Under the pieces are notes generated by a model, which worked only from the letters and a program-made list of their open reading frames with translations, did not search any database and was not told the DNA's origin. The position numbers were made by a program, and so were the translations under genes. Source: an uncultured Pedobacter sp. (GTDB taxonomy: Bacteria > Bacteroidota > Bacteroidia > Sphingobacteriales > Sphingobacteriaceae). From it: a stretch of 64,000 nt of DNA. Where the stretch lies: positions 1-64,000 of the forward strand of contig NZ_CAMLHF010000003.1 in the NCBI RefSeq assembly GCF_946479715.1, read 5' to 3'. The stretch's first letter is position 1. Each line of letters starts with the position of its first letter. Below, one piece after another: positions 1 to 64,000 of the stretch.

Positions 1-1
1 T

Positions 2-622
2 AGCGGATCTAAGAATTTCGGAACACAGACTCAGCAAAAACAGGAACTGGCGACTGAAGTATGCGCTGTACTGGCATTTTCTGCAATACAGAACAATGAT
101 AAGGTAGGTGTATTGTTTTTTAGTGATAAGGTAGAAAAATTCATCCCTCCTAAAAAGGGAAGAAGTCATATTTTGATGATCATCAGGGAACTGATAGATT
201 TTAAACCTCAGAACAGAGGCACAAATGTAGCTGAAGCTTTAAGGTACTTTACCAGCGCTATTAACAAGAGATGCACTTCCTTTCTGATCTCTGATTTTAT
301 GAGTAATTCTTTTGAGAATGAACTTAAAATAGCCAATAGAAAACACGATCTTATCGCACTTAGGTTATATGACTTACATGAGGAAGAATTTCCGAACCTG
401 GGGCTTATCCCTGTTAGGGATGAAGAAACCGGTGAGTACGAGTGGGTAAACACAGGGGATAAACGTGTTAGGCAGGCTTATAAAGTTGCAGCAATGGAAA
501 GAAACGGGAAATTAGAAGATCTTTTTAAGAGATCAGGAGTAGATTTTACGAAAATAGGAACCCATCAGTCATATATTAAACCATTAATGACATTATTTAA
601 AAAACGCGAAGCCAGAAGGTAG
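2..622 (+). CDS. DUF58 domain protein, 3' part (5' end outside window)
   Basis: The frame is open from the left edge, so the gene begins upstream and only about the last 206 residues are seen. The first residues read SGSKNFGTQ, matching the metal-site serine motif of the von Willebrand A-like fold of DUF58 proteins. The piece continues with the usual strand-helix pattern and a basic C-terminus. DUF58 proteins are normally encoded between a MoxR-type AAA ATPase and bat genes, and here the gene is followed 4 bases later by the next bat-operon gene. The role is inferred to be chaperone-like or assembly-related with MoxR; the substrate is unknown. An internal TTG at 113 is not the true start, because the reading frame and conserved sequence extend upstream of it. 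Confidence 0.85.
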   Translation, partial: SGSKNFGTQTQQKQELATEVCAVLAFSAIQNNDKVGVLFFSDKVEKFIPPKKGRSHILMIIRELIDFKPQNRGTNVAEALRYFTSAINKRCTSFLISDFMSNSFENELKIANRKHDLIALRLYDLHEEEFPNLGLIPVRDEETGEYEWVNTGDKRVRQAYKVAAMERNGKLEDLFKRSGVDFTKIGTHQSYIKPLMTLFKKREARR

Positions 623-626
623 GGAT

Positions 627-1598
627 ATGAAGCAATATTTTAATTTTAGCTGGTGTTTAATACTATGCCTGGCTTGCTTTACTTATAAAAGTAATGCTCA
701 GGATATAAAGGTAGAGGCTAAACTAGATAAGTCGACCATTGTTTTGGGAGACCAGACAATTTTGCGCTTAAGTGCCCGGTTGCCAGTAAATGACAAAATC
801 AGTTTTCCTGCATTGGCAGACACCATTTCATCTAAAATACAGATTGTTGAGGTAGGAAAAACAGATACTATAGCTGATAAGACTAATCCTAAAGTGGTTA
901 CAATTAGTCGCCAATATACAATCACTTCTTTTGATGCTGGATTGCAGGCCGTTCCGGCTTTCTTGTTCCAGGTAAATGCACAAAGCTTTAAAACGGATCC
1001 CTTGCCCTTACAGGTTACTGCTGTTGCTGTTGATACTACAAAGGCTATTTATGATATTAAACAGCCACTTGCTGTAAAATATTCCTTTTTAGACTGGTTA
1101 AGAGACCATTGGCAATGGGTAGTATTGTCGTTGGTGATAATTTTGCTTATTGCAGGCGTGATCTATTACCTATGGCAGAAAAGGAAGAACAAACCGGTTA
1201 AGGTAGAGATTAAGCCTTTGGTACCTGCAGATGTAACCGCATTAAATAAGCTTACCGTTTTAAGAGATAAAAAATTATGGCAGCAGGATGAGGTTAAGCA
1301 ATACCATATTGAACTTACTGATATATTGAGAGAGTATCTGGAAAAACGCTATCATGTTAAGGCACTTGAGCAAACCTCTGAAGAGATTTTTGCAGGTTTA
1401 AGACATATGGAAATTACAGATCAAAACCGAAGTAAATTACGTCAGATATTAATGCTGGCCGATCTTGTGAAGTTTGCTAAAGGGATACCTCTAAACGCAG
1501 AAAACGAGCAAAGTATCGAGAATGCCATCAGTTTTGTAACCAACACTAAAGAGATTAATCAATTACCCGATAATAAAGCGCAAAATGAAACTGTTTAG
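627..1598 (+). CDS. bat-operon membrane protein of unknown function
   Basis: This 323-residue protein has a signal peptide (about residues 1-24, ending SNAQ), an extracytoplasmic beta-rich region to about residue 160, one membrane segment (about 164-184, rich in V, L and I) and a cytoplasmic tail of about 140 residues. The tail contains a helical stretch with EYLEKRYHVKALEQTSEEI. BatD-like proteins share this design of periplasmic beta domain plus membrane segment plus small helical domain, but this protein is half their size. It lies between the DUF58 gene and batA and overlaps batA by 14 bases, which implies translational coupling. I do not recognise a biochemical function. A role in the MoxR/Bat envelope complex is inferred from position only. 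Confidence 0.8.
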   Translation: MKQYFNFSWCLILCLACFTYKSNAQDIKVEAKLDKSTIVLGDQTILRLSARLPVNDKISFPALADTISSKIQIVEVGKTDTIADKTNPKVVTISRQYTITSFDAGLQAVPAFLFQVNAQSFKTDPLPLQVTAVAVDTTKAIYDIKQPLAVKYSFLDWLRDHWQWVVLSLVIILLIAGVIYYLWQKRKNKPVKVEIKPLVPADVTALNKLTVLRDKKLWQQDEVKQYHIELTDILREYLEKRYHVKALEQTSEEIFAGLRHMEITDQNRSKLRQILMLADLVKFAKGIPLNAENEQSIENAISFVTNTKEINQLPDNKAQNETV

Positions 1599-2589
1599 TG
1601 GAATCGAATTTGCTAACCCAGGGTTTTTCTGGTTATTACTGCTGGTACCTTTAATGATTGCCTGGTACATCTGGCGCAATAAGAAGCTTCAGGGTACAAT
1701 GCGCATATCGTCTGTTAAGGCCTTTATGGGGGTTAAGAAAAGCGGGTATGGTGTTTTAAGGCATTATAGCATTGCATTGAAATCATTAGCCCTTATTGCA
1801 ATAATTGTAGGATTGGCCAGGCCCCAAAGTGCATTAAGCTGGCAAAATACAACAACAGAGGGAATAGATATTGTTATTGCTACCGATATTTCAGGAAGTA
1901 TGCTTTCTGAAGATTTAAAGCCAAACAGGCTGGAAGCAGGAAAAAATATTGCCATAGACTTTATAAAAGACAGACCGGATGACCGGATTGGTCTTGTGGT
2001 ATTTAGTGGCGAAAGTTTTACGCAATGCCCGCTTACAATTGACCATGATGTATTAATTAACTTATTTAAAGGAATTAATAATGGAATGATTGAAGATGGA
2101 ACAGCGATAGGAATGGGACTCGCAACAGCTGTTAATCGCCTAAAAGATAGCGAGGCAAAAAGTAAGGTGGTTATTTTACTTACGGATGGGTCTAACACGG
2201 GTGGTTCAATACCTCCGGTAACTGCGGCTGAAATTGCCAAACAAATGAACGTACGTGTTTATACAGTTGGGGTGGGTACTAAAGGATATGCACCTTATCC
2301 TGTAAAGACACCTTTTGGTATACAGTATCAGCAAGTTCCTGTAACCATTGATGAAGGAACGCTTTCCAGTATCGCAAAAATTACCGGGGGTAAGTACTTC
2401 CGTGCTACAAATAACGATAAGCTAAAAGAGATTTATCAGCAAATTGATCAACTGGAAAAAGCAAAGATCGCTGTTACCCAGTATCATAAGAAAACAGAGC
2501 GGTTTTTGCCTTTTGCATTGATTGCGCTAGCTCTTTTGCTGGTTGAATTTGGATTAAGAAATACATTGTTTAAAGGAGCTTTAACTTAA
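1585..2589 (+). CDS. batA: BatA-type von Willebrand A membrane protein
   Basis: The protein has 334 residues. Two hydrophobic segments lie near the N-terminus (about 10-28 and 62-78) and one at the C-terminus (about 308-327), enclosing a VWA domain with an intact metal-ion-dependent adhesion motif D-x-S-x-S at D101, S103 and S105, followed by the conserved T and the LLTDGSNTGG segment. Length and topology match BatA of Bacteroides. Family knowledge: Bat proteins were linked to aerotolerance and stress survival in Bacteroides and Leptospira, and are thought to form a periplasm-facing complex. The start overlaps the preceding gene, and batB begins 3 bases after the stop, so the genes form one operon. 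Confidence 0.9.
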   Translation: MKLFSGIEFANPGFFWLLLLVPLMIAWYIWRNKKLQGTMRISSVKAFMGVKKSGYGVLRHYSIALKSLALIAIIVGLARPQSALSWQNTTTEGIDIVIATDISGSMLSEDLKPNRLEAGKNIAIDFIKDRPDDRIGLVVFSGESFTQCPLTIDHDVLINLFKGINNGMIEDGTAIGMGLATAVNRLKDSEAKSKVVILLTDGSNTGGSIPPVTAAEIAKQMNVRVYTVGVGTKGYAPYPVKTPFGIQYQQVPVTIDEGTLSSIAKITGGKYFRATNNDKLKEIYQQIDQLEKAKIAVTQYHKKTERFLPFALIALALLLVEFGLRNTLFKGALT

Positions 2590-2592
2590 TAT

Positions 2593-3630
2593 ATGTTACG
2601 TTTTGAACACATAGCGTTTTTATGGGGGCTTGCTGCCATTCCATTGTTTATCCTGATTTTTTTTCTGGTGCGCCGGTGGAAAAGAAAGGCGCTGGCCAGT
2701 CTTGGTGATAAAGCTACAGTCAAGAAAATGATCCCAGAGGTTTCTTTTACCAGACCGGGATTAAAGTTTATCTTTTTTACGGTTGCTTTTGCATCTTTAG
2801 TTATTGGTGCTGCCAATCCGCAGATTGGAACTAAGGTGGAAGAAGGTAAAAAGAGCGGTGCTGATTTAATGATCCTGCTGGATGTTTCTAATAGTATGCT
2901 TGCGGGAGATCTTTCCCCGAACCGACTTGAAAATGCAAAAAGGGCAATATCACAGTTGATTGATAACCTGCATAACGACAGGATAGGAATTATCATTTTT
3001 GCTGGAGAAGCTTATGTTCAATTGCCCATAACAACTGATTATTCTGCTGCTAAATTGTTCCTGAATAACATTAGCACAGATATCGTTCCAACACAAGGAA
3101 CTGCAATTGGTGCCGCAATTGATATGGGTATGAAATCTTTTGATTTTGTAAATGGAACAAGTAAAGCAATGGTATTGATGACTGATGGAGAGAATTTTGA
3201 GGATGATGCTATTGCTTCTGCAAAAAGAGCAACCGAAAAAAATGTTGCAATACATGTTATCGGCCTTGGCTCTGTTGAAGGCGCTCCGGTTCCGATTTAT
3301 CAAAATGGCAATCCTACAGGTTTTAGAAAAGATGAGAAGGGGCAGACGGTTATCACAAAGCTAAATGAGCAAATGTGTAAGGAGATTTCTGAAGCTGGTA
3401 ACGGTGTTTATGTAAGGGCCTCGAATGCGAATAGTGGATTGGGAATTGTGATGAATCAGATCAGTAAAATGGAGCAAAAGACATTTGACAGTAAAGTGTT
3501 TAAGAATTATGAAGACAGGTTCCAGTTTTTCCTTGGGTTTGCTTTAATACTATTGGTTATAGAATTCTTTATCTCAAGTAAGAAGAACCTGAAATTAAGT
3601 GAGTTGAATTTGTTTGAAGTAAGAAAATAA
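2593..3630 (+). CDS. batB: BatB-type von Willebrand A membrane protein
   Basis: This 345-residue paralogue of BatA has the same architecture: membrane segments at about 7-26 and 57-74, a VWA domain with D-x-S-x-S at D97, S99 and S101 (DVSNS) and a MTDGENFED segment, then a C-terminal membrane helix (about 309-328) and short cytoplasmic tail. It probably pairs with BatA in the same membrane complex (inference from family). The stop TAA and the batC start ATG share a base (TAATG), so translation is likely coupled. The opposite-strand open frames here are shadows. Confidence 0.9.
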   Translation: MLRFEHIAFLWGLAAIPLFILIFFLVRRWKRKALASLGDKATVKKMIPEVSFTRPGLKFIFFTVAFASLVIGAANPQIGTKVEEGKKSGADLMILLDVSNSMLAGDLSPNRLENAKRAISQLIDNLHNDRIGIIIFAGEAYVQLPITTDYSAAKLFLNNISTDIVPTQGTAIGAAIDMGMKSFDFVNGTSKAMVLMTDGENFEDDAIASAKRATEKNVAIHVIGLGSVEGAPVPIYQNGNPTGFRKDEKGQTVITKLNEQMCKEISEAGNGVYVRASNANSGLGIVMNQISKMEQKTFDSKVFKNYEDRFQFFLGFALILLVIEFFISSKKNLKLSELNLFEVRK

Positions 3631-4379
3631 TGAAGCAGTTTATCATCATCATATCTATATTATTACAAGGCACTTTGCTTTTTGCTCAGAAAGAGAAGAA
3701 GTATATCCATAAGGGGAATCAGCTGTATCAGGAAAAGAAATATGCTGAGGCTGAGGCAAGCTACAGGGAATCGGTAGATAAATCGAAGGCTTCTGTAGAA
3801 GGAAACTTTAATCTTGGTGATGCCTTGTATAAGCAAAAGAAATTTGATAATGCCGCTCAGAAGTTTACAGATATCGCATCCTCATCTGAGAATAGAGCGG
3901 TTAAGGCTAAGGCATATCACAATCTCGGCAATTCATTGTTAGAGTCTAAAAAGCTGGAAGAAAGTATTGAAGCCTATAAAAAATCATTGATCAACAATCC
4001 TAAAGATGATGAGACAAGGTATAATCTCGCTTATGCTCAGGAAAAGCTGAAGCAGCAACAGCAGCAACAGAATAAGGATAAAAACAAGGATAAAAATAAA
4101 AAGGATCAGGATAAAAAAGACCAGGATAAGAAAGACCAAAACAAAGATCAAAATAAGGATAATAAGGATCAGCAAAATAAAGATCAGCAGAACAAGGACA
4201 AGCAGGATCGGGATAAAAAGGACCAGAAAGATGGGCAACAGCCACAACCTGATAAATTGTCAAAAGAAGATGCTGAAAGAATGCTTGAAGCCTTAAAGAA
4301 CGAGGAAAAGAACACGCAGGATAAGCTGAAAAATAAAAAAGCTAAAGGTGTAAAAGGCCGTATTGTTAAAGATTGGTAG
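3630..4379 (+). CDS. batC: BatC-type TPR protein with charged repeat tail
   Basis: The 249-residue protein has a signal peptide (about 1-19, ending LLFAQ), then tetratricopeptide-like repeats (about 23-145; for example the GNLGD and YNLAYAQEKL segments typical of TPR helices). A low-complexity tract of K, D, Q and N follows (about 143-205) and then a KLSKEDAERMLEAL helix. BatC proteins are secreted TPR adaptors in the bat operon. The repeat tract is encoded by near-tandem AAGGATAAAAAC/CAGGATAAAAAA-type units at about 4072-4230 and could vary in length between strains. The partner is presumably BatB or BatD (inference). Confidence 0.87.
   Translation: MKQFIIIISILLQGTLLFAQKEKKYIHKGNQLYQEKKYAEAEASYRESVDKSKASVEGNFNLGDALYKQKKFDNAAQKFTDIASSSENRAVKAKAYHNLGNSLLESKKLEESIEAYKKSLINNPKDDETRYNLAYAQEKLKQQQQQQNKDKNKDKNKKDQDKKDQDKKDQNKDQNKDNKDQQNKDQQNKDKQDRDKKDQKDGQQPQPDKLSKEDAERMLEALKNEEKNTQDKLKNKKAKGVKGRIVKDW
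4072..4230 (+). repeat. Low-complexity KDKN/KDQ codon repeat inside batC
   Basis: Degenerate purine-rich repeats of 6-15 bases encode alternating Lys-Asp-Lys/Gln/Asn. Such tracts are prone to slippage, and copy number may differ among relatives. The long open frames seen on the opposite strand here are artefacts of this composition. Confidence 0.7.
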
Positions 4380-4393
4380 ACTGAGTATTTTTG
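4363..4393 (+). promoter_or_regulatory. Candidate internal promoter ahead of batD
   Basis: TTG at 4363-4365, 20 bases, then TATTTTTG at 4386-4393 matches the Bacteroidota TTG-N19/20-TAnnTTTG promoter pattern. It lies at the end of batC and 7 bases before the batD ATG, so any transcript from it would have almost no leader. The 21-base batC-batD gap is the widest in the operon, which fits an extra promoter. Confidence 0.4.
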
Positions 4394-4400
4394 CGCTAAA

Positions 4401-6233
4401 ATGAAAATGAAACACTATATATTGTCGGTATTACTGCTGTGGACAAGCACCTTGTTTGCCAATGGAATAAAACCAGGCGCACAGGATGTAAAAGTTACCG
4501 CAACGGTAAGTAAAAGTGTGGTGGGTACAGGAGAGGCATTTGAAATTAGTTTTTCTGTAAATGGAAATATAGAATCGTTTAACCCGCCAGCACTTAATGG
4601 TTTTCAGGTTGTAGGAGGACCAAATCAATCCTCAAGTTATTCATCTATTAATGGAAACACAACGGCCAGTATGTCTATAAGTTATGATCTGGTAGGCGTT
4701 AAAGAAGGTGAATATATTATAGGACCGGCACTTGTTGTTGTTAATGGAAAACAGGTTAAATCAAATTCTGTTAAAATAAGAGTGGTAAAGGGTAAGGCTG
4801 TACCTCAGGGCAATCAGCGGAATGCGGCACCTCAGGGAGATAAGGTTGCAGAAGGAAATAGTACAGATATTTCAAAACGATTATTCCTTAGAGCGGTTGC
4901 AAATAAAACCAATGTTTATATAGGAGAGCAGTTTTCTGTTTCTTATAAATTGTACACCAATATTGATCTGGTAGACAATGCACTTGATAAATTGCCGGAT
5001 TTTAATGGTTTCTGGAGTCAGGAGATCAAAAACAACAGCCAAAATGTACAGTGGGAGATTGAAAGTTATAATGGTGAAAAATATCATGTTGCAACCCTTA
5101 AACAGATTATTCTTTTTCCGGAGCGGTTTGGCAAGCTCACGCTCGATCCTTTGGCGATGACTTTTGTGGTAAGGCAAGCTGCACCTTCAAATGATCCTAT
5201 TGAACAGTTTTTTGGAGGTTCTTATAAGGATACAAAATACAAGATTAAAAGTACACCCATTACCATTAATGTGAAACCTTTGCCGGAAGCAGGCAAACCA
5301 GAAGGTTTTAACGGGGCTGTTGGAAACTTTTCTATTGGGGCTAACTTAGATAAATCATCAGTTAAAGCCAATGAAGCATTAAACTATACCCTTAAAATTA
5401 CCGGATCTGGTAATTTAAAGTTGTTAAAGGCTCCGGAATTGACCCTTCCGGCAGATATAGAAAAGTATGATCCGAAGGTAAATGACGATATTAAAGAGAC
5501 CATGGGCGGAGTTTCAGGCAGCAGAGAATATAGCTTCCTGCTTATTCCAAGGCACGAAGGGAATTATACCATTGAGCCATTAAAGTTTTCTTACTTTAAT
5601 CCGGTTACAGGAAGATATGTGAGCCTCACCTCCGGATCATTTCCTGTGAAGGTTGCAAAAGGTGATCCAGGTTCAAATGTCACAGCATATGCAACAGGCG
5701 GGCAGCAGGATGTTAAAATGCTGGCAAAAGATATTGCTTATATTAAAACAGGAAACCCTGGTTTAACAAAAGATGGAGAAGGTTTCTATGGCTCAGCTTT
5801 ATATTATGTACTCCTTTGCACAGGGCCAGTTTTATTTTTAGCGGCATTTGGGTATAGAAAATGGTATAGAGAAAATAACAGTGATGTTGTGAAAGTTAAA
5901 GGGAGAAATGCCAATAAGATTGCTGCAAAACATTTGGCAAATGCACAGAAGCAAATGATCAGTGGAGATAAAAAAGTTTTTTATGAGGATGTTTACCGAG
6001 GGCTCTATGGCTATTTAAGCGATAAATTAAATATCTCGGCTGCGGATTTAAATAAAGAAAACATTAGGGAACAACTGAAGTTAAAGGCTGTTAATGAATC
6101 CATAATTGATCAATTAACGGAAACGCTGGACCTTTGCGAAATGGCGAGATATGCACCTATTTCGGGCATATCTGAGCAGGAAGTATTTGATAAGGCGAAA
6201 ACTATTATTAATGATATTGAAGACAATGCATAA
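4401..6233 (+). CDS. batD: BatD family membrane protein
   Basis: The 610-residue protein has a signal peptide (about 1-20, ending LFANG) and a long extracytoplasmic region with repeated Ig-like beta domains. These include the characteristic VSVGTGEAFEISFSVNG-type opening and a second copy near residue 310 (SSVKANEALNYTLKITGSGNLK). A membrane helix (about 465-483) and a cytoplasmic helical domain follow. This matches the BatD (oxygen-tolerance protein) family in length and layout. It is probably the large periplasmic scaffold of the Bat complex (inference). The stop overlaps the batE start by 8 bases. Confidence 0.9.
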   Translation: MKMKHYILSVLLLWTSTLFANGIKPGAQDVKVTATVSKSVVGTGEAFEISFSVNGNIESFNPPALNGFQVVGGPNQSSSYSSINGNTTASMSISYDLVGVKEGEYIIGPALVVVNGKQVKSNSVKIRVVKGKAVPQGNQRNAAPQGDKVAEGNSTDISKRLFLRAVANKTNVYIGEQFSVSYKLYTNIDLVDNALDKLPDFNGFWSQEIKNNSQNVQWEIESYNGEKYHVATLKQIILFPERFGKLTLDPLAMTFVVRQAAPSNDPIEQFFGGSYKDTKYKIKSTPITINVKPLPEAGKPEGFNGAVGNFSIGANLDKSSVKANEALNYTLKITGSGNLKLLKAPELTLPADIEKYDPKVNDDIKETMGGVSGSREYSFLLIPRHEGNYTIEPLKFSYFNPVTGRYVSLTSGSFPVKVAKGDPGSNVTAYATGGQQDVKMLAKDIAYIKTGNPGLTKDGEGFYGSALYYVLLCTGPVLFLAAFGYRKWYRENNSDVVKVKGRNANKIAAKHLANAQKQMISGDKKVFYEDVYRGLYGYLSDKLNISAADLNKENIREQLKLKAVNESIIDQLTETLDLCEMARYAPISGISEQEVFDKAKTIINDIEDNA

Positions 6234-6999
6234 TCGCTTGAACCACTTTTTTTATAGTTTTATACTGCTGGTGATATCACCCTTGTTTTTATGTGCCAAG
6301 GGAAATCCGGAGGTGCTGTTTGCGAAGGGGAACAGTCAGTATGCGAAAGCACAATACAAAGAGGCTGCACAATCTTATCAGGAGGTATTAAATGAGGGGT
6401 ATAAATCGGCAGATGTATATTTCAATCTTGGCAATACCTATTATAAAATGGGAGAGATGGCCCCAGCTATTCTTTATTATGAAAAAGCATACAAGATTAC
6501 GCCAGGTGATCAGGAAATTAGTTTAAATCTTCAGCTTGCCAATTTAAAAATTGCTGATAAAATAGAAGCAGTGCCAGAGTTTTTTCTGGCAAAATGGTGG
6601 AAATCTTTTGTCCTCTTTTTTTCTGCGAAAGCATTATCTGTTTTTGCGGTTGTATTTTTATTATTGGGGTTTGCTTTATTGATTGTATATCTTTTTGCCA
6701 TTTCGATCTCAATTAAGAAACCGGCCTTCTACGCTGGTATTAGCTTACTTGTTCTGGGACTGTTGTCTGTTTTTATAGCAGGTACGCAAAGTGATTATCT
6801 TAACAGTAGCAGTCAGGCTATTGTATTTAATGGCACCGTGAATGTAAAGAGTGGTCCTGATGACAAGTCAAAGACACTTTTTGTTATCCATGAGGGAACC
6901 AAGGTTACCATTAAGCAAAACGATGACAACTGGATTAAAGTAGAGTTGCCTAATGGAAACATTGGTTGGATTGAAACGGTCGCAGTAAAGGAAATTTAA
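6226..6999 (+). CDS. batE: BatE-type TPR and SH3 membrane protein
   Basis: I place the start at the ATG at 6226, which overlaps the batD stop (ATGCATAA), rather than at 6151. From 6226 the protein opens with a normal signal peptide (MHNRLNHFFYSFILLVIS, cleavage near LCAKG). The 257 residues then show two TPR-like repeats (about 25-95), two adjacent membrane helices (about 126-150 and 160-183) and a C-terminal bacterial SH3-like domain (about 200-257, VNVKSGPDDKSKTLF...GWIETVAV). This is the usual BatE design. It is the last gene of the operon; the next gene is on the opposite strand 9 bases on. Confidence 0.87.
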   Translation: MHNRLNHFFYSFILLVISPLFLCAKGNPEVLFAKGNSQYAKAQYKEAAQSYQEVLNEGYKSADVYFNLGNTYYKMGEMAPAILYYEKAYKITPGDQEISLNLQLANLKIADKIEAVPEFFLAKWWKSFVLFFSAKALSVFAVVFLLLGFALLIVYLFAISISIKKPAFYAGISLLVLGLLSVFIAGTQSDYLNSSSQAIVFNGTVNVKSGPDDKSKTLFVIHEGTKVTIKQNDDNWIKVELPNGNIGWIETVAVKEI

Positions 7000-7008
7000 A
7001 ATCTTCCT

Positions 7009-7410
7009 CTACTTGGTTTCCGGATGTTCCTTTCCATTATGGCAGGTAATGCATGAAATTGCTAAAAGTGCCTTTCCATCTTTGTCTTTGCTGCCAATTG
7101 GGTGAAAATATTTTTTATTAATCTTCATCGTCATACGCATCATATCTCTTGCAGTTTCTTTTTCAGGTTTTTCATCGCTGGCAAAATCAAGTTTTTTAGG
7201 ATCGTCTTTCCTTGCAGCATGGCAGAAGTTACATTTTACTCCTAAAGCTGTTTTAAAGCCATCCATAACTTCCTTAAGTTGATCATGACTGATGTCTTTG
7301 GGAAGAACCTTTAGGTTTGTAGGCTTTTCGTCGGCCTGGGGCATAAATGCGCTCAGCATAACGACTGTACTTAACAATACAGATAATGTGATGGTTTTTT
7401 TGTAGGTCAT
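7009..7410 (-). CDS. Small secreted cytochrome c (reaction-centre cytochrome-like)
   Basis: The 133-residue protein has a signal peptide (about 1-26) and two haem-binding CxxCH motifs, CNFCH near residue 60 and CITCH near residue 121. The context LPKDISHDQLKEVMDGFKTALGVKCNFCHA is the pattern of small proteins related to the photosynthetic reaction-centre cytochrome c subunit family, common in non-phototrophic Bacteroidota. It is probably a periplasmic electron carrier; partners are unknown. It converges on batE with only 9 bases between stops, and I see no strong terminator in that gap. The 134 bases upstream of its start, up to the next gene, contain no clear TAnnTTTG box. Confidence 0.8.
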   Translation of the reverse strand: MTYKKTITLSVLLSTVVMLSAFMPQADEKPTNLKVLPKDISHDQLKEVMDGFKTALGVKCNFCHAARKDDPKKLDFASDEKPEKETARDMMRMTMKINKKYFHPIGSKDKDGKALLAISCITCHNGKEHPETK

Positions 7411-7544
7411 TTTGAGAAGTTTGATAAACTAATATACTAAATATCAATTAAAATATATTCAGGTAGAAGGGTTGAGAAGTATAATCGTTACAAAGAATTA
7501 TATTTACATCTTCTGATTACAACGGGACTATACAGTTAAATAAA

Positions 7545-9254
7545 ATGAAACATAAAAAACGCCTCTACTATTCTGCTATATTGATTTTAATTGTACTTAT
7601 TGGTAGTTTTCTATATTTCAAGCCGGCAATCAAAACAATGGTTGTTAATGAGTTTAGAGACAGGTCGTATGAAAAATTAGTTGGCGTATATGATGAAAAG
7701 AAAGAAGTTCCGTCTGACATCATAGACAACGTTAAACATATTTCGATCAAATGGAAATCTTTTGCATTAAGCTCTAATAAGAAAGCTTTGCAAAATACAA
7801 TAGTAGAAAATAAGAATGTTCTAATCACTATTGAGACCTGGCCAAGTTTTAATGCCGAAAGTACCTCTGTTCTTGATGAGGTTCTGAAAGGCAGTTATGA
7901 CAAAGAGATCAAAGCATTGGCAAATGTAGTGAACCTGAGTAAGGGATCTGTTTTTGTACGATGGAACCCGGAAATGGAAGTGCCTGTAAAACAATATCCC
8001 TGGCAGTACCAATCCCCATCAACATATATAGATGCATTTAACTACTTTTCGGATCATTTAAAAAAACTTGCTCCCAAGGTTAAAATTGTTTGGGCTCCTA
8101 CAGGATATCCCGGTGATTCAGAATTCTGGCCGGGAAAGAATAATGTTGATTTAATTAGTATTGTACTAGGTAGTGGTGGAGAAACATTATCAAACATTTA
8201 TCCTTCGGATTTATCTGATTTAGATAATTTAAGATTTAAGCTTCATAGACTCCGATTTATGGATAAGCCAGTATTTATTTTGTCTGCAGACGGAATGGGA
8301 AATGTTAAAAAAACAGATTCTCTTCTTAAAAAGATTGAAATAGAAAGAAGTTTATATAGAAATACCATTTATTCGAAAGAGAATTTAAATGAACCATTCA
8401 TTAACAATCAAATTAGGGATCACTTAGTTTTAGGAGTGTTCGATCCTATGAAGAGATTAATTTATGAACCTGAAATAAATGTAGAACATATATTTACCGA
8501 CTGGGGCGAAATACAGAGGGATGAGCTTCCAAAGAAATTTATGGATGCTATAAACCGAAAGCATGATGTTATTCTAACAATGGAGCCATGGAAAGACACA
8601 AGTAAAATTGTGGACTCCAATGTGCTTCAGAGCACTTTAAACGGGAAATATGATAAAGAGATTTCTAAACTTTATAACATCATTTCCAATGTTAAACAAA
8701 CGGTATATCTGCGTTGGGCACATGAAATGGAAATTCCTATTCATCGTTATTCATGGCAGAGCCAGGATCCGGTAGTATACATAAATTCATTCAGGTATTT
8801 TATGAATTTTTTGAAAGAAAAGCCTAAAAATATTCAAAGAGTTTGGGGGCCAGCGGGAGACAGAGGCTCGGCAGATTGGTATCCCGGTAACGATGTGGTA
8901 GATTATATCAGTATCGCAATATATGGTTTACCGGATAAAAATATTACTGATGAAAACATGCAGGAGGCTTTTAGTAACATATTTCAACGTAAAAGTTATA
9001 GAATGAGGTTCTTCAATAAACCAATATTTATAACTGAATTCGGCGTAAAGGGTTCAGAGAAATATCAGGATAAATGGCTAATAGATGCAGCAAAAACCAT
9101 TCAAAATAACAAGCAGATTTTTGGTGCATGTTACTTTAATTTATACGACAATCCAAAGGCATGGGGCCATATAAAAGCCCCTGATTGGAGCATAAGTAAA
9201 AACTCATTAAAGAAATTCAGTTCAGAACTGAAACAAAGTTTTACTTTAAAATAA
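7545..9254 (+). CDS. Membrane-anchored protein with two GH26-like domains
   Basis: The 569 residues comprise an N-terminal uncleaved membrane anchor (about 8-25) and two tandem GH26-like (beta-mannanase type, clan A barrel) domains at about 45-290 and 295-565. Domain 2 keeps the expected catalytic pair: H393-E394 in RWAHEMEIP (acid/base) and E498 in FITEFGVKG (nucleophile). Domain 1 keeps E143 but has NPE instead of HE, and has SADG at 247-250 where the nucleophile Glu should be, so it is probably inactive. The two downstream genes carry related modules, and all three run in the same direction. The likely role is cutting or binding a nascent exopolysaccharide at the outer face of the inner membrane (inference). 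The substrate is not known. Confidence 0.75.
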   Translation: MKHKKRLYYSAILILIVLIGSFLYFKPAIKTMVVNEFRDRSYEKLVGVYDEKKEVPSDIIDNVKHISIKWKSFALSSNKKALQNTIVENKNVLITIETWPSFNAESTSVLDEVLKGSYDKEIKALANVVNLSKGSVFVRWNPEMEVPVKQYPWQYQSPSTYIDAFNYFSDHLKKLAPKVKIVWAPTGYPGDSEFWPGKNNVDLISIVLGSGGETLSNIYPSDLSDLDNLRFKLHRLRFMDKPVFILSADGMGNVKKTDSLLKKIEIERSLYRNTIYSKENLNEPFINNQIRDHLVLGVFDPMKRLIYEPEINVEHIFTDWGEIQRDELPKKFMDAINRKHDVILTMEPWKDTSKIVDSNVLQSTLNGKYDKEISKLYNIISNVKQTVYLRWAHEMEIPIHRYSWQSQDPVVYINSFRYFMNFLKEKPKNIQRVWGPAGDRGSADWYPGNDVVDYISIAIYGLPDKNITDENMQEAFSNIFQRKSYRMRFFNKPIFITEFGVKGSEKYQDKWLIDAAKTIQNNKQIFGACYFNLYDNPKAWGHIKAPDWSISKNSLKKFSSELKQSFTLK

Positions 9255-9309
9255 TTAAGTTTTAAGTGTTTGCAGGGATTTGTTATATTTAGCGTATTAT
9301 AAACTTGGG

Positions 9310-10641
9310 ATGCTCTTAACTTTAAGAAAATATTGCTTTTTTTTTCTCTTTTTAAGTACGCTGTATGCTTGCTCAGACAACCAATCAAAACGATCTGGTA
9401 AAGTTTTTATTGAGCAGAAAGACGGTAGTTTTACTTTATTTAGAAATGGGAAACCCTTTGATATTAAAGGAGCCGCTGGTTCTGAACATTTAGACCTATT
9501 GTCTGAACTTGGAGGAAATACCATTAAGACATGGGATACTACTCATATCGATTCTATACTAAAAAAGGCAAACGATGCAAACATTGCCGTCATAATAGGC
9601 TTACCAATACCTGAAAGCAAGCACATGTACTTTTATAATGATGATGCAAAGGTCGCCAGCCAATTTAAAGCGATAAAAAAGTTAGTCAATAGGGTTAAAG
9701 ATAATCCTTCAGTACTGATGTGGTGCGTGGGTAATGAGCTCGTTTTTCCACATAAGCCGTCTTATAATAAATTTTATGGGGCATTTAATGATATCGTTGA
9801 TATGATCCATACTGATGATCCAGATCATCCGGTTACAACTACAATGATAAACTTTCAGCGTAAAACGATCTTTAATCTTAAAATGCGTACCAATGTAGAT
9901 ATCATATCTTTCAATATTTTTGGGAAAATCGGATCATTAAGTCAAGAGTTAAAAGACTTTTCCTGGTTTTGGAAAGGCCCGTATCTATTAACTGAATGGG
10001 GCATTGATGGGCCATGGGACGGGACTGCTGAAACAGCATGGGGTGCTAAAATAGAACAAACAAGTACAAAAAAAGCTGAGCAATATTATTCCAGATATAA
10101 AGAGCAAATGCCTTTAAATGACGGAAGAATGTTGGGCTCATTTATCTTTTACTGGGGACAGAAACAAGAGACCACGCACACCTGGTTTAGTATTTTTGAT
10201 GATGCAGGAAACAAGACTGAAGTAGTAGATGCTGCCGAAGCAATCTGGAAAGGAAAACAATTGACCACCACAGCACCAAAATTAAACTATATGCTGCTGA
10301 ACAGTAAGGGCGCAAAAGATGATATATTTCTAAAGCCGAATGAGAAAAATACTGCAGAAGTATTAATGTTAAATGGTGATGCAAATGTTAAAAGAATTGT
10401 TTGGGAAATTTATCCTGAAGATTGGTATAAAATCAATAATGTAAATAATACTAAAAAACCTTTACTTATTAAGGGGCTTATTGAGCAGACTCAGGATTTG
10501 AAGGTTATCTTTAATACTCCAATTAAAGAGGGGCCATACAGAATATTTGCAACAATATATGACGACAAAGGTTATGTGGCAACATGTAATACACCATTCT
10601 ACGTATTAAAAACAGATGAAGATAGTAGAGCCAGTAATTAA
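9310..10641 (+). CDS. Lipoprotein with GH2/GH5-like TIM barrel
   Basis: I choose ATG 9310 because it gives a proper lipoprotein signal with lipobox L-Y-A-C (Cys21); the 9280 start adds ten residues with no function. The mature protein has a clan A barrel (about 40-325) with the acid/base motif GNE at E143 in WCVGNEL and the nucleophile at E229 in LLTEWG, so both catalytic Glu are present. A beta-sandwich-like tail follows (about 335-443). It resembles the TIM-barrel domain of GH2 proteins and GH5-like enzymes; the exact family is uncertain. It overlaps the synthase gene by 26 bases, indicating coupled expression and a shared task in polysaccharide handling (inference). Confidence 0.72.
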   Translation: MLLTLRKYCFFFLFLSTLYACSDNQSKRSGKVFIEQKDGSFTLFRNGKPFDIKGAAGSEHLDLLSELGGNTIKTWDTTHIDSILKKANDANIAVIIGLPIPESKHMYFYNDDAKVASQFKAIKKLVNRVKDNPSVLMWCVGNELVFPHKPSYNKFYGAFNDIVDMIHTDDPDHPVTTTMINFQRKTIFNLKMRTNVDIISFNIFGKIGSLSQELKDFSWFWKGPYLLTEWGIDGPWDGTAETAWGAKIEQTSTKKAEQYYSRYKEQMPLNDGRMLGSFIFYWGQKQETTHTWFSIFDDAGNKTEVVDAAEAIWKGKQLTTTAPKLNYMLLNSKGAKDDIFLKPNEKNTAEVLMLNGDANVKRIVWEIYPEDWYKINNVNNTKKPLLIKGLIEQTQDLKVIFNTPIKEGPYRIFATIYDDKGYVATCNTPFYVLKTDEDSRASN

Positions 10642-13600
10642 TCCAACGAGAAAACAGACTTTCACTTTGCGCCTGATGATTGTCATTGGCATGCTTTGCA
10701 TGTTTTTGTTTCTTAGGGAACTGCTGTTAACCGATGCCGAGAGTATTCCATTGTATTGGATGTTGATGGCTACGCTAATTTTTATGTGCCTGAAGATAAT
10801 GCATGAATGGATACATTACTTTTATATAACGGTACCGGATACCCCTAAAACGGAAAAGATATATACAGTAGATGTATTTACAACTTTTTGTGCAGGAGAG
10901 CCTTATGAGATGATTAATGAAACATTAATCGCTATCAAAGCAATAAAATATCCTCACAATACCTTCCTATGTGATGAAGCTGATGATCCTTATTTAAGAA
11001 AAATATGTGAGGAACTCGGTGTAATTCATGTTACCAGAATAAAAAAAATCGATGCAAAGGCAGGGAATATCAATAATGCATTAAAACAATCATCAGCAGA
11101 ACTTTGCGTGGTATTAGATCCAGACCACGTACCTTTTCCCGATTTTCTGGATCCAATAGTAAGTCATTTTAATAATCCTGAGGTTGGGTTTGTACAAATA
11201 GTGCAATCTTATAAAAACTACGATCAAAGTTTAATAGCTAAAGGAGCAGCTCAGCAGACATTTCAATTCTATGGCCCGATAATGATGACCATGAATAAAT
11301 ACGGAACTGTACTTGCTATTGGAGCGAATTGCACTTTTAGACGTTCTGCATTGGACTCTATTGGTGGGCACGCAGCTGGATTAGCAGAAGATATGCATAC
11401 TGCAATGCAGTTACATGCGAAGGGATGGAAATCAGTATATGTTCCGGCGGTGTTAGCAAGAGGTTTGGTTCCAAGTACTTTATCTGCATATTATAGCCAG
11501 CAATTAAAGTGGTCAAGAGGTGTTTTTGAATTATTGGTTACTTCTTACCCAAAATTGTTTTCGAATTTTACCTGGCAGCAGAAACTGCATTATGGTATTA
11601 TACCAATGCATTACTTGTCGGGAGTTATTTTCCTTATTAATTTTTTAATACCAATATTTTCTTTGGTTTTTAATACCAGTACAATAAACATTGTTTTCTT
11701 TAATTTCATAACAATCAGTTTTCCATTGGTGATGTCCATAATCCTGATAAGGCATTTTGTACAACGATGGGTAATGGAAGAAGAGGAGCGCGGATTCCAT
11801 GTAGTTGGGGGACTCCTGATGATCGGGACATGGTGGATATTTATTATTGGGTTATTCTATACCATTTTACGTAAAAAAGTTCCTTATAACCCGACCCCTA
11901 AAGATGGAAGAGATGAAAATAACTGGGGTTTAAATGTTCCAAACATAGCTGTAATTGCAATTTCTCTCTTTTCAATAATATTTGGATTGTATAAAGATTG
12001 GAACCCCTACAATTTAATTATGGCAGGGTTTGCAGCACTTAATTGCATTATATTGTCGTTTACAATTGTAGCAAGCAGACAAAGCCAATTTAGGAAGTTA
12101 AAGCGGAAAGTTCCAGTGCTAAATTCCACGATGAGTTATGTTTCGGAATTTAAAGCGCGCTTCTGGAAACTTCGGAGAAAAATATATAGCGGAGTTAGAA
12201 GTACTGCTTTAATGATTACTACCCTTATTGTTTGTGGGGCAATCTATTTTGTGAATACACGCTCTGGTAATGAGATAAAACCAGTTCCTTATAATTATAA
12301 CAAAGACATATTTATTTCAGGGATATTTGCTCCTGAGAAAAGCAATGGGTTAACCTCTTTGAAGCTTGTTAAGAAATATGAAGATCAGAGTAAATTACAT
12401 TTTGGTATAGTTTCTCTTTATATTCCATGGGGAGACCATGCTGAATCCCAACTGCCCGGTGCACTGATGGATTCAATTTATCAATCCAATGCTATTCCGA
12501 TGATTAGCTGGGAACCATGGCAGAGTTTGTTTGATAAATTGAAAAATATTGAAGCGGGGCAAAGAGAGGAAAAAGTATTTTCACGTATCCTTAATGGCGA
12601 TTACGATGGTTATTTGAAGACTTTTTCTGAGCAAATAAAATCGCTTAAACGCCCCGTTTTTATTCGGTTTGCCCACGAGGCAGACAATCCGCAATACCCA
12701 TGGTCAGCTAAAGGCGGGAATAGTGCGGAAGACTTTAAAGCAGGCTGGAAGTATGTTCATGACTATTTTAGCAAAAATGGTGTTTATAATGCAGTATGGG
12801 TTTGGAATCCGTGGAAACCTGATGCCGTGTCTGGCTATTTTCCCGGCAGGGAATATGTGGATTGGATAGGAGTTACTAATCTAAACTACGGCACCAGAAA
12901 TGGTAGTAATGATTGGTATAGTATGGAACAGCTTTATCAACCATTCCATAAAAATCCAGTGTTTAAAACTGATTTGCCTGTTATGCTTGCAGAAATGGGG
13001 TCGTTACCATCCGAAGGTAAACAGGATCAATGGTTTCAAAATGCATTTAAAAGCATTAGAAATAAATTTCCGGAAATTAAAGCCGCTGTATTTTTTAATA
13101 GCAGCTTTGACAGAAACACAGTTGATACTGCTATAGGTAAACCTTTAAATTGGAAAATTGAAGATTTTACCAAAGTAGGTGTCGCAATAAAAAAATATAA
13201 TAAAAAGCGAAGCTGGATAGAGTATACAAAGGCTGTTGAAACTCCTGTCGACAAAATAGAGAATTCTTTAAATAGCAGAAATATTCAGATTTTACCAGAG
13301 ATAAGAGGGGTTAATTATGCAAAAGGGCAGAACTGGTCTACCAATTATCATGCTTTAAAGAAGAAAGAAATTGTAGCTGATATTTTGGAAATGAAAAGAG
13401 TAGGATTTAATACCATCAAGTATTTTGGGCCTAGCGTATATGACCGAAATGTATTAAATGTTGCTGAAGATAATGGACTTAAAGTAGCCTATAGCTATTG
13501 GCTGCCAGATAACAGTGATTTTATTGCCGACAGAAAAGCTTTAAATAGTTATGCTGATAAAGTATTAAATACCGTTACAGAACTAAAGGGTAGAAAAGAC

Positions 13601-14404
13601 ATCATTTTATGGAATATTGCAAATACTCCTCTACGTAAACTTGAACATGATTACTATATGCCCGATCTGTTTTTCCCCAGAGAAGCATATATTTCCTGGC
13701 TGCATAAGTTAATAAAGGAGATAAAGAAAATAGATCCGAATAGACCGGTTACGGTAGATCTGTATGCAAATAATAATTTGAGTAAGAATATAGCCACGCT
13801 TCACAGCCGGATTCCTGATATCGACTATTTCGGTCTGGTTGCAGATAAGTATTCTGATTCTGTTGCTATGACAGAAATAAAGAATTTTAAAGAGCCGTAT
13901 TTCTTTAGTAGGGTAAATACTTCAGATTATTTAAAGAACAAGAATAACAAAGCCGGGGTATTTATAGCTAACTGGCAAGATGAGATGACTAATCAATTCG
14001 TCACATTTGATGGTCTTAAAGATTATTCCGGAAAGAATAAGTTTGAATTTTATGAGTTGGCAAATCAATGGACCGGCTCAAAGTTGCCTTCAAAGATGCC
14101 AATGATAAAGGTGTTATTGCCTTCGGTAACTATATTTACGAATTCACCTGTAACATACCGTGCTTTGGTGCTTAATTCAAATGAGTGGAGTTTACCTAAG
14201 CCTGAGACAAACTTGAGGTTTAAATGGAATCTTGTAAAAACCGATTCCTATGGTAATCCTATTGATGTGATAGAACTGGGAGAGGGAAGCAGTATGACGT
14301 TAACTATTCCAGAGAATCCTTCAAGTTATAAACTATATCTCTATGCAATGAATGATAATGAGGTAAAGATCATAAGTACTAAACTTAATATTCCATTGAA
14401 TTAG
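10616..14404 (+). CDS. Cellulose-synthase-like GT2 fused to GH26-like and barrel modules
   Basis: The protein has 1262 residues. Two membrane helices (about 17-36 and 45-63) precede a processive GT2 domain (about 80-310) with D86, DxD at D168-D170, an AED motif (E258-D259) and QQLKW at 295-299 (usual Q-x-x-R-W with K for R). Five further helices and one at about 529-546 lead to an extracytoplasmic part. That part contains a GH26-like domain (about 565-860) with H687-E688 and E793 in LAEMG, and a GH2/5-like barrel (about 893-1125) whose catalytic positions read N1003-T1004 and S1098-R1099, so it is probably inactive. A beta-rich tail ends the protein. There is no PilZ domain. It probably synthesises and exports a beta-linked polysaccharide and processes it in cis (inference). 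Confidence 0.78.
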   Translation: MKIVEPVINPTRKQTFTLRLMIVIGMLCMFLFLRELLLTDAESIPLYWMLMATLIFMCLKIMHEWIHYFYITVPDTPKTEKIYTVDVFTTFCAGEPYEMINETLIAIKAIKYPHNTFLCDEADDPYLRKICEELGVIHVTRIKKIDAKAGNINNALKQSSAELCVVLDPDHVPFPDFLDPIVSHFNNPEVGFVQIVQSYKNYDQSLIAKGAAQQTFQFYGPIMMTMNKYGTVLAIGANCTFRRSALDSIGGHAAGLAEDMHTAMQLHAKGWKSVYVPAVLARGLVPSTLSAYYSQQLKWSRGVFELLVTSYPKLFSNFTWQQKLHYGIIPMHYLSGVIFLINFLIPIFSLVFNTSTINIVFFNFITISFPLVMSIILIRHFVQRWVMEEEERGFHVVGGLLMIGTWWIFIIGLFYTILRKKVPYNPTPKDGRDENNWGLNVPNIAVIAISLFSIIFGLYKDWNPYNLIMAGFAALNCIILSFTIVASRQSQFRKLKRKVPVLNSTMSYVSEFKARFWKLRRKIYSGVRSTALMITTLIVCGAIYFVNTRSGNEIKPVPYNYNKDIFISGIFAPEKSNGLTSLKLVKKYEDQSKLHFGIVSLYIPWGDHAESQLPGALMDSIYQSNAIPMISWEPWQSLFDKLKNIEAGQREEKVFSRILNGDYDGYLKTFSEQIKSLKRPVFIRFAHEADNPQYPWSAKGGNSAEDFKAGWKYVHDYFSKNGVYNAVWVWNPWKPDAVSGYFPGREYVDWIGVTNLNYGTRNGSNDWYSMEQLYQPFHKNPVFKTDLPVMLAEMGSLPSEGKQDQWFQNAFKSIRNKFPEIKAAVFFNSSFDRNTVDTAIGKPLNWKIEDFTKVGVAIKKYNKKRSWIEYTKAVETPVDKIENSLNSRNIQILPEIRGVNYAKGQNWSTNYHALKKKEIVADILEMKRVGFNTIKYFGPSVYDRNVLNVAEDNGLKVAYSYWLPDNSDFIADRKALNSYADKVLNTVTELKGRKDIILWNIANTPLRKLEHDYYMPDLFFPREAYISWLHKLIKEIKKIDPNRPVTVDLYANNNLSKNIATLHSRIPDIDYFGLVADKYSDSVAMTEIKNFKEPYFFSRVNTSDYLKNKNNKAGVFIANWQDEMTNQFVTFDGLKDYSGKNKFEFYELANQWTGSKLPSKMPMIKVLLPSVTIFTNSPVTYRALVLNSNEWSLPKPETNLRFKWNLVKTDSYGNPIDVIELGEGSSMTLTIPENPSSYKLYLYAMNDNEVKIISTKLNIPLN

Positions 14405-14413
14405 AGATAAAAC

Positions 14414-14442
14414 AAAAAAGCTACCGTTAGAGTAGCTTTTTT
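14414..14442. terminator. Bidirectional terminator between the GT2 fusion gene and ssrA
   Basis: An 11-base stem AAAAAAGCTAC / GTAGCTTTTTT with a 7-base loop is flanked by A and T runs on both sides. It can therefore stop the rightward synthase transcript and the leftward tmRNA transcript. Confidence 0.85.
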
Positions 14443-14451
14443 GTTTTAATC

Positions 14452-14817
14452 GGTGGACCCGAAGGGAGTCGAACCCTTGTCCAGTTGTGTGATAAATTAT
14501 GCTTTCTTCATGCTTATTTTCCAATTAATTGTAGGGATCTGGCGGGCTGGAAACCGACCTAACCTTTCACCTTAGGTACTTTATCTCACAAATGTAGCGT
14601 ACCTTACAAATGCCAGCTTCGTTATTTCGATGCTCCGGATTCTAACCTAACGATGCAGCAGCTAGAGGAACAAAAGCTTATCTAATTCTAAATTAGGCAG
14701 CTAAGGCGTAGTTATTTTCGCCAATTATAGTTTGAACGTTATCTTTTAAGTGCTCTCCGTACAACGCACTGCATGCTTACATACTCAGCGCCACCCTGTC
14801 AAATCCAGAACGAGCCC
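14452..14817 (-). ncRNA. ssrA: tmRNA (ssrA), tag GENNYALAA
   Basis: On the minus strand the 5' end GGGCTCG pairs over 7 bases with CGGGTCC near the 3' end. The 5' domain continues with TTCTGGATTTGACA, and the 3' domain has the T-arm GGTTCGACTCC, all hallmarks of tmRNA. The tag frame starts at resume codon GGC (14720-14722) and reads G-E-N-N-Y-A-L-A-A, ending in TAA (14693-14695), with the -ALAA degron recognised by ClpXP-type proteases. The length is about 366 bases. The 3' terminal A of CCA is not encoded. Function: rescue of stalled ribosomes with SmpB, whose gene is not in this window. Confidence 0.96.
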
Positions 14818-14874
14818 ATTATATGTGCCGATGGTGTGTGGTTAACTACTCCTTTCCAACCATCAGCTTAGATA

Positions 14875-14882
14875 CAAAAGTA
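14875..14882 (-). promoter_or_regulatory. Candidate -7 box for ssrA
   Basis: On the minus strand the sequence reads TACTTTTG, an exact TAnnTTTG, 57 bases before the mature tmRNA 5' end. This would leave a leader of about 50 bases to be trimmed. I find no convincing TTG at the -33 distance, so support is weak. Confidence 0.35.
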
Positions 14883-14888
14883 CTAAAA

Positions 14889-16091
14889 TTATGCCATAGT
14901 TCTACCAGGATATTGTTTTAATGCAATATCAAGACAATCCATCGCACTGTTAAGGTCGGCAGTATTTAAAACATAAGCCATTCTAACCTCGTTTTTTCCA
15001 TAACCTTCAGTTGAATAAAACCCGGTAGCAGGAGCCATCATAACGGTTGCACCATTATGAGTAAAGCTTTCCAGTATCCACTGACAGAATTGATCAGCAT
15101 CATCTATCGGTAATTTGGCAACTACATAAAAAGCCCCACCAGGATTAGGGCAAAACACACCTTCTATAGCATTTAGCCTTTTCACCAGTGTATCTCTTCT
15201 TAAGGTGTATTCTTTGTTTACCTCTTCAAAATAGCTATCAGGTGTGTCAACTGCTGCGGTTCCGGCAATTTGTTCAACCATACCCGGACTTAATCTGGCC
15301 TGGGCAAATTTTAATGCCGATTGAATTACTTCTTTATTCTTGGTGATGATACAGCCTAATCTTGCGCCGCAAGCACTGTAGCGTTTAGAAACGGTATCTA
15401 TTACCACAACATTTTCATCTATACCATCCAGGTACAAAGGAGAGATGAATTCTCTGCCATCATAGCAAAACTCTCTGTATGCCTCGTCAGAAAACAAGAA
15501 AAGGTCATATTTTAAGCAAAGCGCTTTAAGGGCTTCAAGCTCTTCTCTTGAGTATAAATAACCGGTAGGATTATTAGGATTGCAAATAATAATACCCCTG
15601 GTTTTGTCGGTTATTAATTTTTCAAAATCAGCTATAGGAGGAAGTGCAAAACCATTTTCAATATGTGATAATATTGGTTTAACCACTACATTACTCATAC
15701 ATGCAAAGCCATTATAATTGGCATAAAAAGGTTCAGGAACAATAATTTCGTCACCTTCGTTAATGCAGGTCTGCATGGCTATAGTGATGGCCTCAGATCC
15801 ACCTACAGTTACCAGAATATCTTCAGGGGTAATGTTGTACCCAAGTTTATTATAGTATTCGGCAAGTTTAGTTCTATAAGTGAGTGTACCCTCAGAAGGA
15901 GTATAGGCCCAAACATTAAATGTAATATTTTTGATGGCATTTAACATCACCTCTGGCGTCGCTATGTCAGGTTGTCCAATATTTAAATGGTACACCTTTT
16001 TTCCGTCCCTCTTTGCCTGATCAGCAAATGGGGTTAATTTTCTAATTGGCGAAGCGGGCATTTGTACCCCTTTCTCTGAAATCCTTGGCAT
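14889..16091 (-). CDS. Class I/II pyridoxal-phosphate aminotransferase
   Basis: The protein has 400 residues, the usual length for aspartate-type aminotransferases. The fold-type I signature is clear: N-terminal GQPDIATPE, NPNNPTGYLYS for substrate and cofactor contacts, DEAYREF, and the Schiff-base lysine in DTVSKRYSACGARLG. It transfers an amino group between an amino acid and a 2-oxoacid in the cytoplasm. The donor cannot be read from sequence; aspartate, tyrosine or other aromatic substrates are possible, and the aromatic pathway genes lie 3 kb away. It stands alone between ssrA and the DUF1573 gene. A TACTTTTG box ends 4 bases before the ATG, suggesting a leaderless mRNA. Confidence 0.88.
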   Translation of the reverse strand: MPRISEKGVQMPASPIRKLTPFADQAKRDGKKVYHLNIGQPDIATPEVMLNAIKNITFNVWAYTPSEGTLTYRTKLAEYYNKLGYNITPEDILVTVGGSEAITIAMQTCINEGDEIIVPEPFYANYNGFACMSNVVVKPILSHIENGFALPPIADFEKLITDKTRGIIICNPNNPTGYLYSREELEALKALCLKYDLFLFSDEAYREFCYDGREFISPLYLDGIDENVVVIDTVSKRYSACGARLGCIITKNKEVIQSALKFAQARLSPGMVEQIAGTAAVDTPDSYFEEVNKEYTLRRDTLVKRLNAIEGVFCPNPGGAFYVVAKLPIDDADQFCQWILESFTHNGATVMMAPATGFYSTEGYGKNEVRMAYVLNTADLNSAMDCLDIALKQYPGRTMA

Positions 16092-16095
16092 GGTA

Positions 16096-16103
16096 CAAAA
16101 GTA
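16096..16103 (-). promoter_or_regulatory. Candidate -7 box directly before the aminotransferase ATG
   Basis: The minus strand reads TACTTTTG-TACC-ATG. In Bacteroidota, transcription begins a few bases after this box, so the mRNA would begin at or next to the start codon. No clear TTG lies at the -33 position; that region is occupied by the terminator hairpin of the upstream gene. Confidence 0.4.
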
Positions 16104-16132
16104 AAAAACCTCGTTGATTAACGAGGTTTTTT
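16103..16132 (-). terminator. Rho-independent terminator of the DUF1573 gene
   Basis: A perfect stem of 13 pairs (AAAAAACCTCGTT / AACGAGGTTTTTT) with a 4-base loop and T run lies 24 bases after the DUF1573 stop on the minus strand. It separates this gene from the aminotransferase gene. Confidence 0.85.
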
Positions 16133-16155
16133 ATTAGAAATATCTTTATTGGATT

Positions 16156-16545
16156 CTATTTAGTGCTTCCAGCTACAGTCTCGCCTTTAATGTAAAGAAC
16201 TTTAGTAGTCGTTTTAGCATTAGAAGTTATAGTAATGCTTTTGCTAAATGGAAGTGCTGCAGTTGGGTTATAAGTAACTTTGATTGTTCCTGTTTCTCCT
16301 TTTTTGATTGGAGTTTTGGTGTATTCAGGTACTGTACAACCGCAAGTTGTTTCAACTTTGCTAAGGATCAATGGTTGATCTCCTATATTAGTGAATTTAA
16401 AATCTACAGAAGCAGGTTTGTTCAAAGGGATTTTTCCAAAGTCATAAGTCTCTTTGTCAAATTTAAACTCCGCTGGTTTAGATTGAGCATTTGAGGCAAC
16501 ACTTATTCCTAAAATTAATGTAAATAGTAATAATAACTTTTTCAT
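16156..16545 (-). CDS. Secreted DUF1573 protein
   Basis: The protein has 129 residues with a signal peptide (about 1-20, ending SNAQ). The single Ig-like DUF1573 domain shows the family pattern FDFGKIPLNKPASVDFKF...GDQPL and the conserved TCGCTVPE segment. DUF1573 proteins are common secreted proteins in Bacteroidota with no defined biochemical role; some resemble ASPM-SPD-2-Hydin-type beta sandwiches. It is monocistronic: it has its own promoter upstream and its own strong terminator downstream. Confidence 0.88.
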   Translation of the reverse strand: MKKLLLLFTLILGISVASNAQSKPAEFKFDKETYDFGKIPLNKPASVDFKFTNIGDQPLILSKVETTCGCTVPEYTKTPIKKGETGTIKVTYNPTAALPFSKSITITSNAKTTTKVLYIKGETVAGSTK

Positions 16546-16563
16546 CTTATGTGGGTTTTAAAA

Positions 16564-16593
16564 CAAATTTAATGTTTTAAACGATAATTCAAA
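16564..16593 (-). promoter_or_regulatory. Promoter of the DUF1573 gene
   Basis: The minus strand has TTTG at 16590-16593, an 18-base spacer and TAAATTTG at 16564-16571, which matches the Bacteroidota -33/-7 consensus. The -7 box ends 18 bases before the ATG. Confidence 0.6.
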
Positions 16594-16649
16594 AAGTATT
16601 CCAATATATAAATTAACTCACACCGTTAAGTCATACTTTAGAATTTATG

Positions 16650-16657
16650 TATCTTTG
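16650..16657 (+). promoter_or_regulatory. -7 box of the E1 gene, deciding its start codon
   Basis: TATCTTTG (TAnnTTTG) at 16650-16657 overlaps the upstream in-frame ATG at 16647. Transcription would begin around 16662, so the start at 16647 would not be on the mRNA and ATG 16677 is the likely start. The -33 element is not obvious. Confidence 0.5.
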
Positions 16658-16676
16658 CCCCATAACTGATTTGCTT

Positions 16677-19100
16677 ATGACGCCAAATAGTAAACTTACA
16701 ACGAACCCAATTGATGCTTCAGAGTTAAGTTTTGATGATTTCAAAACGATTGTTATTAACGACTATAAAATAGCTTACGAGAGTAGACAGGCTAGTTTAT
16801 TAGGACGTAAAGAAGTGTTGACGGGTAAGGCGAAGTTTGGGATATTTGGTGATGGTAAGGAGATTCCTCAGATAGCAATGGCCAAAGCTTTTAAAAATGG
16901 CGATTGGCGATCTGGATACTATAGAGATCAGACTTTTGCCTTTGCAACCGGAATTTGTACACTAAAAGAGTTTTTTGCTCAGTTATACGCAAATCCAAGT
17001 GTTGAGGCTGATCCTGCATCCGCAGGGCGACAAATGAATTGTCACTTTGCTACCCGTTCACTTAATGAAGATGGTAGCTGGAAAGACCTGACGGAGATCA
17101 AAAACTCTTCGTCTGATATTGCACCCACTGGTGGACAAATGGCCCGTTTAGTAGGTTTAGCCTATGCTTCTAAATTATACAGGCAAAATCCTGAATTAAG
17201 TTATCTTAAAAATTTCTCGGTTAACGGTAATGAAGTCGCATTTGGTACCATAGGCAATGCTTCTACTTCCGAGGGTGTATTTTTTGAGGCCATTAATGCC
17301 GCAGGTGTTTTACAAATCCCAATGGCTATGTCCATCTGGGATGATGCTTATGGAATCTCAGTTCCTGCAAAGTATCAAACCACTAAAGAAGATATTTCAG
17401 AAATTCTGAAAGGATTTCAAAGAGACGAAGATGCGGCAGGTTACGAAATATTTAAAGTAAGAGGCTGGGATTATCCGGCACTGTGCGAAACTTATCAGCG
17501 TGCTGTGGATGTATGCAGAACAGAACATGTTCCCGTTTTGATACATGTTACGGAGGTTACTCAACCACAGGGGCATTCTACTTCCGGTTCTCATGAACGT
17601 TATAAAGATAAAGATCGTTTGGAGTGGGAGCGTGAATACGATTGTAATCTGCAGATGCGTAAGTGGATGCTTGAATCGGCTATTATTTCCGAAGAAGAAA
17701 TAACTGAACTTGAGGCAAACGCAAAGAAACTTGTACGTGAAACTCAGAGAGAGGCATGGAATGAATTCCTGGCAACTATTAAAGTTGAAAAGGAGCAGGT
17801 AATAGATATGATCAGCAGAATTGGCAATGGCAATCCTGCTATCAGTAAAATTGCTTCGCTGCTTGCCGGTACACCTGATGCATTGCGTAAGGAAGTTGTT
17901 TCTTCGGCAAGAAAAGCATTGCGTCTTAGCATCAATAACCCTTCTCCTGAAAGAGACAATCTAATAAACTGGTATAATAGCCAAGCTTCATTAAATGAAG
18001 ACAGGTACAATTCTAAACTGTTTACTGATGGCATAGAAAGTCCGTTTTTAGTTAAACAGGTCGCGGCAGAATATACCGAAGAAAGCAAAATGGTAGACGG
18101 TCGTGAGTTGTTGAATGCCTGCTTTGACGCTAATTTTGCACGCGATGAGCGTTTGGTAGCCTTTGGTGAAGATCTAGGCGCAATTGGCGATGTAAACCAA
18201 GGTTTTGCAGGCTTACAAGCTAAGTATGGTGATTTAAGGATCACGGATACCGGCATTAGAGAAATGACAATTATTGGTCAGGGTATTGGTTTGGCTCTGC
18301 GTGGTTTAAAACCAATTGCAGAGATTCAGTACCTTGATTATTTACTATATGCACTTAATATTTTAAGTGATGATCTGGCGAGTTTATCTTATAGGGCTAA
18401 GGCTGGTCAAAAAGCACCTGTTATCATCAGAACCCGTGGACACAGGTTAGAAGGTGTATGGCATTCAGGATCTCCAATGTCAATGATCCTGGGATCGTTA
18501 AGAGGTTTGCATATATGTGTTCCGCGTAATATGACGCAGGCTGCAGGTATTTACAATACCTTATTCAGATCTGATGAACCTGCTCTGGTTATTGAGTGCC
18601 TGAACGGTTACAGGTTAAAAGAAAAACTACCGGAAAATGTTGGCGAATACACTGTTCCTCTTGGAGAAGCAGAGATCATCAGAACAGGAACTGATGTTAC
18701 AATTGTATCTTATGGAGCTACTTTAAGGGTTGTTGAAGAAGCAGCAGAAGAATTGGCCCAATTAGGAATTTCAGTTGAAATAATAGATCCTCAAACATTA
18801 CTTCCTTTTGATACAAAACAGATTTGTGCAGAATCTCTAAAGAAAACGAACAAGCTATTAGTTGTTGATGAAGATGTTCCGGGTGGTGGTGCTGCATTTA
18901 TTTTACAGCAGGTAGTGGAAGCGCAAAACGGTTATTATCATTTAGATGGACAGCCAAGAACACTTACCGCTAAAGCTCATCGCCCACCTTACGGATCAGA
19001 TGGAGACTATTTTAGTAAGCCATCTGTTGATGATATTATTGAAACTGTATATCAAATTATGCATGATAATAACGCATCAAAATATCCCTCGATATTTTAG
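16677..19100 (+). CDS. Fused alpha-beta 2-oxoacid dehydrogenase E1
   Basis: The protein has 807 residues from ATG 16677. The N-terminal half is an E1-alpha-like thiamine-diphosphate domain (GRQMNCHFATRSL, GNASTSEGVFFEAINAAGV, WDDAYGISVPAKYQT). The C-terminal half (from about 460) is E1-beta-like (AFGEDLGAIGDVNQGFAGL, HRLEGVWHSGSPMSM, VDEDVPGGG). It decarboxylates a branched-chain 2-oxoacid or pyruvate and reductively acylates an E2 lipoyl domain. Fusion of both subunits is frequent in Bacteroidota. No E2 or E3 gene is nearby. The upstream in-frame ATG at 16647 is rejected because a promoter -7 box overlaps it. It is followed by a terminator shared with aroC. Confidence 0.88.
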   Translation: MTPNSKLTTNPIDASELSFDDFKTIVINDYKIAYESRQASLLGRKEVLTGKAKFGIFGDGKEIPQIAMAKAFKNGDWRSGYYRDQTFAFATGICTLKEFFAQLYANPSVEADPASAGRQMNCHFATRSLNEDGSWKDLTEIKNSSSDIAPTGGQMARLVGLAYASKLYRQNPELSYLKNFSVNGNEVAFGTIGNASTSEGVFFEAINAAGVLQIPMAMSIWDDAYGISVPAKYQTTKEDISEILKGFQRDEDAAGYEIFKVRGWDYPALCETYQRAVDVCRTEHVPVLIHVTEVTQPQGHSTSGSHERYKDKDRLEWEREYDCNLQMRKWMLESAIISEEEITELEANAKKLVRETQREAWNEFLATIKVEKEQVIDMISRIGNGNPAISKIASLLAGTPDALRKEVVSSARKALRLSINNPSPERDNLINWYNSQASLNEDRYNSKLFTDGIESPFLVKQVAAEYTEESKMVDGRELLNACFDANFARDERLVAFGEDLGAIGDVNQGFAGLQAKYGDLRITDTGIREMTIIGQGIGLALRGLKPIAEIQYLDYLLYALNILSDDLASLSYRAKAGQKAPVIIRTRGHRLEGVWHSGSPMSMILGSLRGLHICVPRNMTQAAGIYNTLFRSDEPALVIECLNGYRLKEKLPENVGEYTVPLGEAEIIRTGTDVTIVSYGATLRVVEEAAEELAQLGISVEIIDPQTLLPFDTKQICAESLKKTNKLLVVDEDVPGGGAAFILQQVVEAQNGYYHLDGQPRTLTAKAHRPPYGSDGDYFSKPSVDDIIETVYQIMHDNNASKYPSIF

Positions 19101-19120
19101 AAGTTAATGTATTCTAAATG

Positions 19121-19156
19121 AAAAGAGGGTATTTGTTTAACAAACACCCTCTTTTT
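19121..19156. terminator. Bidirectional terminator between the E1 gene and aroC
   Basis: Stem AAAAGAGGGT-TTTG / CAAA-ACCCTCTTTT with one mismatch and a short loop, followed by T runs on both strands, lies between convergent stops at 19100 and 19157. Confidence 0.8.
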
Positions 19157-20248
19157 TTATGCTAATTTGCTTGATCTGTTTCTAAGTAAATGATCGGCTA
19201 GCACTAATGCTGCCATTGCCTCAACAATTACAACTGCACGAGGCACAACACATGGATCGTGTCTGCCTTTTCCTTTAATTTCCGCAGCTTCGCCTGCAGC
19301 ATTTATGGTTTGCTGGTTGTGCATAATCGTTGCAACCGGTTTAAAGGCTACTGTGAAATTGATTTCCATTCCGTTAGAAATACCTCCCTGGATTCCGCCA
19401 GAGAAGTTGGTAAGTGTCTTAGGCTGACCTTCATTTGCTAAAAAGATATCATTGTGCTCTGATCCCCTCATTTCGCTTCCGCTAAATCCAGAACCATATT
19501 CAAAACCATGAACCGCATTAATGCTTAGCATGGCTTTACCCAGATCTGCATGAAGTTTATCAAATACAGGTTCTCCTAAGCCAACAGGACAGTTTTTAAC
19601 AATACAATTGATCTTTCCGCCTACTGTATCGCCATCCTTACGAACACCATCAATAAATTCGATCATTTGATTTGCGATAGCTGGATCTGCGCAGCGAACA
19701 ATGTTTTCTTCGCGGATAGCCAACAAATCAGCAATGTTTTTACTTTCAAGATTAGGTGCTTCGATTTTGCCTACTGAAGATACGTGCGCAAAAACTTCAA
19801 TACCATGGTGTTTTAACAACAACTTGGCAATAGCTCCTGCTGCAACGCGGGCAGCTGTTTCACGAGCTGATGAGCGTCCGCCACCACGGTGATCACGAAT
19901 GCCATATTTAGCATCATAAGTGTAATCAGCATGAGAGGGGCGATAAACATCAGTATTATGACTATAATCTTTACTGCGCTGATCTTCGTTTGGAATAAGC
20001 ATTGCAATTGGCGTACCTGTACTTTTTCCTTCAAATGTTCCTGAAAGTATTTGTACAGTATCGCTCTCTTTGCGTTGGGTAGTAATCTTAGATTGCCCTG
20101 GTTTGCGTTTGTCTAACTCTGATTGTATAAAATCAAGGTCGATGGGCAATTGCGCCGGACATCCATCCAGAATAACACCAATGGCTACACCATGTGATTC
20201 CCCAAAGGTAGTGATGCGAAATAATTGCCCGAATGTGTTGCCTGCCAT
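19157..20248 (-). CDS. aroC: Chorismate synthase
   Basis: The protein has 363 residues, the standard size. All signature segments are visible: [17 protein letters not shown] near the N-terminus, [30 protein letters not shown], and GSEHNDIF. It converts 5-enolpyruvylshikimate-3-phosphate to chorismate using reduced FMN, the last common step of aromatic biosynthesis. It lies 24 bases after aroA on the minus strand and is the last gene of the aromatic cluster before a strong terminator. It is probably co-transcribed from the attenuated pheA promoter (inference from spacing). Confidence 0.96.
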
Positions 20249-20272
20249 TTTAGAATTATTTTATGTTTTTAA

Positions 20273-21526
20273 TTAAATCTCTGTAACTGTAAACCCTGCT
20301 TTTACTAAATCTTTCCAGAAATCAGGATAAGATTTTTCTACAACATCCATTTCTTCCAGAACAACTTCGTTTATAACCAGACTAAGCGGAGCAAAGGCCA
20401 TCGCCATTCTATGGTCTTCGTAAGTTGCAAAAGATACCCTTTCAGGGAAGTTTAGCTGGTCGCAGTTCAGTGTATAAATAAAGTTGTCTTCATTTAAAGT
20501 TACACCAATCTTTGAAAGTTCATTTTGTAAAGCCAAAACACGATCAGTTTCTTTGATCTTTAAGGTTTCCAGGCCAGTGAATTTAAGGTTTTTTCTTAAA
20601 GCAGCGGCACATACAATAATGGTTTGTGCTAAATCCGGACAATCTTTCAGATCAAGAATATCATCATTAAAGTTTGTTTCAGTGGTTGTCAGGTTAATTC
20701 CTTTATCAGTTTTAGCTGTTTTTACCCCAAAGGCAGTCATAATTTCTCTGATACGACTATCGCCTTGCAGGCTTTTATCTTTTAGATAAGGCAAACCGAT
20801 CTGTGCATTTTGTGCAAGCGCGGCGATGCTATACCAATATGAAGCTGCACTCCAGTCGGGTTCTACTGCAAGTGTAGCCGGGTTAAAAGTTTGCGGCTTA
20901 ATGGTGATGTTGTTTCCAGACCATTCATGCGTGATGCCTGCTTCCTGAAGCATGTCTAACGTCATTTTAACATAAGGAAGGGAGGTTAACTCACCTTCAA
21001 TCTGTAGCGTTAGGCCTTGCGGTAAAGTAGGTGCAATCATCAATAAAGCAGAAATGTACTGGCTACTTATGTCACCTTTAATTTTAACGGTATCAGTACT
21101 TTGCTTTAACGGACCATTGATGTTTAACGGAGGAAATCCGTCTTGTTCAAGGTAAGTAATATCAGCACCGATGTTTTTTAATGCTTCAGCAAGAATACCA
21201 ATGGGGCGTTGTTTCATTCTTTCTGTTCCTGTTAACAAAAAATTACCAGGTAGGGTAGAGAGCATGGCTGTTAAAAAACGCATTGCAGTACCCGCAGGGC
21301 CCACATCAACGGTTTGTTGATGTGGGTTATTTTGCGAGATATTATTTAATATACTGTTTAAAGTAACAGTATCAGCAGCATTAGACATATTATCAACCTT
21401 TACAGTCCCCTTACTCAAAGAGCTGATAATTAATGCTCTGTTACACTCACTCTTAGAGCCTGTAAGTGTAATTTCTGTATCTATTTGTTTGTTTCCTTGA
21501 AAAGAAACAAGCGCATGTTTACTCAT
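20273..21526 (-). CDS. aroA: 3-phosphoshikimate 1-carboxyvinyltransferase (EPSP synthase)
   Basis: The protein has 417 residues. Motifs are the N-terminal TGSKSECNRALIIS, GPAGTAMRFLTA (the glyphosate-contacting region) and DHRMAMAFAPLSL, the last with the conserved D-H-R. The shikimate-phosphate segment SSQYISALL is also present. The enzyme joins phosphoenolpyruvate to shikimate-3-phosphate. The start lies 2 bases after the DAHP synthase stop, so it is tightly coupled. The length is slightly shorter than the E. coli enzyme, as usual in Bacteroidota. Confidence 0.95.
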   Translation of the reverse strand: MSKHALVSFQGNKQIDTEITLTGSKSECNRALIISSLSKGTVKVDNMSNAADTVTLNSILNNISQNNPHQQTVDVGPAGTAMRFLTAMLSTLPGNFLLTGTERMKQRPIGILAEALKNIGADITYLEQDGFPPLNINGPLKQSTDTVKIKGDISSQYISALLMIAPTLPQGLTLQIEGELTSLPYVKMTLDMLQEAGITHEWSGNNITIKPQTFNPATLAVEPDWSAASYWYSIAALAQNAQIGLPYLKDKSLQGDSRIREIMTAFGVKTAKTDKGINLTTTETNFNDDILDLKDCPDLAQTIIVCAAALRKNLKFTGLETLKIKETDRVLALQNELSKIGVTLNEDNFIYTLNCDQLNFPERVSFATYEDHRMAMAFAPLSLVINEVVLEEMDVVEKSYPDFWKDLVKAGFTVTEI

Positions 21527-21528
21527 TA

Positions 21529-22668
21529 TTAAGACTTAACTTCTGTGTGTGCTTCTGCTGCAATTCCTTTTTCGGCTTTGCCTGCGTTCATGATCTCAGT
21601 TTGTTTACGGATAGATTCACCGTGAACAAGTTCTAAAAATTTCTCAGTAAAGTTTAAGTCTAATTTTAGTGCTTTTGCAAATGAGATACCTTTTTTAATG
21701 ATGGCATCCCAACGGTTAACCTGTAAAATTGTAACCTGGTTATCGCGTTTGTACTCACCGATTTTAGCAACGATAGACATACGCTCACCTAATTTTTGTA
21801 ATAAGATGTCGTCAATTTTATCGATTTGCTTACGGAATTCAGCTAATTGATCAGAGATCGCTTCATTTTTAGTTTCTGGTTCGCGAACTGTCAAGCGGTC
21901 AACCAACTCAGCTAAAGCAGCTGGAGTTACTTGTTGCTTAGCATCAGTCCATGCAACAGAAGGGTCAACATGCGACTCGATCATTAAACCTTGCATATCT
22001 AAGTCTAATGCTTTTTGAGAGATGTAAGGAATTAACTCTCTGTTACCACAGATGTGACTTGGATCGTTAATGATTGGCAACTCAGGGCATAATGTTTTCA
22101 ACTGGATAGCAAGTTCCCACATTGGTTCGTTACGGAACGAGCTTTTCTCGAATGAAGAGAAACCACGGTGAATAGCACCTAATTTAGTGATACCAGCGCC
22201 ATTGATACGCTCTAAAGCACCAACCCATAGTTGTAAATCAGGGTTTACAGGGTTTTTAACTAATACCGGAATGTCAACACCTTTTAAAGCGTCAGCAATT
22301 TCCTGAACTGTGAATGGGTTTACTGTTGAACGTGCACCAATCCAAAGGATATCTACACCAGCAGCTAAAGCTTCTTCAACGTGTTTAGCATTTGCAACCT
22401 CTACAGCTGTTGGTAAACCAGTTTCTAATTTAGCTCTTTTTAACCACTCTAAACCTATACTTCCAATTCCTTCGAATTCTCCCGGACGAGTACGTGGTTT
22501 CCAGATACCTGCTCTTAAAACAGATACTTTTCCTGTTGCAGCCAATAAATGAGCTGTAGTTAATAATTGTTCTTCAGTTTCTGCACTACAAGGTCCTGAG
22601 ATGATCAAAGGCTCGTTGTTGATGTTAAGCCAGGTGTTAAGCGGTTGAATGTTTAATTGTAATTTCAT
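21529..22668 (-). CDS. Bifunctional DAHP synthase / chorismate mutase
   Basis: The protein has 379 residues. The N-terminal part (about 1-260) is a type I DAHP synthase of the B. subtilis AroA-like subgroup, with GPCSAET, RAGIWKPRTRPGEFEG, DILWIGARSTVNPF and DPSHICGNRE. The C-terminal part (about 270-355) is an AroQ-type helical chorismate mutase (LAEFRKQIDKIDDILLQKLGERMSIVAKIGEYK). It thus catalyses the first committed pathway step and the chorismate-to-prephenate step. Fusion with C-terminal mutase is typical of Bacteroidota, and the mutase may serve as a feedback sensor (family knowledge). It lies 54 bases after pheA. No tyrA lies in this cluster. Confidence 0.93.
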   Translation of the reverse strand: MKLQLNIQPLNTWLNINNEPLIISGPCSAETEEQLLTTAHLLAATGKVSVLRAGIWKPRTRPGEFEGIGSIGLEWLKRAKLETGLPTAVEVANAKHVEEALAAGVDILWIGARSTVNPFTVQEIADALKGVDIPVLVKNPVNPDLQLWVGALERINGAGITKLGAIHRGFSSFEKSSFRNEPMWELAIQLKTLCPELPIINDPSHICGNRELIPYISQKALDLDMQGLMIESHVDPSVAWTDAKQQVTPAALAELVDRLTVREPETKNEAISDQLAEFRKQIDKIDDILLQKLGERMSIVAKIGEYKRDNQVTILQVNRWDAIIKKGISFAKALKLDLNFTEKFLELVHGESIRKQTEIMNAGKAEKGIAAEAHTEVKS

Positions 22669-22722
22669 TGTTTTGGGGTTATATGTGTTAATATTTTATT
22701 TTAATTGGATTATTTATGCTAA

Positions 22723-23556
22723 TTATACTTTATCGTTTTTCTGATACTCGCCCATGATAGTAAAGTTCACGGTGTATTTAAGGGCCTGGCGGACAGCCTT
22801 ATCATAAGCTTCCATGTTTTTCCATTCCATATCTACATAGAAGTAATATTCATTTCTTTTTCCAAGCACAGGCATGCTTTGTATTTTACTTAAGTTAACC
22901 TGCTGGTCAGCAAAGATGTTTAATACTTTAACCAGGGCACCCACATGGTTACTTACCTGAAAGCAAATAGATGCTTTATTGATTGGAGTACCTTCTTCAG
23001 CCGTTCCTTTTTTAAGAATTAGAAAACGGGTAAAGTTTTTCTTGTTAGATTCAATTCTTCTTTCAATGATATTTAGTCCGTACAGTTCAGCCGCAAGCGT
23101 ATTTGCTATAGCAACTGTATCTGTAAGCTGTTCTTCTTTAATACGCTTAGCACAAGCCGCAGTATCATTACTCTCTATGATCTGGATCTGAGGGTAATCT
23201 TCAAAGAAATCAACGCATTGGCGAATAGCAATAGGGTGGGAAGTAGCATATTTAACATCCTCAAACTTTACACCAGGCAGTGCCATCAGGTGAAGTTGAA
23301 TAGCCAGGTAAACTTCGCCAACTACAGCGAAATTGTATTCACGTATTAAGGTATAGTTGGGTAGAAGACTTCCGGCTATTGAATTTTCAATTGCCATTAC
23401 CACGAAGTCTGCACCATCGTTCTCTAAAACCTCGCATGTGTGTTTAAAGGAAGTACATTCAATGGTTTGAATGTCTTTTCCGAAAAACTTGAATGCGGCC
23501 TCTTCGTGAAATGAAGCTTTAATGCCTTGAATTGCTACTCTTGTTCCTTTTTTCAT
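22723..23556 (-). CDS. pheA: Prephenate dehydratase with ACT domain
   Basis: The protein has 277 residues. The catalytic domain (about 1-185) carries GIKASFHEEAAFKFF, the VMAIENSIAGSL loop, and the NFTRFLILKK segment with the conserved Thr-Arg-Phe. An ACT regulatory domain follows (about 195-270; KASICFQVSNHVGALVKVLNIFADQQVNLSKIQSMP). It converts prephenate to phenylpyruvate and is expected to be inhibited by Phe through the ACT domain. It is a stand-alone enzyme without mutase, because the mutase sits on the next gene. Upstream lies a leader-peptide attenuator (23618-23794), so this gene heads the regulated unit pheA, DAHP synthase-mutase, aroA, aroC. Confidence 0.95.
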   Translation of the reverse strand: MKKGTRVAIQGIKASFHEEAAFKFFGKDIQTIECTSFKHTCEVLENDGADFVVMAIENSIAGSLLPNYTLIREYNFAVVGEVYLAIQLHLMALPGVKFEDVKYATSHPIAIRQCVDFFEDYPQIQIIESNDTAACAKRIKEEQLTDTVAIANTLAAELYGLNIIERRIESNKKNFTRFLILKKGTAEEGTPINKASICFQVSNHVGALVKVLNIFADQQVNLSKIQSMPVLGKRNEYYFYVDMEWKNMEAYDKAVRQALKYTVNFTIMGEYQKNDKV

Positions 23557-23617
23557 TAGAATATTTTTCCCTTTTTAATGGTTATGAAATTATCATAACT
23601 GTTATTTTCTCTAAACG

Positions 23618-23648
23618 AAAAAAGTCCCGGCTTTAGACCGGGACTTTT
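23618..23648 (-). terminator. Attenuator terminator ahead of pheA
   Basis: On the minus strand an 11-pair stem AAAAGTCCCGG / CCGGGACTTTT with a 7-base loop runs into TTTTTT. It lies 62 bases before the pheA ATG and downstream of a short aromatic-rich reading frame. It is therefore positioned to end transcription before the structural genes rather than to end aroB, whose stop is more than 200 bases upstream. Confidence 0.88.
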
Positions 23649-23682
23649 CGTATACATTTATCTTATTAGATTCTAGTGCATA

Positions 23683-23745
23683 TTAGTCCCGGCTCTTACT
23701 AAAGTAGTAGAAGTAACCAAACCAATATGTAGTGATATTTTTCAA
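23683..23745 (-). CDS. Aromatic leader peptide of the pheA attenuator
   Basis: A 20-residue frame with TTG start reads M-K-N-I-T-T-Y-W-F-G-Y-F-Y-Y-F-S-K-S-R-D and then TAA. Residues 7-15 contain four Tyr, three Phe and one Trp. A purine-rich GAAAAGAAA lies just upstream of the TTG. An in-frame TAG lies nine codons beyond the first possible upstream codons, and no ATG is available in frame, so TTG is the best start. Stalling at the aromatic codons would leave the downstream antiterminator arm free, whereas reading through would cover it. This is the logic of the classic Phe and Trp attenuators. The peptide itself needs no other function. Confidence 0.8.
   Translation of the reverse strand: MKNITTYWFGYFYYFSKSRD
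23685..23694 (-). promoter_or_regulatory. Antiterminator arm overlapping the end of the leader peptide
   Basis: The minus-strand AGCCGGGACT here is identical over 10 bases to the 3' arm region of the terminator (23623-23632). It can therefore pair with the terminator's 5' arm AGTCCCGGT (23637-23645) and prevent terminator formation. It coincides with the last codons and stop of the leader peptide, so a ribosome finishing the peptide would cover it. Confidence 0.8.
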
Positions 23746-23764
23746 AATTTTCTTTTCGTTTCGC

Positions 23765-23794
23765 CAAATGTACTAACAAAATTTAATTTGTCAA
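23765..23794 (-). promoter_or_regulatory. Promoter of the pheA leader
   Basis: On the minus strand TTG (23792-23794), exactly 19 bases, then TACATTTG (23765-23772) is a full match to the Bacteroidota promoter consensus. Transcription would start near 23759, leaving about 14 bases before the leader-peptide TTG. It lies inside the aroB-pheA gap and shows that pheA does not depend on read-through from aroB. Confidence 0.75.
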
Positions 23795-23854
23795 TAGTTA
23801 ATTTAAAAAAATTATTTATTGTTTGTTATAAGGTTCTTGTTGTGGTTCAAAATA

Positions 23855-24934
23855 TTAGGCATTTTGTGGCTTGGAAGTTAAGGTGTTCAGGTAAGTAAAA
23901 CTATCCAAAATGTCGGTTTTTGATACTCTACAGTTAAAATCACAGGCTCCAATGCGGCTCAATAAAGAGAACATAATCTGTCCATTTTCATTCTTTTTAT
24001 CGCTTTGCATAAATTCCAATAACTGGTCAAAACTTTCTTTCTTAATGTGGTATTTGGGATATAGCTTTAAGATATAGGTACTGATATCGTTAAGTTCGTC
24101 CTTACTAAGCGTGTTGTTTTTGGCAGATAAGTAGCCTTCGCAAATCATACCTATGGCTATTGCCTCGCCGTGTGTTAAAGGATTTTTGTCGTTTATTAAA
24201 GAATAGGTTTCAACCGCATGACCTATGGTATGCCCGTAGTTTAATATTTTTCTTAATCCTTTTTCATGAGGGTCTTCTGTTACAACCTCATTTTTTATCT
24301 CTACCGAACGGTAAATAGCACTTGCGGCTATTTGTTCGTAATCACTGTTCTGTAACTCTGCATAATAGTCTTTGTCTACAATTAAACCATGTTTAATCAT
24401 TTCAGCAAAACCAGAAAGCAGTTCTCTTTTAGGCAAGGTGTTAAGGAAAGAAGTTTCAATAAATACAGCTTGAGGCAGGGTAAAGGTTCCAACCATATTT
24501 TTTACATTGTCTACATCAATACCAGTTTTACCACCTACTGATGCATCAACCTGCGAAAGAAGGGTAGTAGGAATATTAATAAAATCAATTCCACGTTTGT
24601 AAGTCGAGGCTACAAAGCCACCCATATCAGTAATCACGCCTCCACCTAAATTTATCATCAGGCATTTGCGGTCCGCTTCAAAATCCAATAGCGTTTTCCA
24701 GATGCCGATACAAAAATCAATGTTTTTGTTCTCTTCGCCAGGATCTGTTTCAATCAGATCAAATCCTGTAAAATCTCCCAGCATTTCCTGGAACCGGGGT
24801 AAACACAATTCTGCGGTATTGCGATCTACAAATACAAAAATCTTGCTGTATTTGCTGCTTTCTATAATTTCTACCAGAGGGGCAAGATTCGTTTCAAAAT
24901 GGATGGTATGTCCGGCACTGTTTAATTTGTTCAT
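23855..24934 (-). CDS. aroB: 3-dehydroquinate synthase
   Basis: The protein has 359 residues, of standard length. NAD-binding and catalytic segments are present: NLGGGVITDMGGFVASTYKRG, NIPTTLLSQVDASVGGKTGID, KHGLIVDKDYY, NYGHTIGHAVE and HGEAIAIGM, with the zinc-ligand Glu and His residues. It cyclises DAHP to 3-dehydroquinate. The start codon overlaps the stop of the S4-domain gene (TAATG), so both are one transcript. The stop is followed by about 60 bases of AT-rich sequence before the pheA promoter. Confidence 0.95.
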   Translation of the reverse strand: MNKLNSAGHTIHFETNLAPLVEIIESSKYSKIFVFVDRNTAELCLPRFQEMLGDFTGFDLIETDPGEENKNIDFCIGIWKTLLDFEADRKCLMINLGGGVITDMGGFVASTYKRGIDFINIPTTLLSQVDASVGGKTGIDVDNVKNMVGTFTLPQAVFIETSFLNTLPKRELLSGFAEMIKHGLIVDKDYYAELQNSDYEQIAASAIYRSVEIKNEVVTEDPHEKGLRKILNYGHTIGHAVETYSLINDKNPLTHGEAIAIGMICEGYLSAKNNTLSKDELNDISTYILKLYPKYHIKKESFDQLLEFMQSDKKNENGQIMFSLLSRIGACDFNCRVSKTDILDSFTYLNTLTSKPQNA

Positions 24935-25140
24935 TAAATGATTGTTATTTTCTGACCCATAAAATCGATTACATCTCCAACCCGCACCTTCAATCGCTTG
25001 CGGTAATCAACCTTGCCGTTATATTTTACAAGACCGTCTTCAACAACAGTTTGGGCTTCGCCACCGCTTTGTACAAGTGCAGTTGCTTTTAACAACTGAA
25101 TAAGGGGAATGAATTCACCTTCTAATTTAAATTGTATCAT
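24934..25140 (-). CDS. Small S4-domain RNA-binding protein
   Basis: The 68-residue protein consists of one S4 fold: FIPLIQLLKATALVQSGGEAQTVVEDGLVKYNGKVDYRKRLKVRVGDVIDF. It resembles the YaaA/YbcJ family, small proteins proposed to bind structured RNA, possibly in ribosome biogenesis. It is translationally coupled to aroB by a TAATG overlap, an arrangement whose functional reason is not evident. A TAAGTTTG box (25148-25155) ends 7 bases before the ATG, so the transcript may be almost leaderless. Confidence 0.88.
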   Translation of the reverse strand: MIQFKLEGEFIPLIQLLKATALVQSGGEAQTVVEDGLVKYNGKVDYRKRLKVRVGDVIDFMGQKITII

Positions 25141-25147
25141 TATAAGA

Positions 25148-25155
25148 CAAACTTA
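25148..25155 (-). promoter_or_regulatory. Candidate -7 box of the S4-aroB operon
   Basis: The minus strand reads TAAGTTTG seven bases before the S4 gene ATG. No TTG is found 18-21 bases further upstream, so the -33 part is missing or divergent. Confidence 0.4.
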
Positions 25156-25225
25156 GATAAAATTTTTTACTGCCGAAATTACAATTATTTATAGTGTGTT
25201 CTACCAGTGATAGCTGTGGAATTTA

Positions 25226-25233
25226 TACTTTTG
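25226..25233 (+). promoter_or_regulatory. Candidate -7 box of the proline dehydrogenase gene
   Basis: TACTTTTG matches TAnnTTTG and lies 29 bases before the ATG at 25263, a normal leader length. The -33 element is not clear. Confidence 0.45.
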
Positions 25234-25262
25234 CAAACGATTTGACTAACTGACATTCACTA

Positions 25263-26447
25263 ATGGAGACATTCCCCAAAAAATCATTGAATTTTGATGA
25301 TACTGAAGTTGCTTTCCGCAACAAATCTAACTCTGAATTAAACGCCGCCTATTGGCTTTTTAAAATAATAAGCAGTAATTTCTTAACTAAAGTTGGCCCT
25401 CCGGTTACCAATTTCTTTTTAAACATTGGCTTACCAATTAAGGGTATTATTAAAGCTACCATTTTTAAACACTTTTGCGGAGGCGAAACCATTGCTGAAT
25501 GCGCAGAAACAATTACGCAGCTTCATTCAGGTAAAGTAGGCACCATTCTGGATTATTCGGTTGAGGGTGAAGATGAAGAAGCTGTTTTTGATTTTACCTG
25601 CGAAGAGATTATAAGAACTATTGATGAGGCTGCTAAAGACAAACGTATTCCAATTACCGTATTTAAGGTTACAGGTATTGGCCGTTTTGCTTTGCTGGAG
25701 AAGTTAGATGCAAAACAAACATTAACACCAGCCGAAGAAGCTGAATATGAAAAAGTAAAGCAACGTTGCGAAAAGATCTGCAGAACTGCCTTTGATAAAA
25801 AGGTACCTGTAATGATTGATGCCGAAGAAACATGGATCCAGAAAACAATTGATGAGCTTGCAGTAGAGATGATGCGTTTGTTTAATAAAGAAACCATTAT
25901 TGTTTATAACACTTATCAGATGTACCGTCATGATAAACTTGCTGATTTAAAAGCGGATCACCTTATTGCAAAGGCTGCCGGTTATATTTTAGGCGTTAAA
26001 ATGGTTAGAGGTGCTTACATGGAAAAGGAACGTAAAAGAGCAGAGGAAATGGGTTATCCATCACCAATACAACCTACCAAAGAAGCATCTGATACTGATT
26101 ATGACGAGTCATTAAGATATTGCATGGCTCATATTGATGAAATCGCTTTTGTTTGCGGAACTCATAACGAAGAAAGCTGCAGGTTATTAGCAGAGTTGCT
26201 TGATAAAAATAAGATCGCCCACAATCATCCTCATGTTTATTTTGCCCAGTTATTGGGAATGAGTGATAATTTAAGCTTTAACTTATCGGATGCTGGTTAT
26301 AACGTAGCCAAATACGTGCCTTACGGACCGGTTAAAGCCGTGATGCCGTATCTATTCAGAAGAGCTCAGGAAAATACTTCAATAGCCGGACAAACGAGCC
26401 GCGAGCTTGGGTTAATTATGAAGGAAAAGAAAAGAAGAAGATTATAA
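25263..26447 (+). CDS. Proline dehydrogenase
   Basis: The 394-residue monofunctional proline dehydrogenase (PRODH barrel) has the FAD and proline-binding segments KMVRGAYMEKERKRAEEMGYP and, near the C-terminus, YVPYGPVKAVMPYLFRRAQENTS, whose paired Arg residues hold the proline carboxylate. It oxidises proline to pyrroline-5-carboxylate and passes electrons to quinone; the membrane association is peripheral. The P5C dehydrogenase is not nearby. The N-terminal 80 residues are helical as in eukaryote-like PRODH. The gene ends just before a 24-base inverted repeat that may act as terminator. Confidence 0.92.
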   Translation: METFPKKSLNFDDTEVAFRNKSNSELNAAYWLFKIISSNFLTKVGPPVTNFFLNIGLPIKGIIKATIFKHFCGGETIAECAETITQLHSGKVGTILDYSVEGEDEEAVFDFTCEEIIRTIDEAAKDKRIPITVFKVTGIGRFALLEKLDAKQTLTPAEEAEYEKVKQRCEKICRTAFDKKVPVMIDAEETWIQKTIDELAVEMMRLFNKETIIVYNTYQMYRHDKLADLKADHLIAKAAGYILGVKMVRGAYMEKERKRAEEMGYPSPIQPTKEASDTDYDESLRYCMAHIDEIAFVCGTHNEESCRLLAELLDKNKIAHNHPHVYFAQLLGMSDNLSFNLSDAGYNVAKYVPYGPVKAVMPYLFRRAQENTSIAGQTSRELGLIMKEKKRRRL

Positions 26448-26449
26448 GT

Positions 26450-26542
26450 CGTCATCTCGACGATAGGAGAGATACCTTGACCATGAAGTAGCTGCATAGC
26501 AAATAGCATAAGCAAGAGATCTCTCCTATCGTCGAGATGACG
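26450..26542. repeat. Long inverted repeat, family member A
   Basis: Two perfectly complementary 24-base arms (26450-26473 and 26519-26542) flank a 45-base loop. The arms start CGTCATCTCGA and end GAGAGAT, shared with the repeat at 38044-38130. The element lies between the convergent proline dehydrogenase and CDGSH genes. It resembles dispersed REP-like palindromes and may also terminate transcription from both sides. Confidence 0.85.
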
Positions 26543-26563
26543 AGGTGGTTAATTAAACTTTAA

Positions 26564-26788
26564 TTAAACCTTTTTAGGAGGAAGATCAAAGGCTACAGCC
26601 TCATGTTCGAAATGACCATTATGAGAACCATCACAAAATGGTTTATTTTTTGAAAGTCCACAGCGGCAAATTGATAGTGTAGTTCTACCCTGTAATCCGT
26701 ACACTTCGCCATTCCTGTCAACGATTTCAAAATCGCCTTCTATCTTTACCGACCCGTTATTGTTAATTGTAAGCTTCGTTTTTGACAT
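26564..26788 (-). CDS. CDGSH iron-sulfur domain protein
   Basis: The 74-residue protein carries the full CDGSH motif C-x-C-x2-S-x3-P-x-C-D-G-S-H (CRCGLSKNKPFCDGSH), which binds a redox-active [2Fe-2S] cluster through three Cys and one His. The preceding YGLQGRTTLSI strand fits the family fold. The protein is cytoplasmic, with no signal. Roles in iron-sulfur or redox handling are inferred from relatives such as mitoNEET; no partner gene is adjacent. Confidence 0.93.
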   Translation of the reverse strand: MSKTKLTINNNGSVKIEGDFEIVDRNGEVYGLQGRTTLSICRCGLSKNKPFCDGSHNGHFEHEAVAFDLPPKKV

Positions 26789-26805
26789 CTATTTTTAATT
26801 TTGGC

Positions 26806-26837
26806 CAAAGCTAAAACAAAGTGAACAGACCGGACAA
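26806..26837 (-). promoter_or_regulatory. Candidate promoter of the CDGSH gene
   Basis: On the minus strand TTG (26835-26837), 21 bases, then TAGCTTTG (26806-26813) precedes the ATG by 17 bases. The spacer is at the long end of the usual range. Confidence 0.45.
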
Positions 26838-26866
26838 GATCATTTCAATTTAGAAACGTTCTCTGT

Positions 26867-27367
26867 TTAATCCATCGCTGGCATACCCATCTCAACCCAC
26901 TCCTCTTTTGATGGACCATATAATCCGGGAACCGGTAAACCCAGCATCCTCATAATTACGGTCATCTGGCCACGGTGATGACTCTGATGCGAAACCAATA
27001 CCCTTAAGATTTTACCCTTCTCCCAGGCCTCGCCATACATGGGTACTTTTTCTGACAAAGACGAATCTGTCCATTTTAAATGAACTGCCCTGCTAAGTAA
27101 CGTGCTGTAATTGTTGTAAACTTCTATCAAAGCATCCATACTTTCCGGTGCTGGTTCATGTTCCAGGGTATCCTGCTCCAACAAACCTGCGCGGGTACCC
27201 ATCTCTGTAATGGTTTGGGTTAGGTGCCAGGCAAGTCGTTGCAAGGAACGTACATTTTCATGGATCTTTTCTTTACTAGTTTCTGAAGTAACTAAAGAAA
27301 AAACCTTTGCAGTGCCTTCGGATTCGTATTTCCAGTCGGCCAGAAAATCATTAATACTACGGTACAT
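26867..27367 (-). CDS. DinB family protein
   Basis: The 166-residue four-helix-bundle protein has the metal-site His pattern of DinB/YfiT proteins: LAWHLTQ near residue 46 and VSHQSHHRGQMTVIMRMLGLPVP near residue 132. Family members include metal-dependent thiol transferases and DNA-damage-induced proteins of unknown reaction. The protein is cytoplasmic. It stands alone, and the gap to the GT2 gene upstream (27368-27442) holds no visible regulatory site. Confidence 0.85.
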   Translation of the reverse strand: MYRSINDFLADWKYESEGTAKVFSLVTSETSKEKIHENVRSLQRLAWHLTQTITEMGTRAGLLEQDTLEHEPAPESMDALIEVYNNYSTLLSRAVHLKWTDSSLSEKVPMYGEAWEKGKILRVLVSHQSHHRGQMTVIMRMLGLPVPGLYGPSKEEWVEMGMPAMD

Positions 27368-27442
27368 TTAATTTTATATTGGTGATGAAAACGAATATAA
27401 GTATTGTCTGTACTATTGGGCAATTATGTTTATAATTTTCTT

Positions 27443-28411
27443 TTAGGAGACGGTATCTCTTAACAATTTGGCCTTGGCTGGAGCGTAATAATATTTAAAC
27501 CAAAGCTTATCTCCTAAATAAAGTGTAAAGCCAAGCGGGAGCGAGAGTAAAACAAGCGCCTTACCCCATCCGGTTCCTATGCTATTATATTGACGCAAAA
27601 AGGATGCAGAATGCATTCCATAACGGGAGAGCTGAGCGGCTCTTTTAAAAAAGAATACGGGCGAGCTGAAAAACCAATGTGGCAGGTCTTCATTCACTAC
27701 ATCAACATCACACATAATTAAGCCTTTGGCATTTCGGATTCTGTTTGCCTTGCCACTCAGGTTGCCAAAACCAGAGCCGGTTGGCATAAAATAAGTTAAC
27801 ACTACAGTATTGATGCAGATGTACTTGTATTGGCGACCCAACCTATTCCAGATATAGCTTTCGGGTACAAATTTATAGCCATCGGCCTCGGGATATGGAT
27901 TCTTTTTCAGCAATGCAGTACGCATTAAGCCAAATTTATCGCCTTGTATTTTATATTTAAACTGAAATTCCCCTCCTGTAATGGTAATGTGATCAGCAGG
28001 AAATAAATCGCCGACAATCTGTTTTGTAGCTGAATCTTCTACTAAAGCACAAACACACCAATACTTGTCTCTTACATCGGGCGAGAGGCTTTCCCACTCA
28101 TTAACCAAAGTTTTAAGGCCATCGTCGCAAAGGGCATCATCGGAATCAAGTATCGCACACATTTCGCCGCTTGCAAGCTTTACTCCCTGATTCACGGCAG
28201 AGGGCTTGCCTCCGTTGGGCTTTTGATAATAATTAATATTTAAAGGCGATTCACGCTGCCATGCCGATACGGTTTCTGCTGTATTATCTGTAGAACCATC
28301 ATCAACAATAATCCACTCAAAATTTTTAAAGGACTGTTTGCTCAACGATTCATAACAACGATGAAGCGTTTCAGCACGATTATAGGCAGGAGTGATAATC
28401 GATATAAACAT
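27443..28411 (-). CDS. Family 2 glycosyltransferase
   Basis: The protein has 322 residues. A GT-A domain shows SIITPAYNRAETLHRCYESL, WIIVDDGSTDNTAETV, GGKPSAVNQGVKLASGEMCAILDSDD with the DxD motif, and a weak hydrophobic segment near the C-terminus (about 285-303). The donor and acceptor cannot be told from sequence; cell-envelope or exopolysaccharide glycans are likely. No other glycan-assembly genes adjoin it. The 179 bases upstream hold only a hairpin (28547-28583). Confidence 0.87.
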   Translation of the reverse strand: MFISIITPAYNRAETLHRCYESLSKQSFKNFEWIIVDDGSTDNTAETVSAWQRESPLNINYYQKPNGGKPSAVNQGVKLASGEMCAILDSDDALCDDGLKTLVNEWESLSPDVRDKYWCVCALVEDSATKQIVGDLFPADHITITGGEFQFKYKIQGDKFGLMRTALLKKNPYPEADGYKFVPESYIWNRLGRQYKYICINTVVLTYFMPTGSGFGNLSGKANRIRNAKGLIMCDVDVVNEDLPHWFFSSPVFFFKRAAQLSRYGMHSASFLRQYNSIGTGWGKALVLLSLPLGFTLYLGDKLWFKYYYAPAKAKLLRDTVS

Positions 28412-28546
28412 AGCTATGCTAATAAATTAAAATATGGTGGTTCGTATGGTTCTGATAAATGCTTGTTACGAGGTTATCGTGACGAGCTAATCCCTGTATT
28501 ATCAGTGAGTTGAAATTAGTAAAAAACTAATTGATATACAAGTAAT

Positions 28547-28583
28547 ATTAATGCAGCCATGCTCCTGCCATAGCTGCATTAAT
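28547..28583 (-). terminator. Hairpin after the DJ-1/PfpI gene, possible terminator
   Basis: Arms ATTAATGCAGC and GCTGCATTAAT are perfectly complementary, with three more pairs after one mismatch. The hairpin lies 8 bases after the stop of the minus-strand gene. It lacks a strong T run, so termination is only possible, not certain. Confidence 0.45.
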
Positions 28584-28590
28584 AGGAGAT

Positions 28591-29367
28591 TTATTTTGAA
28601 AGTAATGCCAAAACCGCTTCGCCAACTGCATGTGCAGACTGAGGGTTTTGTCCGGTAACCAATCGCTGATCAGTTACAACATGTTCTTGCCATGGAGCTG
28701 CTTTTTCATAAATACCACCCCGCTCAATCAACTTATCTTCCAATAAAAAAGGAACAACTTTATCCAATTTAACGGCTACCTCTTCCTCATTGGTAAAGCC
28801 GTTCACTTTTTTGCCGGTTATCAGGTACTTGCCATCGCTCAATTTAATGTTCACAATCCCTGCAGGACCATGACAAACTGCACTTACAATACCGTTGTTT
28901 TCATATATTTTAGTGGCTATTGCCGAGATTTCTTCATTATCTGGAAAATCCCAAACCGCTCCATGGCCACCTGCATAATAAATAGCTGCATATTCTTCAG
29001 GATTTACCTCGGCAGGCTTTAAGCTATGATTGATTTTATTGTGATAGTATTGGTCGTCCCAGAATTCCTTATTTACTGCATCACTTAAGTCCAGGCCATC
29101 AACCGGAGGCTGGCCTCCCTTTGGGCTAACAAAGTCTATTTCATAGCCGGCGTCTTTCAATACTTTCCAGGCATGGGTTACTTCGCCCAAATAATAACCT
29201 GTTGGCTCACTTGTGTTTCCTTTTTTATCGTGGCTGGTAACCACAAACAGAATTTTCTTTTTCATAGTAGTTGTTTTAATTGTTGGCTGTGCCGCTGCTG
29301 ACAAGGTTAGAGATATTAAAGTGGCACACGCGGCAAGTGCCATTATTCCTTTTTTGATCAAATTCAT
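28591..29367 (-). CDS. Exported DJ-1/PfpI family protein
   Basis: The 258-residue protein has a signal peptide (about 1-27, ending SAAAQ), then a class I glutamine-amidotransferase-like fold. The nucleophile-elbow cysteine is in AVCHGPAGIVN (Cys about 163), preceded by YYAGGHGAVWDFPD. This is the Hsp31/glyoxalase III-like branch: chaperones, deglycase or glyoxalase enzymes and stress proteins. An export signal on this family is less usual, but common in Bacteroidota. An internal ATG (MKKKILFVV, about residue 35) could give a cytoplasmic form. It lies head-to-tail after the Crp-type regulator gene (93 bases), which may control it (inference). Confidence 0.85.
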   Translation of the reverse strand: MNLIKKGIMALAACATLISLTLSAAAQPTIKTTTMKKKILFVVTSHDKKGNTSEPTGYYLGEVTHAWKVLKDAGYEIDFVSPKGGQPPVDGLDLSDAVNKEFWDDQYYHNKINHSLKPAEVNPEEYAAIYYAGGHGAVWDFPDNEEISAIATKIYENNGIVSAVCHGPAGIVNIKLSDGKYLITGKKVNGFTNEEEVAVKLDKVVPFLLEDKLIERGGIYEKAAPWQEHVVTDQRLVTGQNPQSAHAVGEAVLALLSK

Positions 29368-29460
29368 TTATATGAGATAAAATATAATGATGCAAAGTTG
29401 GAGCAATAATACAACAGCAAAAAGGATGCTAATCACAAAATATGTGTGATTACACGCACA

Positions 29461-30027
29461 TTATGGGTGGCTTAACCGGCTTAGGGTTTCTCTGGAAACC
29501 CCTAAATAAGATGCCAATAAAGTTTTAGGAAGGCGTTGGAGTAATTTTGGATTCAGTTTAAAAAGACGGTTATATCTTTCCTGAGGATTTTTATTGAGCA
29601 GCAGCAAGATACGTTGTTGCAGTGCTACATACCCCACATTGGATTTTTTACGAAAGAAATTGGCAATGCTATGTAATTCGTTGCAGAGCTTTTCCTTATT
29701 GTCTCTTGATAGAACAAGTAATTCACAATCTTCTATACAATCTATGGCTATTGTTGCCGGGGTGCAATTCATGTAAGCCTGAAAATCGGTGATCCACCAA
29801 TCTTCCATAGCAAACTGAAGGATGTGTATCTTCCCGTCTTCATCTGTATGATACGCTTTAAGCAATCCTTTTACTACCCAATACTCGTTATGGACTTCGC
29901 TGTCTTCCTGCACCAGGAATTGATGTTTCTTAAGCTTTTTACTGCTGAACATTGAAGACACATATTCGAATTCGGCATCGGTTAACGGAGTGATTGTTTC
30001 TATATGTTGCTTTAAAGCGCTATTCAT
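29461..30027 (-). CDS. Crp/Fnr-type transcriptional regulator
   Basis: The 188-residue protein has an N-terminal cyclic-nucleotide-binding-like beta roll (about 25-115; EYWVVKGLLKAYHTDEDGKIHILQFA), a long connecting helix, and a short C-terminal winged-helix ending KTLLASYLGVSRETLSRLSHP. There is no Cys cluster, so it is not an oxygen-sensing Fnr. It matches the many small Crp-like regulators of Bacteroidota that sit beside stress or detoxification genes. The DJ-1/PfpI gene follows in the same direction. A TAGATTTG box lies at 30053-30060, about 25 bases before the ATG. Confidence 0.87.
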   Translation of the reverse strand: MNSALKQHIETITPLTDAEFEYVSSMFSSKKLKKHQFLVQEDSEVHNEYWVVKGLLKAYHTDEDGKIHILQFAMEDWWITDFQAYMNCTPATIAIDCIEDCELLVLSRDNKEKLCNELHSIANFFRKKSNVGYVALQQRILLLLNKNPQERYNRLFKLNPKLLQRLPKTLLASYLGVSRETLSRLSHP

Positions 30028-30052
30028 TATAAGAAGAGGTTTTGAAGGAAAA

Positions 30053-30060
30053 CAAATCTA
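30053..30060 (-). promoter_or_regulatory. Candidate -7 box of the Crp-type regulator gene
   Basis: The minus strand reads TAGATTTG. No TTG is visible at the -33 position, so this rests on the -7 match and suitable distance alone. Confidence 0.35.
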
Positions 30061-30127
30061 TTTACTTTTTTTGAATTTCTGCTCTGGCATGAAAGTAGTA
30101 CTATCATTTGTACTAAACTAAAAAGGA

Positions 30128-30679
30128 ATGAATTTACCATCGTTTAAGCGGATCAATTTTAAAAAAGTAAAAACCGATATTCAGGGAAGTTTTAAACAAC
30201 TTGCGGCAGGTGGCTTTAAGCAGATTTTTAATCAGATTGATCAGCTGAACATCAAAAAAGGTGTTGATGCCATGGGGATTGATAAGTTTACCAATCAATG
30301 CGCTTTATTGGCAGCAGGCTCCGGATTAATTACCGGAGTAGGTGGTGTTGGAACCATGCTTATTGGTACACCGCTGGATGTGATTAATATTATCACTCAG
30401 CAATTTAGGGTTACTCTGGCCATTTCTTACCACAATACGGGTAAATATAAAATCAGTTTTGACGACTTTTTTAAGATTGTCGCTTCATCTGTTAAGGCCG
30501 ATGCCAAATTGGCCATCAGCAAAAACATTATGGAAGAGGTTGCGGAGAAAATCCTGATGAATTTAGGATCTAAATTAAGCCGACGTTTAGTACCTGTTGC
30601 AGGTGGTGTTATTGGCGGTACTATCAATTATTTGTTTATTAAAGGTTTAGCTAACGAATTGAGGAAGAAGGGTACTTAA
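30128..30679 (+). CDS. EcsC-like protein
   Basis: The protein has 183 residues. It has amphipathic helices and two glycine-rich hydrophobic stretches (about 60-85, AAGSGLITGVGGVGTMLIG; about 155-172, VPVAGGVIGGTINYLFI), the pattern of EcsC-family proteins that associate with membranes. EcsC relatives accompany ABC exporters or proteases in Firmicutes, but none is adjacent here. Assignment is by overall pattern only, and a specific function is not known. The upstream TATCATTTG has one base too many between TA and TTTG to match the promoter consensus. Confidence 0.6.
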   Translation: MNLPSFKRINFKKVKTDIQGSFKQLAAGGFKQIFNQIDQLNIKKGVDAMGIDKFTNQCALLAAGSGLITGVGGVGTMLIGTPLDVINIITQQFRVTLAISYHNTGKYKISFDDFFKIVASSVKADAKLAISKNIMEEVAEKILMNLGSKLSRRLVPVAGGVIGGTINYLFIKGLANELRKKGT

Positions 30680-30736
30680 ATCTGACTACAACAACAGTAG
30701 ATTCGGCTACATACTGCTACTTTATCCTGCAGATCT

Positions 30737-30764
30737 TTGGAGTGTCAATAAAATTATACTCCAA
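30737..30764. promoter_or_regulatory. Inverted repeat at the start of the reductase gene
   Basis: TTGGAGT (30737-30743) and ACTCCAA (30758-30764) are perfect 7-base arms 14 bases apart. The right arm touches the ATG at 30764, so this is either an operator for the downstream AraC regulator or an mRNA hairpin hiding the start. Confidence 0.4.
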
Positions 30765-31657
30765 TGAAAATAACAATTACAGGTTCCTTAGGTCACATTA
30801 GCAGACCATTAACCAAAACACTAGTAGAACAAGGTCACGAGGTTACAGTAATAAGCAGTAACCCGGACAAAAAAACCGAGATAGGGGCTTTAGGTGCAAT
30901 ACCCGCCATAGGCGCTTTAGAAGATGTAAACTTTTTGACAGAAACCTTTACCGGCGCAGATGCAGCATATACCATGGTGCCACCCAACAATTACTTTGAC
31001 CATAGCCTCGATCTTCTTGCTTACTATCGCCAACTTGGACAAAATTATGCCAATGCTATTGAGGGATCTGGCGTAACGCGTGTAGTTAACTTGAGTACCA
31101 TTGGTGCCCATTTAGAGAAAGGTTCAGGAATTCTGATCGGTGCACACAACGTTGAAGGTATCCTTAATGGGTTGTCGCCAGAAGTATCCATTACCCATAT
31201 CCGTCCTACATCTTTCTTTTATAACCTATACGGCTATACAGATATGATCAAAAACGGGGGCTTTATAGCGGCAAACTACGGTGCAGAAAGTATTATTCCA
31301 TGGGTTTCACCGATAGACATTGCCTCGGCGGTTGCAGAGGAATTAGAGACACCATTTACCGGCAGAAAAGTACGTTATGTAGCCAGCGAAGAACTTACAG
31401 GCAACGAAACTGCACGTATTTTAGGCGCTGCTATAGGTAAGCCTGATTTGAAATGGGTGATCATTTCTGATGAAGAAACACAAAGCAGTTTGGTGTCAAT
31501 TGGAATGAACCCCCGCATTGCAGCCGGCCTGGTTGAAATGTATGCAAGTTTGCACAACGGTTTGTTGGCAGAAGATTATAACCGCAATAAACCGGCAGTT
31601 ATGGGAAAAGTAAAACTGAGTGACTTTGCAAAAGAATTTGCCACAGCCTTTAACTAA
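30764..31657 (+). CDS. NmrA-type NAD(P)-binding reductase
   Basis: The protein has 297 residues. The N-terminal Rossmann fold TGSLGHISRPLTKTLVEQGHEV (Gly-rich loop), VNLSTIGAH and a long C-terminal substrate region match atypical short-chain dehydrogenases of the NmrA/azoreductase-like group. These bind NADP(H) and act as reductases or redox sensors. The protein is cytoplasmic. An AraC-type regulator gene follows 18 bases downstream, and the two probably form one autoregulated unit. The substrate is unknown. Confidence 0.82.
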   Translation: MKITITGSLGHISRPLTKTLVEQGHEVTVISSNPDKKTEIGALGAIPAIGALEDVNFLTETFTGADAAYTMVPPNNYFDHSLDLLAYYRQLGQNYANAIEGSGVTRVVNLSTIGAHLEKGSGILIGAHNVEGILNGLSPEVSITHIRPTSFFYNLYGYTDMIKNGGFIAANYGAESIIPWVSPIDIASAVAEELETPFTGRKVRYVASEELTGNETARILGAAIGKPDLKWVIISDEETQSSLVSIGMNPRIAAGLVEMYASLHNGLLAEDYNRNKPAVMGKVKLSDFAKEFATAFN

Positions 31658-31675
31658 AAATGATTAATTTGTGAT

Positions 31676-32596
31676 ATGGCAATTACAGCACCGCATAGGT
31701 TTAAAACGATCAGCGAATTTCATAAGTTCAGGGAACTACCTAAGCCAGAACATCCGCTGATTAGCGTAATTAACGTAGAGGCTATATCGCGTTTGCAGGA
31801 CAGTGAACCGGTTAGTCTGGTACTTGATTTTTACTGTATTGCACTAAAAAGAAATTTTAATGGCAAAATGAAATACGGCCAGCAGGCTTATGATTTTGAT
31901 GAAGGCATTATGACTTTTATGTCGCCGGGCCAGGTTTTCAGTATTGAGGTGAACAATAACGAGAAATTGAAACATTCGGGATGGATACTTTATATCCATC
32001 CCGATTTTCTTTGGAACACCCCACTGGCCAGAAAAATAAAGGAATATGAATACTTTGATTATTCGGTACATGAAGCACTGTTTCTATCTGAAAAAGAAGA
32101 GGAAATGATTGCCGCCATTATGTTAAACATTGAGCAGGAGTATCGTGCCAATATAGACAAGTTCAGTCAGGACCTTATTGCGGCTCAACTGGAGTTATTA
32201 CTAACCTATGCGGGAAGGTTTTACCACCGGCAGTTCCTTACCAGAAAAATAAGCAACCATAAAACCCTGAACAAGCTGGAAGACCTGCTTACCATATATT
32301 TTAACAGCGATGATCTGATAAAAAGAGGCCTGCCTACTGTAGCTTACATTGCTGACACACTAAATGTATCGCCCAGTTATTTAAGCGGGCTACTTAAAAC
32401 ACTGACGGGTCAAAGTACCCAGCAACATATACATGAAAAACTGATTGAAAAAGCAAAAGAAAGATTATCTACCACAACTTTATCTGTAAGTGAAATTGCC
32501 TACACCCTAGGTTTTGAGCATTCACAGTCATTTAGTAAATTATTTAAAAAGAAAACTAATCTTTCGCCATTAGCGTTCAGAAATACATTTATTTAA
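31676..32596 (+). CDS. AraC-type transcriptional regulator
   Basis: The protein has 306 residues. The N-terminal cupin-like ligand domain (about 1-180) has FMSPGQVFSIE. The C-terminal double helix-turn-helix (about 205-303) has the family signature in VAYIADTLNVSPSYLSGLLKTLTG and SVSEIAYTLGFEHSQSFSKLFKKKTNLSP. It is encoded directly behind the NmrA-type reductase and probably regulates it. Its ligand is unknown. Confidence 0.9.
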   Translation: MAITAPHRFKTISEFHKFRELPKPEHPLISVINVEAISRLQDSEPVSLVLDFYCIALKRNFNGKMKYGQQAYDFDEGIMTFMSPGQVFSIEVNNNEKLKHSGWILYIHPDFLWNTPLARKIKEYEYFDYSVHEALFLSEKEEEMIAAIMLNIEQEYRANIDKFSQDLIAAQLELLLTYAGRFYHRQFLTRKISNHKTLNKLEDLLTIYFNSDDLIKRGLPTVAYIADTLNVSPSYLSGLLKTLTGQSTQQHIHEKLIEKAKERLSTTTLSVSEIAYTLGFEHSQSFSKLFKKKTNLSPLAFRNTFI

Positions 32597-32689
32597 CTAA
32601 ATTGTCCATCAACTTATTGTTAGCTTGGCACAGTTGATGCTTCTATCTAAGGCATAGAAATGGCTCTTAATTGATAAATAAATACATAT

Positions 32690-33148
32690 ATGTTAATAAT
32701 CAATAGTTTTGAAGAATATAAATCACATTTAGGCAAGGAGTTAGGTATTTCTAATTGGCATAAAATAGATCAGGAACAGATTAATAAATTTGCTGATGCA
32801 ACACTGGATCACCAATGGATCCATGTGGATAAAGAAAAAGCAGAAAGTGAGGGGCCTTTTAAAGCGACCATTGCACATGGGTATTTAACCTTATCATTAA
32901 TTCCATACTTATGGAAACAGATTGCCGATGTTCGCAACATTAAAATGGAAATAAACTACGGTATTGAGTCTTTTAGATTTGGCCAGGCTGTTTTAGTTGA
33001 CAGTGAGGTACAACTAAAGGCTAAGCTTAATTCCATAGCAAACTTAAGAGGTGTTACCAAAGTTGTTATTGAAGCTACGCTTATCATTAAAGATCAACCA
33101 AAACCGGCTTACACCGGGAATGTGGTATTCCTGTATCATTTTATATAA
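32690..33148 (+). CDS. MaoC-like (R)-enoyl-CoA hydratase
   Basis: The 152-residue single hot-dog domain has the catalytic hydratase-2 motif: D and H in FADATLDHQWIHVD (Asp and His of the MaoC dyad), followed by GPFKATIAHGYLTLSLIPYL. It hydrates trans-2-enoyl-CoA or a related thioester. Such stand-alone proteins are widespread and often not tied to a pathway. The 3' end overlaps the convergent monooxygenase gene by 13 bases. Upstream, 32607-32639 contains an imperfectly spaced inverted repeat CATCAACT / AGTTGATG. Confidence 0.88.
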   Translation: MLIINSFEEYKSHLGKELGISNWHKIDQEQINKFADATLDHQWIHVDKEKAESEGPFKATIAHGYLTLSLIPYLWKQIADVRNIKMEINYGIESFRFGQAVLVDSEVQLKAKLNSIANLRGVTKVVIEATLIIKDQPKPAYTGNVVFLYHFI

Positions 33149-34689
33149 CTCCTGATCTCTAAATTGCAAACAAACCAATGATCGGCTGCCTTTCGGATTT
33201 CGCGTGGATCTGGATCGTTGTCAGCAGCCCAGGCGATAATCCCATCAGGCCGTATCAGCACAGCACTTAAGCCTAATTGTTCTTTTGCGCTGTCTGAAAT
33301 GTATTTTATCTGATCACCATATTCACTCACTAAAGATTGTATTGAAGCATTATTATTAAAATCGAGCAGTATTCCATGGCCATCATGCATTAATTCGCCA
33401 ATTTTTGTACCGTCTTCGAGCTCAAAGTTTGGAACACTGTGGCCTGTCAGCGGGTGGCTGCCCGCAAGATTGTAATTTGTATTAACACCCCAAACCCGTC
33501 CTGCAATATAGGTGGCACCATCAGGGGTATCCATAAGGTCGCGTATAATGGCATTCAGTGCGCGGGCATGAGGGTCTGGTTTCATAATCGAAACCTGGGC
33601 TCTTGACCAATCCAGCACCTGTGCGCCAATTGGGTATCGCTCGCTATAATAGCTGTCCAACAAGGCTTCCGGGGCTTTTTCATGGATGGTTGCAGCGAGC
33701 TTCCAGCCGAGGTTCATGGCATCGCCTAGCCCAAGATTAAGTCCCTGGCCTCCCAAGGGCGAGTGAATATGTGCGGCATCACCCGCTAAAAATACCCGTC
33801 CGCTTCTGTAACTTGTTGCCTGGCGTGCCCGGTCGGTCCAGGTGGTTGCCGTGTGCAAGGTACTAATGGTAACATCGGTATTTGAGATGCGGCGTAACAC
33901 CTCCTGCAGGTGATCTAAAGTAAGCGGTTCAGCAGAGCTGTGAAATGCCCCGCTATCAAAATCTTGTATCAGTACATAACCCGGTTGTGATTGCATGTAC
34001 ATCCCTCGTGGTGTCACATTTCGTCCCGGGCTGAGTTTTTCTGGATCGACCAGGTCAACCCGGGTAGAGTAGCCGGTAAATTCTGGCTCCGTACCTGCAA
34101 ATTCAAAACCGCCAGCCTTGCGAACAACACTACGGCTTCCATCGCAGCCCACGAGCCATTTACCCTGAAAAGATTGGTCGCCAGACTGAACAGTTACCAT
34201 ATCCGCAGTTTGATGAAAGCCGGTAATGGCATGCCCGCGTCTGATCTCTACACCCAGGGATTCTGCACGGCGGACCAGCACCGTTTCAAGCTCCTGCATT
34301 TCAGAAATTAAACTGGTCTGAGTAGCGCTCGGCAGACGATACCTCCACTGTGAGGTGTCAACATTACCGTCAAGAAATGGGATGCCGGCAAAGTGCCCTC
34401 CCTGGCGACGTGGTCCCTCTGTTGCAGCCGACGTTTTATGTGGGTTTTTAACGCGTTTATGTAGCTCGAGGTACTTTAATAGGTCTCGACGGTAAAGTGA
34501 TTCAATAGTAGGCGTCGAAAGTCCCCTTATCCCGAAAGGCAGCTGTTTCAATGGAGAGTGCGGATCTTCCGCCTTTTCAAGTATTAGTACTGAGCATTTG
34601 GCCAGGGCCAGTTCACAGGCCAGGAACAGACCTACAGGCCCTGCGCCAGCAATGATTACATCGTAAATAGAATTGTTTTGTGTTTTCAT
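33136..34689 (-). CDS. FAD-dependent aromatic monooxygenase (class A)
   Basis: The protein has 517 residues. The FAD-binding motifs are complete: GAGPVGLFLACELA at the N-terminus, WLVGCDGSRSVVRKAGG (DG motif) and FLAGDAAHIHSPLGGQGLNLGLGDAMNLGWKLA (GD motif). The C-terminal 110 residues form the thioredoxin-like domain of the phenol-hydroxylase/PheA-TfdB group. Relatives hydroxylate phenols, polyketides or antibiotics such as rifamycins; which applies here cannot be told. The gene is visibly more GC-rich than its neighbours, which suggests acquisition by transfer. An AraC regulator gene with similar composition lies 40 bases upstream on the same strand. Confidence 0.88.
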   Translation of the reverse strand: MKTQNNSIYDVIIAGAGPVGLFLACELALAKCSVLILEKAEDPHSPLKQLPFGIRGLSTPTIESLYRRDLLKYLELHKRVKNPHKTSAATEGPRRQGGHFAGIPFLDGNVDTSQWRYRLPSATQTSLISEMQELETVLVRRAESLGVEIRRGHAITGFHQTADMVTVQSGDQSFQGKWLVGCDGSRSVVRKAGGFEFAGTEPEFTGYSTRVDLVDPEKLSPGRNVTPRGMYMQSQPGYVLIQDFDSGAFHSSAEPLTLDHLQEVLRRISNTDVTISTLHTATTWTDRARQATSYRSGRVFLAGDAAHIHSPLGGQGLNLGLGDAMNLGWKLAATIHEKAPEALLDSYYSERYPIGAQVLDWSRAQVSIMKPDPHARALNAIIRDLMDTPDGATYIAGRVWGVNTNYNLAGSHPLTGHSVPNFELEDGTKIGELMHDGHGILLDFNNNASIQSLVSEYGDQIKYISDSAKEQLGLSAVLIRPDGIIAWAADNDPDPREIRKAADHWFVCNLEIRSYIK

Positions 34690-34728
34690 AGTAAATATTA
34701 AAACACAAAATTCTGGAATGCTCTTGCG

Positions 34729-35547
34729 TTAGGCTTGTATAAACGCGACAAAATCGCTGCTCACCACTTGTTTCCCTTTCCTGGCTTTTCGCGCAAATGC
34801 CGCAGGGGTAGTGCCGCTGTAGCGCTTGAATTCCCTGCTCAGGTGGGCTTGATCTGTATAACCCAGCTCATGAGCTAAACCCGCGAGGTTCGAATCCGGA
34901 TAAAGCCACAAATGATTACGCACCTGCTCAAAGCGCATCAGACCCGACACGTCTTTAACAGTATAGCCAGAAGATTGCTTGAACTTCCTTTCCAGTGTAC
35001 GTACAGTTGCATGAGCTGCCGCTGCCACCTGACTAACGGGCATAGTGCCCTTTGCTTGCCCCATAGCAACCCCTGCCTTGAATAGCATACTGTCAATAGC
35101 AATCTGCGACCGTGTGTTAAGGAAATACTGTTTAACATGAGCAATTGCTTCATCTATATGCCCCGCTTCGATCAACTTGCTCAATGTGGATTGAAGCTGT
35201 GCTATAGGATGTTCAAATGTACGTACTCCATCTTTACCTGATGGGAGGCCAAGCAAATCGAACACCGTCCATGGAAAGCACCTGATGCCAATAATTTCTA
35301 AACGGTTTTCTGCATCAAAAAGAACTGGCTGATTGAGCAGACCCATCATAAATGGCGAGGGTAATTGCTGGAGGCCCCCATTGCGGGAAATGCTGCAGGG
35401 GCCTCCGAAATAAAAAATAATCTCAGCATAGCCATCAGGTTGCACCTCAAAGCCCGACTGCAATTCTCCAGATTCTCTTCTGTTGTACCAAAAGCACTTT
35501 ATAGTGTCGCAGAGCGCTTCAGGCGATTCAAATTCTTGGTGAAACAT
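34729..35547 (-). CDS. AraC-type regulator near the monooxygenase
   Basis: I start at ATG 35547 (MFHQEFESPEALCD, 272 residues). The longer frame to 35631 would overlap the upstream YCII-like gene and adds a non-conserved, Cys- and Ser-rich stretch. The N-terminal domain (about 1-140) resembles the DUF6597-type ligand domain found on many AraC proteins (FWYNRRESGELQSGFEVQPDGYAEIIFYFGGP). The C-terminal domain has two helix-turn-helix units (VSQVAAAAHATVRTLERKFKQSSG, LAGLAHELGYTDQAHLSREFKRYSGTTPAAF). It probably regulates the adjacent monooxygenase gene (inference from order and shared composition). Confidence 0.85.
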   Translation of the reverse strand: MFHQEFESPEALCDTIKCFWYNRRESGELQSGFEVQPDGYAEIIFYFGGPCSISRNGGLQQLPSPFMMGLLNQPVLFDAENRLEIIGIRCFPWTVFDLLGLPSGKDGVRTFEHPIAQLQSTLSKLIEAGHIDEAIAHVKQYFLNTRSQIAIDSMLFKAGVAMGQAKGTMPVSQVAAAAHATVRTLERKFKQSSGYTVKDVSGLMRFEQVRNHLWLYPDSNLAGLAHELGYTDQAHLSREFKRYSGTTPAAFARKARKGKQVVSSDFVAFIQA

Positions 35548-35564
35548 CCTGAAAGATAGCAGGA

Positions 35565-35903
35565 TTATTTTGTTAGAGCAACAGGAATTTCCCGTACTTC
35601 TACTTTTCCCCCGTATAAAAGAACGGGGCATGATTTTGCAAGATCTAAAGCCTCTTCTATAGTTTTCGCCTGAAGAACAATATTGCTCACAACTTTAAGG
35701 TTATCGGAAAGAACCGTTTCTTTTTTTATCAACTTTTCTTTCCCGGTTACTGTATAACTATCTCCTGGAAAAGCGAAGCTTAATACATAAACCTCATCTG
35801 CTTTCCATTGTTCAATTACTTTCTCCCACTGAGGGCCAGCGGATTTTGCTTGCTCTGTACCATAAGTATCGGGTACCCTTACTAATAAACTATACTGTTT
35901 CAT
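35565..35903 (-). CDS. YCII-like alpha/beta-barrel protein
   Basis: The 112-residue protein has the length and pattern of YCII-related dimeric ferredoxin-like barrels: N-terminal strand QYSLLVRVP, a helix with WEKVIEQWK, then AFPGDSYTV and a C-terminal EEALDLAKSCPVLLYGGKVEVREI segment. Such proteins are small cytoplasmic dimers of undefined reaction, often co-encoded with regulators or sigma factors. Here it lies between two AraC regulator genes on the same strand, 17 bases before the next start. Confidence 0.7.
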   Translation of the reverse strand: MKQYSLLVRVPDTYGTEQAKSAGPQWEKVIEQWKADEVYVLSFAFPGDSYTVTGKEKLIKKETVLSDNLKVVSNIVLQAKTIEEALDLAKSCPVLLYGGKVEVREIPVALTK

Positions 35904-35964
35904 ATCTTTTTTTGATACAAATATCAGTCTACAGATTTATTGATAATTGTAAAAAATCATTGAT

Positions 35965-36741
35965 TTACCAATACAAACCGGATTTAAAAAAATCTGTTGG
36001 TGTTTGGCCTGTGAAAAGTTTAAACTCTTTATTGAAATGCGATTGATCGTAATAACCGTTTTCAAGTGCTATCTGAATAAAGGATGAATGCTCTGGATTT
36101 TTTTTAATAATGGATTTTATTTTTATTATGGAAGAAAACTGCTTTGGTGTAGCACCAACAACTTTCCTGAATCGTTTCTCAAATGCATCATTACTGATAT
36201 ATAAGCTTTTAGCCAATTCGTTAATTTTACTGGCTCCATTACTTGAATAAATTTTAGCGATGGCATCCCCAACAAGCATATCGGGTTTGTTATACAGGAG
36301 TTTTGAGTATAAAAAGCGCTCAACAATAGCAATTCTCGTAATGCTATTTTCTGCTTCGGCCAATCGCTCTTCTACAATTGAAATTTCGGACTGGGGAAAG
36401 AAATTGTCGAGCGAAATGCTTTCCTCAAACAACTCATGAACCGGTTGTTTAAAAAATGCCGATATACCTGTTTCTTCGAATTGTACAATTAAAGCTGCTG
36501 TTTGAGGTAGGTAATTGATAAGTCGAACAGATTTTCTTAAACCTGAAAATGTTGCGGCAGGTAAAATAGTTTTCCCTGCATCTGTGACGTAAGAAATTTG
36601 TCCTTTAAAACGGAAGGCAATAGCAAACGAAGTATCTGGCACAACCCTGTTAACCAACTCATCCTGGCTTTCAATGATTTTGTAAGCTTTGATAAATGGC
36701 CGCAATAGGGTAGTAGGTGTGTACTCTTCCATTTTCATCAT
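35965..36741 (-). CDS. AraC-type regulator
   Basis: ATG 36741 is taken as start (258 residues) instead of the upstream TTG 36756. The N-terminal DUF6597-like domain (TLLRPFIKAYKIIESQDELVNRVVPDTSFAIAFRFKGQI) is followed by the AraC DNA-binding region (about 155-255; SKINELAKSLYISNDAFEKRFRKVVGATPKQF and IQIALENGYYDQSHFNKEFKLFTGQTPTDF). It is the third AraC gene within 5 kb. Targets are probably the YCII-like gene downstream (61 bases) or itself. Composition is AT-rich, unlike the monooxygenase-linked regulator. Confidence 0.87.
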   Translation of the reverse strand: MMKMEEYTPTTLLRPFIKAYKIIESQDELVNRVVPDTSFAIAFRFKGQISYVTDAGKTILPAATFSGLRKSVRLINYLPQTAALIVQFEETGISAFFKQPVHELFEESISLDNFFPQSEISIVEERLAEAENSITRIAIVERFLYSKLLYNKPDMLVGDAIAKIYSSNGASKINELAKSLYISNDAFEKRFRKVVGATPKQFSSIIKIKSIIKKNPEHSSFIQIALENGYYDQSHFNKEFKLFTGQTPTDFFKSGLYW

Positions 36742-36891
36742 TTGTTGTCTATACAAATTGCCGTGGCATAACTTATTACACTAATGCTAACTTCAGGATA
36801 TTTCATCAGTTATCTATTCATCGGTTTGAAGATTTACATTTGGATTACTGACTTAAAATCTAAAAAATATTTATTCGATATTTAGAAAACG

Positions 36892-36928
36892 AAAAAAGCC
36901 GTTCTTCTCATCGAGAAACGGCTTTTTA
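36892..36928 (-). terminator. Terminator after tRNA-CAT
   Basis: Stem AAAAAGCCGTT / AACGGCTTTTT with an inner TCTC/GAGA pairing and a T run on the minus strand lies 5 bases after the tRNA 3' end. Confidence 0.85.
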
Positions 36929-36933
36929 AGCAG

Positions 36934-37007
36934 TGGGCCCAGCTGGGCTCGAACCAGCGACCAAAAGATTATGAGTCTTCTACTCTAACCAACTGAGCTA
37001 TAGGCCC
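36934..37007 (-). tRNA. tRNA with anticodon CAT (Met elongator or Ile2)
   Basis: The minus strand gives a 7-pair acceptor stem GGGCCTA / TGGGCCC, a D-arm TAGCTCAGTTGGTTAGAG, an anticodon loop CTCATAA with anticodon CAT, and a T-arm GCTGGTTCGAGCCCAGC. CCA is not encoded. G1-C72 pairing excludes initiator tRNA. The T-arm and AATCxxTTGGTCGCTGG region resemble lysidine-modified tRNA-Ile2 of E. coli, while the acceptor fits Bacteroidota elongator Met, so identity is left open. Confidence 0.95.
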
Positions 37008-37059
37008 TGAAAATCTTATTAGATTTTGCGAGTGCAATGTTACATATTTGTATCCAATT

Positions 37060-37713
37060 ATGGAAACAGTTTTAGCACAAAAAATAAAAAATATTATTTT
37101 CGATTATGGCAACGTTATATTCGAAATAGACTTTGTAAGGACTCAAAATGCTCTTTTACAATTAGGTATAACCGATGTTCAGCAGTTCTTTGCCCATAAA
37201 AATCATAATGAAATTTTTAATGATTTTGAGACCGGATCTATCTCTCCGGCCCAGTTTCGCAGTAAAATACGCGAAGCAGCCAACAATCCTGGGCTGGCCG
37301 ACGAACAAATTGACAGCGCGTGGAACAGTTTGTTGATTGGAGTTCCATCTCCGGCAGTACACGACACACTGCTTAAAGTAAAAGAAAAATACCGCACTTT
37401 TCTACTTAGCAACAATAACGAAATTCACTACAATTGGATTGTAGATTACCTGAAACGAGAATTTAATGTTGAGGATAATAACCACCTGTTTGAAAAAACA
37501 TATTACTCTCAGCAAATGTTCCTTCGCAAACCAAATGTTGAGATATTTGAACAGGTCATCAAAGAAAACAACCTTATACCAGAGGAAACCTTGTTTATTG
37601 ATGATAGTCCACAGCATCTTGTGGGAGCTAAACTGGCAGGACTTAATACATTGTTAATGGATAAACATCCTAAAGATCTGGAGCAATTTTTAACTGATCA
37701 TCATATCTTATAG
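37060..37713 (+). CDS. HAD-superfamily phosphatase
   Basis: Start taken at ATG 37060 (217 residues); the in-frame TTG at 37048 is less likely. HAD motif I is FDYGNVIFEID (nucleophile Asp, the DxGNV form of the YihX/epoxide-hydrolase-N group). Motif II is LLSNNN, motif III Lys is in FLRKPNVEIF, and motif IV is FIDDSPQHLVGA. A helical cap follows motif I. It probably dephosphorylates a small sugar phosphate or nucleotide; YihX acts on glucose-1-phosphate, but specificity here is unknown. It precedes the Mpo1-like gene by 13 bases. Confidence 0.88.
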   Translation: METVLAQKIKNIIFDYGNVIFEIDFVRTQNALLQLGITDVQQFFAHKNHNEIFNDFETGSISPAQFRSKIREAANNPGLADEQIDSAWNSLLIGVPSPAVHDTLLKVKEKYRTFLLSNNNEIHYNWIVDYLKREFNVEDNNHLFEKTYYSQQMFLRKPNVEIFEQVIKENNLIPEETLFIDDSPQHLVGAKLAGLNTLLMDKHPKDLEQFLTDHHIL

Positions 37714-37714
37714 T

Positions 37715-37722
37715 TAAATTTG
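37715..37722 (+). promoter_or_regulatory. Candidate -7 box directly before the Mpo1-like gene
   Basis: TAAATTTG followed by TGGC and the ATG at 37727 would place the transcription start at the start codon (leaderless). It overlaps the end region of the HAD gene. No clear -33 element is seen. Confidence 0.35.
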
Positions 37723-37726
37723 TGGC

Positions 37727-38047
37727 ATGACTGAAAAAAGATATAAATCTCTTAAGGAATTTTATCCTTTCTACCTGAGCGAACATAGTAATCTTACTAG
37801 TCGGATATTGCATTTTATTGGAAGCCTGCTTGCTGTATTGCTATTGTTTACAGCAGTATTGTTTCACGACTTACGCTTTATAATCGGCATTCCAATAGTT
37901 GGATATGGCTTTGCCTGGGTAGGTCATTTCTTTTTCGAAAAAAACAAACCTGCTACTTTTCAATATCCAGCCTATAGTTTGGCCTGCGATTTTATTTTGT
38001 TCTGGGACTTACTGACAGGGAGTCAGCCTTTTAAAGTAAAGAAGTAA
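37727..38047 (+). CDS. Mpo1-like (DUF962) membrane protein
   Basis: The 106-residue protein matches DUF962 throughout: FYPFYLSEHSNLTSRILHFIGSLLAV with the conserved HSNLTSRxxHFIG, then GYGFAWVGHFFFEKNKPATFQYPAYSLACDFILFW. Two to three membrane helices are visible. The yeast relative Mpo1 is a dioxygenase in phytosphingosine breakdown using His-bound iron, and the His residues here are kept. Sphingobacteria make sphingolipids, so a lipid role is plausible but inferred. Confidence 0.9.
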   Translation: MTEKRYKSLKEFYPFYLSEHSNLTSRILHFIGSLLAVLLLFTAVLFHDLRFIIGIPIVGYGFAWVGHFFFEKNKPATFQYPAYSLACDFILFWDLLTGSQPFKVKK

Positions 38048-38130
38048 CTCGTCATCTCGAACGCAGAGAGAGATCTCTTGAACAATGCCTGAACAAGAGA
38101 TCTCTCTCTGCGTTCGAGATGACGAGTTAC
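38044..38130. repeat. Long inverted repeat, family member B
   Basis: Perfectly complementary 37-base arms (38044-38080 and 38094-38130) flank a 13-base loop. The arms share CTCGTCATCTCGA and GAGAGAT with member A at 26450. It again lies between convergent genes (Mpo1-like and GH127), overlapping the end of the former. The following 25 bases repeat the fragments ACGAGTTA and GATGACGAG. Confidence 0.9.
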
Positions 38131-38175
38131 AAATGAGACGAGTTATGGATGACGAGGTGAGCTTTTTTGCATGTA

Positions 38176-40698
38176 TTACTTCACTTCTTTAACCAGCAAA
38201 TTGTCAATGCTTGCCAGCGAATCGAATGCCCTAACGCCAATCATACCGCTTTTAAATTCTGAATCTTTTACAGCTATCAATGGCTTTTCCGATCCGTTAA
38301 AGTATACTTTAATATCGCTGCCTTTGGCTTCTATTTTAACCTTGTACGCCTTTCCGATTTCTAATTTTTGCTGTTCTGATGCAAGTGCTACCCATTTCTG
38401 ATCAGATGATTTACCCAATTGGATCGTACCTGTTTCAGCATCAATTCCCAGGTAGTAACCCTTATACATGTCTGCGCCAAGTACCGCATCTGTAACTCTG
38501 AAAACCAGACCGGCATTGCCTTTTGAGTTTAGCTGTACGGTAGCTTCGTAGCTCAGGTCTTTAAACATGGTGCTGCTCGCCATCGCTTTTGAACCATGTA
38601 TTCCATATCCCCATGAGCCTTTATTAGATGCAGCATGGATTGCTCCATCTTTAATAAACCAGCTGCCGCCATACAATAACCAGTCTTTAACTGTAGCATT
38701 GTCAAAGTTTTCTTTAAACAGCTTGCGTGTGCTTTCGGGTGTGCCAATTACTGGAAAATTACTGATCCTGATGTTCTCGCTTCCAAAAGGGGTAAGGGTT
38801 ATTTCTTCAGTTTGTTCAGATGAAACAACCGGACTTCTGGGTACTTCAAAGGCATGCATTTTATTATATGCCATGGTCCATGAAGGTATTTTTTTTGCAG
38901 AAACTTTCAGTTTAACAGGAGTAGTGGACTGAATAAATGGATTTTCCGGCATTGCCGTATTTTGAACTTTTATAGAACCGGCTAAATTCTTACGGTCTAT
39001 TACCAGCCCATAGTTCCAGGGCGAAGCAGAGGACACCTCATAGTCAAAAAAGCCTTCTACAGGATGTTTTTTACGGATACTGTATTTAGCATCCATCTGT
39101 AATCCATATACCAGTGGGCCGCGTTCTACAGTAACCGATTGGTTTACCTGATCTGATACTTTTACCTCCATAGGGAAATTAAGTACCACCTCGTCGTTGC
39201 TGTTCCATGGTCTGTTGATGGTATAAACCTGACCGGTTTTAACATTCGACAATGCCTTGCCATTAACCGCTATCTGTGGGTTTTTACACCATTCTGGTAT
39301 TCTTAATTTTAAAGGGAAAGTAGCAGCCTTCGCCAGTTCTATTTTAATTTTGATCTGCTCTTCAAAAGGGTAATTGGTTACTACATTCAATTTAACCGGA
39401 ACGGCATCAGCTACAAAAGCATTCAACTCAACCGGTGCATAGGCAATTACAGCTAAACCCTTATCAGGGGTTGCTGCCCAGCTGTTTTTTACAAAATATG
39501 GCCAGCCCATATGCATGTTGTACCTGCAGCAGCCCATGCCGGAGTACGGACTTAGAAGTATTCCTCCATCGTAATCTTCATCAAAACCGGAGTTACCATG
39601 CTTACATACCACCTGGTTGGGCTGGGTATAATATAAATGAGATTTAATGTCTCTGCTAAATTGCGATGGCAGGGTATTAAAAGCAATTTTCTCCAGTCTG
39701 TCGCCAATCTGTGCATCATGAACTATTCTGGCTGTGGTTTCCAGACTTTGCATCCATTCTACCACGGTGCAGGTCTCCGTTCCCTGAAATGAGCTTTTGC
39801 CGGCAAGGAATTCAGTTCCGGATGCAATGCCCGATGCCTGACCATGATCCCTCATTAAATTGCTGATTCCCTTTTCTGTTGCATCTCTGTAAAATGGCGT
39901 GTTGTTCAGTTGTGAGTAAATTGCCGGAAGCTTAAGCGCCTGGCCAACACTAACGCTGTGCTTGGTATGGAAATCATCACCGTAATGGTAAAACTGGTTA
40001 TTTGTGTAGATATCTGCCCAAGGATAGGCCTGCGATTTTAGCTTTTCGGCCAAGGTTAGCAAAGACCTTTCACCAGTTCTGTTGTACAACCACAATACCA
40101 ATTCTATGTTGTCGCCTGTTCTTGATTTGCTCCATTCGGTTAATGGTTTTTTATCCAGGTTCTCCAGCTGGTACTTAAAATATTTGGTAAAAAAGCCAAG
40201 CACCCGTTCATCGCCGGTAGCTTCATAATAACTTTGTATGGCATACATCATTGGCATTCTTGGCCACCAGTCGTTCATTTTTGCAGGGCCAAAAGCACCA
40301 TTAGCCTGCTGATGATCTAATGTCCAGTTGATCCATTTCTGCGATTTTGCTTTTAATTCAGGATTATCCAATGTATAAGCCAGGGCTATAAGTCCTTTTA
40401 CGTAATAAGGAACACGTTCCCAGCCTTCGCCGTTGCCGCCCAGCCAATCAGATTCGGGGCCAAGGTTCGATGCTTCCGGATAAAGTTCTTCGGCATGTCC
40501 GGTTGCTCCATCTTTTTGCAGTTCCAATTGTTTCAGCAACCAGCCTTTGGCCTTTATACTGCCTAGCGCAAGTTGTATATATGTATCGGCAGTTAGGGGT
40601 GCACGGTTGTATATATATTGCTTTCCAGGGCCGTTTTGCGCAAAGAGCAATGAGGGGATCGAAGCAAATGCTAAGATGAGTGATTTCTTAACGTTCAT
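38176..40698 (-). CDS. GH127-type beta-L-arabinofuranosidase with extra C-terminal domain
   Basis: Start set at ATG 40698 (840 residues), which opens a signal peptide MNVKKSLILAFASIPSLLFAQ; the TTG at 40731 only adds residues before it. The helical-barrel catalytic domain has the GH127 zinc-thiolate signature: Glu and Cys in GTETCTVVEW, and the CC pair in SGMGCCRYNMH, where the family nucleophile is a Cys. A beta-sandwich follows, and the last 190 residues resemble a concanavalin-like sugar-binding domain (DUF1080/LamG type). It should release beta-L-arabinofuranose or a related sugar in the periplasm. It is divergent from the GH43-like gene and forms the left edge of the polysaccharide utilisation locus. 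Confidence 0.88.
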   Translation of the reverse strand: MNVKKSLILAFASIPSLLFAQNGPGKQYIYNRAPLTADTYIQLALGSIKAKGWLLKQLELQKDGATGHAEELYPEASNLGPESDWLGGNGEGWERVPYYVKGLIALAYTLDNPELKAKSQKWINWTLDHQQANGAFGPAKMNDWWPRMPMMYAIQSYYEATGDERVLGFFTKYFKYQLENLDKKPLTEWSKSRTGDNIELVLWLYNRTGERSLLTLAEKLKSQAYPWADIYTNNQFYHYGDDFHTKHSVSVGQALKLPAIYSQLNNTPFYRDATEKGISNLMRDHGQASGIASGTEFLAGKSSFQGTETCTVVEWMQSLETTARIVHDAQIGDRLEKIAFNTLPSQFSRDIKSHLYYTQPNQVVCKHGNSGFDEDYDGGILLSPYSGMGCCRYNMHMGWPYFVKNSWAATPDKGLAVIAYAPVELNAFVADAVPVKLNVVTNYPFEEQIKIKIELAKAATFPLKLRIPEWCKNPQIAVNGKALSNVKTGQVYTINRPWNSNDEVVLNFPMEVKVSDQVNQSVTVERGPLVYGLQMDAKYSIRKKHPVEGFFDYEVSSASPWNYGLVIDRKNLAGSIKVQNTAMPENPFIQSTTPVKLKVSAKKIPSWTMAYNKMHAFEVPRSPVVSSEQTEEITLTPFGSENIRISNFPVIGTPESTRKLFKENFDNATVKDWLLYGGSWFIKDGAIHAASNKGSWGYGIHGSKAMASSTMFKDLSYEATVQLNSKGNAGLVFRVTDAVLGADMYKGYYLGIDAETGTIQLGKSSDQKWVALASEQQKLEIGKAYKVKIEAKGSDIKVYFNGSEKPLIAVKDSEFKSGMIGVRAFDSLASIDNLLVKEVK

Positions 40699-40770
40699 GT
40701 TTATAAATGGCTTTGTGTGTTTAAAGAACAAGTTTATTATAAAATATTTACTGTTTCATTTCTTATTCGC

Positions 40771-40785
40771 AGATTGATACAATCT
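40771..40785. promoter_or_regulatory. Palindrome AGATTG-N3-CAATCT between GH127 and GH43-like genes
   Basis: A perfect 6-base-arm inverted repeat lies in the divergent intergenic region. The same arms, spaced by 8 bases, occur before susC (44025-44044). It is a candidate operator for the locus regulator. Confidence 0.4.
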
Positions 40786-40916
40786 GAAGAATTTTTGAAA
40801 CGTTTAGGCGAGTATTATTGCTGAATGTTAATATTACTTAATGAATGGATAAGAAATTAAAATTATAGGTTTTGGAATGTGCTTTATTTGTTACCGAATT
40901 TAGTTAATCTCATGAA

Positions 40917-42578
40917 ATGAAAAAGTACCTGTTTATTCACCTCATCCTTTGTGTTTTCTTTTTAACACCCTGCACGCTTATTGCCCAAATTACAGAAAGG
41001 CCAAGGCCTGTTGAGTGGGATCAGCTGGTAGAAGGCGGGCGGTTTAAAGACCGTTTGTTACCTATGCCAAAAGGCAAGCTAAGCAGTGATACCTGGGGTG
41101 CCAAAGGTGTATTGCCCCGTTATGTGGATAATGGTATTGAAGACCGCATAAGGTCTTATTGGGGAGGGAAAATAATTTTAGGATCGGATAAACTATATCA
41201 TCTTTATGTAGCCGGCTGGCTCGAAAGTTCAGCAAAAGGCCATGGCGAGTGGCCTAATTCTATTGTTTACCATACAGTAAGCAATAACTCAATAGGCCCT
41301 TTTGTGGTAAAAGACACTATAGGCAAAGGCCATAACCCTGAAGTTTTTCAGCTCAAAGACGGCAGGTATGTGATTTACATTATTGATGGATATTATATAT
41401 CAAATGGTTTAAACGGGCCATGGGAATTAAAGCATTTTGATTTCGATAAAAGAGACCGTGCGATTATCGAAGGCCTTTCGAATTTAACCTTTGCACAAAG
41501 AGAAGATGGTTCTTACCTGATGGTTTGCAGAGGCGGAGGGGTGTGGATCAGCAAAACAGGGGTTTCTGCTTACAACCAAATTACCGACAGAAGGGTTTAC
41601 CCGAATGTAAAGGGTGAGTTTGAGGATCCGGTAGTGTGGCGTGACAATGTCCAATATCATCTAATTGTTAACGACTGGCTTGGAAGGATTGCTTTTTACG
41701 AACGCTCAAAGGATGGGGTTAACTGGGTTACAGATCCGGGAGAAGCTTATACCATCGGTGTGGCAAAACATGAAGACGGACGAGTAGAAGACTGGTATAA
41801 ATTTGAGCGTATTAAAGTATTTCAGGATAATTATGGAAGGGCTATCCAGGCGAACTTTGCCGTAATAGATACTTCAAAGGCAGATGATAAAGCGAGCGAC
41901 CGCCATAGTTCCAAAAACATCAGCGTTCCGTTGAATCCGGGTGTTTTATTAACCATGCTGAATAAGGAGTTGCCAACAGCTAAAACTAAGATGATCAGCG
42001 TTAAAATTGCGGCCGAAAAAGGGTTTAACCCGCAAACAGATGTAGATGTTAAATCCCTGCGTTTTGGAGCTTCGTCTGAGGTTAACTTTGGCAGAGGCAG
42101 CAAGGTTTTGAGCGTGCAAAAATCAAATAAAGACCTGATTGTAAATTTTGAGGCCAAGGGTAGTGGCATCACAAAAGAAGAATTTGCACCTAAGCTAATC
42201 GGAAAAACTACTGCTGGTAAGCTGCTTTATGGCTATACCCGAGTGCCGTGGTTAAACTATAATGAGGCTATTCTTTCGGCCCGCAAACCGGTATTTAGTT
42301 CGGAAAATAATAAAACGGATCTAAAGATAGCAGTAGAGAATTTTGGTCAGGTGGTTTCGAAAAAGAGCGTTTTGGAGGTTACTTGTCTAATTGGTAACGA
42401 GAAGAAAACTTTGGGTACTGCTGCGGTTCCTTTACTACAGCCATATGGTAAAACAGAAGTTAACCTGCTTACAGATCAGGTATTTGAAAAAGGGAAGGAG
42501 TATGCGTTTTCTGTAACGGTGAGTACGAATAACACAAAAGTTTCCTTATTCGAGTTTAAAGCGGTTCCGGTTAAATAG
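40917..42578 (+). CDS. Secreted GH43-like five-bladed propeller protein
   Basis: The 553-residue protein has a signal peptide (about 1-24, ending LIAQ). The main domain (about 60-330) shows propeller-type repeats and the Asp/Glu-bearing segments HNPEVFQLKDGRYVIYIIDGYY, GPWELKHFD and FEDPVVWRDNVQYHLIVND, typical of GH43/GH32/GH117-clan proteins. A C-terminal Ig-like domain occupies about 425-553. No exact family can be fixed by eye. As part of the locus it is likely an exo-acting glycosidase on plant-type glycan (inference). It is divergent from GH127 and convergent with the regulator gene. Confidence 0.72.
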   Translation: MKKYLFIHLILCVFFLTPCTLIAQITERPRPVEWDQLVEGGRFKDRLLPMPKGKLSSDTWGAKGVLPRYVDNGIEDRIRSYWGGKIILGSDKLYHLYVAGWLESSAKGHGEWPNSIVYHTVSNNSIGPFVVKDTIGKGHNPEVFQLKDGRYVIYIIDGYYISNGLNGPWELKHFDFDKRDRAIIEGLSNLTFAQREDGSYLMVCRGGGVWISKTGVSAYNQITDRRVYPNVKGEFEDPVVWRDNVQYHLIVNDWLGRIAFYERSKDGVNWVTDPGEAYTIGVAKHEDGRVEDWYKFERIKVFQDNYGRAIQANFAVIDTSKADDKASDRHSSKNISVPLNPGVLLTMLNKELPTAKTKMISVKIAAEKGFNPQTDVDVKSLRFGASSEVNFGRGSKVLSVQKSNKDLIVNFEAKGSGITKEEFAPKLIGKTTAGKLLYGYTRVPWLNYNEAILSARKPVFSSENNKTDLKIAVENFGQVVSKKSVLEVTCLIGNEKKTLGTAAVPLLQPYGKTEVNLLTDQVFEKGKEYAFSVTVSTNNTKVSLFEFKAVPVK

Positions 42579-42583
42579 GGGTA

Positions 42584-43897
42584 TCAGAAGGTTTCTTTTG
42601 TCTTAAGGTCGGTTATGTGTAAGTTATCGAAATAGCCTATTCCTGCTATTGTCAATTTAACTCCCATAATCTTGCCAATTGATTCGTGGTATTGTGTTTT
42701 AAAAGTTTCTTTAGAATTGATGTATAGTTTAACCTGTTTGTTTTCAATTCGGAGCTTTAAATCAGCACCGCTACTCAAGTCATGTCCAAGCGCCCTGAGG
42801 TCGTATTTATCACCGCTTCTGGTATTTTCAGAGAATTGATAATGTGCCCAGGCTACGCATTCGGGTTTAATGATGCCGAACACATGCTTGTCTTTTTCTC
42901 CGTAAATAAACAGATCTGCCTGTGAGCACCTTACACCTGCCCTGTTTTCTGAAGAAGCAACACGCATCGTGAGTTCAAAATTATCTCCGTTAATGGTTGT
43001 AGGTTTTATATTTGAGAAAGCAACAAAGAAAGTGCGATTGGTATCCACACCGGCGCTGTAAACTTCTTTTGCAGATACGCTAATGGGTTTTCGAAGGCCT
43101 AGATTCTTTACTAAAACGGGGTATACCCTGCTGGTATCCTTCATCACAGAGGTAATGGCGCTCCAATCTTTACTTTGTAAATAAACATATCCGGTATCAA
43201 TGGGTTTGTTCTTATAAAACAGCACAGGGTAATACCTTCCCGGAATCTCGTAATAATGATTAAAAAGGCTGTCAGAGAGGTTAATTCGCCTTTTCCGGTC
43301 ATCTCCAAAATCAATAGAAAAGTTAGAAGATGAATCAGGCAATGGGCCGGCTGCATCCAGTTTAAATATAGCCGAATGTGGGGTAAGTCCTTCCGGGTTT
43401 ATGCAGTTTAGTTTTATGCTTTGAGCGAATAGCTCGCTGTCTGTTTTTGGTTTTCTTAATAGTACTATCGCGATAAACGTAGCTAGTACTATGAAAGCAA
43501 TAAAGTAAAACATTTTCTTATTGCTTTCCTGCTTATACATGCCAGGAGTTTTAGCGGGTACCTTTTGTACCAGTCCGGTTTTTACATCTATAATGGGGTT
43601 CTTAAATTCAAATTCGTACCAGTCTCTGTAACCTACAAATTTTGCAAGGGCGTCCCGTGTTGCTTTTTGAGGATAATATCGGGTAGGTGTTTTAGATTTT
43701 CCAAAGATTCTTTTAAGGGTGCTTTCGCTTAAATGAATGGATGTTTTACGTGATAACAGACCACTCAACCTTACATAGTCGCTGTTCGTCCAGTCAGGAA
43801 TTGGCTTTTCGCCAATCTGCTCAGCTACTTTCTGGCAGCATATATCCAGCTGTTGAAAAAATATTGAATTTTCAGCTTGTTCAGAATGCCTGTTCAT
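42584..43897 (-). CDS. Candidate transmembrane regulator of the PUL
   Basis: The protein has 437 residues. A cytoplasmic N-terminal domain (about 1-105) has HLSESTLKRIFGKSK followed by TRDALAKFVGYRDWYEFEF, a pattern that looks DNA-binding and recurs in Bacteroidota proteins beside sus genes. One membrane helix follows (about 130-148), then a PKD-like domain (about 165-245; IDFGDD...HYYEIPGRYYP) and a C-terminal concanavalin-like domain (about 290-437). This layout would bind sugar outside and DNA inside, like ToxR-type one-component regulators. It has no signal peptide. No hybrid two-component or ECF regulator adjoins susC, so this protein is the best local candidate. The function is inferred. 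Confidence 0.6.
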   Translation of the reverse strand: MNRHSEQAENSIFFQQLDICCQKVAEQIGEKPIPDWTNSDYVRLSGLLSRKTSIHLSESTLKRIFGKSKTPTRYYPQKATRDALAKFVGYRDWYEFEFKNPIIDVKTGLVQKVPAKTPGMYKQESNKKMFYFIAFIVLATFIAIVLLRKPKTDSELFAQSIKLNCINPEGLTPHSAIFKLDAAGPLPDSSSNFSIDFGDDRKRRINLSDSLFNHYYEIPGRYYPVLFYKNKPIDTGYVYLQSKDWSAITSVMKDTSRVYPVLVKNLGLRKPISVSAKEVYSAGVDTNRTFFVAFSNIKPTTINGDNFELTMRVASSENRAGVRCSQADLFIYGEKDKHVFGIIKPECVAWAHYQFSENTRSGDKYDLRALGHDLSSGADLKLRIENKQVKLYINSKETFKTQYHESIGKIMGVKLTIAGIGYFDNLHITDLKTKETF

Positions 43898-43940
43898 CTG
43901 GTGTAAATAGTTGTTTTATAGTTGGTTAGGTTGTCTAAAA

Positions 43941-43970
43941 TATTGACCAATATTTTGGATATGGTATTGG
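43941..43970. promoter_or_regulatory. Cluster of TATTG/CAATA half-sites upstream of the regulator and susC
   Basis: TATTG-AC-CAATA (43941-43952) is a 12-base palindrome, and a further TATTGG at 43965-43970 pairs with CCAATA (43947-43952) at 12-base spacing. It lies between the divergent regulator and susC genes. Confidence 0.35.
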
Positions 43971-44024
43971 TGGCTCATTCTGTAAAACGGGATATAAATT
44001 TACTAAACCAATCAAAACTAAATC

Positions 44025-44044
44025 AGATTGACAAATAACAATCT
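44025..44044. promoter_or_regulatory. Inverted repeat AGATTG-N8-CAATCT before susC
   Basis: The arms are identical to those of the palindrome at 40771-40785. It lies 24 bases before the susC ATG and could serve as operator or as mRNA hairpin. Confidence 0.4.
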
Positions 44045-44068
44045 TTTTTAAAACTTAACCAAATATAA

Positions 44069-47000
44069 ATGAAAAGAAAATTATTACTTCTGGCGATGTT
44101 TTTAGGCCTGCAATATGCAGCCGTCGCACAAACCAAAAAAGTATCGGGTAAGGTTATCGATGCCATCACAAAACAACCTCTGGCGGGTGTTAGTATTACT
44201 GTTTCAGACACCAAACAGGGAACAAGTACTAATGCGGAAGGCGCGTTTACCTTAAACGCCCCCTCCGACGCAAAAACCATCCTCTTAACTTTTGTCGGCT
44301 ACCAGGACCAAATTGTTGAACTTACGGGTAAACCACTTCAAATTGGTCTGCTGGTTGATAATAAAGACCTCAACGAAGTTGTAGTAGTTGGTTATGGTAC
44401 GCAAAGAAAAAAGGACCTGACTGGCGCAGTAACTTCAATAGGATCAAAGGATGTAGGCGGGCGACAAACCCTTCAGGTTTCTGAAGCCCTGCAAGGCAGT
44501 GTTGGCGGTGTTTCTGTAACCCGTAGCAGCAGTGCACCCGGCTCGGGATCCAGCATTTCCATCAGAGGGATTACCACCATTGGAACTAACAGTCCACTAA
44601 TTATTGTAGACGGTGTGCCTGTAAGTAATATTGATAATGTAAACCCAAATGATGTAGAGAACATTACGGTGTTAAAAGACGCGGCCTCAGCTGCAATTTA
44701 TGGATCAAGGGGAGCGGCAGGCGTAATCTTAGTAACAACTAAAAGAGCAAAAGAAGGGCAAAGCAGCCTGGAATATAACTACGAATACGGTGTGCAAAGG
44801 GCAACCGCATTACCTGAATATGCAGGCGTACAAGATTATATGCGCTATTTTAATGAGCAGGCTACTAACGATGGTGCCTCTACCGGGCCTTTTCCGCAAG
44901 CAAGTATCGATAAGTACCTAGAAAACAACCTGGCCGATCCGGACAAGTTTCCAAATACCAATTGGCAGGAAACGGTAATGACCAATAAATCGGCCCCACG
45001 CCAGCGTCATGACCTTGTATTTACCATGGGAACTGATAAAATTAAAACCAAAGCCTCTTTTGGATATTCAGATGCCGGAGCATTTTACGACAATCGTTCT
45101 TATAACAGATACCTGTTTCGCATCAATAACGACCTGCAGTTGAACAGCAAAATGAACATCAACTTAGATGTTGCCTATAAAAGAACAACCAACAAAGGCA
45201 ATGGAAATGAATTAAATAACAGCTACAATCCCATTTATGAGGCACGTATAATGCCGCCAATTTATGATGATTTCTATTCCAACGGACTTTTAGCTTTTGG
45301 GAAAGATGGCAGAAATCCAATTGCTCAGATCAATGAGGGAGGATTTAGTAAAACCCTGGCAAATCAGATCAGCGGTCGCATTATGTTTAATTACAAACCC
45401 ATTCAGGGACTTACCTTAACCATGCAGGTGGCACCAACTTTTGATCTGGATAAGGACAAGTATTTCTCTAAACAAATAAAGTTTACCAATGCCGATGGCA
45501 GCATAAGTACCATTGTGAACCAGCCTAAAACTATCCTGAGCGAAGGCAGAAACGAAGCCTTTAGTGTTAACGGGCAGTTGCTGGCTAACTATACCAGAGA
45601 GATCGCAAAAGATCATACCATTGATGTGCTTGTGGGTTATGAAGAAAACTACAGGTCACTTGAATCTTTGGGTGCTTCCAGAACTGGTTTTGCCCTTATT
45701 GATTTTCCTTATTTAAATGCCGGAAGTACAGAACTGAGAGATAACTCGGGCAGTGCAAATGAATCTGGATTACATTCTCTTTTCAGTCGCTTGCAATACA
45801 ATTACAAAAATAAATATTATATCCAGGGAAATATCCGTTCAGACCGGTCTTCCCGATTTGCTGATAAATTCAGAAATGCAGTATACCCATCGGTTTCTGC
45901 GGGCTGGACAGTTACGGAAGAAAGTTTTATGAAAAATATGAACTGGCTTTCTTTCCTTAAGTTAAGGGGTTCGTGGGGGCGTGCAGGTAATGAGCGATTG
46001 TTAGACCGGAACAATAACCCCGCCTATTATCCTTACCAGGCAACCATAGATTTTACAAATGCGCTGTTTTATCAGAATGGAGTTGTTACCCCGTTAACAG
46101 GTGGCGGACAGCAAGTATATGCCGTAGAGAACATCAGCTGGGAAACCAGTCAGACCACAGATGTTGGGTTAGACGCAGCTTTTCTTGACAACCGGTTAAC
46201 TGTTTCTGCTGATTACTATAAAAAGAAAACTTACGATATCCTGCTACCGCTTGATATTCCACTATACTTAGGATACGACAAGCCTAACCAAAATGCGGGG
46301 GTATTAAATGTTAAAGGCTGGGAACTGGAAATGGGCTGGAAAGATAAGATCGGGAATGTGAATTACGCTGTTGCAGCCAATGTTTCTGATGCAAAATCAA
46401 AAATCGGAGACCTGAAAGGGACAGAATTCAGAGGCGATCAGATTATCCGTAATGGCAGCGAATACAATGAATGGTTTGGGTATAAAGCCAATGGGATTTT
46501 CCAGACAGCGGCAGAAGTTGCCGGAGCACCGGTGTTAAATGCAAACACTAAAGCAGGAGATATCCGTTATCAGGATTTGAATAACGATGGAAAGATCACT
46601 ACCGACGATAAGGTGCTATTGGGCGGAGCATTACCGCGCTATCAATATGGGGGAAATATAAGACTCGATTATGGAGGCTTTGATTTCGGTGCAGTGTTTC
46701 AGGGTGTTGGTAAAAAGTTAAGCCGTTTAAATGATGAAGTTACCCAGCCATTTGCCGAAGCATTTGGAAATGTACCAATTGAAATGGTAGGGAAATTCTG
46801 GAGCCCCAATAATACTGCAGAACAAAATCTTCAGGCCACTTATCCCAGATTATCACGTACCTCTACGTCGAACAACTATACCTTGTCAGATTTCTGGTTA
46901 ATCGATGGCTCTTACTTTCGCGTAAAAAATCTTACGCTGGGGTATACCTTAAAGGAAAGCTGGATAAAAAAGGCAGGCATTCAATCGTTCCGTTTCTATA

Positions 47001-47119
47001 TCTCAGCTAACGATCTGTTTTCGTCCAGTAAGTTTCCGAAATATCTGGATCCTGAAGCCGGGAACTATGCTTACCCAATTGTAACTACAATACTGGCCGG
47101 TGCAACCCTAAAATTTTAA
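44069..47119 (+). CDS. susC: SusC/RagA TonB-dependent outer-membrane transporter
   Basis: The 1016-residue protein has a signal peptide (about 1-20, ending AVAQ), a carboxypeptidase-regulatory-like N-terminal domain (about 23-100; KVSGKVIDAITKQPLAGVSITVSD) and a TonB-box-like stretch LNEVVVVGYGTQRKKDLTGAVTSI. The plug has GSSISIRGITTIGTNSPLIIVDGVP and VLKDAASAAIYGSRGAAGVILVTTK, and the 22-strand barrel ends in the C-terminal aromatic-hydrophobic residue (LKF). It imports glycan fragments through the outer membrane with SusD as lid. susD starts 2 bases after its stop. It is short within the SusC family and has no N-terminal sigma-interaction (STN) domain, so it is not linked to an ECF/anti-sigma pair. 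Confidence 0.95.
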   Translation: MKRKLLLLAMFLGLQYAAVAQTKKVSGKVIDAITKQPLAGVSITVSDTKQGTSTNAEGAFTLNAPSDAKTILLTFVGYQDQIVELTGKPLQIGLLVDNKDLNEVVVVGYGTQRKKDLTGAVTSIGSKDVGGRQTLQVSEALQGSVGGVSVTRSSSAPGSGSSISIRGITTIGTNSPLIIVDGVPVSNIDNVNPNDVENITVLKDAASAAIYGSRGAAGVILVTTKRAKEGQSSLEYNYEYGVQRATALPEYAGVQDYMRYFNEQATNDGASTGPFPQASIDKYLENNLADPDKFPNTNWQETVMTNKSAPRQRHDLVFTMGTDKIKTKASFGYSDAGAFYDNRSYNRYLFRINNDLQLNSKMNINLDVAYKRTTNKGNGNELNNSYNPIYEARIMPPIYDDFYSNGLLAFGKDGRNPIAQINEGGFSKTLANQISGRIMFNYKPIQGLTLTMQVAPTFDLDKDKYFSKQIKFTNADGSISTIVNQPKTILSEGRNEAFSVNGQLLANYTREIAKDHTIDVLVGYEENYRSLESLGASRTGFALIDFPYLNAGSTELRDNSGSANESGLHSLFSRLQYNYKNKYYIQGNIRSDRSSRFADKFRNAVYPSVSAGWTVTEESFMKNMNWLSFLKLRGSWGRAGNERLLDRNNNPAYYPYQATIDFTNALFYQNGVVTPLTGGGQQVYAVENISWETSQTTDVGLDAAFLDNRLTVSADYYKKKTYDILLPLDIPLYLGYDKPNQNAGVLNVKGWELEMGWKDKIGNVNYAVAANVSDAKSKIGDLKGTEFRGDQIIRNGSEYNEWFGYKANGIFQTAAEVAGAPVLNANTKAGDIRYQDLNNDGKITTDDKVLLGGALPRYQYGGNIRLDYGGFDFGAVFQGVGKKLSRLNDEVTQPFAEAFGNVPIEMVGKFWSPNNTAEQNLQATYPRLSRTSTSNNYTLSDFWLIDGSYFRVKNLTLGYTLKESWIKKAGIQSFRFYISANDLFSSSKFPKYLDPEAGNYAYPIVTTILAGATLKF

Positions 47120-47121
47120 TC

Positions 47122-48804
47122 ATGAAAAAGTTCTATTTAATTATCATCATATCTGTAGGTCTATCGGCCTGCAATAAGCTCGACCTCAACCCACTTTCTG
47201 AGGCATCGACCGGGAATTTTTATTCCAACCAAACTGAACTGGAACTGGCTGTTAATGACCTTTACCGACTGGTTTTCTGGGGCAATGACAACGAATTGTT
47301 TGGCGACAACGAATGGCACCGCGGGCAATTGACAAATGCAGTGATCGGCGGCACTATGAATGCCGACGATGCTGCGGTGCAAACTTATTGGCTGAACTGT
47401 TACAAAGCGATAGCAAGGGCAAATTCCTTTTTAGCCAATAAAGATAAAGCGGCGGGCAACACCACAACGGCCGTAATGTTGAGGCTGGAAGCAGAGATGC
47501 GCCTGATCAGGGCGAACCAATATGCTAAACTGGTGACCCATTTCGGTGATGTTCCGTTGCTGACCACTACTTTAACCCTGGAAGAATCTTATGGGATCAC
47601 CAGAACCGGCAAAGATCAGGTACTTGATTTTGTGTTTAAAGAGCTTGATTTTGCAATAGCAAATTTGCCGGAAACTTATGCCCAGGCTGAGGTGAAAAGG
47701 TTAACCAAGGGAGCTGCATTGGCTATAAAAGCACGTACTGCTTTATATATGGGCAAATATGATGTGGCCCGGGATGCCGCAAAAGGAGTATTGGATTTAG
47801 GCGCTGCCAATGTATATAGCCTTAATGCCAGCTATTCCCAATTGTTTTTAAAATCGGGTGAAACCAGCAAGGAGCTTATTATTAGTATTCCAAGAGACCA
47901 GGCTCAGCAGGTTTTTAACGGGGCTGCTTATGTGCAGGACAATATCTCGAGGAATGCAGGCGGCTTTGGTGCTCAATTGCCAACACGGGACATTGTGGAT
48001 GCTTATGAATGTACCGATGGTAAGCCCATTGACGAGTCGCCCTTATATGATCCTAAACAACCTTTCAAAAACCGTGATCCGCGTCTTACAGAAACAGTTG
48101 TTGAGTTCAACACCCAATGGCTCGGATACAATTATACCCCGCATCCCGATTCTTTAACTGTTTATAGTTCAAAACAGAATAAAAGCGTATCTAATAAAGA
48201 TTCACGCGCGGTTGCAGCATTTGCAAGTTTTACAGGTTTTCTATGGAAAAAAGGCATTGATCAAACCTGGGCCGACCGACTTGCAGAGGATAACGATGCC
48301 ATTATTATCAGGTATGCCGAGATGCTGCTCACTTATGCCGAAGCCAAGGTAGAACTGGGAGAAGCTGATGCTACTGTTTTAGATGCCATAAACCAGGTCA
48401 GGGCAAGAGCGTATGGTGTGACAGTTGCGCAAACCACATTGTACCCGGCTGTGACTACAACAGATCTAACCGAACTCAAAAAGATTGTACGAAGAGAAAG
48501 AAGGGTAGAATTTGTAAAAGAAGGGCTTCGCTATATGGACCTGATCCGATGGCATCTGGCCGAAAAGGCACTAACAAAACCGGTTATTGGCTTGCCGGAT
48601 CCGGCAAATCAAAATCGATCAAAATGGCCTTTTCCGGGTGTTACCCCACTTGACGACGATGGTCTGGCCGATTATTCTGGTTTTGGATCTGATGCTAAGG
48701 TGCTTATTGAAAGGAAGTTTGATAAAAGCAGACAATACCTGTGGCCTATACCAGCTGTAGAAAGAAGGGTAAATCCTAACATCAGTCAAAACTTAAACTA
48801 TTAA
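47122..48804 (+). CDS. susD: SusD/RagB glycan-binding lipoprotein
   Basis: The 560-residue protein has a lipobox L-S-A-C near residue 16. SusD hallmarks are LDLNPLSEASTGNFYSNQTELELAVNDLYR, TPR-like helices, RYAEMLLTYAEAKVELGEA and the C-terminal RRERRVEFVKEGLRYMDLIRW, ending in RQYLWPIPAVERRVNPN. It is a surface-anchored partner of the preceding SusC transporter. The ligand is probably an arabinose-containing or related glycan, judged from the GH127 gene only. Confidence 0.95.
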   Translation: MKKFYLIIIISVGLSACNKLDLNPLSEASTGNFYSNQTELELAVNDLYRLVFWGNDNELFGDNEWHRGQLTNAVIGGTMNADDAAVQTYWLNCYKAIARANSFLANKDKAAGNTTTAVMLRLEAEMRLIRANQYAKLVTHFGDVPLLTTTLTLEESYGITRTGKDQVLDFVFKELDFAIANLPETYAQAEVKRLTKGAALAIKARTALYMGKYDVARDAAKGVLDLGAANVYSLNASYSQLFLKSGETSKELIISIPRDQAQQVFNGAAYVQDNISRNAGGFGAQLPTRDIVDAYECTDGKPIDESPLYDPKQPFKNRDPRLTETVVEFNTQWLGYNYTPHPDSLTVYSSKQNKSVSNKDSRAVAAFASFTGFLWKKGIDQTWADRLAEDNDAIIIRYAEMLLTYAEAKVELGEADATVLDAINQVRARAYGVTVAQTTLYPAVTTTDLTELKKIVRRERRVEFVKEGLRYMDLIRWHLAEKALTKPVIGLPDPANQNRSKWPFPGVTPLDDDGLADYSGFGSDAKVLIERKFDKSRQYLWPIPAVERRVNPNISQNLNY

Positions 48805-48820
48805 TATAACACACACATAA

Positions 48821-51220
48821 ATGAATATTAACCCTAATTTAAAAAGTTGTGCCGCCCTGGCGGCACTCCTTTTCTCCTTGAACACATTCGGTCAGAAGAC
48901 AACAAAACCACTGCAGGTAAGTGGTGTATATCCACATTTAGCTACGTTTAATGAGGGCTGGCCAAAAACAGAAAAAAGCACCGTTGGATTTGGTGAGGGA
49001 TTCGAAAATGGGATTGGAGCAATTACTCCCTGGGCAAATAAGCTATGGATGGTTACTTATTCCCCTCACACCCCTAACGGAAGTGCGGATAAGCTTTATA
49101 GCGTAGATGCAGATCTTAATGTGACCATACATCCCGAAAGTATTGGCGGTACTCCTGCAAACCGGATGATCCATAAAGAATCGAACCAGCTGATTACCAG
49201 TAGTTATTTTATTGATAAAAAAGGTAAGGTAAGAGTGATCCCCTTCTCCGTAATGCCCGGCCGGATGACTGCAACTGCAAGACACCTGACTGATCCGGCC
49301 AACAAGGTCTACTTCTATGATATGGAGGGTAAGGTATACGAGGTTGATGTACATAGTTTGGCTGTTAACAAACTATTTGAAAAACCTGTACCCGGCTGGC
49401 ATGGTAAAGGTGCCTATACCGGACAAAATCTTTTTGTAGTTGCCAATAATGGCGAGGACGCAGTTTTCAAGCTGACTAAGGATATGCTAAAAGTTGGGGA
49501 TGTGCCCCAGAATAAAGAAGAGATGGGTGTTTTGGCCAGCTGGGACGGTAAAACCTGGAAGATCATAGAGCGGAAACAATTTACTGATGTCACAGGGCCG
49601 GGAGGTATTTATGGTTCACCAGACGATAAAAGTCCGCTATGGGCAATAGGCTGGGATAAGCGTTCGGTAATTTTGAAATTGCTTGATGGCGGACAGTGGT
49701 ATACCTATCGATTACCAAAAGCAGCGCGTACTTATGACCACAGGGGCGGGTGGTATACTGAATGGCCACGCATCAGGGAAGTTGGGAATGGAAAAATGCT
49801 GATGGACATGCATGGCATGATGTACGATTTCCCAAAAACCTTTTCCAGAAACAACAGTGGAGGCATTTCTCCTATAAGCACTCACTTACGTTATATTCCA
49901 GATTTTTGCAGCTGGAACAATCAGCTTGTAATTGCCACAGATGAAACTACGGTACTGCAAAACCCAATGGCAGGTCGTTCTCAATCTAACCTGTGGTTTG
50001 GGCAATGGAGCGATTTAAAAACATGGGGCGGTGCAACAGGCTGGGGTGGTCCATGGGATAACGATGCAGTAAAAGCAAACACGCCTTCGGATGCCTTCCT
50101 GATTCATAATTTCAATAAAAAAGTGCTGCATTTGACCCAGACGTCTGGCGGGGAAGTAAGCTTTACGATACAGGTTGATAAAACAGGGAATAACAAATGG
50201 GCAGACTATAAGGTGATTAAGGTTGCAAAAAATGGTTATGAGAATTTTATTTTTCCGGCAGATTTTAAAGCTACCTGGATAAGGTTTAAAACTGACAAGG
50301 ATTGTACTGCTTCTGCTTTCTTCCATTTTACAGGAACGATGCACGAAAAGCAAGATCCTATGTTTAATACCTTAAGCGATATTACCGACAAAGATGCGGT
50401 TAGCACTGCGGTTATTCGCCCTGCAAACTTCAACAAAAACCTGCAGGTATTGTCGACCAGCAATGGCAAAAGTCAGTATGCAGAAGTCAACGAAAAATTG
50501 ACTTTTTCTGCAGGAGCGGTAGATAGTACCTCCCAAATGAAACGTTTGTTGTCGTTAAGTAAAACCTATTCTGTTGATGAGGCATCGGTTATTATAAAAG
50601 ATAAAACGGGGACTTTCCGTTTGCCGAAAACATCGGATGCTTATGAGCATTTTCCTTATCGCGACCGTCGCGAAGTTGAATCGGAGCGTTTCATGCTGAA
50701 CATACAAGGAACCTTTTACGAGGTAGGACGCGAGGCCGGATTTATAGCGCTTCGTCCCGTTACCACACACCATAAAAAGATCGTAGATTTTTGTACCTGG
50801 AGAGGATTATTGGTGCTAAGTGGAACCAAACCAGGGGCAAAGGCCGATGGCCATTACTTTGCTAATGAAAAAAAGACCGATGGACTTTGGTTCGGGGGAA
50901 TTGATGACCTATGGAAAATGGGAAAACCTACCGGGCATGGAGGCGTTTGGAAGAATGCTGCGGTTAAGTCGGGCACACCATCGCTGCCATTTCTTATGAC
51001 GGGGTATGATAAGAAGAAGGTTTCCTTAAGTGCTGATAAGGATGTGAAGATCACGTTAGAGGTAGATTTTGACCTTTCCGGCTTTCACACCTATAAAACT
51101 TTTACGGTACCTGCCGGTAAAACCATCAACTATGAATTCCCGCAAGGATTTAGTGCACATTGGATAAGGGCAATTTCAGATAAAGGCTGTACTGCAACAG
51201 TTGAGTTTACCTATCAATAA
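48821..51220 (+). CDS. Large secreted PUL protein with internal duplication, function unknown
   Basis: The 799-residue protein has a signal peptide (about 1-24, ending TFGQ). It is rich in beta strands and Trp/Gly, suggestive of propeller repeats. An internal duplication is visible. About 355-510 contains IPDFCSWNNQLVIAT, LWFGQWSDLKTWG and GGPWDNDAVKANTPSDAFL. About 645-799 contains IVDFCTWRGLLVLSG, LWFGGIDDLWKMG and GGVWKNAAVKSGTPSLPFL, each followed by a beta domain ending in WIR-x5-KDC/KGC-TA. I do not recognise a glycosidase family. Position behind susD (16 bases) and before the MFS gene (5 bases) makes it a surface or periplasmic glycan-active or glycan-binding protein (inference). Confidence 0.7.
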   Translation: MNINPNLKSCAALAALLFSLNTFGQKTTKPLQVSGVYPHLATFNEGWPKTEKSTVGFGEGFENGIGAITPWANKLWMVTYSPHTPNGSADKLYSVDADLNVTIHPESIGGTPANRMIHKESNQLITSSYFIDKKGKVRVIPFSVMPGRMTATARHLTDPANKVYFYDMEGKVYEVDVHSLAVNKLFEKPVPGWHGKGAYTGQNLFVVANNGEDAVFKLTKDMLKVGDVPQNKEEMGVLASWDGKTWKIIERKQFTDVTGPGGIYGSPDDKSPLWAIGWDKRSVILKLLDGGQWYTYRLPKAARTYDHRGGWYTEWPRIREVGNGKMLMDMHGMMYDFPKTFSRNNSGGISPISTHLRYIPDFCSWNNQLVIATDETTVLQNPMAGRSQSNLWFGQWSDLKTWGGATGWGGPWDNDAVKANTPSDAFLIHNFNKKVLHLTQTSGGEVSFTIQVDKTGNNKWADYKVIKVAKNGYENFIFPADFKATWIRFKTDKDCTASAFFHFTGTMHEKQDPMFNTLSDITDKDAVSTAVIRPANFNKNLQVLSTSNGKSQYAEVNEKLTFSAGAVDSTSQMKRLLSLSKTYSVDEASVIIKDKTGTFRLPKTSDAYEHFPYRDRREVESERFMLNIQGTFYEVGREAGFIALRPVTTHHKKIVDFCTWRGLLVLSGTKPGAKADGHYFANEKKTDGLWFGGIDDLWKMGKPTGHGGVWKNAAVKSGTPSLPFLMTGYDKKKVSLSADKDVKITLEVDFDLSGFHTYKTFTVPAGKTINYEFPQGFSAHWIRAISDKGCTATVEFTYQ

Positions 51221-51225
51221 ACAAA

Positions 51226-52467
51226 ATGGATGTAACTAAAGAAAAAACGGCAACACAGTATCTCCTGAGTGCGCCCGTAATTGTAGCTGCACTTGGGTAT
51301 TTTGTAGATATTTATGACTTGCTGCTTTTTGGTATTGTGCGTATACCCAGCCTTACAGAGCTTGGGCTGAATGAAGCAGAACGCTCTGTTCAGGGGGCGA
51401 GTATTTTAAACTGGCAGATGAGTGGTTTACTGATCGGGGGAATACTCTGGGGTGTTCTTGGCGATAAGAAAGGGCGTTTGTCGGTTTTATTCGGTTCCAT
51501 CATTACTTATTCTATAGCCAATTTTGCCTGCGGATTTGTACACGATGTGAGCATTTACAAGCTATTCCGTTTTGTAGCCGGGGTAGGATTGGCAGGAGAG
51601 CTGGGAGCAGGCATTACGCTTGTTTCAGAAAGTTTGCCTAAAAGGCTGAGGGCTATTGGTGCTTCGGTAGTGGCAGGAGTAGGACTTCTTGGTGCTGTTG
51701 CTGCTTATTTTACGGTAGAACTCTTTAGCTGGCGATATGCCTATTTCACCGGTGGTGGATTAGGCATATTGCTTTTGTTTCTGCGGATTGGCGTTTTTGA
51801 ATCGGGCATGTTTAAATCTATGCAGGACTTTGATGAACTTAAACGAGGTTCACTGCTTTCCTTTTTTACAGATAAGAGCAGGCTTAAGCTCTATTTGAAA
51901 TGTATAGGCATTGGATTGCCTACCTGGTATGTGATCGGTATTCTGGCCACATTTAGTAACGAATTTGGTAAGGCATTGCATATTGCAGAAAACGTAAAAC
52001 CCGGTTTGGCAGTCATGTGGTGCTATGTAGGACTGGCATCGGGCGATTTGCTGAGCGGCGTAATCAGTTATTATCTGGAATCGAGGCGCAAAGCGGTGGG
52101 GTTGTTCATGCTATTTACCTTAATCGGAAGTATTATTTATCTATATGCGGGTATAAGCAGCGCCACAGGCATATATATGATGCTCTTGTGGCTGGGATTT
52201 GGTATTGGTTACTGGGCCATGTTTGTAACCATTGGTGCAGAGCAATTCGGTACCAATATAAGGGCAACTGCTGCTACTACCATCCCCAATATGGTAAGAG
52301 GAACAGTGGTAGGGATGACCACCTTGTACGGCTTTTTGAAGCCAACGGTATTAGAGCTTCACGCTGCGGCAATCGTTGGTTTCATCTGTTTTGCAATCGG
52401 ATTTTACTCCATTATTACCATTCCCGAGACTCACGACAGAGATCTTGATTTTGTAGAGCCAGAGTAA
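51226..52467 (+). CDS. MFS transporter
   Basis: The 413-residue protein has about twelve hydrophobic segments. The MFS loop 2-3 motif is seen as GVLGDKKGRLSVLFGS, and a second signature as SESLPKRLRAIGASVVAGVGLLGA. The pattern resembles the metabolite/H+ symporter branch. As last gene of the locus it most likely carries the released sugar or sugar acid over the inner membrane (inference). The start lies 5 bases after the preceding stop, so it is co-transcribed. Confidence 0.88.
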   Translation: MDVTKEKTATQYLLSAPVIVAALGYFVDIYDLLLFGIVRIPSLTELGLNEAERSVQGASILNWQMSGLLIGGILWGVLGDKKGRLSVLFGSIITYSIANFACGFVHDVSIYKLFRFVAGVGLAGELGAGITLVSESLPKRLRAIGASVVAGVGLLGAVAAYFTVELFSWRYAYFTGGGLGILLLFLRIGVFESGMFKSMQDFDELKRGSLLSFFTDKSRLKLYLKCIGIGLPTWYVIGILATFSNEFGKALHIAENVKPGLAVMWCYVGLASGDLLSGVISYYLESRRKAVGLFMLFTLIGSIIYLYAGISSATGIYMMLLWLGFGIGYWAMFVTIGAEQFGTNIRATAATTIPNMVRGTVVGMTTLYGFLKPTVLELHAAAIVGFICFAIGFYSIITIPETHDRDLDFVEPE

Positions 52468-52530
52468 AATCCGGCCTACATGCCTTCTAAGGCCTTGTAA
52501 TCCAATCATTAAAAATATTTTGTGAATTAA

Positions 52531-52561
52531 TTTGGAAATGTAAATACTATATCTACATTTG
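52531..52561 (+). promoter_or_regulatory. Promoter of the ABC-GntR operon
   Basis: TTTG (52531-52534), 19 bases, then TACATTTG (52554-52561) is a full consensus Bacteroidota promoter. The ABC ATPase ATG is 45 bases downstream. Confidence 0.75.
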
Positions 52562-52565
52562 TACC

Positions 52566-52583
52566 GTACTACATAAGTATTAC
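52566..52583. promoter_or_regulatory. Candidate GntR operator overlapping the transcription start
   Basis: GTAcTACaTAaGTAtTAC is an 18-base imperfect palindrome (14 of 18 positions symmetric; pattern GTAnTAC-nTAn-GTAnTAC). It lies just after the -7 box, where a repressor would block initiation. The operon encodes a GntR regulator as its third gene, so autoregulation is likely. Confidence 0.6.
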
Positions 52584-52606
52584 AGTGCTATTTTACTCAC
52601 AACGCT

Positions 52607-53437
52607 ATGATCGAATTAACAAACCTTAGTTTCGGATACAGGAAAAAAGAACTTCTGTTCTGGAATCTGAACCTTAATCTGGAGACTGGCCATATTTATG
52701 GCTTGTTAGGGAAAAATGGGGCAGGTAAATCAACCTTACTTAAAAACATTGCAGGTCTGGTATTCCCAACTGAGGGTACCTGCAAGGTTAATGGCCTTAG
52801 TGCTGCCAAGCGACTTCCTTCTTTTTTACAGGAATTGTTTTTTATTCCTGAAGAGATGGAGCTGCCATCGCTTTCGGGGAACGAATATGTTCGCCGTACT
52901 GCTCATTTTTATCCAAAATTTGATCATGCACAATTCTATAAAGTGCTTGCTGAATTTAATGTGAATCCTGATGATAATTTAAACCAATTATCTTTTGGTC
53001 AGCAGAAAAAAGTAATGATCACTTTTGGTCTGGCTACAAACACCTCATTGCTGATTATGGACGAGCCTACAAACGGGCTTGATATTCCATCAAAAGTCCA
53101 GTTCAGAAGAATCATGGCTTCTTCGATTACAGAAGATCGCTGTATGATCATATCTACCCACCAGGTAAGGGATCTGGACAGTCTGATCGATACCTTGCTT
53201 GTCCTTCACAAAAAAGAAATTGTGCTGAACAAGAGCCTGGATGATATTGGCGACCGCTTGCTTTTTACAACTTCGGGTAATGCCAATAAAGAGGGGATAT
53301 TATATACAGCGTCTAACGCTATCGGTAATAATACCATTAGCATCAACAATCAGCAACACAACAATAAGGTTGATATGGAGCTGCTATTTAATGCGATAAT
53401 TGATGATCACACTGCTGTAATTGAGTCCTTAAAATAA
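52607..53437 (+). CDS. ABC transporter ATP-binding protein
   Basis: The protein has 276 residues. Walker A is GLLGKNGAGKSTLL, signature LSFGQQKKV (variant of LSGGQ), Walker B LLIMDEPTNGLD and H-loop ISTHQ, so the ATPase is complete. The C-terminal 60 residues are less conserved. It pairs with the membrane protein encoded 7 bases downstream and resembles the exporter-type ABC systems controlled by YtrA-like GntR repressors. Substrates of these systems include cell-wall-active compounds in Firmicutes; here it is unknown. Confidence 0.92.
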   Translation: MIELTNLSFGYRKKELLFWNLNLNLETGHIYGLLGKNGAGKSTLLKNIAGLVFPTEGTCKVNGLSAAKRLPSFLQELFFIPEEMELPSLSGNEYVRRTAHFYPKFDHAQFYKVLAEFNVNPDDNLNQLSFGQQKKVMITFGLATNTSLLIMDEPTNGLDIPSKVQFRRIMASSITEDRCMIISTHQVRDLDSLIDTLLVLHKKEIVLNKSLDDIGDRLLFTTSGNANKEGILYTASNAIGNNTISINNQQHNNKVDMELLFNAIIDDHTAVIESLK

Positions 53438-53444
53438 AGCTATC

Positions 53445-54224
53445 ATGAACGAAACTTTCAACTTTACCCGCTTTCTTAACTTGTTTAAGAAACACACCGC
53501 GGAACAATACAAAACGTATTTAATGTCGACAGGTGTATTAATTGGGGTGCTAATCTTAGTCCTGGGTTTTATAAACTATAGCACCCATGGGCATATGGGG
53601 CCTGTTATACAAGGAGCCATGTTTGTAAATTTCCTGTTTTTTTCAGGAACTATTTTTACCAGCCTGATCTTCACCGATCTGGGTGACAGAAAGAAATCAA
53701 TTCCGGCGTTATCACTGCCGGCTTCTCATTTCGAAAAATATCTGGTTGCCTGGTTGTACTCATTTGTGATATTTCAAGTGGTTTTTCTGGGATGTTTTTA
53801 TGCTATTGATTACCTGGTGATCAGTATCGGGAATGCAAACTCGCCAGACAAAATGGAGGTTATAAATGTATTTTCTACTGATAGGAAAGTCTGGGTATCC
53901 TTTTTAGTATTCGCTATTTTACATTCCATCTGTTTTTTTGGTGCAGTATTTTTTGAGAAGCTCCATTTTATAAAAACGGTATTTAGTTTTTTCATTTTTA
54001 TTGCGGTGTTGTGCCTTTTAAACCCGGTTTTACTTCATACTATATTTCAGGAGGAGATTGATAACGGGATTCCTTTTAACATGGTCGGCCTGGTCATCAA
54101 TAAAGAATATATATATATTGAGCCAACACAAACAAGCTATACTATTGCAGCAACAATAGCCATTTTGATTTCGGTAATCCTTTGGATAAGTACCTATTTC
54201 AGGCTAAAAGAAAAACAAGTGTAA
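53445..54224 (+). CDS. ABC transporter membrane subunit
   Basis: The 259-residue protein has about six hydrophobic segments (for example about 25-44, 58-76, 105-125, 151-170, 178-196, 234-252) and no soluble domain of note. Order and coupling with the ATPase gene (7 bases before) and the GntR gene (1 base after) mark it as the permease of a small ABC-2-like exporter. Sequence alone does not show a named family. Confidence 0.75.
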   Translation: MNETFNFTRFLNLFKKHTAEQYKTYLMSTGVLIGVLILVLGFINYSTHGHMGPVIQGAMFVNFLFFSGTIFTSLIFTDLGDRKKSIPALSLPASHFEKYLVAWLYSFVIFQVVFLGCFYAIDYLVISIGNANSPDKMEVINVFSTDRKVWVSFLVFAILHSICFFGAVFFEKLHFIKTVFSFFIFIAVLCLLNPVLLHTIFQEEIDNGIPFNMVGLVINKEYIYIEPTQTSYTIAATIAILISVILWISTYFRLKEKQV

Positions 54225-54225
54225 G

Positions 54226-54603
54226 ATGGAATTTAGAGAGAATGAAGCGATATACATGCAGATTGCAGGTTATGTAACTGAAAATATCATGTTGGAAAAA
54301 TGGTTGCCGGAAGAAAAACTGCCGTCGGTACGTGAACTGGCTGCCGACTTGCAGGTGAACCCGCTAACTGTGGTAAGGGCATATGAGTTTCTGCAAGGCA
54401 AAGAGGTAATAGCCAACAAAAGGGGTATAGGTTTCTTTATTGCTGCGGATGCAGTACAGAAAGTAAAGAACTACAGCAAGGAGCGCTTTCTGGGGCAGGA
54501 GCTACCGGAGTTATTCAAAAGCATGTATCTGCTTGGCATTAGCGTAGAAGATATTGCAGAGCGATTTGAGATTTTTAAAGCACAAAACTACCAAACTAAA
54601 TAG
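54226..54603 (+). CDS. YtrA-type GntR transcriptional regulator
   Basis: The protein has 125 residues. The N-terminal winged helix-turn-helix of GntR type reads IYMQIAGYVTENIMLEKWLPEEKLPSVRELAADLQVNPLTVVRAYEFLQGKEVIANKRGIGFFIA. Only about 50 residues follow, as in the YtrA subfamily, which lacks a full ligand domain and pairs with ABC genes. It probably represses its own operon through the palindrome at 52566-52583. Confidence 0.92.
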   Translation: MEFRENEAIYMQIAGYVTENIMLEKWLPEEKLPSVRELAADLQVNPLTVVRAYEFLQGKEVIANKRGIGFFIAADAVQKVKNYSKERFLGQELPELFKSMYLLGISVEDIAERFEIFKAQNYQTK

Positions 54604-54605
54604 TT

Positions 54606-55331
54606 ATGAAAACCAGCACAATGTTTATACTAGCAGCAGTGGTTGCCACATTTATTGGCCTTACCGCCTATAATTTTAGCCTTAAGGCATCCTTTTTAAA
54701 AGGAGACTATAAAAACCCGTTTAATGGTTTAACGTTTAGTTCTGTTAAAGACGTAAACGAAGTCGAACTGCAGTCGGCCAATAGAATTACCATCCGTATT
54801 GAGAAGGGTAAAACCCCGGGCCTGTGGTTAAGAGACAGACTTAAAGGAAACCTGGTATGGACAAAAAACGGAAATACCCTAAAAATTGACCTGACAAAGG
54901 CCGCAAAAGACGAAGGGTTTCAGATCTGGGACAATGAATTGATCCTGATCATGCCGAGTACTGTTAAGCTAACCAGTCGCGCCTATCACAGAAATAAAGA
55001 AGAAGAAAAAAGAGCACATATTTCGGGTAATATTAATATTTCGGGTTTCGAGCAAGATTCCATGCAACTGGATCTGGGTAAATATACCAGCGCATTTTTA
55101 GACAAATTAAAGGTAGGAACATTAAATGCGGTGATAGGCAATAAGGACAAGGGGAATGCCAGTCTGGTTATTTCTTCGGCGAATCAGATTGGTGCGGCAG
55201 CTTTTGAGATTCCGGGTGAGGGAAGTCTTGATCTGATGGATCCTAACATTACTAAAACACATTATAGCATTTCCGATAAGGCAACAGTTTCTTTAAACGG
55301 CAAAGCCTTACAGGCTATTAAAACAGAATAA
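54606..55331 (+). CDS. Membrane-anchored DUF2807-like protein
   Basis: The 241-residue protein has an N-terminal hydrophobic anchor or signal (about 5-24) and then repeated short beta strands (VELQSANRITIRIEKG, ISGNINISGFEQDSMQLDLG, LKVGTLNAVIGNKDKGNASLVIS). This resembles the beta-helix-like putative adhesin domain DUF2807. It is the last gene of the ABC-GntR operon (2 bases after the GntR stop). Assignment is tentative; its function with the exporter is unknown. Confidence 0.6.
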   Translation: MKTSTMFILAAVVATFIGLTAYNFSLKASFLKGDYKNPFNGLTFSSVKDVNEVELQSANRITIRIEKGKTPGLWLRDRLKGNLVWTKNGNTLKIDLTKAAKDEGFQIWDNELILIMPSTVKLTSRAYHRNKEEEKRAHISGNINISGFEQDSMQLDLGKYTSAFLDKLKVGTLNAVIGNKDKGNASLVISSANQIGAAAFEIPGEGSLDLMDPNITKTHYSISDKATVSLNGKALQAIKTE

Positions 55332-55405
55332 GTGTTGATGCCATAATAATATTACCATAATCCGGAAACGGTAGCCATCATATTTTCAGATAATTTAATA
55401 AATTA

Positions 55406-55423
55406 ACAGAAAATATTTTCTGT
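55406..55423. promoter_or_regulatory. Perfect 18-base palindrome touching the PQQ dehydrogenase start
   Basis: ACAGAAAATATTTTCTGT equals its own reverse complement and ends directly before the ATG at 55424. A related TTTTCAGA lies 25 bases upstream. It may be a repressor operator, or as RNA a hairpin covering the ribosome entry site. Confidence 0.55.
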
Positions 55424-57637
55424 ATGACTATTAGTAAAAAGCATCTTTTAGGATTGCTGACTGTTTCCGGATTACTTCTGGCTTATAAAAGCGATAAAAT
55501 TGGCTCAGCAGGCGCTTCTTATTATGCGCCACTAACCGGGTATGCTGATACCATTGGTAAGTACAGAGACTGGAAAGTTACCGGAGGCAATGGTGAAAAC
55601 ATAAAATATTCGAAGCTTAAACAGATTAATACCGGTAATGTAAGCCAGCTAAAGGTTGCATGGGTATATCATTCGGAGCAAAATGACAATACCAAATTCG
55701 GCTCCATTCAGTGCAATCCCATCATCGTTAATAACGTACTATACGGAGTATCTCCAAAATTAAAGCTGTTTGCAATAGATGCAGCTACTGGAAAAGAAAA
55801 ATGGAATTTCGATCCGGCCGATTCTACCATAAATAAAACATGGCACCGCAATAGTGTAAACATGAACAGGGGCGTGGCCTATTGGCAGGAAGGGGCCGAT
55901 AAGCGAATCATTTATACTGTTGGCCCAATTGCCTTTGCCGTAAATGCGGTTAACGGTAAACTGATCTCAGGTTTTGGTAAAGACGGCGGGATAGACCTGA
56001 GGAAGGGACTTGGCAGAGAAGAGAGTAAGGTTTTTGTAGCGCCTACTTCTCCTGTTATGGTTTATAAAAACCTGTTCTTTTTAAGCGGTTATGTAGGAGA
56101 GGAAACGCCCGGATACATCCGCGCATTTGATGTGAAAACAGGAAAGCAGAAGTGGGTGTTCCATACCATTCCTATGCCCGGCGAGCCCGGATATGAAACC
56201 TGGGAAGATAAAACGGCTTACAAACGAATGGGCTCAACCAACAGCTGGTCGGGCTTTAGTCTGGATGAAAAGAGAGGGATTCTGTTTGCCGGAACGGGTA
56301 ATCCCAGCAATGATTTTTACGGGGGTGACCGACTGGGTAAAGGTTTGTATGCCAATTGTGTACTGGCTTTAGATGCCCTTACCGGAAAATTGAAGTGGCA
56401 TTTTCAAACTGTACACCACGATGTATGGGATATGGATATTTCCAGTCCGCCAATATTGACTACAATAACCCGTCAGGGTAAAAAGATAGATGCCGTAGCT
56501 CAAACTACTAAAACAGGGCTTATTTTTGTTTTTGAAAGGGCTACAGGCAAGCCACTTTTTCCTATTGTGGAAAAGAAGATGATCACAAATACGCCAATTA
56601 TTGGTGAGAAACTCTGGCCAACCCAGCCATTTCCTGTTTTACCTAAACCTTTTGCAAGACAGATTTTAACAGAGAATGATCTGAATACTTTAGTTAGTGA
56701 TTCCTCTCATCAGGACATTAAAAAACGCTTTAAAACTTACCGTTCGCAGGGAATATATACCCCGCCAACCAAAGAAGGAACGATTATTTTTCCGGGGTAT
56801 GATGGTGGAGGTGAGTGGGGAGGCCCGGCCTTTGACCCAGAATCAAATATCCTGTACGTAAATGCCAATGAAATGGCCTGGGTATTGAACCTTGTGGAGA
56901 ATGAACCACCTGTAACTACAGCGCAAACGAATCTGGAAGCTGGAGCAGCCCTATACAACAAACACTGTATGGTTTGCCATGGCCCGGAACGTTTGGGAGC
57001 TGGCGATTATCCATCAATAGTGGGTGTAGAAAAGAAATATAACCTTACCCAGTTCACCGAACTGTTATCTACTGGCAGGAGAATGATGCCGGGATTTAAT
57101 CACCTCAGCAAAGAAGAAAAAAATGCAATAGGGTCTTTTATTCTTGATCTTAAAGCTGAACAGGCTAAGCCATATACCGGAAAATCGGAGGCCAAAACGG
57201 CAAAGGCAGCAAAACCTTCTTATGGATCTACAGGATATAACAAGTTCCTGACTAAGGAAGGTTATCCGGCGATCAGTCCTCCCTGGGGTACTTTAAATGC
57301 CATCAACCTGAATACCGGAAAGTATGTGTGGAAGGTTCCTTTCGGAGAATTTGAAGAGCTGAAAAAGAAAGGTGTGCCTACTACGGGAAGAGAGAATTAC
57401 GGAGGTCCCGTGGTTACGGCAGGCGGACTTATTTTTATTGGTGCCACGGCCGACGGTAAATTCAGGGCAATAGATAAAAAGACGGGTAAAATACTTTTCG
57501 AAACAGACTTGCCTGCACCGGGTGTAGCCACACCGGCAGTGTATGAAGCTGATGGTAAGCAATATGTGGTTATTGCCTGCGGAGGATCGAAATGGGGAGG
57601 TAAGTCTAGCGATGCTTATGTGGCGTTTACACTTTAG
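55424..57637 (+). CDS. PQQ-dependent dehydrogenase with inserted cytochrome c domain
   Basis: The 737-residue protein has an N-terminal signal or anchor (about 6-20) and an eight-bladed quinoprotein propeller with typical W-motif segments (LFAIDAATGKEKWNF, IRAFDVKTGKQKWVF, VLALDALTGKLKWHFQTVHHDVWDMD). A cytochrome c domain with CMVCHG near residue 514-518 is inserted between propeller blades (about 500-590) instead of sitting at an end; the propeller then closes with INLNTGKYVWKVPFGE and FRAIDKKTGKILFETDLP. It should oxidise a sugar or alcohol in the periplasm and pass electrons through the haem. No PQQ biosynthesis gene is in the window. Confidence 0.9.
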   Translation: MTISKKHLLGLLTVSGLLLAYKSDKIGSAGASYYAPLTGYADTIGKYRDWKVTGGNGENIKYSKLKQINTGNVSQLKVAWVYHSEQNDNTKFGSIQCNPIIVNNVLYGVSPKLKLFAIDAATGKEKWNFDPADSTINKTWHRNSVNMNRGVAYWQEGADKRIIYTVGPIAFAVNAVNGKLISGFGKDGGIDLRKGLGREESKVFVAPTSPVMVYKNLFFLSGYVGEETPGYIRAFDVKTGKQKWVFHTIPMPGEPGYETWEDKTAYKRMGSTNSWSGFSLDEKRGILFAGTGNPSNDFYGGDRLGKGLYANCVLALDALTGKLKWHFQTVHHDVWDMDISSPPILTTITRQGKKIDAVAQTTKTGLIFVFERATGKPLFPIVEKKMITNTPIIGEKLWPTQPFPVLPKPFARQILTENDLNTLVSDSSHQDIKKRFKTYRSQGIYTPPTKEGTIIFPGYDGGGEWGGPAFDPESNILYVNANEMAWVLNLVENEPPVTTAQTNLEAGAALYNKHCMVCHGPERLGAGDYPSIVGVEKKYNLTQFTELLSTGRRMMPGFNHLSKEEKNAIGSFILDLKAEQAKPYTGKSEAKTAKAAKPSYGSTGYNKFLTKEGYPAISPPWGTLNAINLNTGKYVWKVPFGEFEELKKKGVPTTGRENYGGPVVTAGGLIFIGATADGKFRAIDKKTGKILFETDLPAPGVATPAVYEADGKQYVVIACGGSKWGGKSSDAYVAFTL

Positions 57638-57701
57638 TAAGTAAATGTTAACCTACTGTTAAATATTTTATATAGCTTTACTGTAAGGGATTAAAATATT
57701 T

Positions 57702-58301
57702 ATGGACGCTTACAGTAACTTTTCCGATCTGGAACTGACTGTTTCATTGAAACAGGGGGATGAACGTGCGTTCAGACAGGTATTCGATCTGCATTTCAGT
57801 AAGCTATATGTTTTCTGTTTTAGGTTCTTAAAAAACAGGGAAAGGGCTGAAGAGATTGTTCACGATGCTTTGCTGAATGTTTGGGTTAACCGCGACAGGT
57901 TAAATGAAGACCTTTCGGTGCTGCCTTATCTGTATACCATTACCAGAAGGCTGGCTTTAAATGCACTAAGGGATCTGGCTACCTCGCAAAGGGCTATTGA
58001 CAGGCTTTGGGCTGATATGGAAAAAGCGAGCAATGAAACGGAAGAGGCTGTGCTGTTGAGCGACCTGAGGCAGTTTACGGAAAGCGCATTGGTGCATTTG
58101 CCGCCACAGCAGCAGCTGATCTTTAGAATGAGCAGGTACCAGGGGCTTAGCTATGATGAGATTGCAGAGCAGTTGAACTTGTCGAGGAATACGGTGAAGA
58201 ACCATCTGGTTGCAGCGCTGAAGACTTTGCGTACGCATTTTAACCAGTCGGATGTGGCTTATTTTATATTGCTTTCTACTACATTGATGGGAGTGAGGTA
58301 A
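57702..58301 (+). CDS. ECF RNA polymerase sigma factor
   Basis: The protein has 199 residues. Sigma region 2 is seen as AFRQVFDLHFSKLYVFCFRFLKNRERAEEIVHDALLNVWVNR and region 4 as LVHLPPQQQLIFRMSRYQGLSYDEIAEQLNLSRNTVKNHLVAALKTLR. This is the Bacteroidota ECF type normally paired with a FecR anti-sigma and a SusC with STN domain. Here no anti-sigma gene follows; the next gene is a histidine kinase on the other strand. It lies 64 bases after the PQQ dehydrogenase, and a dependent promoter is not recognisable. Confidence 0.93.
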   Translation: MDAYSNFSDLELTVSLKQGDERAFRQVFDLHFSKLYVFCFRFLKNRERAEEIVHDALLNVWVNRDRLNEDLSVLPYLYTITRRLALNALRDLATSQRAIDRLWADMEKASNETEEAVLLSDLRQFTESALVHLPPQQQLIFRMSRYQGLSYDEIAEQLNLSRNTVKNHLVAALKTLRTHFNQSDVAYFILLSTTLMGVR

Positions 58302-58347
58302 AACTGTCGTCGGGATGACGAAGAAGAATGAGGAATGATGAGATTGG

Positions 58348-59586
58348 TTAAAAAGCAATGCTAAACCTGTGCATGTTATTTTCATACTGATAAGTAACCT
58401 GCCATTTGTTGATGTTGCAGATCTGCTTTACAATTGAAAGTCCGAGTCCGTTGCCTTTGTACCCGGCAGTTCCTTTGCCAAATCTGGTAAATAATTTAGA
58501 TTCGGGGAAAGAAAGTGGTTCTCCTTCATTGCTGATCGTCAGCGATTGTTCATTAAGGTTAAAAACTATTTTTGCACCGGGAGTTGTGTAAGAGAGGGCA
58601 TTGGTCAGCAAATTGGAAATCAAGACTTCCATCAGGAATTGGCTTGCATATACGACCTTAGGGGCCATATGCTGTTCCACATATAAATTTTTATGCTGAA
58701 ACAGGTCTTCCATTAAATCAAAGTTGCGTTTCAAAACATCTTCCATTGATACCCATTGCACGTCTGTAAATGCATTATTTTCCAGCTTGGCCAATAATAG
58801 CAATCCCTTGTTTACTTTACTAAGGCGTATTGTTGCTTCTTTTGCATCATTAAGTAACCGGGCGATATCTCCTGTTAATGGCTTCTGACTGATACTTTCC
58901 AGCCTCGTTTTTAATATGCTGAGAGGGGTTTGAATTTCATGGGAAGCATTCTCAGTAAATTCCTTTAATGCGGTATATTCCCTTTTTCCCCTGGCCGCTA
59001 AATCAATAAGCACATTGTTCATTTCCTTAAATTCAGTAACGTCGGTAAGCGTTAGCTGTAATTCTTCTTTTGAACTCACAGAGTACCCCTTCATCCGCTT
59101 CAGGTTTATTAAAAATGGCTTCCAGATTCTGCGGCTAATGAAATAGTTAACCAAGGTGCCTAGTACGATTAAGAGGGCAGCTATGGACAGAAAAATGTAG
59201 ATGATGGTTTTGGAATAATTGTCCCAGCCAATATAAGTAGTCATCACCCTGATGCGGTAAGGCTGACCATTGATCTTTTTGCTCTCTGAGAAGTAATAAT
59301 ACCCTTCCGTTACTTTTTGGAGCCGGTCATAAATTACGGTGTCTTTAAAAACTTTAGGCAGTTTCATCAGGCTTTCATCACCCTTAGTGATGGTTACCAA
59401 TGGAAAGGCTACTGTTCGCCCCATGTGGATTTCTTCGGCCACCATGTCCGTCTGTAATTCCAGCTGCTCTTCTATTTCTTTAGATATTTCATTCCTTAGA
59501 AAAAGGAACAACATACATCCGGTAATGCCCAACACCACGGCACTAAGCCAAAAGTGGTAATAACTAATTTTTGACAGGAGTCTCAC
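58348..59586 (-). CDS. Sensor histidine kinase
   Basis: The 412-residue protein has two membrane helices (about 9-31 and 130-151) enclosing a periplasmic sensor of about 100 residues. A HisKA domain with the phospho-acceptor His is in ENASHEIQTPLSILKTRLE. The HATPase domain has the N-box NLLTNALSYTTPGAKI and the G-box GYKGNGLGLSIV. The N-box and F/G regions are short, but all key residues are seen. Its start codon overlaps the response-regulator stop by 1 base. The signal is unknown; a metal or stress signal is possible from the neighbouring imelysin locus. Confidence 0.92.
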   Translation of the reverse strand: MRLLSKISYYHFWLSAVVLGITGCMLFLFLRNEISKEIEEQLELQTDMVAEEIHMGRTVAFPLVTITKGDESLMKLPKVFKDTVIYDRLQKVTEGYYYFSESKKINGQPYRIRVMTTYIGWDNYSKTIIYIFLSIAALLIVLGTLVNYFISRRIWKPFLINLKRMKGYSVSSKEELQLTLTDVTEFKEMNNVLIDLAARGKREYTALKEFTENASHEIQTPLSILKTRLESISQKPLTGDIARLLNDAKEATIRLSKVNKGLLLLAKLENNAFTDVQWVSMEDVLKRNFDLMEDLFQHKNLYVEQHMAPKVVYASQFLMEVLISNLLTNALSYTTPGAKIVFNLNEQSLTISNEGEPLSFPESKLFTRFGKGTAGYKGNGLGLSIVKQICNINKWQVTYQYENNMHRFSIAF

Positions 59587-60260
59587 TAGTAGGTAAACTT
59601 ATAGCCCATTCCATATACTGTTTTGATGTAGTCTTTGCCCGAAATATTGCAGAGTTTTTTTCTCAGATTCTTCATGTGTACATATACTGTGTCGAAATTA
59701 TCACTCTGGTCGAAATGATCGCCCCAGAGGTGTTCAACTATTGATGCTTTACTAACCACACGGTTCTTATTGATGACAAAATAAATGAGCATGTCGTATT
59801 CTTTTCTGGTAAGGCTTACCTCGCTGTCTTTGAAAAAGAATGATTTAGAGGAGGGGTGCATGGTAAAATCATCGAATGTGATTTGTTCGGCGCCTTTTAA
59901 TGTTTTTCTGCGGTATATGGCATTCACTCGAGCGTTCAGTTCTTCGAGATAAAAAGGTTTTGTGAGGTAATCGTCGGCTCCGAGGTTTAGCCCATTTAGT
60001 TTGTCCTGAAGCGAATCTTTTGCCGAAAGAATAAGGATTCCGGTTTCGAGGTGACTTTTTCTAATGTCTTCGATTAGGTCTATTCCGCTTCCATCGGGCA
60101 GGGTTATGTCGAGCACCACCACATCATACATGTAGTCCCTTAGTTTCTGCTCTGCCTGGCCAAAAGTTACAGCCTGTTCGCATATGCAATCGAGTGAGCT
60201 GAAATAGGTTTCCATTTCTTCCAATAGCACTGGTTCATCTTCTACAAACAACACCTTCAT
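59586..60260 (-). CDS. OmpR-family response regulator
   Basis: The 224-residue receiver domain has the acidic pocket in LFVEDEP, phospho-acceptor Asp in DVVVLDITLPDGSG, Thr/Ser in ILSAKDS and Lys in YLTKPF. The winged-helix output domain (about 130-224) has SLTRKEYDMLIYFVINKNRVVSKASIVEHLWG and DTVYVHMKNLRKKL. It partners the kinase encoded immediately downstream. It is transcribed away from the DUF4856 gene, with a 141-base shared region at 60261-60401 in which I see no clear operator. Confidence 0.95.
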   Translation of the reverse strand: MKVLFVEDEPVLLEEMETYFSSLDCICEQAVTFGQAEQKLRDYMYDVVVLDITLPDGSGIDLIEDIRKSHLETGILILSAKDSLQDKLNGLNLGADDYLTKPFYLEELNARVNAIYRRKTLKGAEQITFDDFTMHPSSKSFFFKDSEVSLTRKEYDMLIYFVINKNRVVSKASIVEHLWGDHFDQSDNFDTVYVHMKNLRKKLCNISGKDYIKTVYGMGYKFTY

Positions 60261-60401
60261 AAATATTTTTCAAATTAATTTTGATTTTTTAAGACTCTTT
60301 AGAAATTCTTTAGAATTGGCTTTAATATTTGCAGCAAGATTAACACTTATTTAGACTTAATACAAACAATATAGTAATAAATTATATAATCAAATAGAAA
60401 A

Positions 60402-61502
60402 ATGAAAATTCAATACTTTAAGAGTTCAGTATTTATTGCCCTAGCAGTTGCGGGTCTTACTTCATGTAAGAAAGATAAGGTTCAGGATGACGTCATTCCT
60501 CCTTATGAAGTGCCAACAACTTATAATTTCGCCGGAGCAAATTACACTGCCTCATCTCAAAGGGTGAAAATGGCATTAGAGTTAAACTCTTACCTTGGAA
60601 CTGCATTAAATGCTACCATTACTTCAACAAAAGCAAATGATTATTTTAACAATACTAATAATCCATTTACCACTGATGCAACTCTAAACGCATCTGGTGT
60701 TAAACTGGCTGACAAAACTGCTGATGCTGCAACTTTCACAGAATTCTTTGTGCAGCAAGCTGCAAACAGTACTAAAAATGGTGTTGAAGCTACAAACGGT
60801 ACTGCAGGTTATGTAATTAAAGGTACTTCAAAAAGATTGGTAAGTGCAACCGGTTTAGAGTACAATCAGGCGGTGGCTAAAGGTATGATGGGTGCTTTAT
60901 TCTTTAAAGAGGCCATTAATATCCTTAACAGTGTACCTGATGCTAATAATGTTACTGTAACTAATGGTACAACTGCGATGCAACGCAGCTGGGATGAAGC
61001 CTTTGGTTATTTAGGCGTGCCTGTTGATTACAATCCGGACAAAACCTATGCTAACACTGATGCAATCAGACCATTATTATGGGGTGGTTACCTTGCTGAG
61101 CGTGGTAAAGGAATTGAAGCAGGTAAAGTAATTTTTAATGCTTTCTTAAAAGGCCGTGCTGCAATTGGAGCAAAAGATTATGTAGTTGTAAAAGAGCAGA
61201 TCACTATTATCCAGGCTAAATGGGAGCAATTGGTTGCTGCTGCAGCGCTTGCTTACACTACAATACCTACTAATTCAGTAAGTGTTGGTGACCTGCCGAC
61301 TCAGCTCCATGCTTTATCTGAAGGTTTTGGATTTATTTCATGCTTCAAATATCGCCCTGCAAACAGTAAATTAACTGAAGCAAACTACCAGAAGCTTAAG
61401 GCAACTATCGGTACTAATTTCTATACTTTAATCAATGAGGCTAATTTTACCAAATTGGTTGAGGCGCAAAATATATTGAAAACAACCTACGGTTTAAACT
61501 AA
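60402..61502 (+). CDS. DUF4856 lipoprotein
   Basis: The 366-residue protein has a lipobox L-T-S-C (Cys about 22) and a helical body with the DUF4856 pattern: YNFAGANYTASSQRVKMALELNSYLG near the start and an aromatic-rich middle (MQRSWDEAFGYLGVPVDY; RPLLWGGYLAERGKGIEAG). DUF4856 genes regularly precede imelysin genes in Bacteroidota and are thought to belong to the same peptidase-M75/imelysin-like group involved in iron or metal uptake (family association). It is followed by a strong terminator, so it may be transcribed at a higher level than the downstream genes. Confidence 0.88.
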   Translation: MKIQYFKSSVFIALAVAGLTSCKKDKVQDDVIPPYEVPTTYNFAGANYTASSQRVKMALELNSYLGTALNATITSTKANDYFNNTNNPFTTDATLNASGVKLADKTADAATFTEFFVQQAANSTKNGVEATNGTAGYVIKGTSKRLVSATGLEYNQAVAKGMMGALFFKEAINILNSVPDANNVTVTNGTTAMQRSWDEAFGYLGVPVDYNPDKTYANTDAIRPLLWGGYLAERGKGIEAGKVIFNAFLKGRAAIGAKDYVVVKEQITIIQAKWEQLVAAAALAYTTIPTNSVSVGDLPTQLHALSEGFGFISCFKYRPANSKLTEANYQKLKATIGTNFYTLINEANFTKLVEAQNILKTTYGLN

Positions 61503-61521
61503 ACAGCAGTTTTGTTTTACT

Positions 61522-61553
61522 AAAGCTCCTGGCACTTTTGCGCCAGGAGCTTT
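61522..61553 (+). terminator. Terminator between DUF4856 and imelysin genes
   Basis: A perfect 12-pair stem AAAGCTCCTGGC / GCCAGGAGCTTT with an 8-base loop lies 20 bases after the stop. The T run is short (TTTCATTG), so some read-through into the imelysin gene is likely; no new promoter box is visible before 61581. Confidence 0.7.
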
Positions 61554-61580
61554 CATTGTTAATACATTAAGTTAAAGAAT

Positions 61581-62669
61581 ATGAATATCAATCGAATCAA
61601 ATACGGCATGGGGGCCACGATACTGGCACTTACAGTTTTCATCATTGCATGCTCCAAAAAATCGGGCACAGACAATGGCCCAAAAGCAGATGGTTTTGAT
61701 AAAGCCGGTATGCTAACGAACTATGCTGACAATTTGATCATTCCCGCATATATGGGGCTGCAGGACCAGATTACTCAGCTGGAAACCGCTGCAAATACGT
61801 TTCTTACTACTCCGAATGCGGGTAACCAACAAACTTTAAAAACTGCATTTAAGACAGCATACCTGCAATATGAGCAGGTATCAGTGAATCAGTTTGGCCC
61901 TTCAGAGCGGGTTTTACTTAATAATTTTCTGAATACTTTTCCTGCAGATAACGCGGTAATTGACGGAAACATTACCCGTGGAACTTACGACCTGACGCAA
62001 AATTCCACCATCGATCAGCAGGGTTTCCCTTCGCTTGATTATGTGTTGTTTGCCCAGGATGCATTGGCCAAATTCAGTGGTAGCAGTGCTGCTAACCGTA
62101 AAAAATATGTACAGGATCTGCTTGGGCGAATGAAAACGCTTACAAGTGGTGTAGTCACTACCTGGAAAAATACATACAGGGCAGAATTTGTACAAAATAC
62201 GCGTTCGGATGCCGGTAGTCCTATTGCTTTTTTGATCAACCAGTTCGCCTTTGAAATGGATCAGATGAAGGGACCCCGTATTGGATGGCCTTTTGGTAAA
62301 CAGTCGGGAGGAGTTCAATATCCGGATAAAACAGAAGGTTATCACGCCGGGATATCGGTTTCACTGGCGGTAGCAAACTTAACCAACCTTAAAAAGATGT
62401 TTAGCGGAAATAACAGTGGTAAGGGGATGTCTGATTACCTGGTGGCTTTAAATAAGAAACCATTAAGTGATGATGTGCTTAAACAGTTTGATTTGGCTAT
62501 TGCAAAATTGAATGCCGTATCTGATCCGTTCTCAACTGCTTTGGTCAATCAGAAAACAGAAATCGAAGCGGCCTACCGTGAAATACAGATACTATTGACA
62601 CTGATCAAGACAGACGTAGCTTCGGCAACAGGCGTGCGTATTACCTACCAGGATACGGATGGTGATTAA
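61581..62669 (+). CDS. Imelysin family lipoprotein
   Basis: The 362-residue protein has a lipobox I-I-A-C (Cys24). The helical imelysin (M75-like) fold is supported by LRTAFKTAYLQYEQVSVNQFGP-type helices, the GFPSLDYVLFA segment, and GPRIGWPFGKQSGGVQYPDKTEGYHAGIS. The GxHxxE motif of imelysins appears as G-F-P-S-L-D, with His and Glu replaced, as in the non-peptidase relatives. Family members such as EfeO and IrpA act in iron uptake. It overlaps the HTTM gene by 11 bases. An iron role is inferred. Confidence 0.88.
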   Translation: MNINRIKYGMGATILALTVFIIACSKKSGTDNGPKADGFDKAGMLTNYADNLIIPAYMGLQDQITQLETAANTFLTTPNAGNQQTLKTAFKTAYLQYEQVSVNQFGPSERVLLNNFLNTFPADNAVIDGNITRGTYDLTQNSTIDQQGFPSLDYVLFAQDALAKFSGSSAANRKKYVQDLLGRMKTLTSGVVTTWKNTYRAEFVQNTRSDAGSPIAFLINQFAFEMDQMKGPRIGWPFGKQSGGVQYPDKTEGYHAGISVSLAVANLTNLKKMFSGNNSGKGMSDYLVALNKKPLSDDVLKQFDLAIAKLNAVSDPFSTALVNQKTEIEAAYREIQILLTLIKTDVASATGVRITYQDTDGD

Positions 62670-63993
62670 TCATCATCTTCAAAAGCCTGTACCTATTGCA
62701 CCACTGGTTATTTTCAGGGTGCTTTTTGGGTTAATGATGTTTGCCGGAATTATGCGTTTCTGGCTCAATGGCTGGATAATGGATTTGTATGTCACGCCCC
62801 GGTTTTACTTTAGTTACTGGGGATTTGAGTGGGTGCATCCACTTGGAGATACAGGGATGCACCTGCTTTTTTTGCTGGCTGGAGTTTCGGCTCTGGGAAT
62901 GGCGGCAGGCTTTCTCTATCGCATTACAGCGGTGGCCTTTTTCCTGAGCTTTACCTATATTGAGTTGATTGATGCGACCAATTATCTCAATCACTATTAC
63001 TTTATTAGTCTGGTTGGATTTTTAATGATCTGGCTGCCTGCAAACCGGTATTTTTCCATTGATGTAAAAATATGGCCTGATTTAAAGCGTGATATGGTCC
63101 CGTTATGGACCATTGGTATCATCCGTTTGCAAATTGCGGTAGTTTACTTTTTTGCAGGGCTTGCCAAACTCAGTCTTGACTGGCTGCTGGAGGCTACCCC
63201 CATGAAAATCTGGCTGCCTGCCAAAAGCCATTTGCCGCTCATCGGCGGCCTGATGTACAAAAGCTGGGTCGCTTACTTGTTCAGCTGGTTTGGTGCGGTA
63301 TACGATCTTTTTATCGCTTTCTTTTTAATTAGCCGGAAGACGCGTCCCATCGCCTATGTTTTTGTGATCGGCTTCCATTTGGCTACTGCTTTGTTCTTTC
63401 CGGGCATAGGGATGTTCCCTTATGTGATGATCATCTGTAGCTTTATTTTCTTCAGCTCTTCCGCTCAGCAAAAATTACTGAATCGGATTAAAGACCCGGG
63501 GAAATCTAATTCCAACAATAGCTTTTATCAGTTGCCTGTGCGCGTAAACATGATGTTTATGTGGGCTTTAGGCCTCTATTTTTGTGTTCAATTAGTTGTT
63601 CCCTTACGGTTTTTAGCTTATCCTGGCCAGTTGTTCTGGTATGAGGAAGGGTATCGTTTTTCGTGGCGTGTAATGCTGATGGAAAAATCGGGCAATACTT
63701 TTTTTTATGTTAAAGAACCCTCTACCGGAAAAACTTATGAAGTCAATAACAATGAATTTCTTACCCCTTTACAAGATAAGATGATGAGTACCCAACCGGA
63801 TCTGATCTTACGTTATGCGCATTACCTGGCATCGGTATATGAGCAGCGAGGACTTAAAGATCCGGCCGTTTATGCAGAATCTTATGTGGCACTGAACGGA
63901 GCACGTTCACGCCCATTTACTAACCCCACTATTGATCTATCCAGGCAAGCACTTAGCTGGCGCCATTATACCTGGATATTACCCCCCCGTTAA
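62659..63993 (+). CDS. HTTM (vitamin K-dependent carboxylase-like) membrane protein
   Basis: The 444-residue protein has multiple membrane helices with the HTTM pattern: N-terminal PLVIFRVLFGLMMFAGIMRFWLNGW, LNHYYFISLVGFLMIWLPANRYFSID and IRLQIAVVYFFAGLAKLSLDWL, then a soluble C-terminal part with EEGYRFSWRVMLMEKSGNTFFYV. This is the membrane part of gamma-carboxylase-like proteins. It is regularly found next to imelysin genes in Bacteroidota. Its reaction is unknown. The start overlaps the imelysin stop. An ATG at 63996, 2 bases after its stop, probably begins the next operon gene, which runs out of the window. Confidence 0.87.
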   Translation: MVINHHLQKPVPIAPLVIFRVLFGLMMFAGIMRFWLNGWIMDLYVTPRFYFSYWGFEWVHPLGDTGMHLLFLLAGVSALGMAAGFLYRITAVAFFLSFTYIELIDATNYLNHYYFISLVGFLMIWLPANRYFSIDVKIWPDLKRDMVPLWTIGIIRLQIAVVYFFAGLAKLSLDWLLEATPMKIWLPAKSHLPLIGGLMYKSWVAYLFSWFGAVYDLFIAFFLISRKTRPIAYVFVIGFHLATALFFPGIGMFPYVMIICSFIFFSSSAQQKLLNRIKDPGKSNSNNSFYQLPVRVNMMFMWALGLYFCVQLVVPLRFLAYPGQLFWYEEGYRFSWRVMLMEKSGNTFFYVKEPSTGKTYEVNNNEFLTPLQDKMMSTQPDLILRYAHYLASVYEQRGLKDPAVYAESYVALNGARSRPFTNPTIDLSRQALSWRHYTWILPPR

Positions 63994-63995
63994 AA

Positions 63996-64000
63996 ATGAA
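63996..64000 (+). CDS. Probable start of the next operon gene (cut by window edge)
   Basis: ATGAA lies 2 bases after the HTTM stop, with AAAA before it. Only the first codon and part of the second are present, so the product cannot be read. In comparable loci a TonB-dependent receptor often follows. Confidence 0.4.

Follow-up and report, generated by a model that had tools for sequence, protein, structure and literature searches.

Between aroB and pheA in this Pedobacter genome, a promoter, a short reading frame crowded with aromatic codons and a strong terminator follow one another, which raises the question of what a terminator does ahead of an aromatic amino acid operon and which signal would let transcription pass it. 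Within the window (the whole 64,000-nucleotide stretch of DNA that was analysed), we read this leader with high confidence, on comparative sequence evidence, as a classical ribosome-mediated transcription attenuator that would sense charged Phe-tRNA and Tyr-tRNA and control pheA, the gene for DAHP synthase-mutase, aroA and aroC. The element combines three features of the classical type: clustered codons for the product amino acids, an intrinsic terminator and a mutually exclusive antiterminator behind the sensor codons. Ribosome-mediated attenuation of the pheA operon had been proposed in the original prediction, and the comparative evidence supports it, with frame, arm and terminator conserved together.

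Architecture of the pheA leader

The first gene that would be regulated is pheA, encoding prephenate dehydratase (22723-23556, minus strand; PF00800, E 5e-53). Its match to NF008865 (E 2e-56) lies under the curated cut-off of that family, and the gene is 99-100% identical to those of Pedobacter sp. V48 and P. panaciterrae LMG 23400 (two records). On the same strand follow the genes for a bifunctional DAHP synthase/chorismate mutase (21529-22668; PF00793 and PF01817, above cut-offs), the EPSP synthase AroA (20273-21526; TIGR01356, above cut-off) and the chorismate synthase AroC (19157-20248; TIGR00033, above cut-off). The products of these four presumably cotranscribed genes make precursors of both Phe and Tyr, and no tyrA was seen among them. 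Directly upstream of the leader and pheA, also on the minus strand, lies aroB (23855-24934).

All elements of the leader lie on the minus strand. The predicted promoter (23765-23794), read from the sequence, consists of TTG at 23794-23792, a 19-nt spacer and TACATTTG at 23772-23765, a layout that we take to be the promoter type of the phylum Bacteroidota. Transcription starting from it would begin about 10-15 nt before the leader reading frame. This frame (23683-23745) would be translated from a TTG start and comprises 20 codons followed by TAA, giving MKNITTYWFGYFYYFSKSRD. Codons 7-15 (23701-23727), identified as sensor codons from the leader reading and a fold model, spell Tyr Trp Phe Gly Tyr Phe Tyr Tyr Phe, so that eight of the nine are aromatic. 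The end of the frame is overlapped by the antiterminator arm, region 2 (23677-23694, AGCCGGGACTAATATGCA), defined by its pairing with region 3. Region 3 (23637-23656, TGTATACGAAAAGTCCCGGT) is used twice, by the antiterminator together with region 2 and by the terminator together with region 4. The intrinsic terminator, regions 3:4 with a T-run (23618-23647), emerges from folding and covariation. An alternative hairpin 1:2 (23677-23730, ACATATTGGTTTGG... pairing with ...AGCCGGGACTAATATGC) was found by folding. Within region 2, the 10-base arm AGCCGGGACT (23694-23685) covers the final leader codons and reaches into the stop by one base; the same ten bases make up the greater part of the 3' arm in the terminator hairpin (23647-23621), whose T-run lies at 23623-23618. 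The original prediction named, in this order, the promoter, the 20-codon aromatic leader, ten bases overlapping its end and a strong terminator in which these ten bases recur, and all of them are present as predicted.

Folding of the 161-nt leader gave -41 kcal/mol as compared with -25.2 kcal/mol (sd 3.7) for shuffled sequences (z -4.3), and none of 200 shuffles reached so low a value. By themselves, the terminator hairpin and hairpin 1:2 fold with -17.6 and -17.1 kcal/mol, respectively. A simple consensus scan listed the promoter at 10 of 12 positions, with two promoter-like sites against 2.8 expected by chance. The same scan did not list the pheA leader terminator, probably because A-T pairs of the stem extend into the T-run, so that too few T remain after it. 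At gathering score, Rfam yielded a tmRNA and one tRNA for the whole window and no T-box or amino acid riboswitch; at E <= 10, the element itself gave weak matches only, all below gathering. The tmRNA gene (14451-14817) and the tRNA gene (36934-37007) both lie on the minus strand of the window.

Conservation of the leader and its codons

Four samples of pheA loci were compared. The Pedobacter group holds 80 loci named mostly Pedobacter, the best 80 of 200 confirmed pheA matches; one is cut by a contig end, leaving 79 complete loci. A second sample of 40 loci from other genera of the family was picked among the 135 of 151 family genomes with pheA, and two further samples reach beyond the family, with 40 loci from the rest of the class and 19 from the rest of the phylum. 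The latter two cover genomes with a pheA match, which was obtained in 31 of 109 and in 102 of 118 genomes. Three leaders that automatic finding missed or misread were set by hand after reading, three others missed by one search pattern were read directly, and at tandem loci one of the two leaders was counted.

Leader and terminator precede pheA in 79/79 complete loci of the Pedobacter group, in 40/40 loci from other genera of the family and in 30/40 loci of the class outside the family. Outside the class they were found in 2 of 19 loci, the other 17 being without them. The element thus extends beyond Sphingobacteriaceae, the family in which comparison had been suggested, as 30 of 40 class loci outside it have the leader. 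No adjacent leader was found at ten of these 40 class loci; two of the ten carry one at the head of the cluster, and at another (L163) a similar hairpin is present where no leader was found. At three loci (L137, L140 and L181), two aromatic leaders stand in tandem before pheA, each with its own terminator-like hairpin, possibly forming a double attenuator. The pheA genes of the two leader-bearing loci outside the class (L142 and L145) are 45% and 43% identical to that of the window, nearer than those of other outside-class genomes, and either transfer or a position near the class is suggested.

Pairwise identity is 0.70 in the leader, 0.82 in the arm and 0.83-0.84 in the terminator arms, as against 0.34 in the spacer. 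Comparison across relatives had been named as the test of the prediction: the aromatic frame, the arm and the terminator are kept together while the spacer has diverged, so that the refuting outcome, relatives with the hairpin but without the frame, was not borne out. A promoter of the form TTG-N17-22-TAnnTTTG precedes the leader in all 80 loci of the window and the Pedobacter group, in 31/40 of the other family loci and in 14/32 further loci. Among the leaders of the window and the Pedobacter group, 72 start with ATG and eight with TTG. On this comparative evidence, the occurrence of leader and terminator before pheA is not due to chance.

The terminator might simply belong to the upstream aroB, with an internal promoter serving pheA and the short reading frame being incidental. 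The position of aroB, directly upstream on the same strand, fits this explanation, as does the fact that terminators between two genes are common. However, the pheA promoter lies upstream of the terminator, so that transcripts heading for pheA have to pass it as well. Moreover, just 25/79 Pedobacter-group loci have aroB on the strand of pheA and within 700 nt upstream of it, whereas leader and terminator are present in 79/79; the other 54 keep them with no aroB within that distance. An aroB terminator would also give no reason for the aromatic frame or for the coevolution of regions 2 and 3 described below. We consider this explanation extremely unlikely and retain that of an attenuator.

The codon content of the leaders offers a view of the signal. 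Phe and Tyr codons occur together in 151/151 leaders (window not counted), while the Trp codon TGG occurs in 75/151: 43/79 in the Pedobacter group, 20/40 in the rest of the family and 12/32 in the further leaders, which include the two loci outside the class. In these three groups, aromatic codons make up a fraction of 0.44, 0.43 and 0.38, as compared with 0.14, 0.14 and 0.17 after shuffling. This corresponds to a 2.3- to 3.1-fold enrichment in frame; in frames +1 and +2 the fraction is 0.05-0.14 and not enriched.

Such codons could in principle be a by-product of a U-rich arm 1 pairing with a purine-rich arm 2, as hairpin 1:2 is stable by itself and the motif ACATAT is nearly invariant among aligned leaders. 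Base composition of this kind would not explain why the enrichment is specific to one frame (0.38-0.44 versus 0.05-0.14 in the others). TTT/TTC and TAT/TAC exchanges occur among the leaders, Leu codons of like composition are few (17/1505, 11/756 and 22/723 codons in the three groups), and leaders of 21 residues exist, so one whole extra codon is tolerated; all of this argues against pairing as the origin of the codons. Hairpin 1:2 moreover has no clear covariation support (see below), and we give this explanation almost no weight as compared with selection for sensor codons.

A broader sensor of Phe, Tyr and Trp, as the original prediction had it, would count Trp among the signals. The window leader does contain one TGG, and 75/151 leaders contain at least one. 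Nevertheless, the other 76 have none, and TGG interchanges with Tyr codons at codon 8, where 51 distinct 20-codon leaders of the Pedobacter group carry TGG in 33 cases and TAC or TAT in 18. In addition, separate leaders with Trp codons, followed by terminators, stand before the presumable trpE in 3/5 Pedobacter genomes. A role of Trp as a signal appears unlikely to us, and this part of the prediction is not borne out, with TGG in about half of the leaders and Phe plus Tyr in all. Judged from codon content, the conserved signal is Phe plus Tyr, with Trp optional.

Coevolution of the arms and position of the ribosome

Pairing was evaluated in an alignment of 60 of the 106 distinct family leaders. 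The 46 omitted comprise 43 of the 66 from the window and the Pedobacter group and three of the 40 other family loci, these three being among the most divergent. In this alignment, the terminator 3:4 is paired in 98.1% of cells and shows two-sided changes at 7/9 pairs; none of 500 shuffles equals it on any of the five measures, and it lies far above versions slid along the alignment. The antiterminator 2:3 is paired in 95.9% of cells, with two-sided changes at 3/9 pairs (nine cells). Its percentage paired, number of cells and covariation score are above those of all 500 shuffles, whereas its number of two-sided pairs was reached by 46/500 and its pair types by 40/500. Sliding the antiterminator by 1-3 columns gave up to eight two-sided cells versus nine, up to four such pairs versus three, at most 55.7% of cells paired and a score of at most 0.088 versus 0.163. 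Clear separation from the slid versions is thus limited to the percentage paired and the covariation score. Hairpin 1:2 is paired in 88.1% of cells versus at most 48.1% when slid, and in this alignment no covariation clearly beyond shuffles was found for it. By this alignment, the terminator pairs covary strongly and the antiterminator pairs more weakly.

The fit between partner arms provides a second line of evidence for the antiterminator. At 73 loci, namely the window plus the non-Pedobacter loci, the 2:3 duplex has a mean energy of -16.8 kcal/mol with its own partner, as compared with -12.4 kcal/mol with partners swapped between species and -6.8 kcal/mol with shuffled ones. The own partner is better than the swapped one in 67/73 loci (Wilcoxon p 2e-12, not exact because the sequences are related), and six show no preference for it. 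Region 2 was sought only within 24 nt of the stop in this comparison, so that leaders with a far stop (e.g. L123, L124 and L172) score poorly. Natural triple changes illustrate the coevolution best: where GCCAGGAC is found in arm 2, the terminator has GTCCTGGC and GCCAGGAC (e.g. in L024).

A nearly fixed distance separates the sensor codons from arm 2. A clear duplex was obtained in 148/152 elements, the search beginning at the last aromatic codon, and in at least 146 of these 148 that codon lies 9-18 nt before arm 2. The median distance is 10 nt in the window and the Pedobacter group, 13 nt in the rest of the family and 15 nt in the remaining loci. The stop codon is far less constrained, falling 6-48 nt after the last aromatic codon across loci. 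In several genera (L087, L091, L105, L110, L112 and others) the peptide ends before arm 2 (e.g. YFYYYQ*) and elsewhere after it, with about the same distance between codon and arm.

These features also bear on whether the peptide itself could be the sensor. A TnaC-like, sequence-specific arrest of the nascent peptide would respond to a free aromatic compound rather than to tRNA charging, and a short aromatic reading frame upstream of an aromatic pathway, with a run nearly constant within Pedobacter, is what such a mechanism might look like. Across families, in contrast, the peptide varies in sequence (SYWYACWFFF, WQGFYFYFYFF and NYFFFYFYN, for example) and keeps only its Phe/Tyr content, and the distance from the end of the run to the stop varies between 6 and 48 nt. 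Arrest of this kind is very improbable in our view, and we return to a ribosome that would stall for lack of charged tRNA.

The consequences of such stalling were modelled with an assumed downstream ribosome footprint of 13 nt from the A-site. With the ribosome at codons 6-14, arm 2 is free in the model and 2:3 forms once region 3 has been made (P 1.00). At codon 15 the probability of 2:3 is 0.71, and from codon 16 on, with the arm covered, it is 0.01 or less. At equilibrium, the finished RNA favours the terminator wherever the ribosome stands (P(2:3) no higher than 0.09). As the terminator is favoured once region 4 has been made, antitermination must be kinetic. For RNA transcribed up to region 3 and free of ribosomes, the model prefers 2:3 (P 1.00) over hairpin 1:2, so that any protecting role of hairpin 1:2 could only be kinetic as well.

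We propose the following course of events. When Phe or Tyr is scarce, the ribosome would stall with one of codons 7-14 in the A-site and a footprint ending short of region 2, which could then pair with region 3 as soon as the latter is transcribed. With 2:3 paired, the 3:4 terminator would not form in time and the operon would be transcribed. When Phe and Tyr are plentiful, the ribosome would reach the stop and cover region 2, allowing 3:4 to pair and transcription to stop near 23618. Being the first to form, hairpin 1:2 may sequester region 2 as long as the leader is untranslated, which is the least supported step of this scheme.

Spread of the element and its relation to known leaders

A covariance model built from the alignment with the 1:2 and 3:4 pairs was used to follow the element through whole genomes. 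Of the 151 family genomes, 144 have a match at E <= 0.01, which in some is weak only (e.g. G006 and G011); at least 37 of the 60 sequences in the model originate from the genomes searched and match by construction. Among the 137 strongest matches, a match 12-92 nt before pheA was found for 129 of the 135 family genomes with pheA. Two genomes (G008 and G033) have a match before pheA at E 0.0016, and in another (G118) the leader was found by eye. Two weak matches away from pheA (L203 and L204) have a terminator-like hairpin each, and no aromatic leader was seen within the 300 nt read first; among the matches listed, further weak ones off the pheA position number at least two in G086 and at least one in G032.

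The position of the element within the cluster can be judged from genomes with a rearranged operon. In the three remaining family genomes with pheA (G124, G129 and G139), it stands before a gene read by eye as DAHP synthase-mutase, and the operon has apparently lost its pheA, which was replaced. These genomes represent one genus, and their sole pheA match, 39-40% identical, is located elsewhere. In two others (G226 and G259), pheA comes last in the cluster after an aroA-like gene, and an aromatic leader with terminator lies ~3.7 kb upstream before a gene read by eye as DAHP synthase. The leader thus stays before the DAHP synthase gene in five genomes in which pheA has left the operon head or the operon, indicating that the element belongs to the head of the gene cluster and not to pheA itself.

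The closest known counterpart by design is the Phe_leader of Proteobacteria (pheL-type), which has a leader peptide with sensor codons before pheA and a mutually exclusive antiterminator and terminator. These traits are common to both systems. The E. coli pheL peptide is rich in Phe and has no mix of Tyr and Phe, in contrast to the Pedobacter pheA leader, which mixes the two. By score, the window element is not a member of Phe_leader (RF01859; 20.8 bits versus a gathering score of 55) nor of Bacteroid-trp (RF01692; 21.6 bits versus 49, E 4.6), and neither family matched at gathering in 39 further sources, 29 of which are pheA or DAHP synthase leader loci. A Flavo-1 match at one locus (L126) runs antisense to the leader and was set aside. 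Attenuation of amino acid operons is also said to have been treated by Lopatovskaya et al. in 2010.

In a literature search mostly without subscription journals, we found no published description of a Phe/Tyr leader in Bacteroidota, and several reports come near it. The phylum is already known to contain Bacteroid-trp, the 'Bacteroidete tryptophan peptide leader RNA' (Weinberg et al. 2010, PMC2864571). It resembles the pheA leader as a leader-peptide element of the same phylum with an aligned stretch UACAUAUUGGU ... AAUAUG, but is named for Trp, whereas the pheA leader invariably carries Phe and Tyr and precedes a different operon. A 2021 transcriptome of Flavobacterium psychrophilum (PMC9723704) describes a structured 5' element upstream of pheA in this species and other Flavobacteriaceae genera, with no Rfam match, and 'strong clues' that amino acid operons are preceded by attenuators of the leader peptide type. 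Gene and phylum are the same, but section 19 of that paper names neither peptide nor codons for pheA; the leader, its arms, their coevolution and their spread are set out here. For Bacteroides thetaiotaomicron, a putative attenuator before pheA>hisHb>aroAI-beta-aroQ>tyrA was listed in 2005 (PMC1173090, Table 7), the prediction being taken from Merino's website of putative attenuators. Operon type and phylum agree with ours, but 'leader peptide' is not a term used in the text of that paper. An RNA map of the same species mentions leader-peptide-like short ORFs in general (PMC7366714).

Leaders for other amino acids were looked for in five Pedobacter genomes, in each of which the regions before hisG and two chorismate-binding (PF00425) genes were examined. 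Leaders with two Trp codons (TWQW; e.g. MINNIHTWQWRGNSEKSFVVTLCTL), followed by terminators, precede the presumable trpE in three of them (G001, G121 and G101), and none of these reaches the Bacteroid-trp gathering score. Short His-rich ORFs (MNTILNHHLHLHHRLLAMYM and MNLTLNFHYHFHHRHHGDR) lie shortly before hisG in two (G121 and G072), accompanied by weak hairpins only. No Rfam family was detected at gathering score in the scanned leader loci of trpE and hisG type.

The element represents an unnamed family of known mechanism that is widespread and partly foreshadowed in print. We think it probable that dual Phe and Tyr attenuators form one such family through much of Bacteroidia, which follows the first gene of the operon despite reordering or loss of pheA, occurs in tandem in some lineages and is held by selection to a fixed distance between last sensor codon and arm, rather than to a peptide sequence or stop position. 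The mechanism itself is textbook knowledge and will not surprise the specialist, although this branch has hardly been described. The comparative data set lends itself to finding out which attenuator features evolution holds and can serve as the basis for an Rfam family. With an aromatic attenuator so widely distributed in Bacteroidia, and with Trp leaders and possible His leaders also occurring in Pedobacter, such attenuation would seem to be a routine means of regulation in this class. For this soil bacterium and many of its relatives, the attenuator very probably provides a means to turn on aromatic amino acid synthesis in times of shortage.
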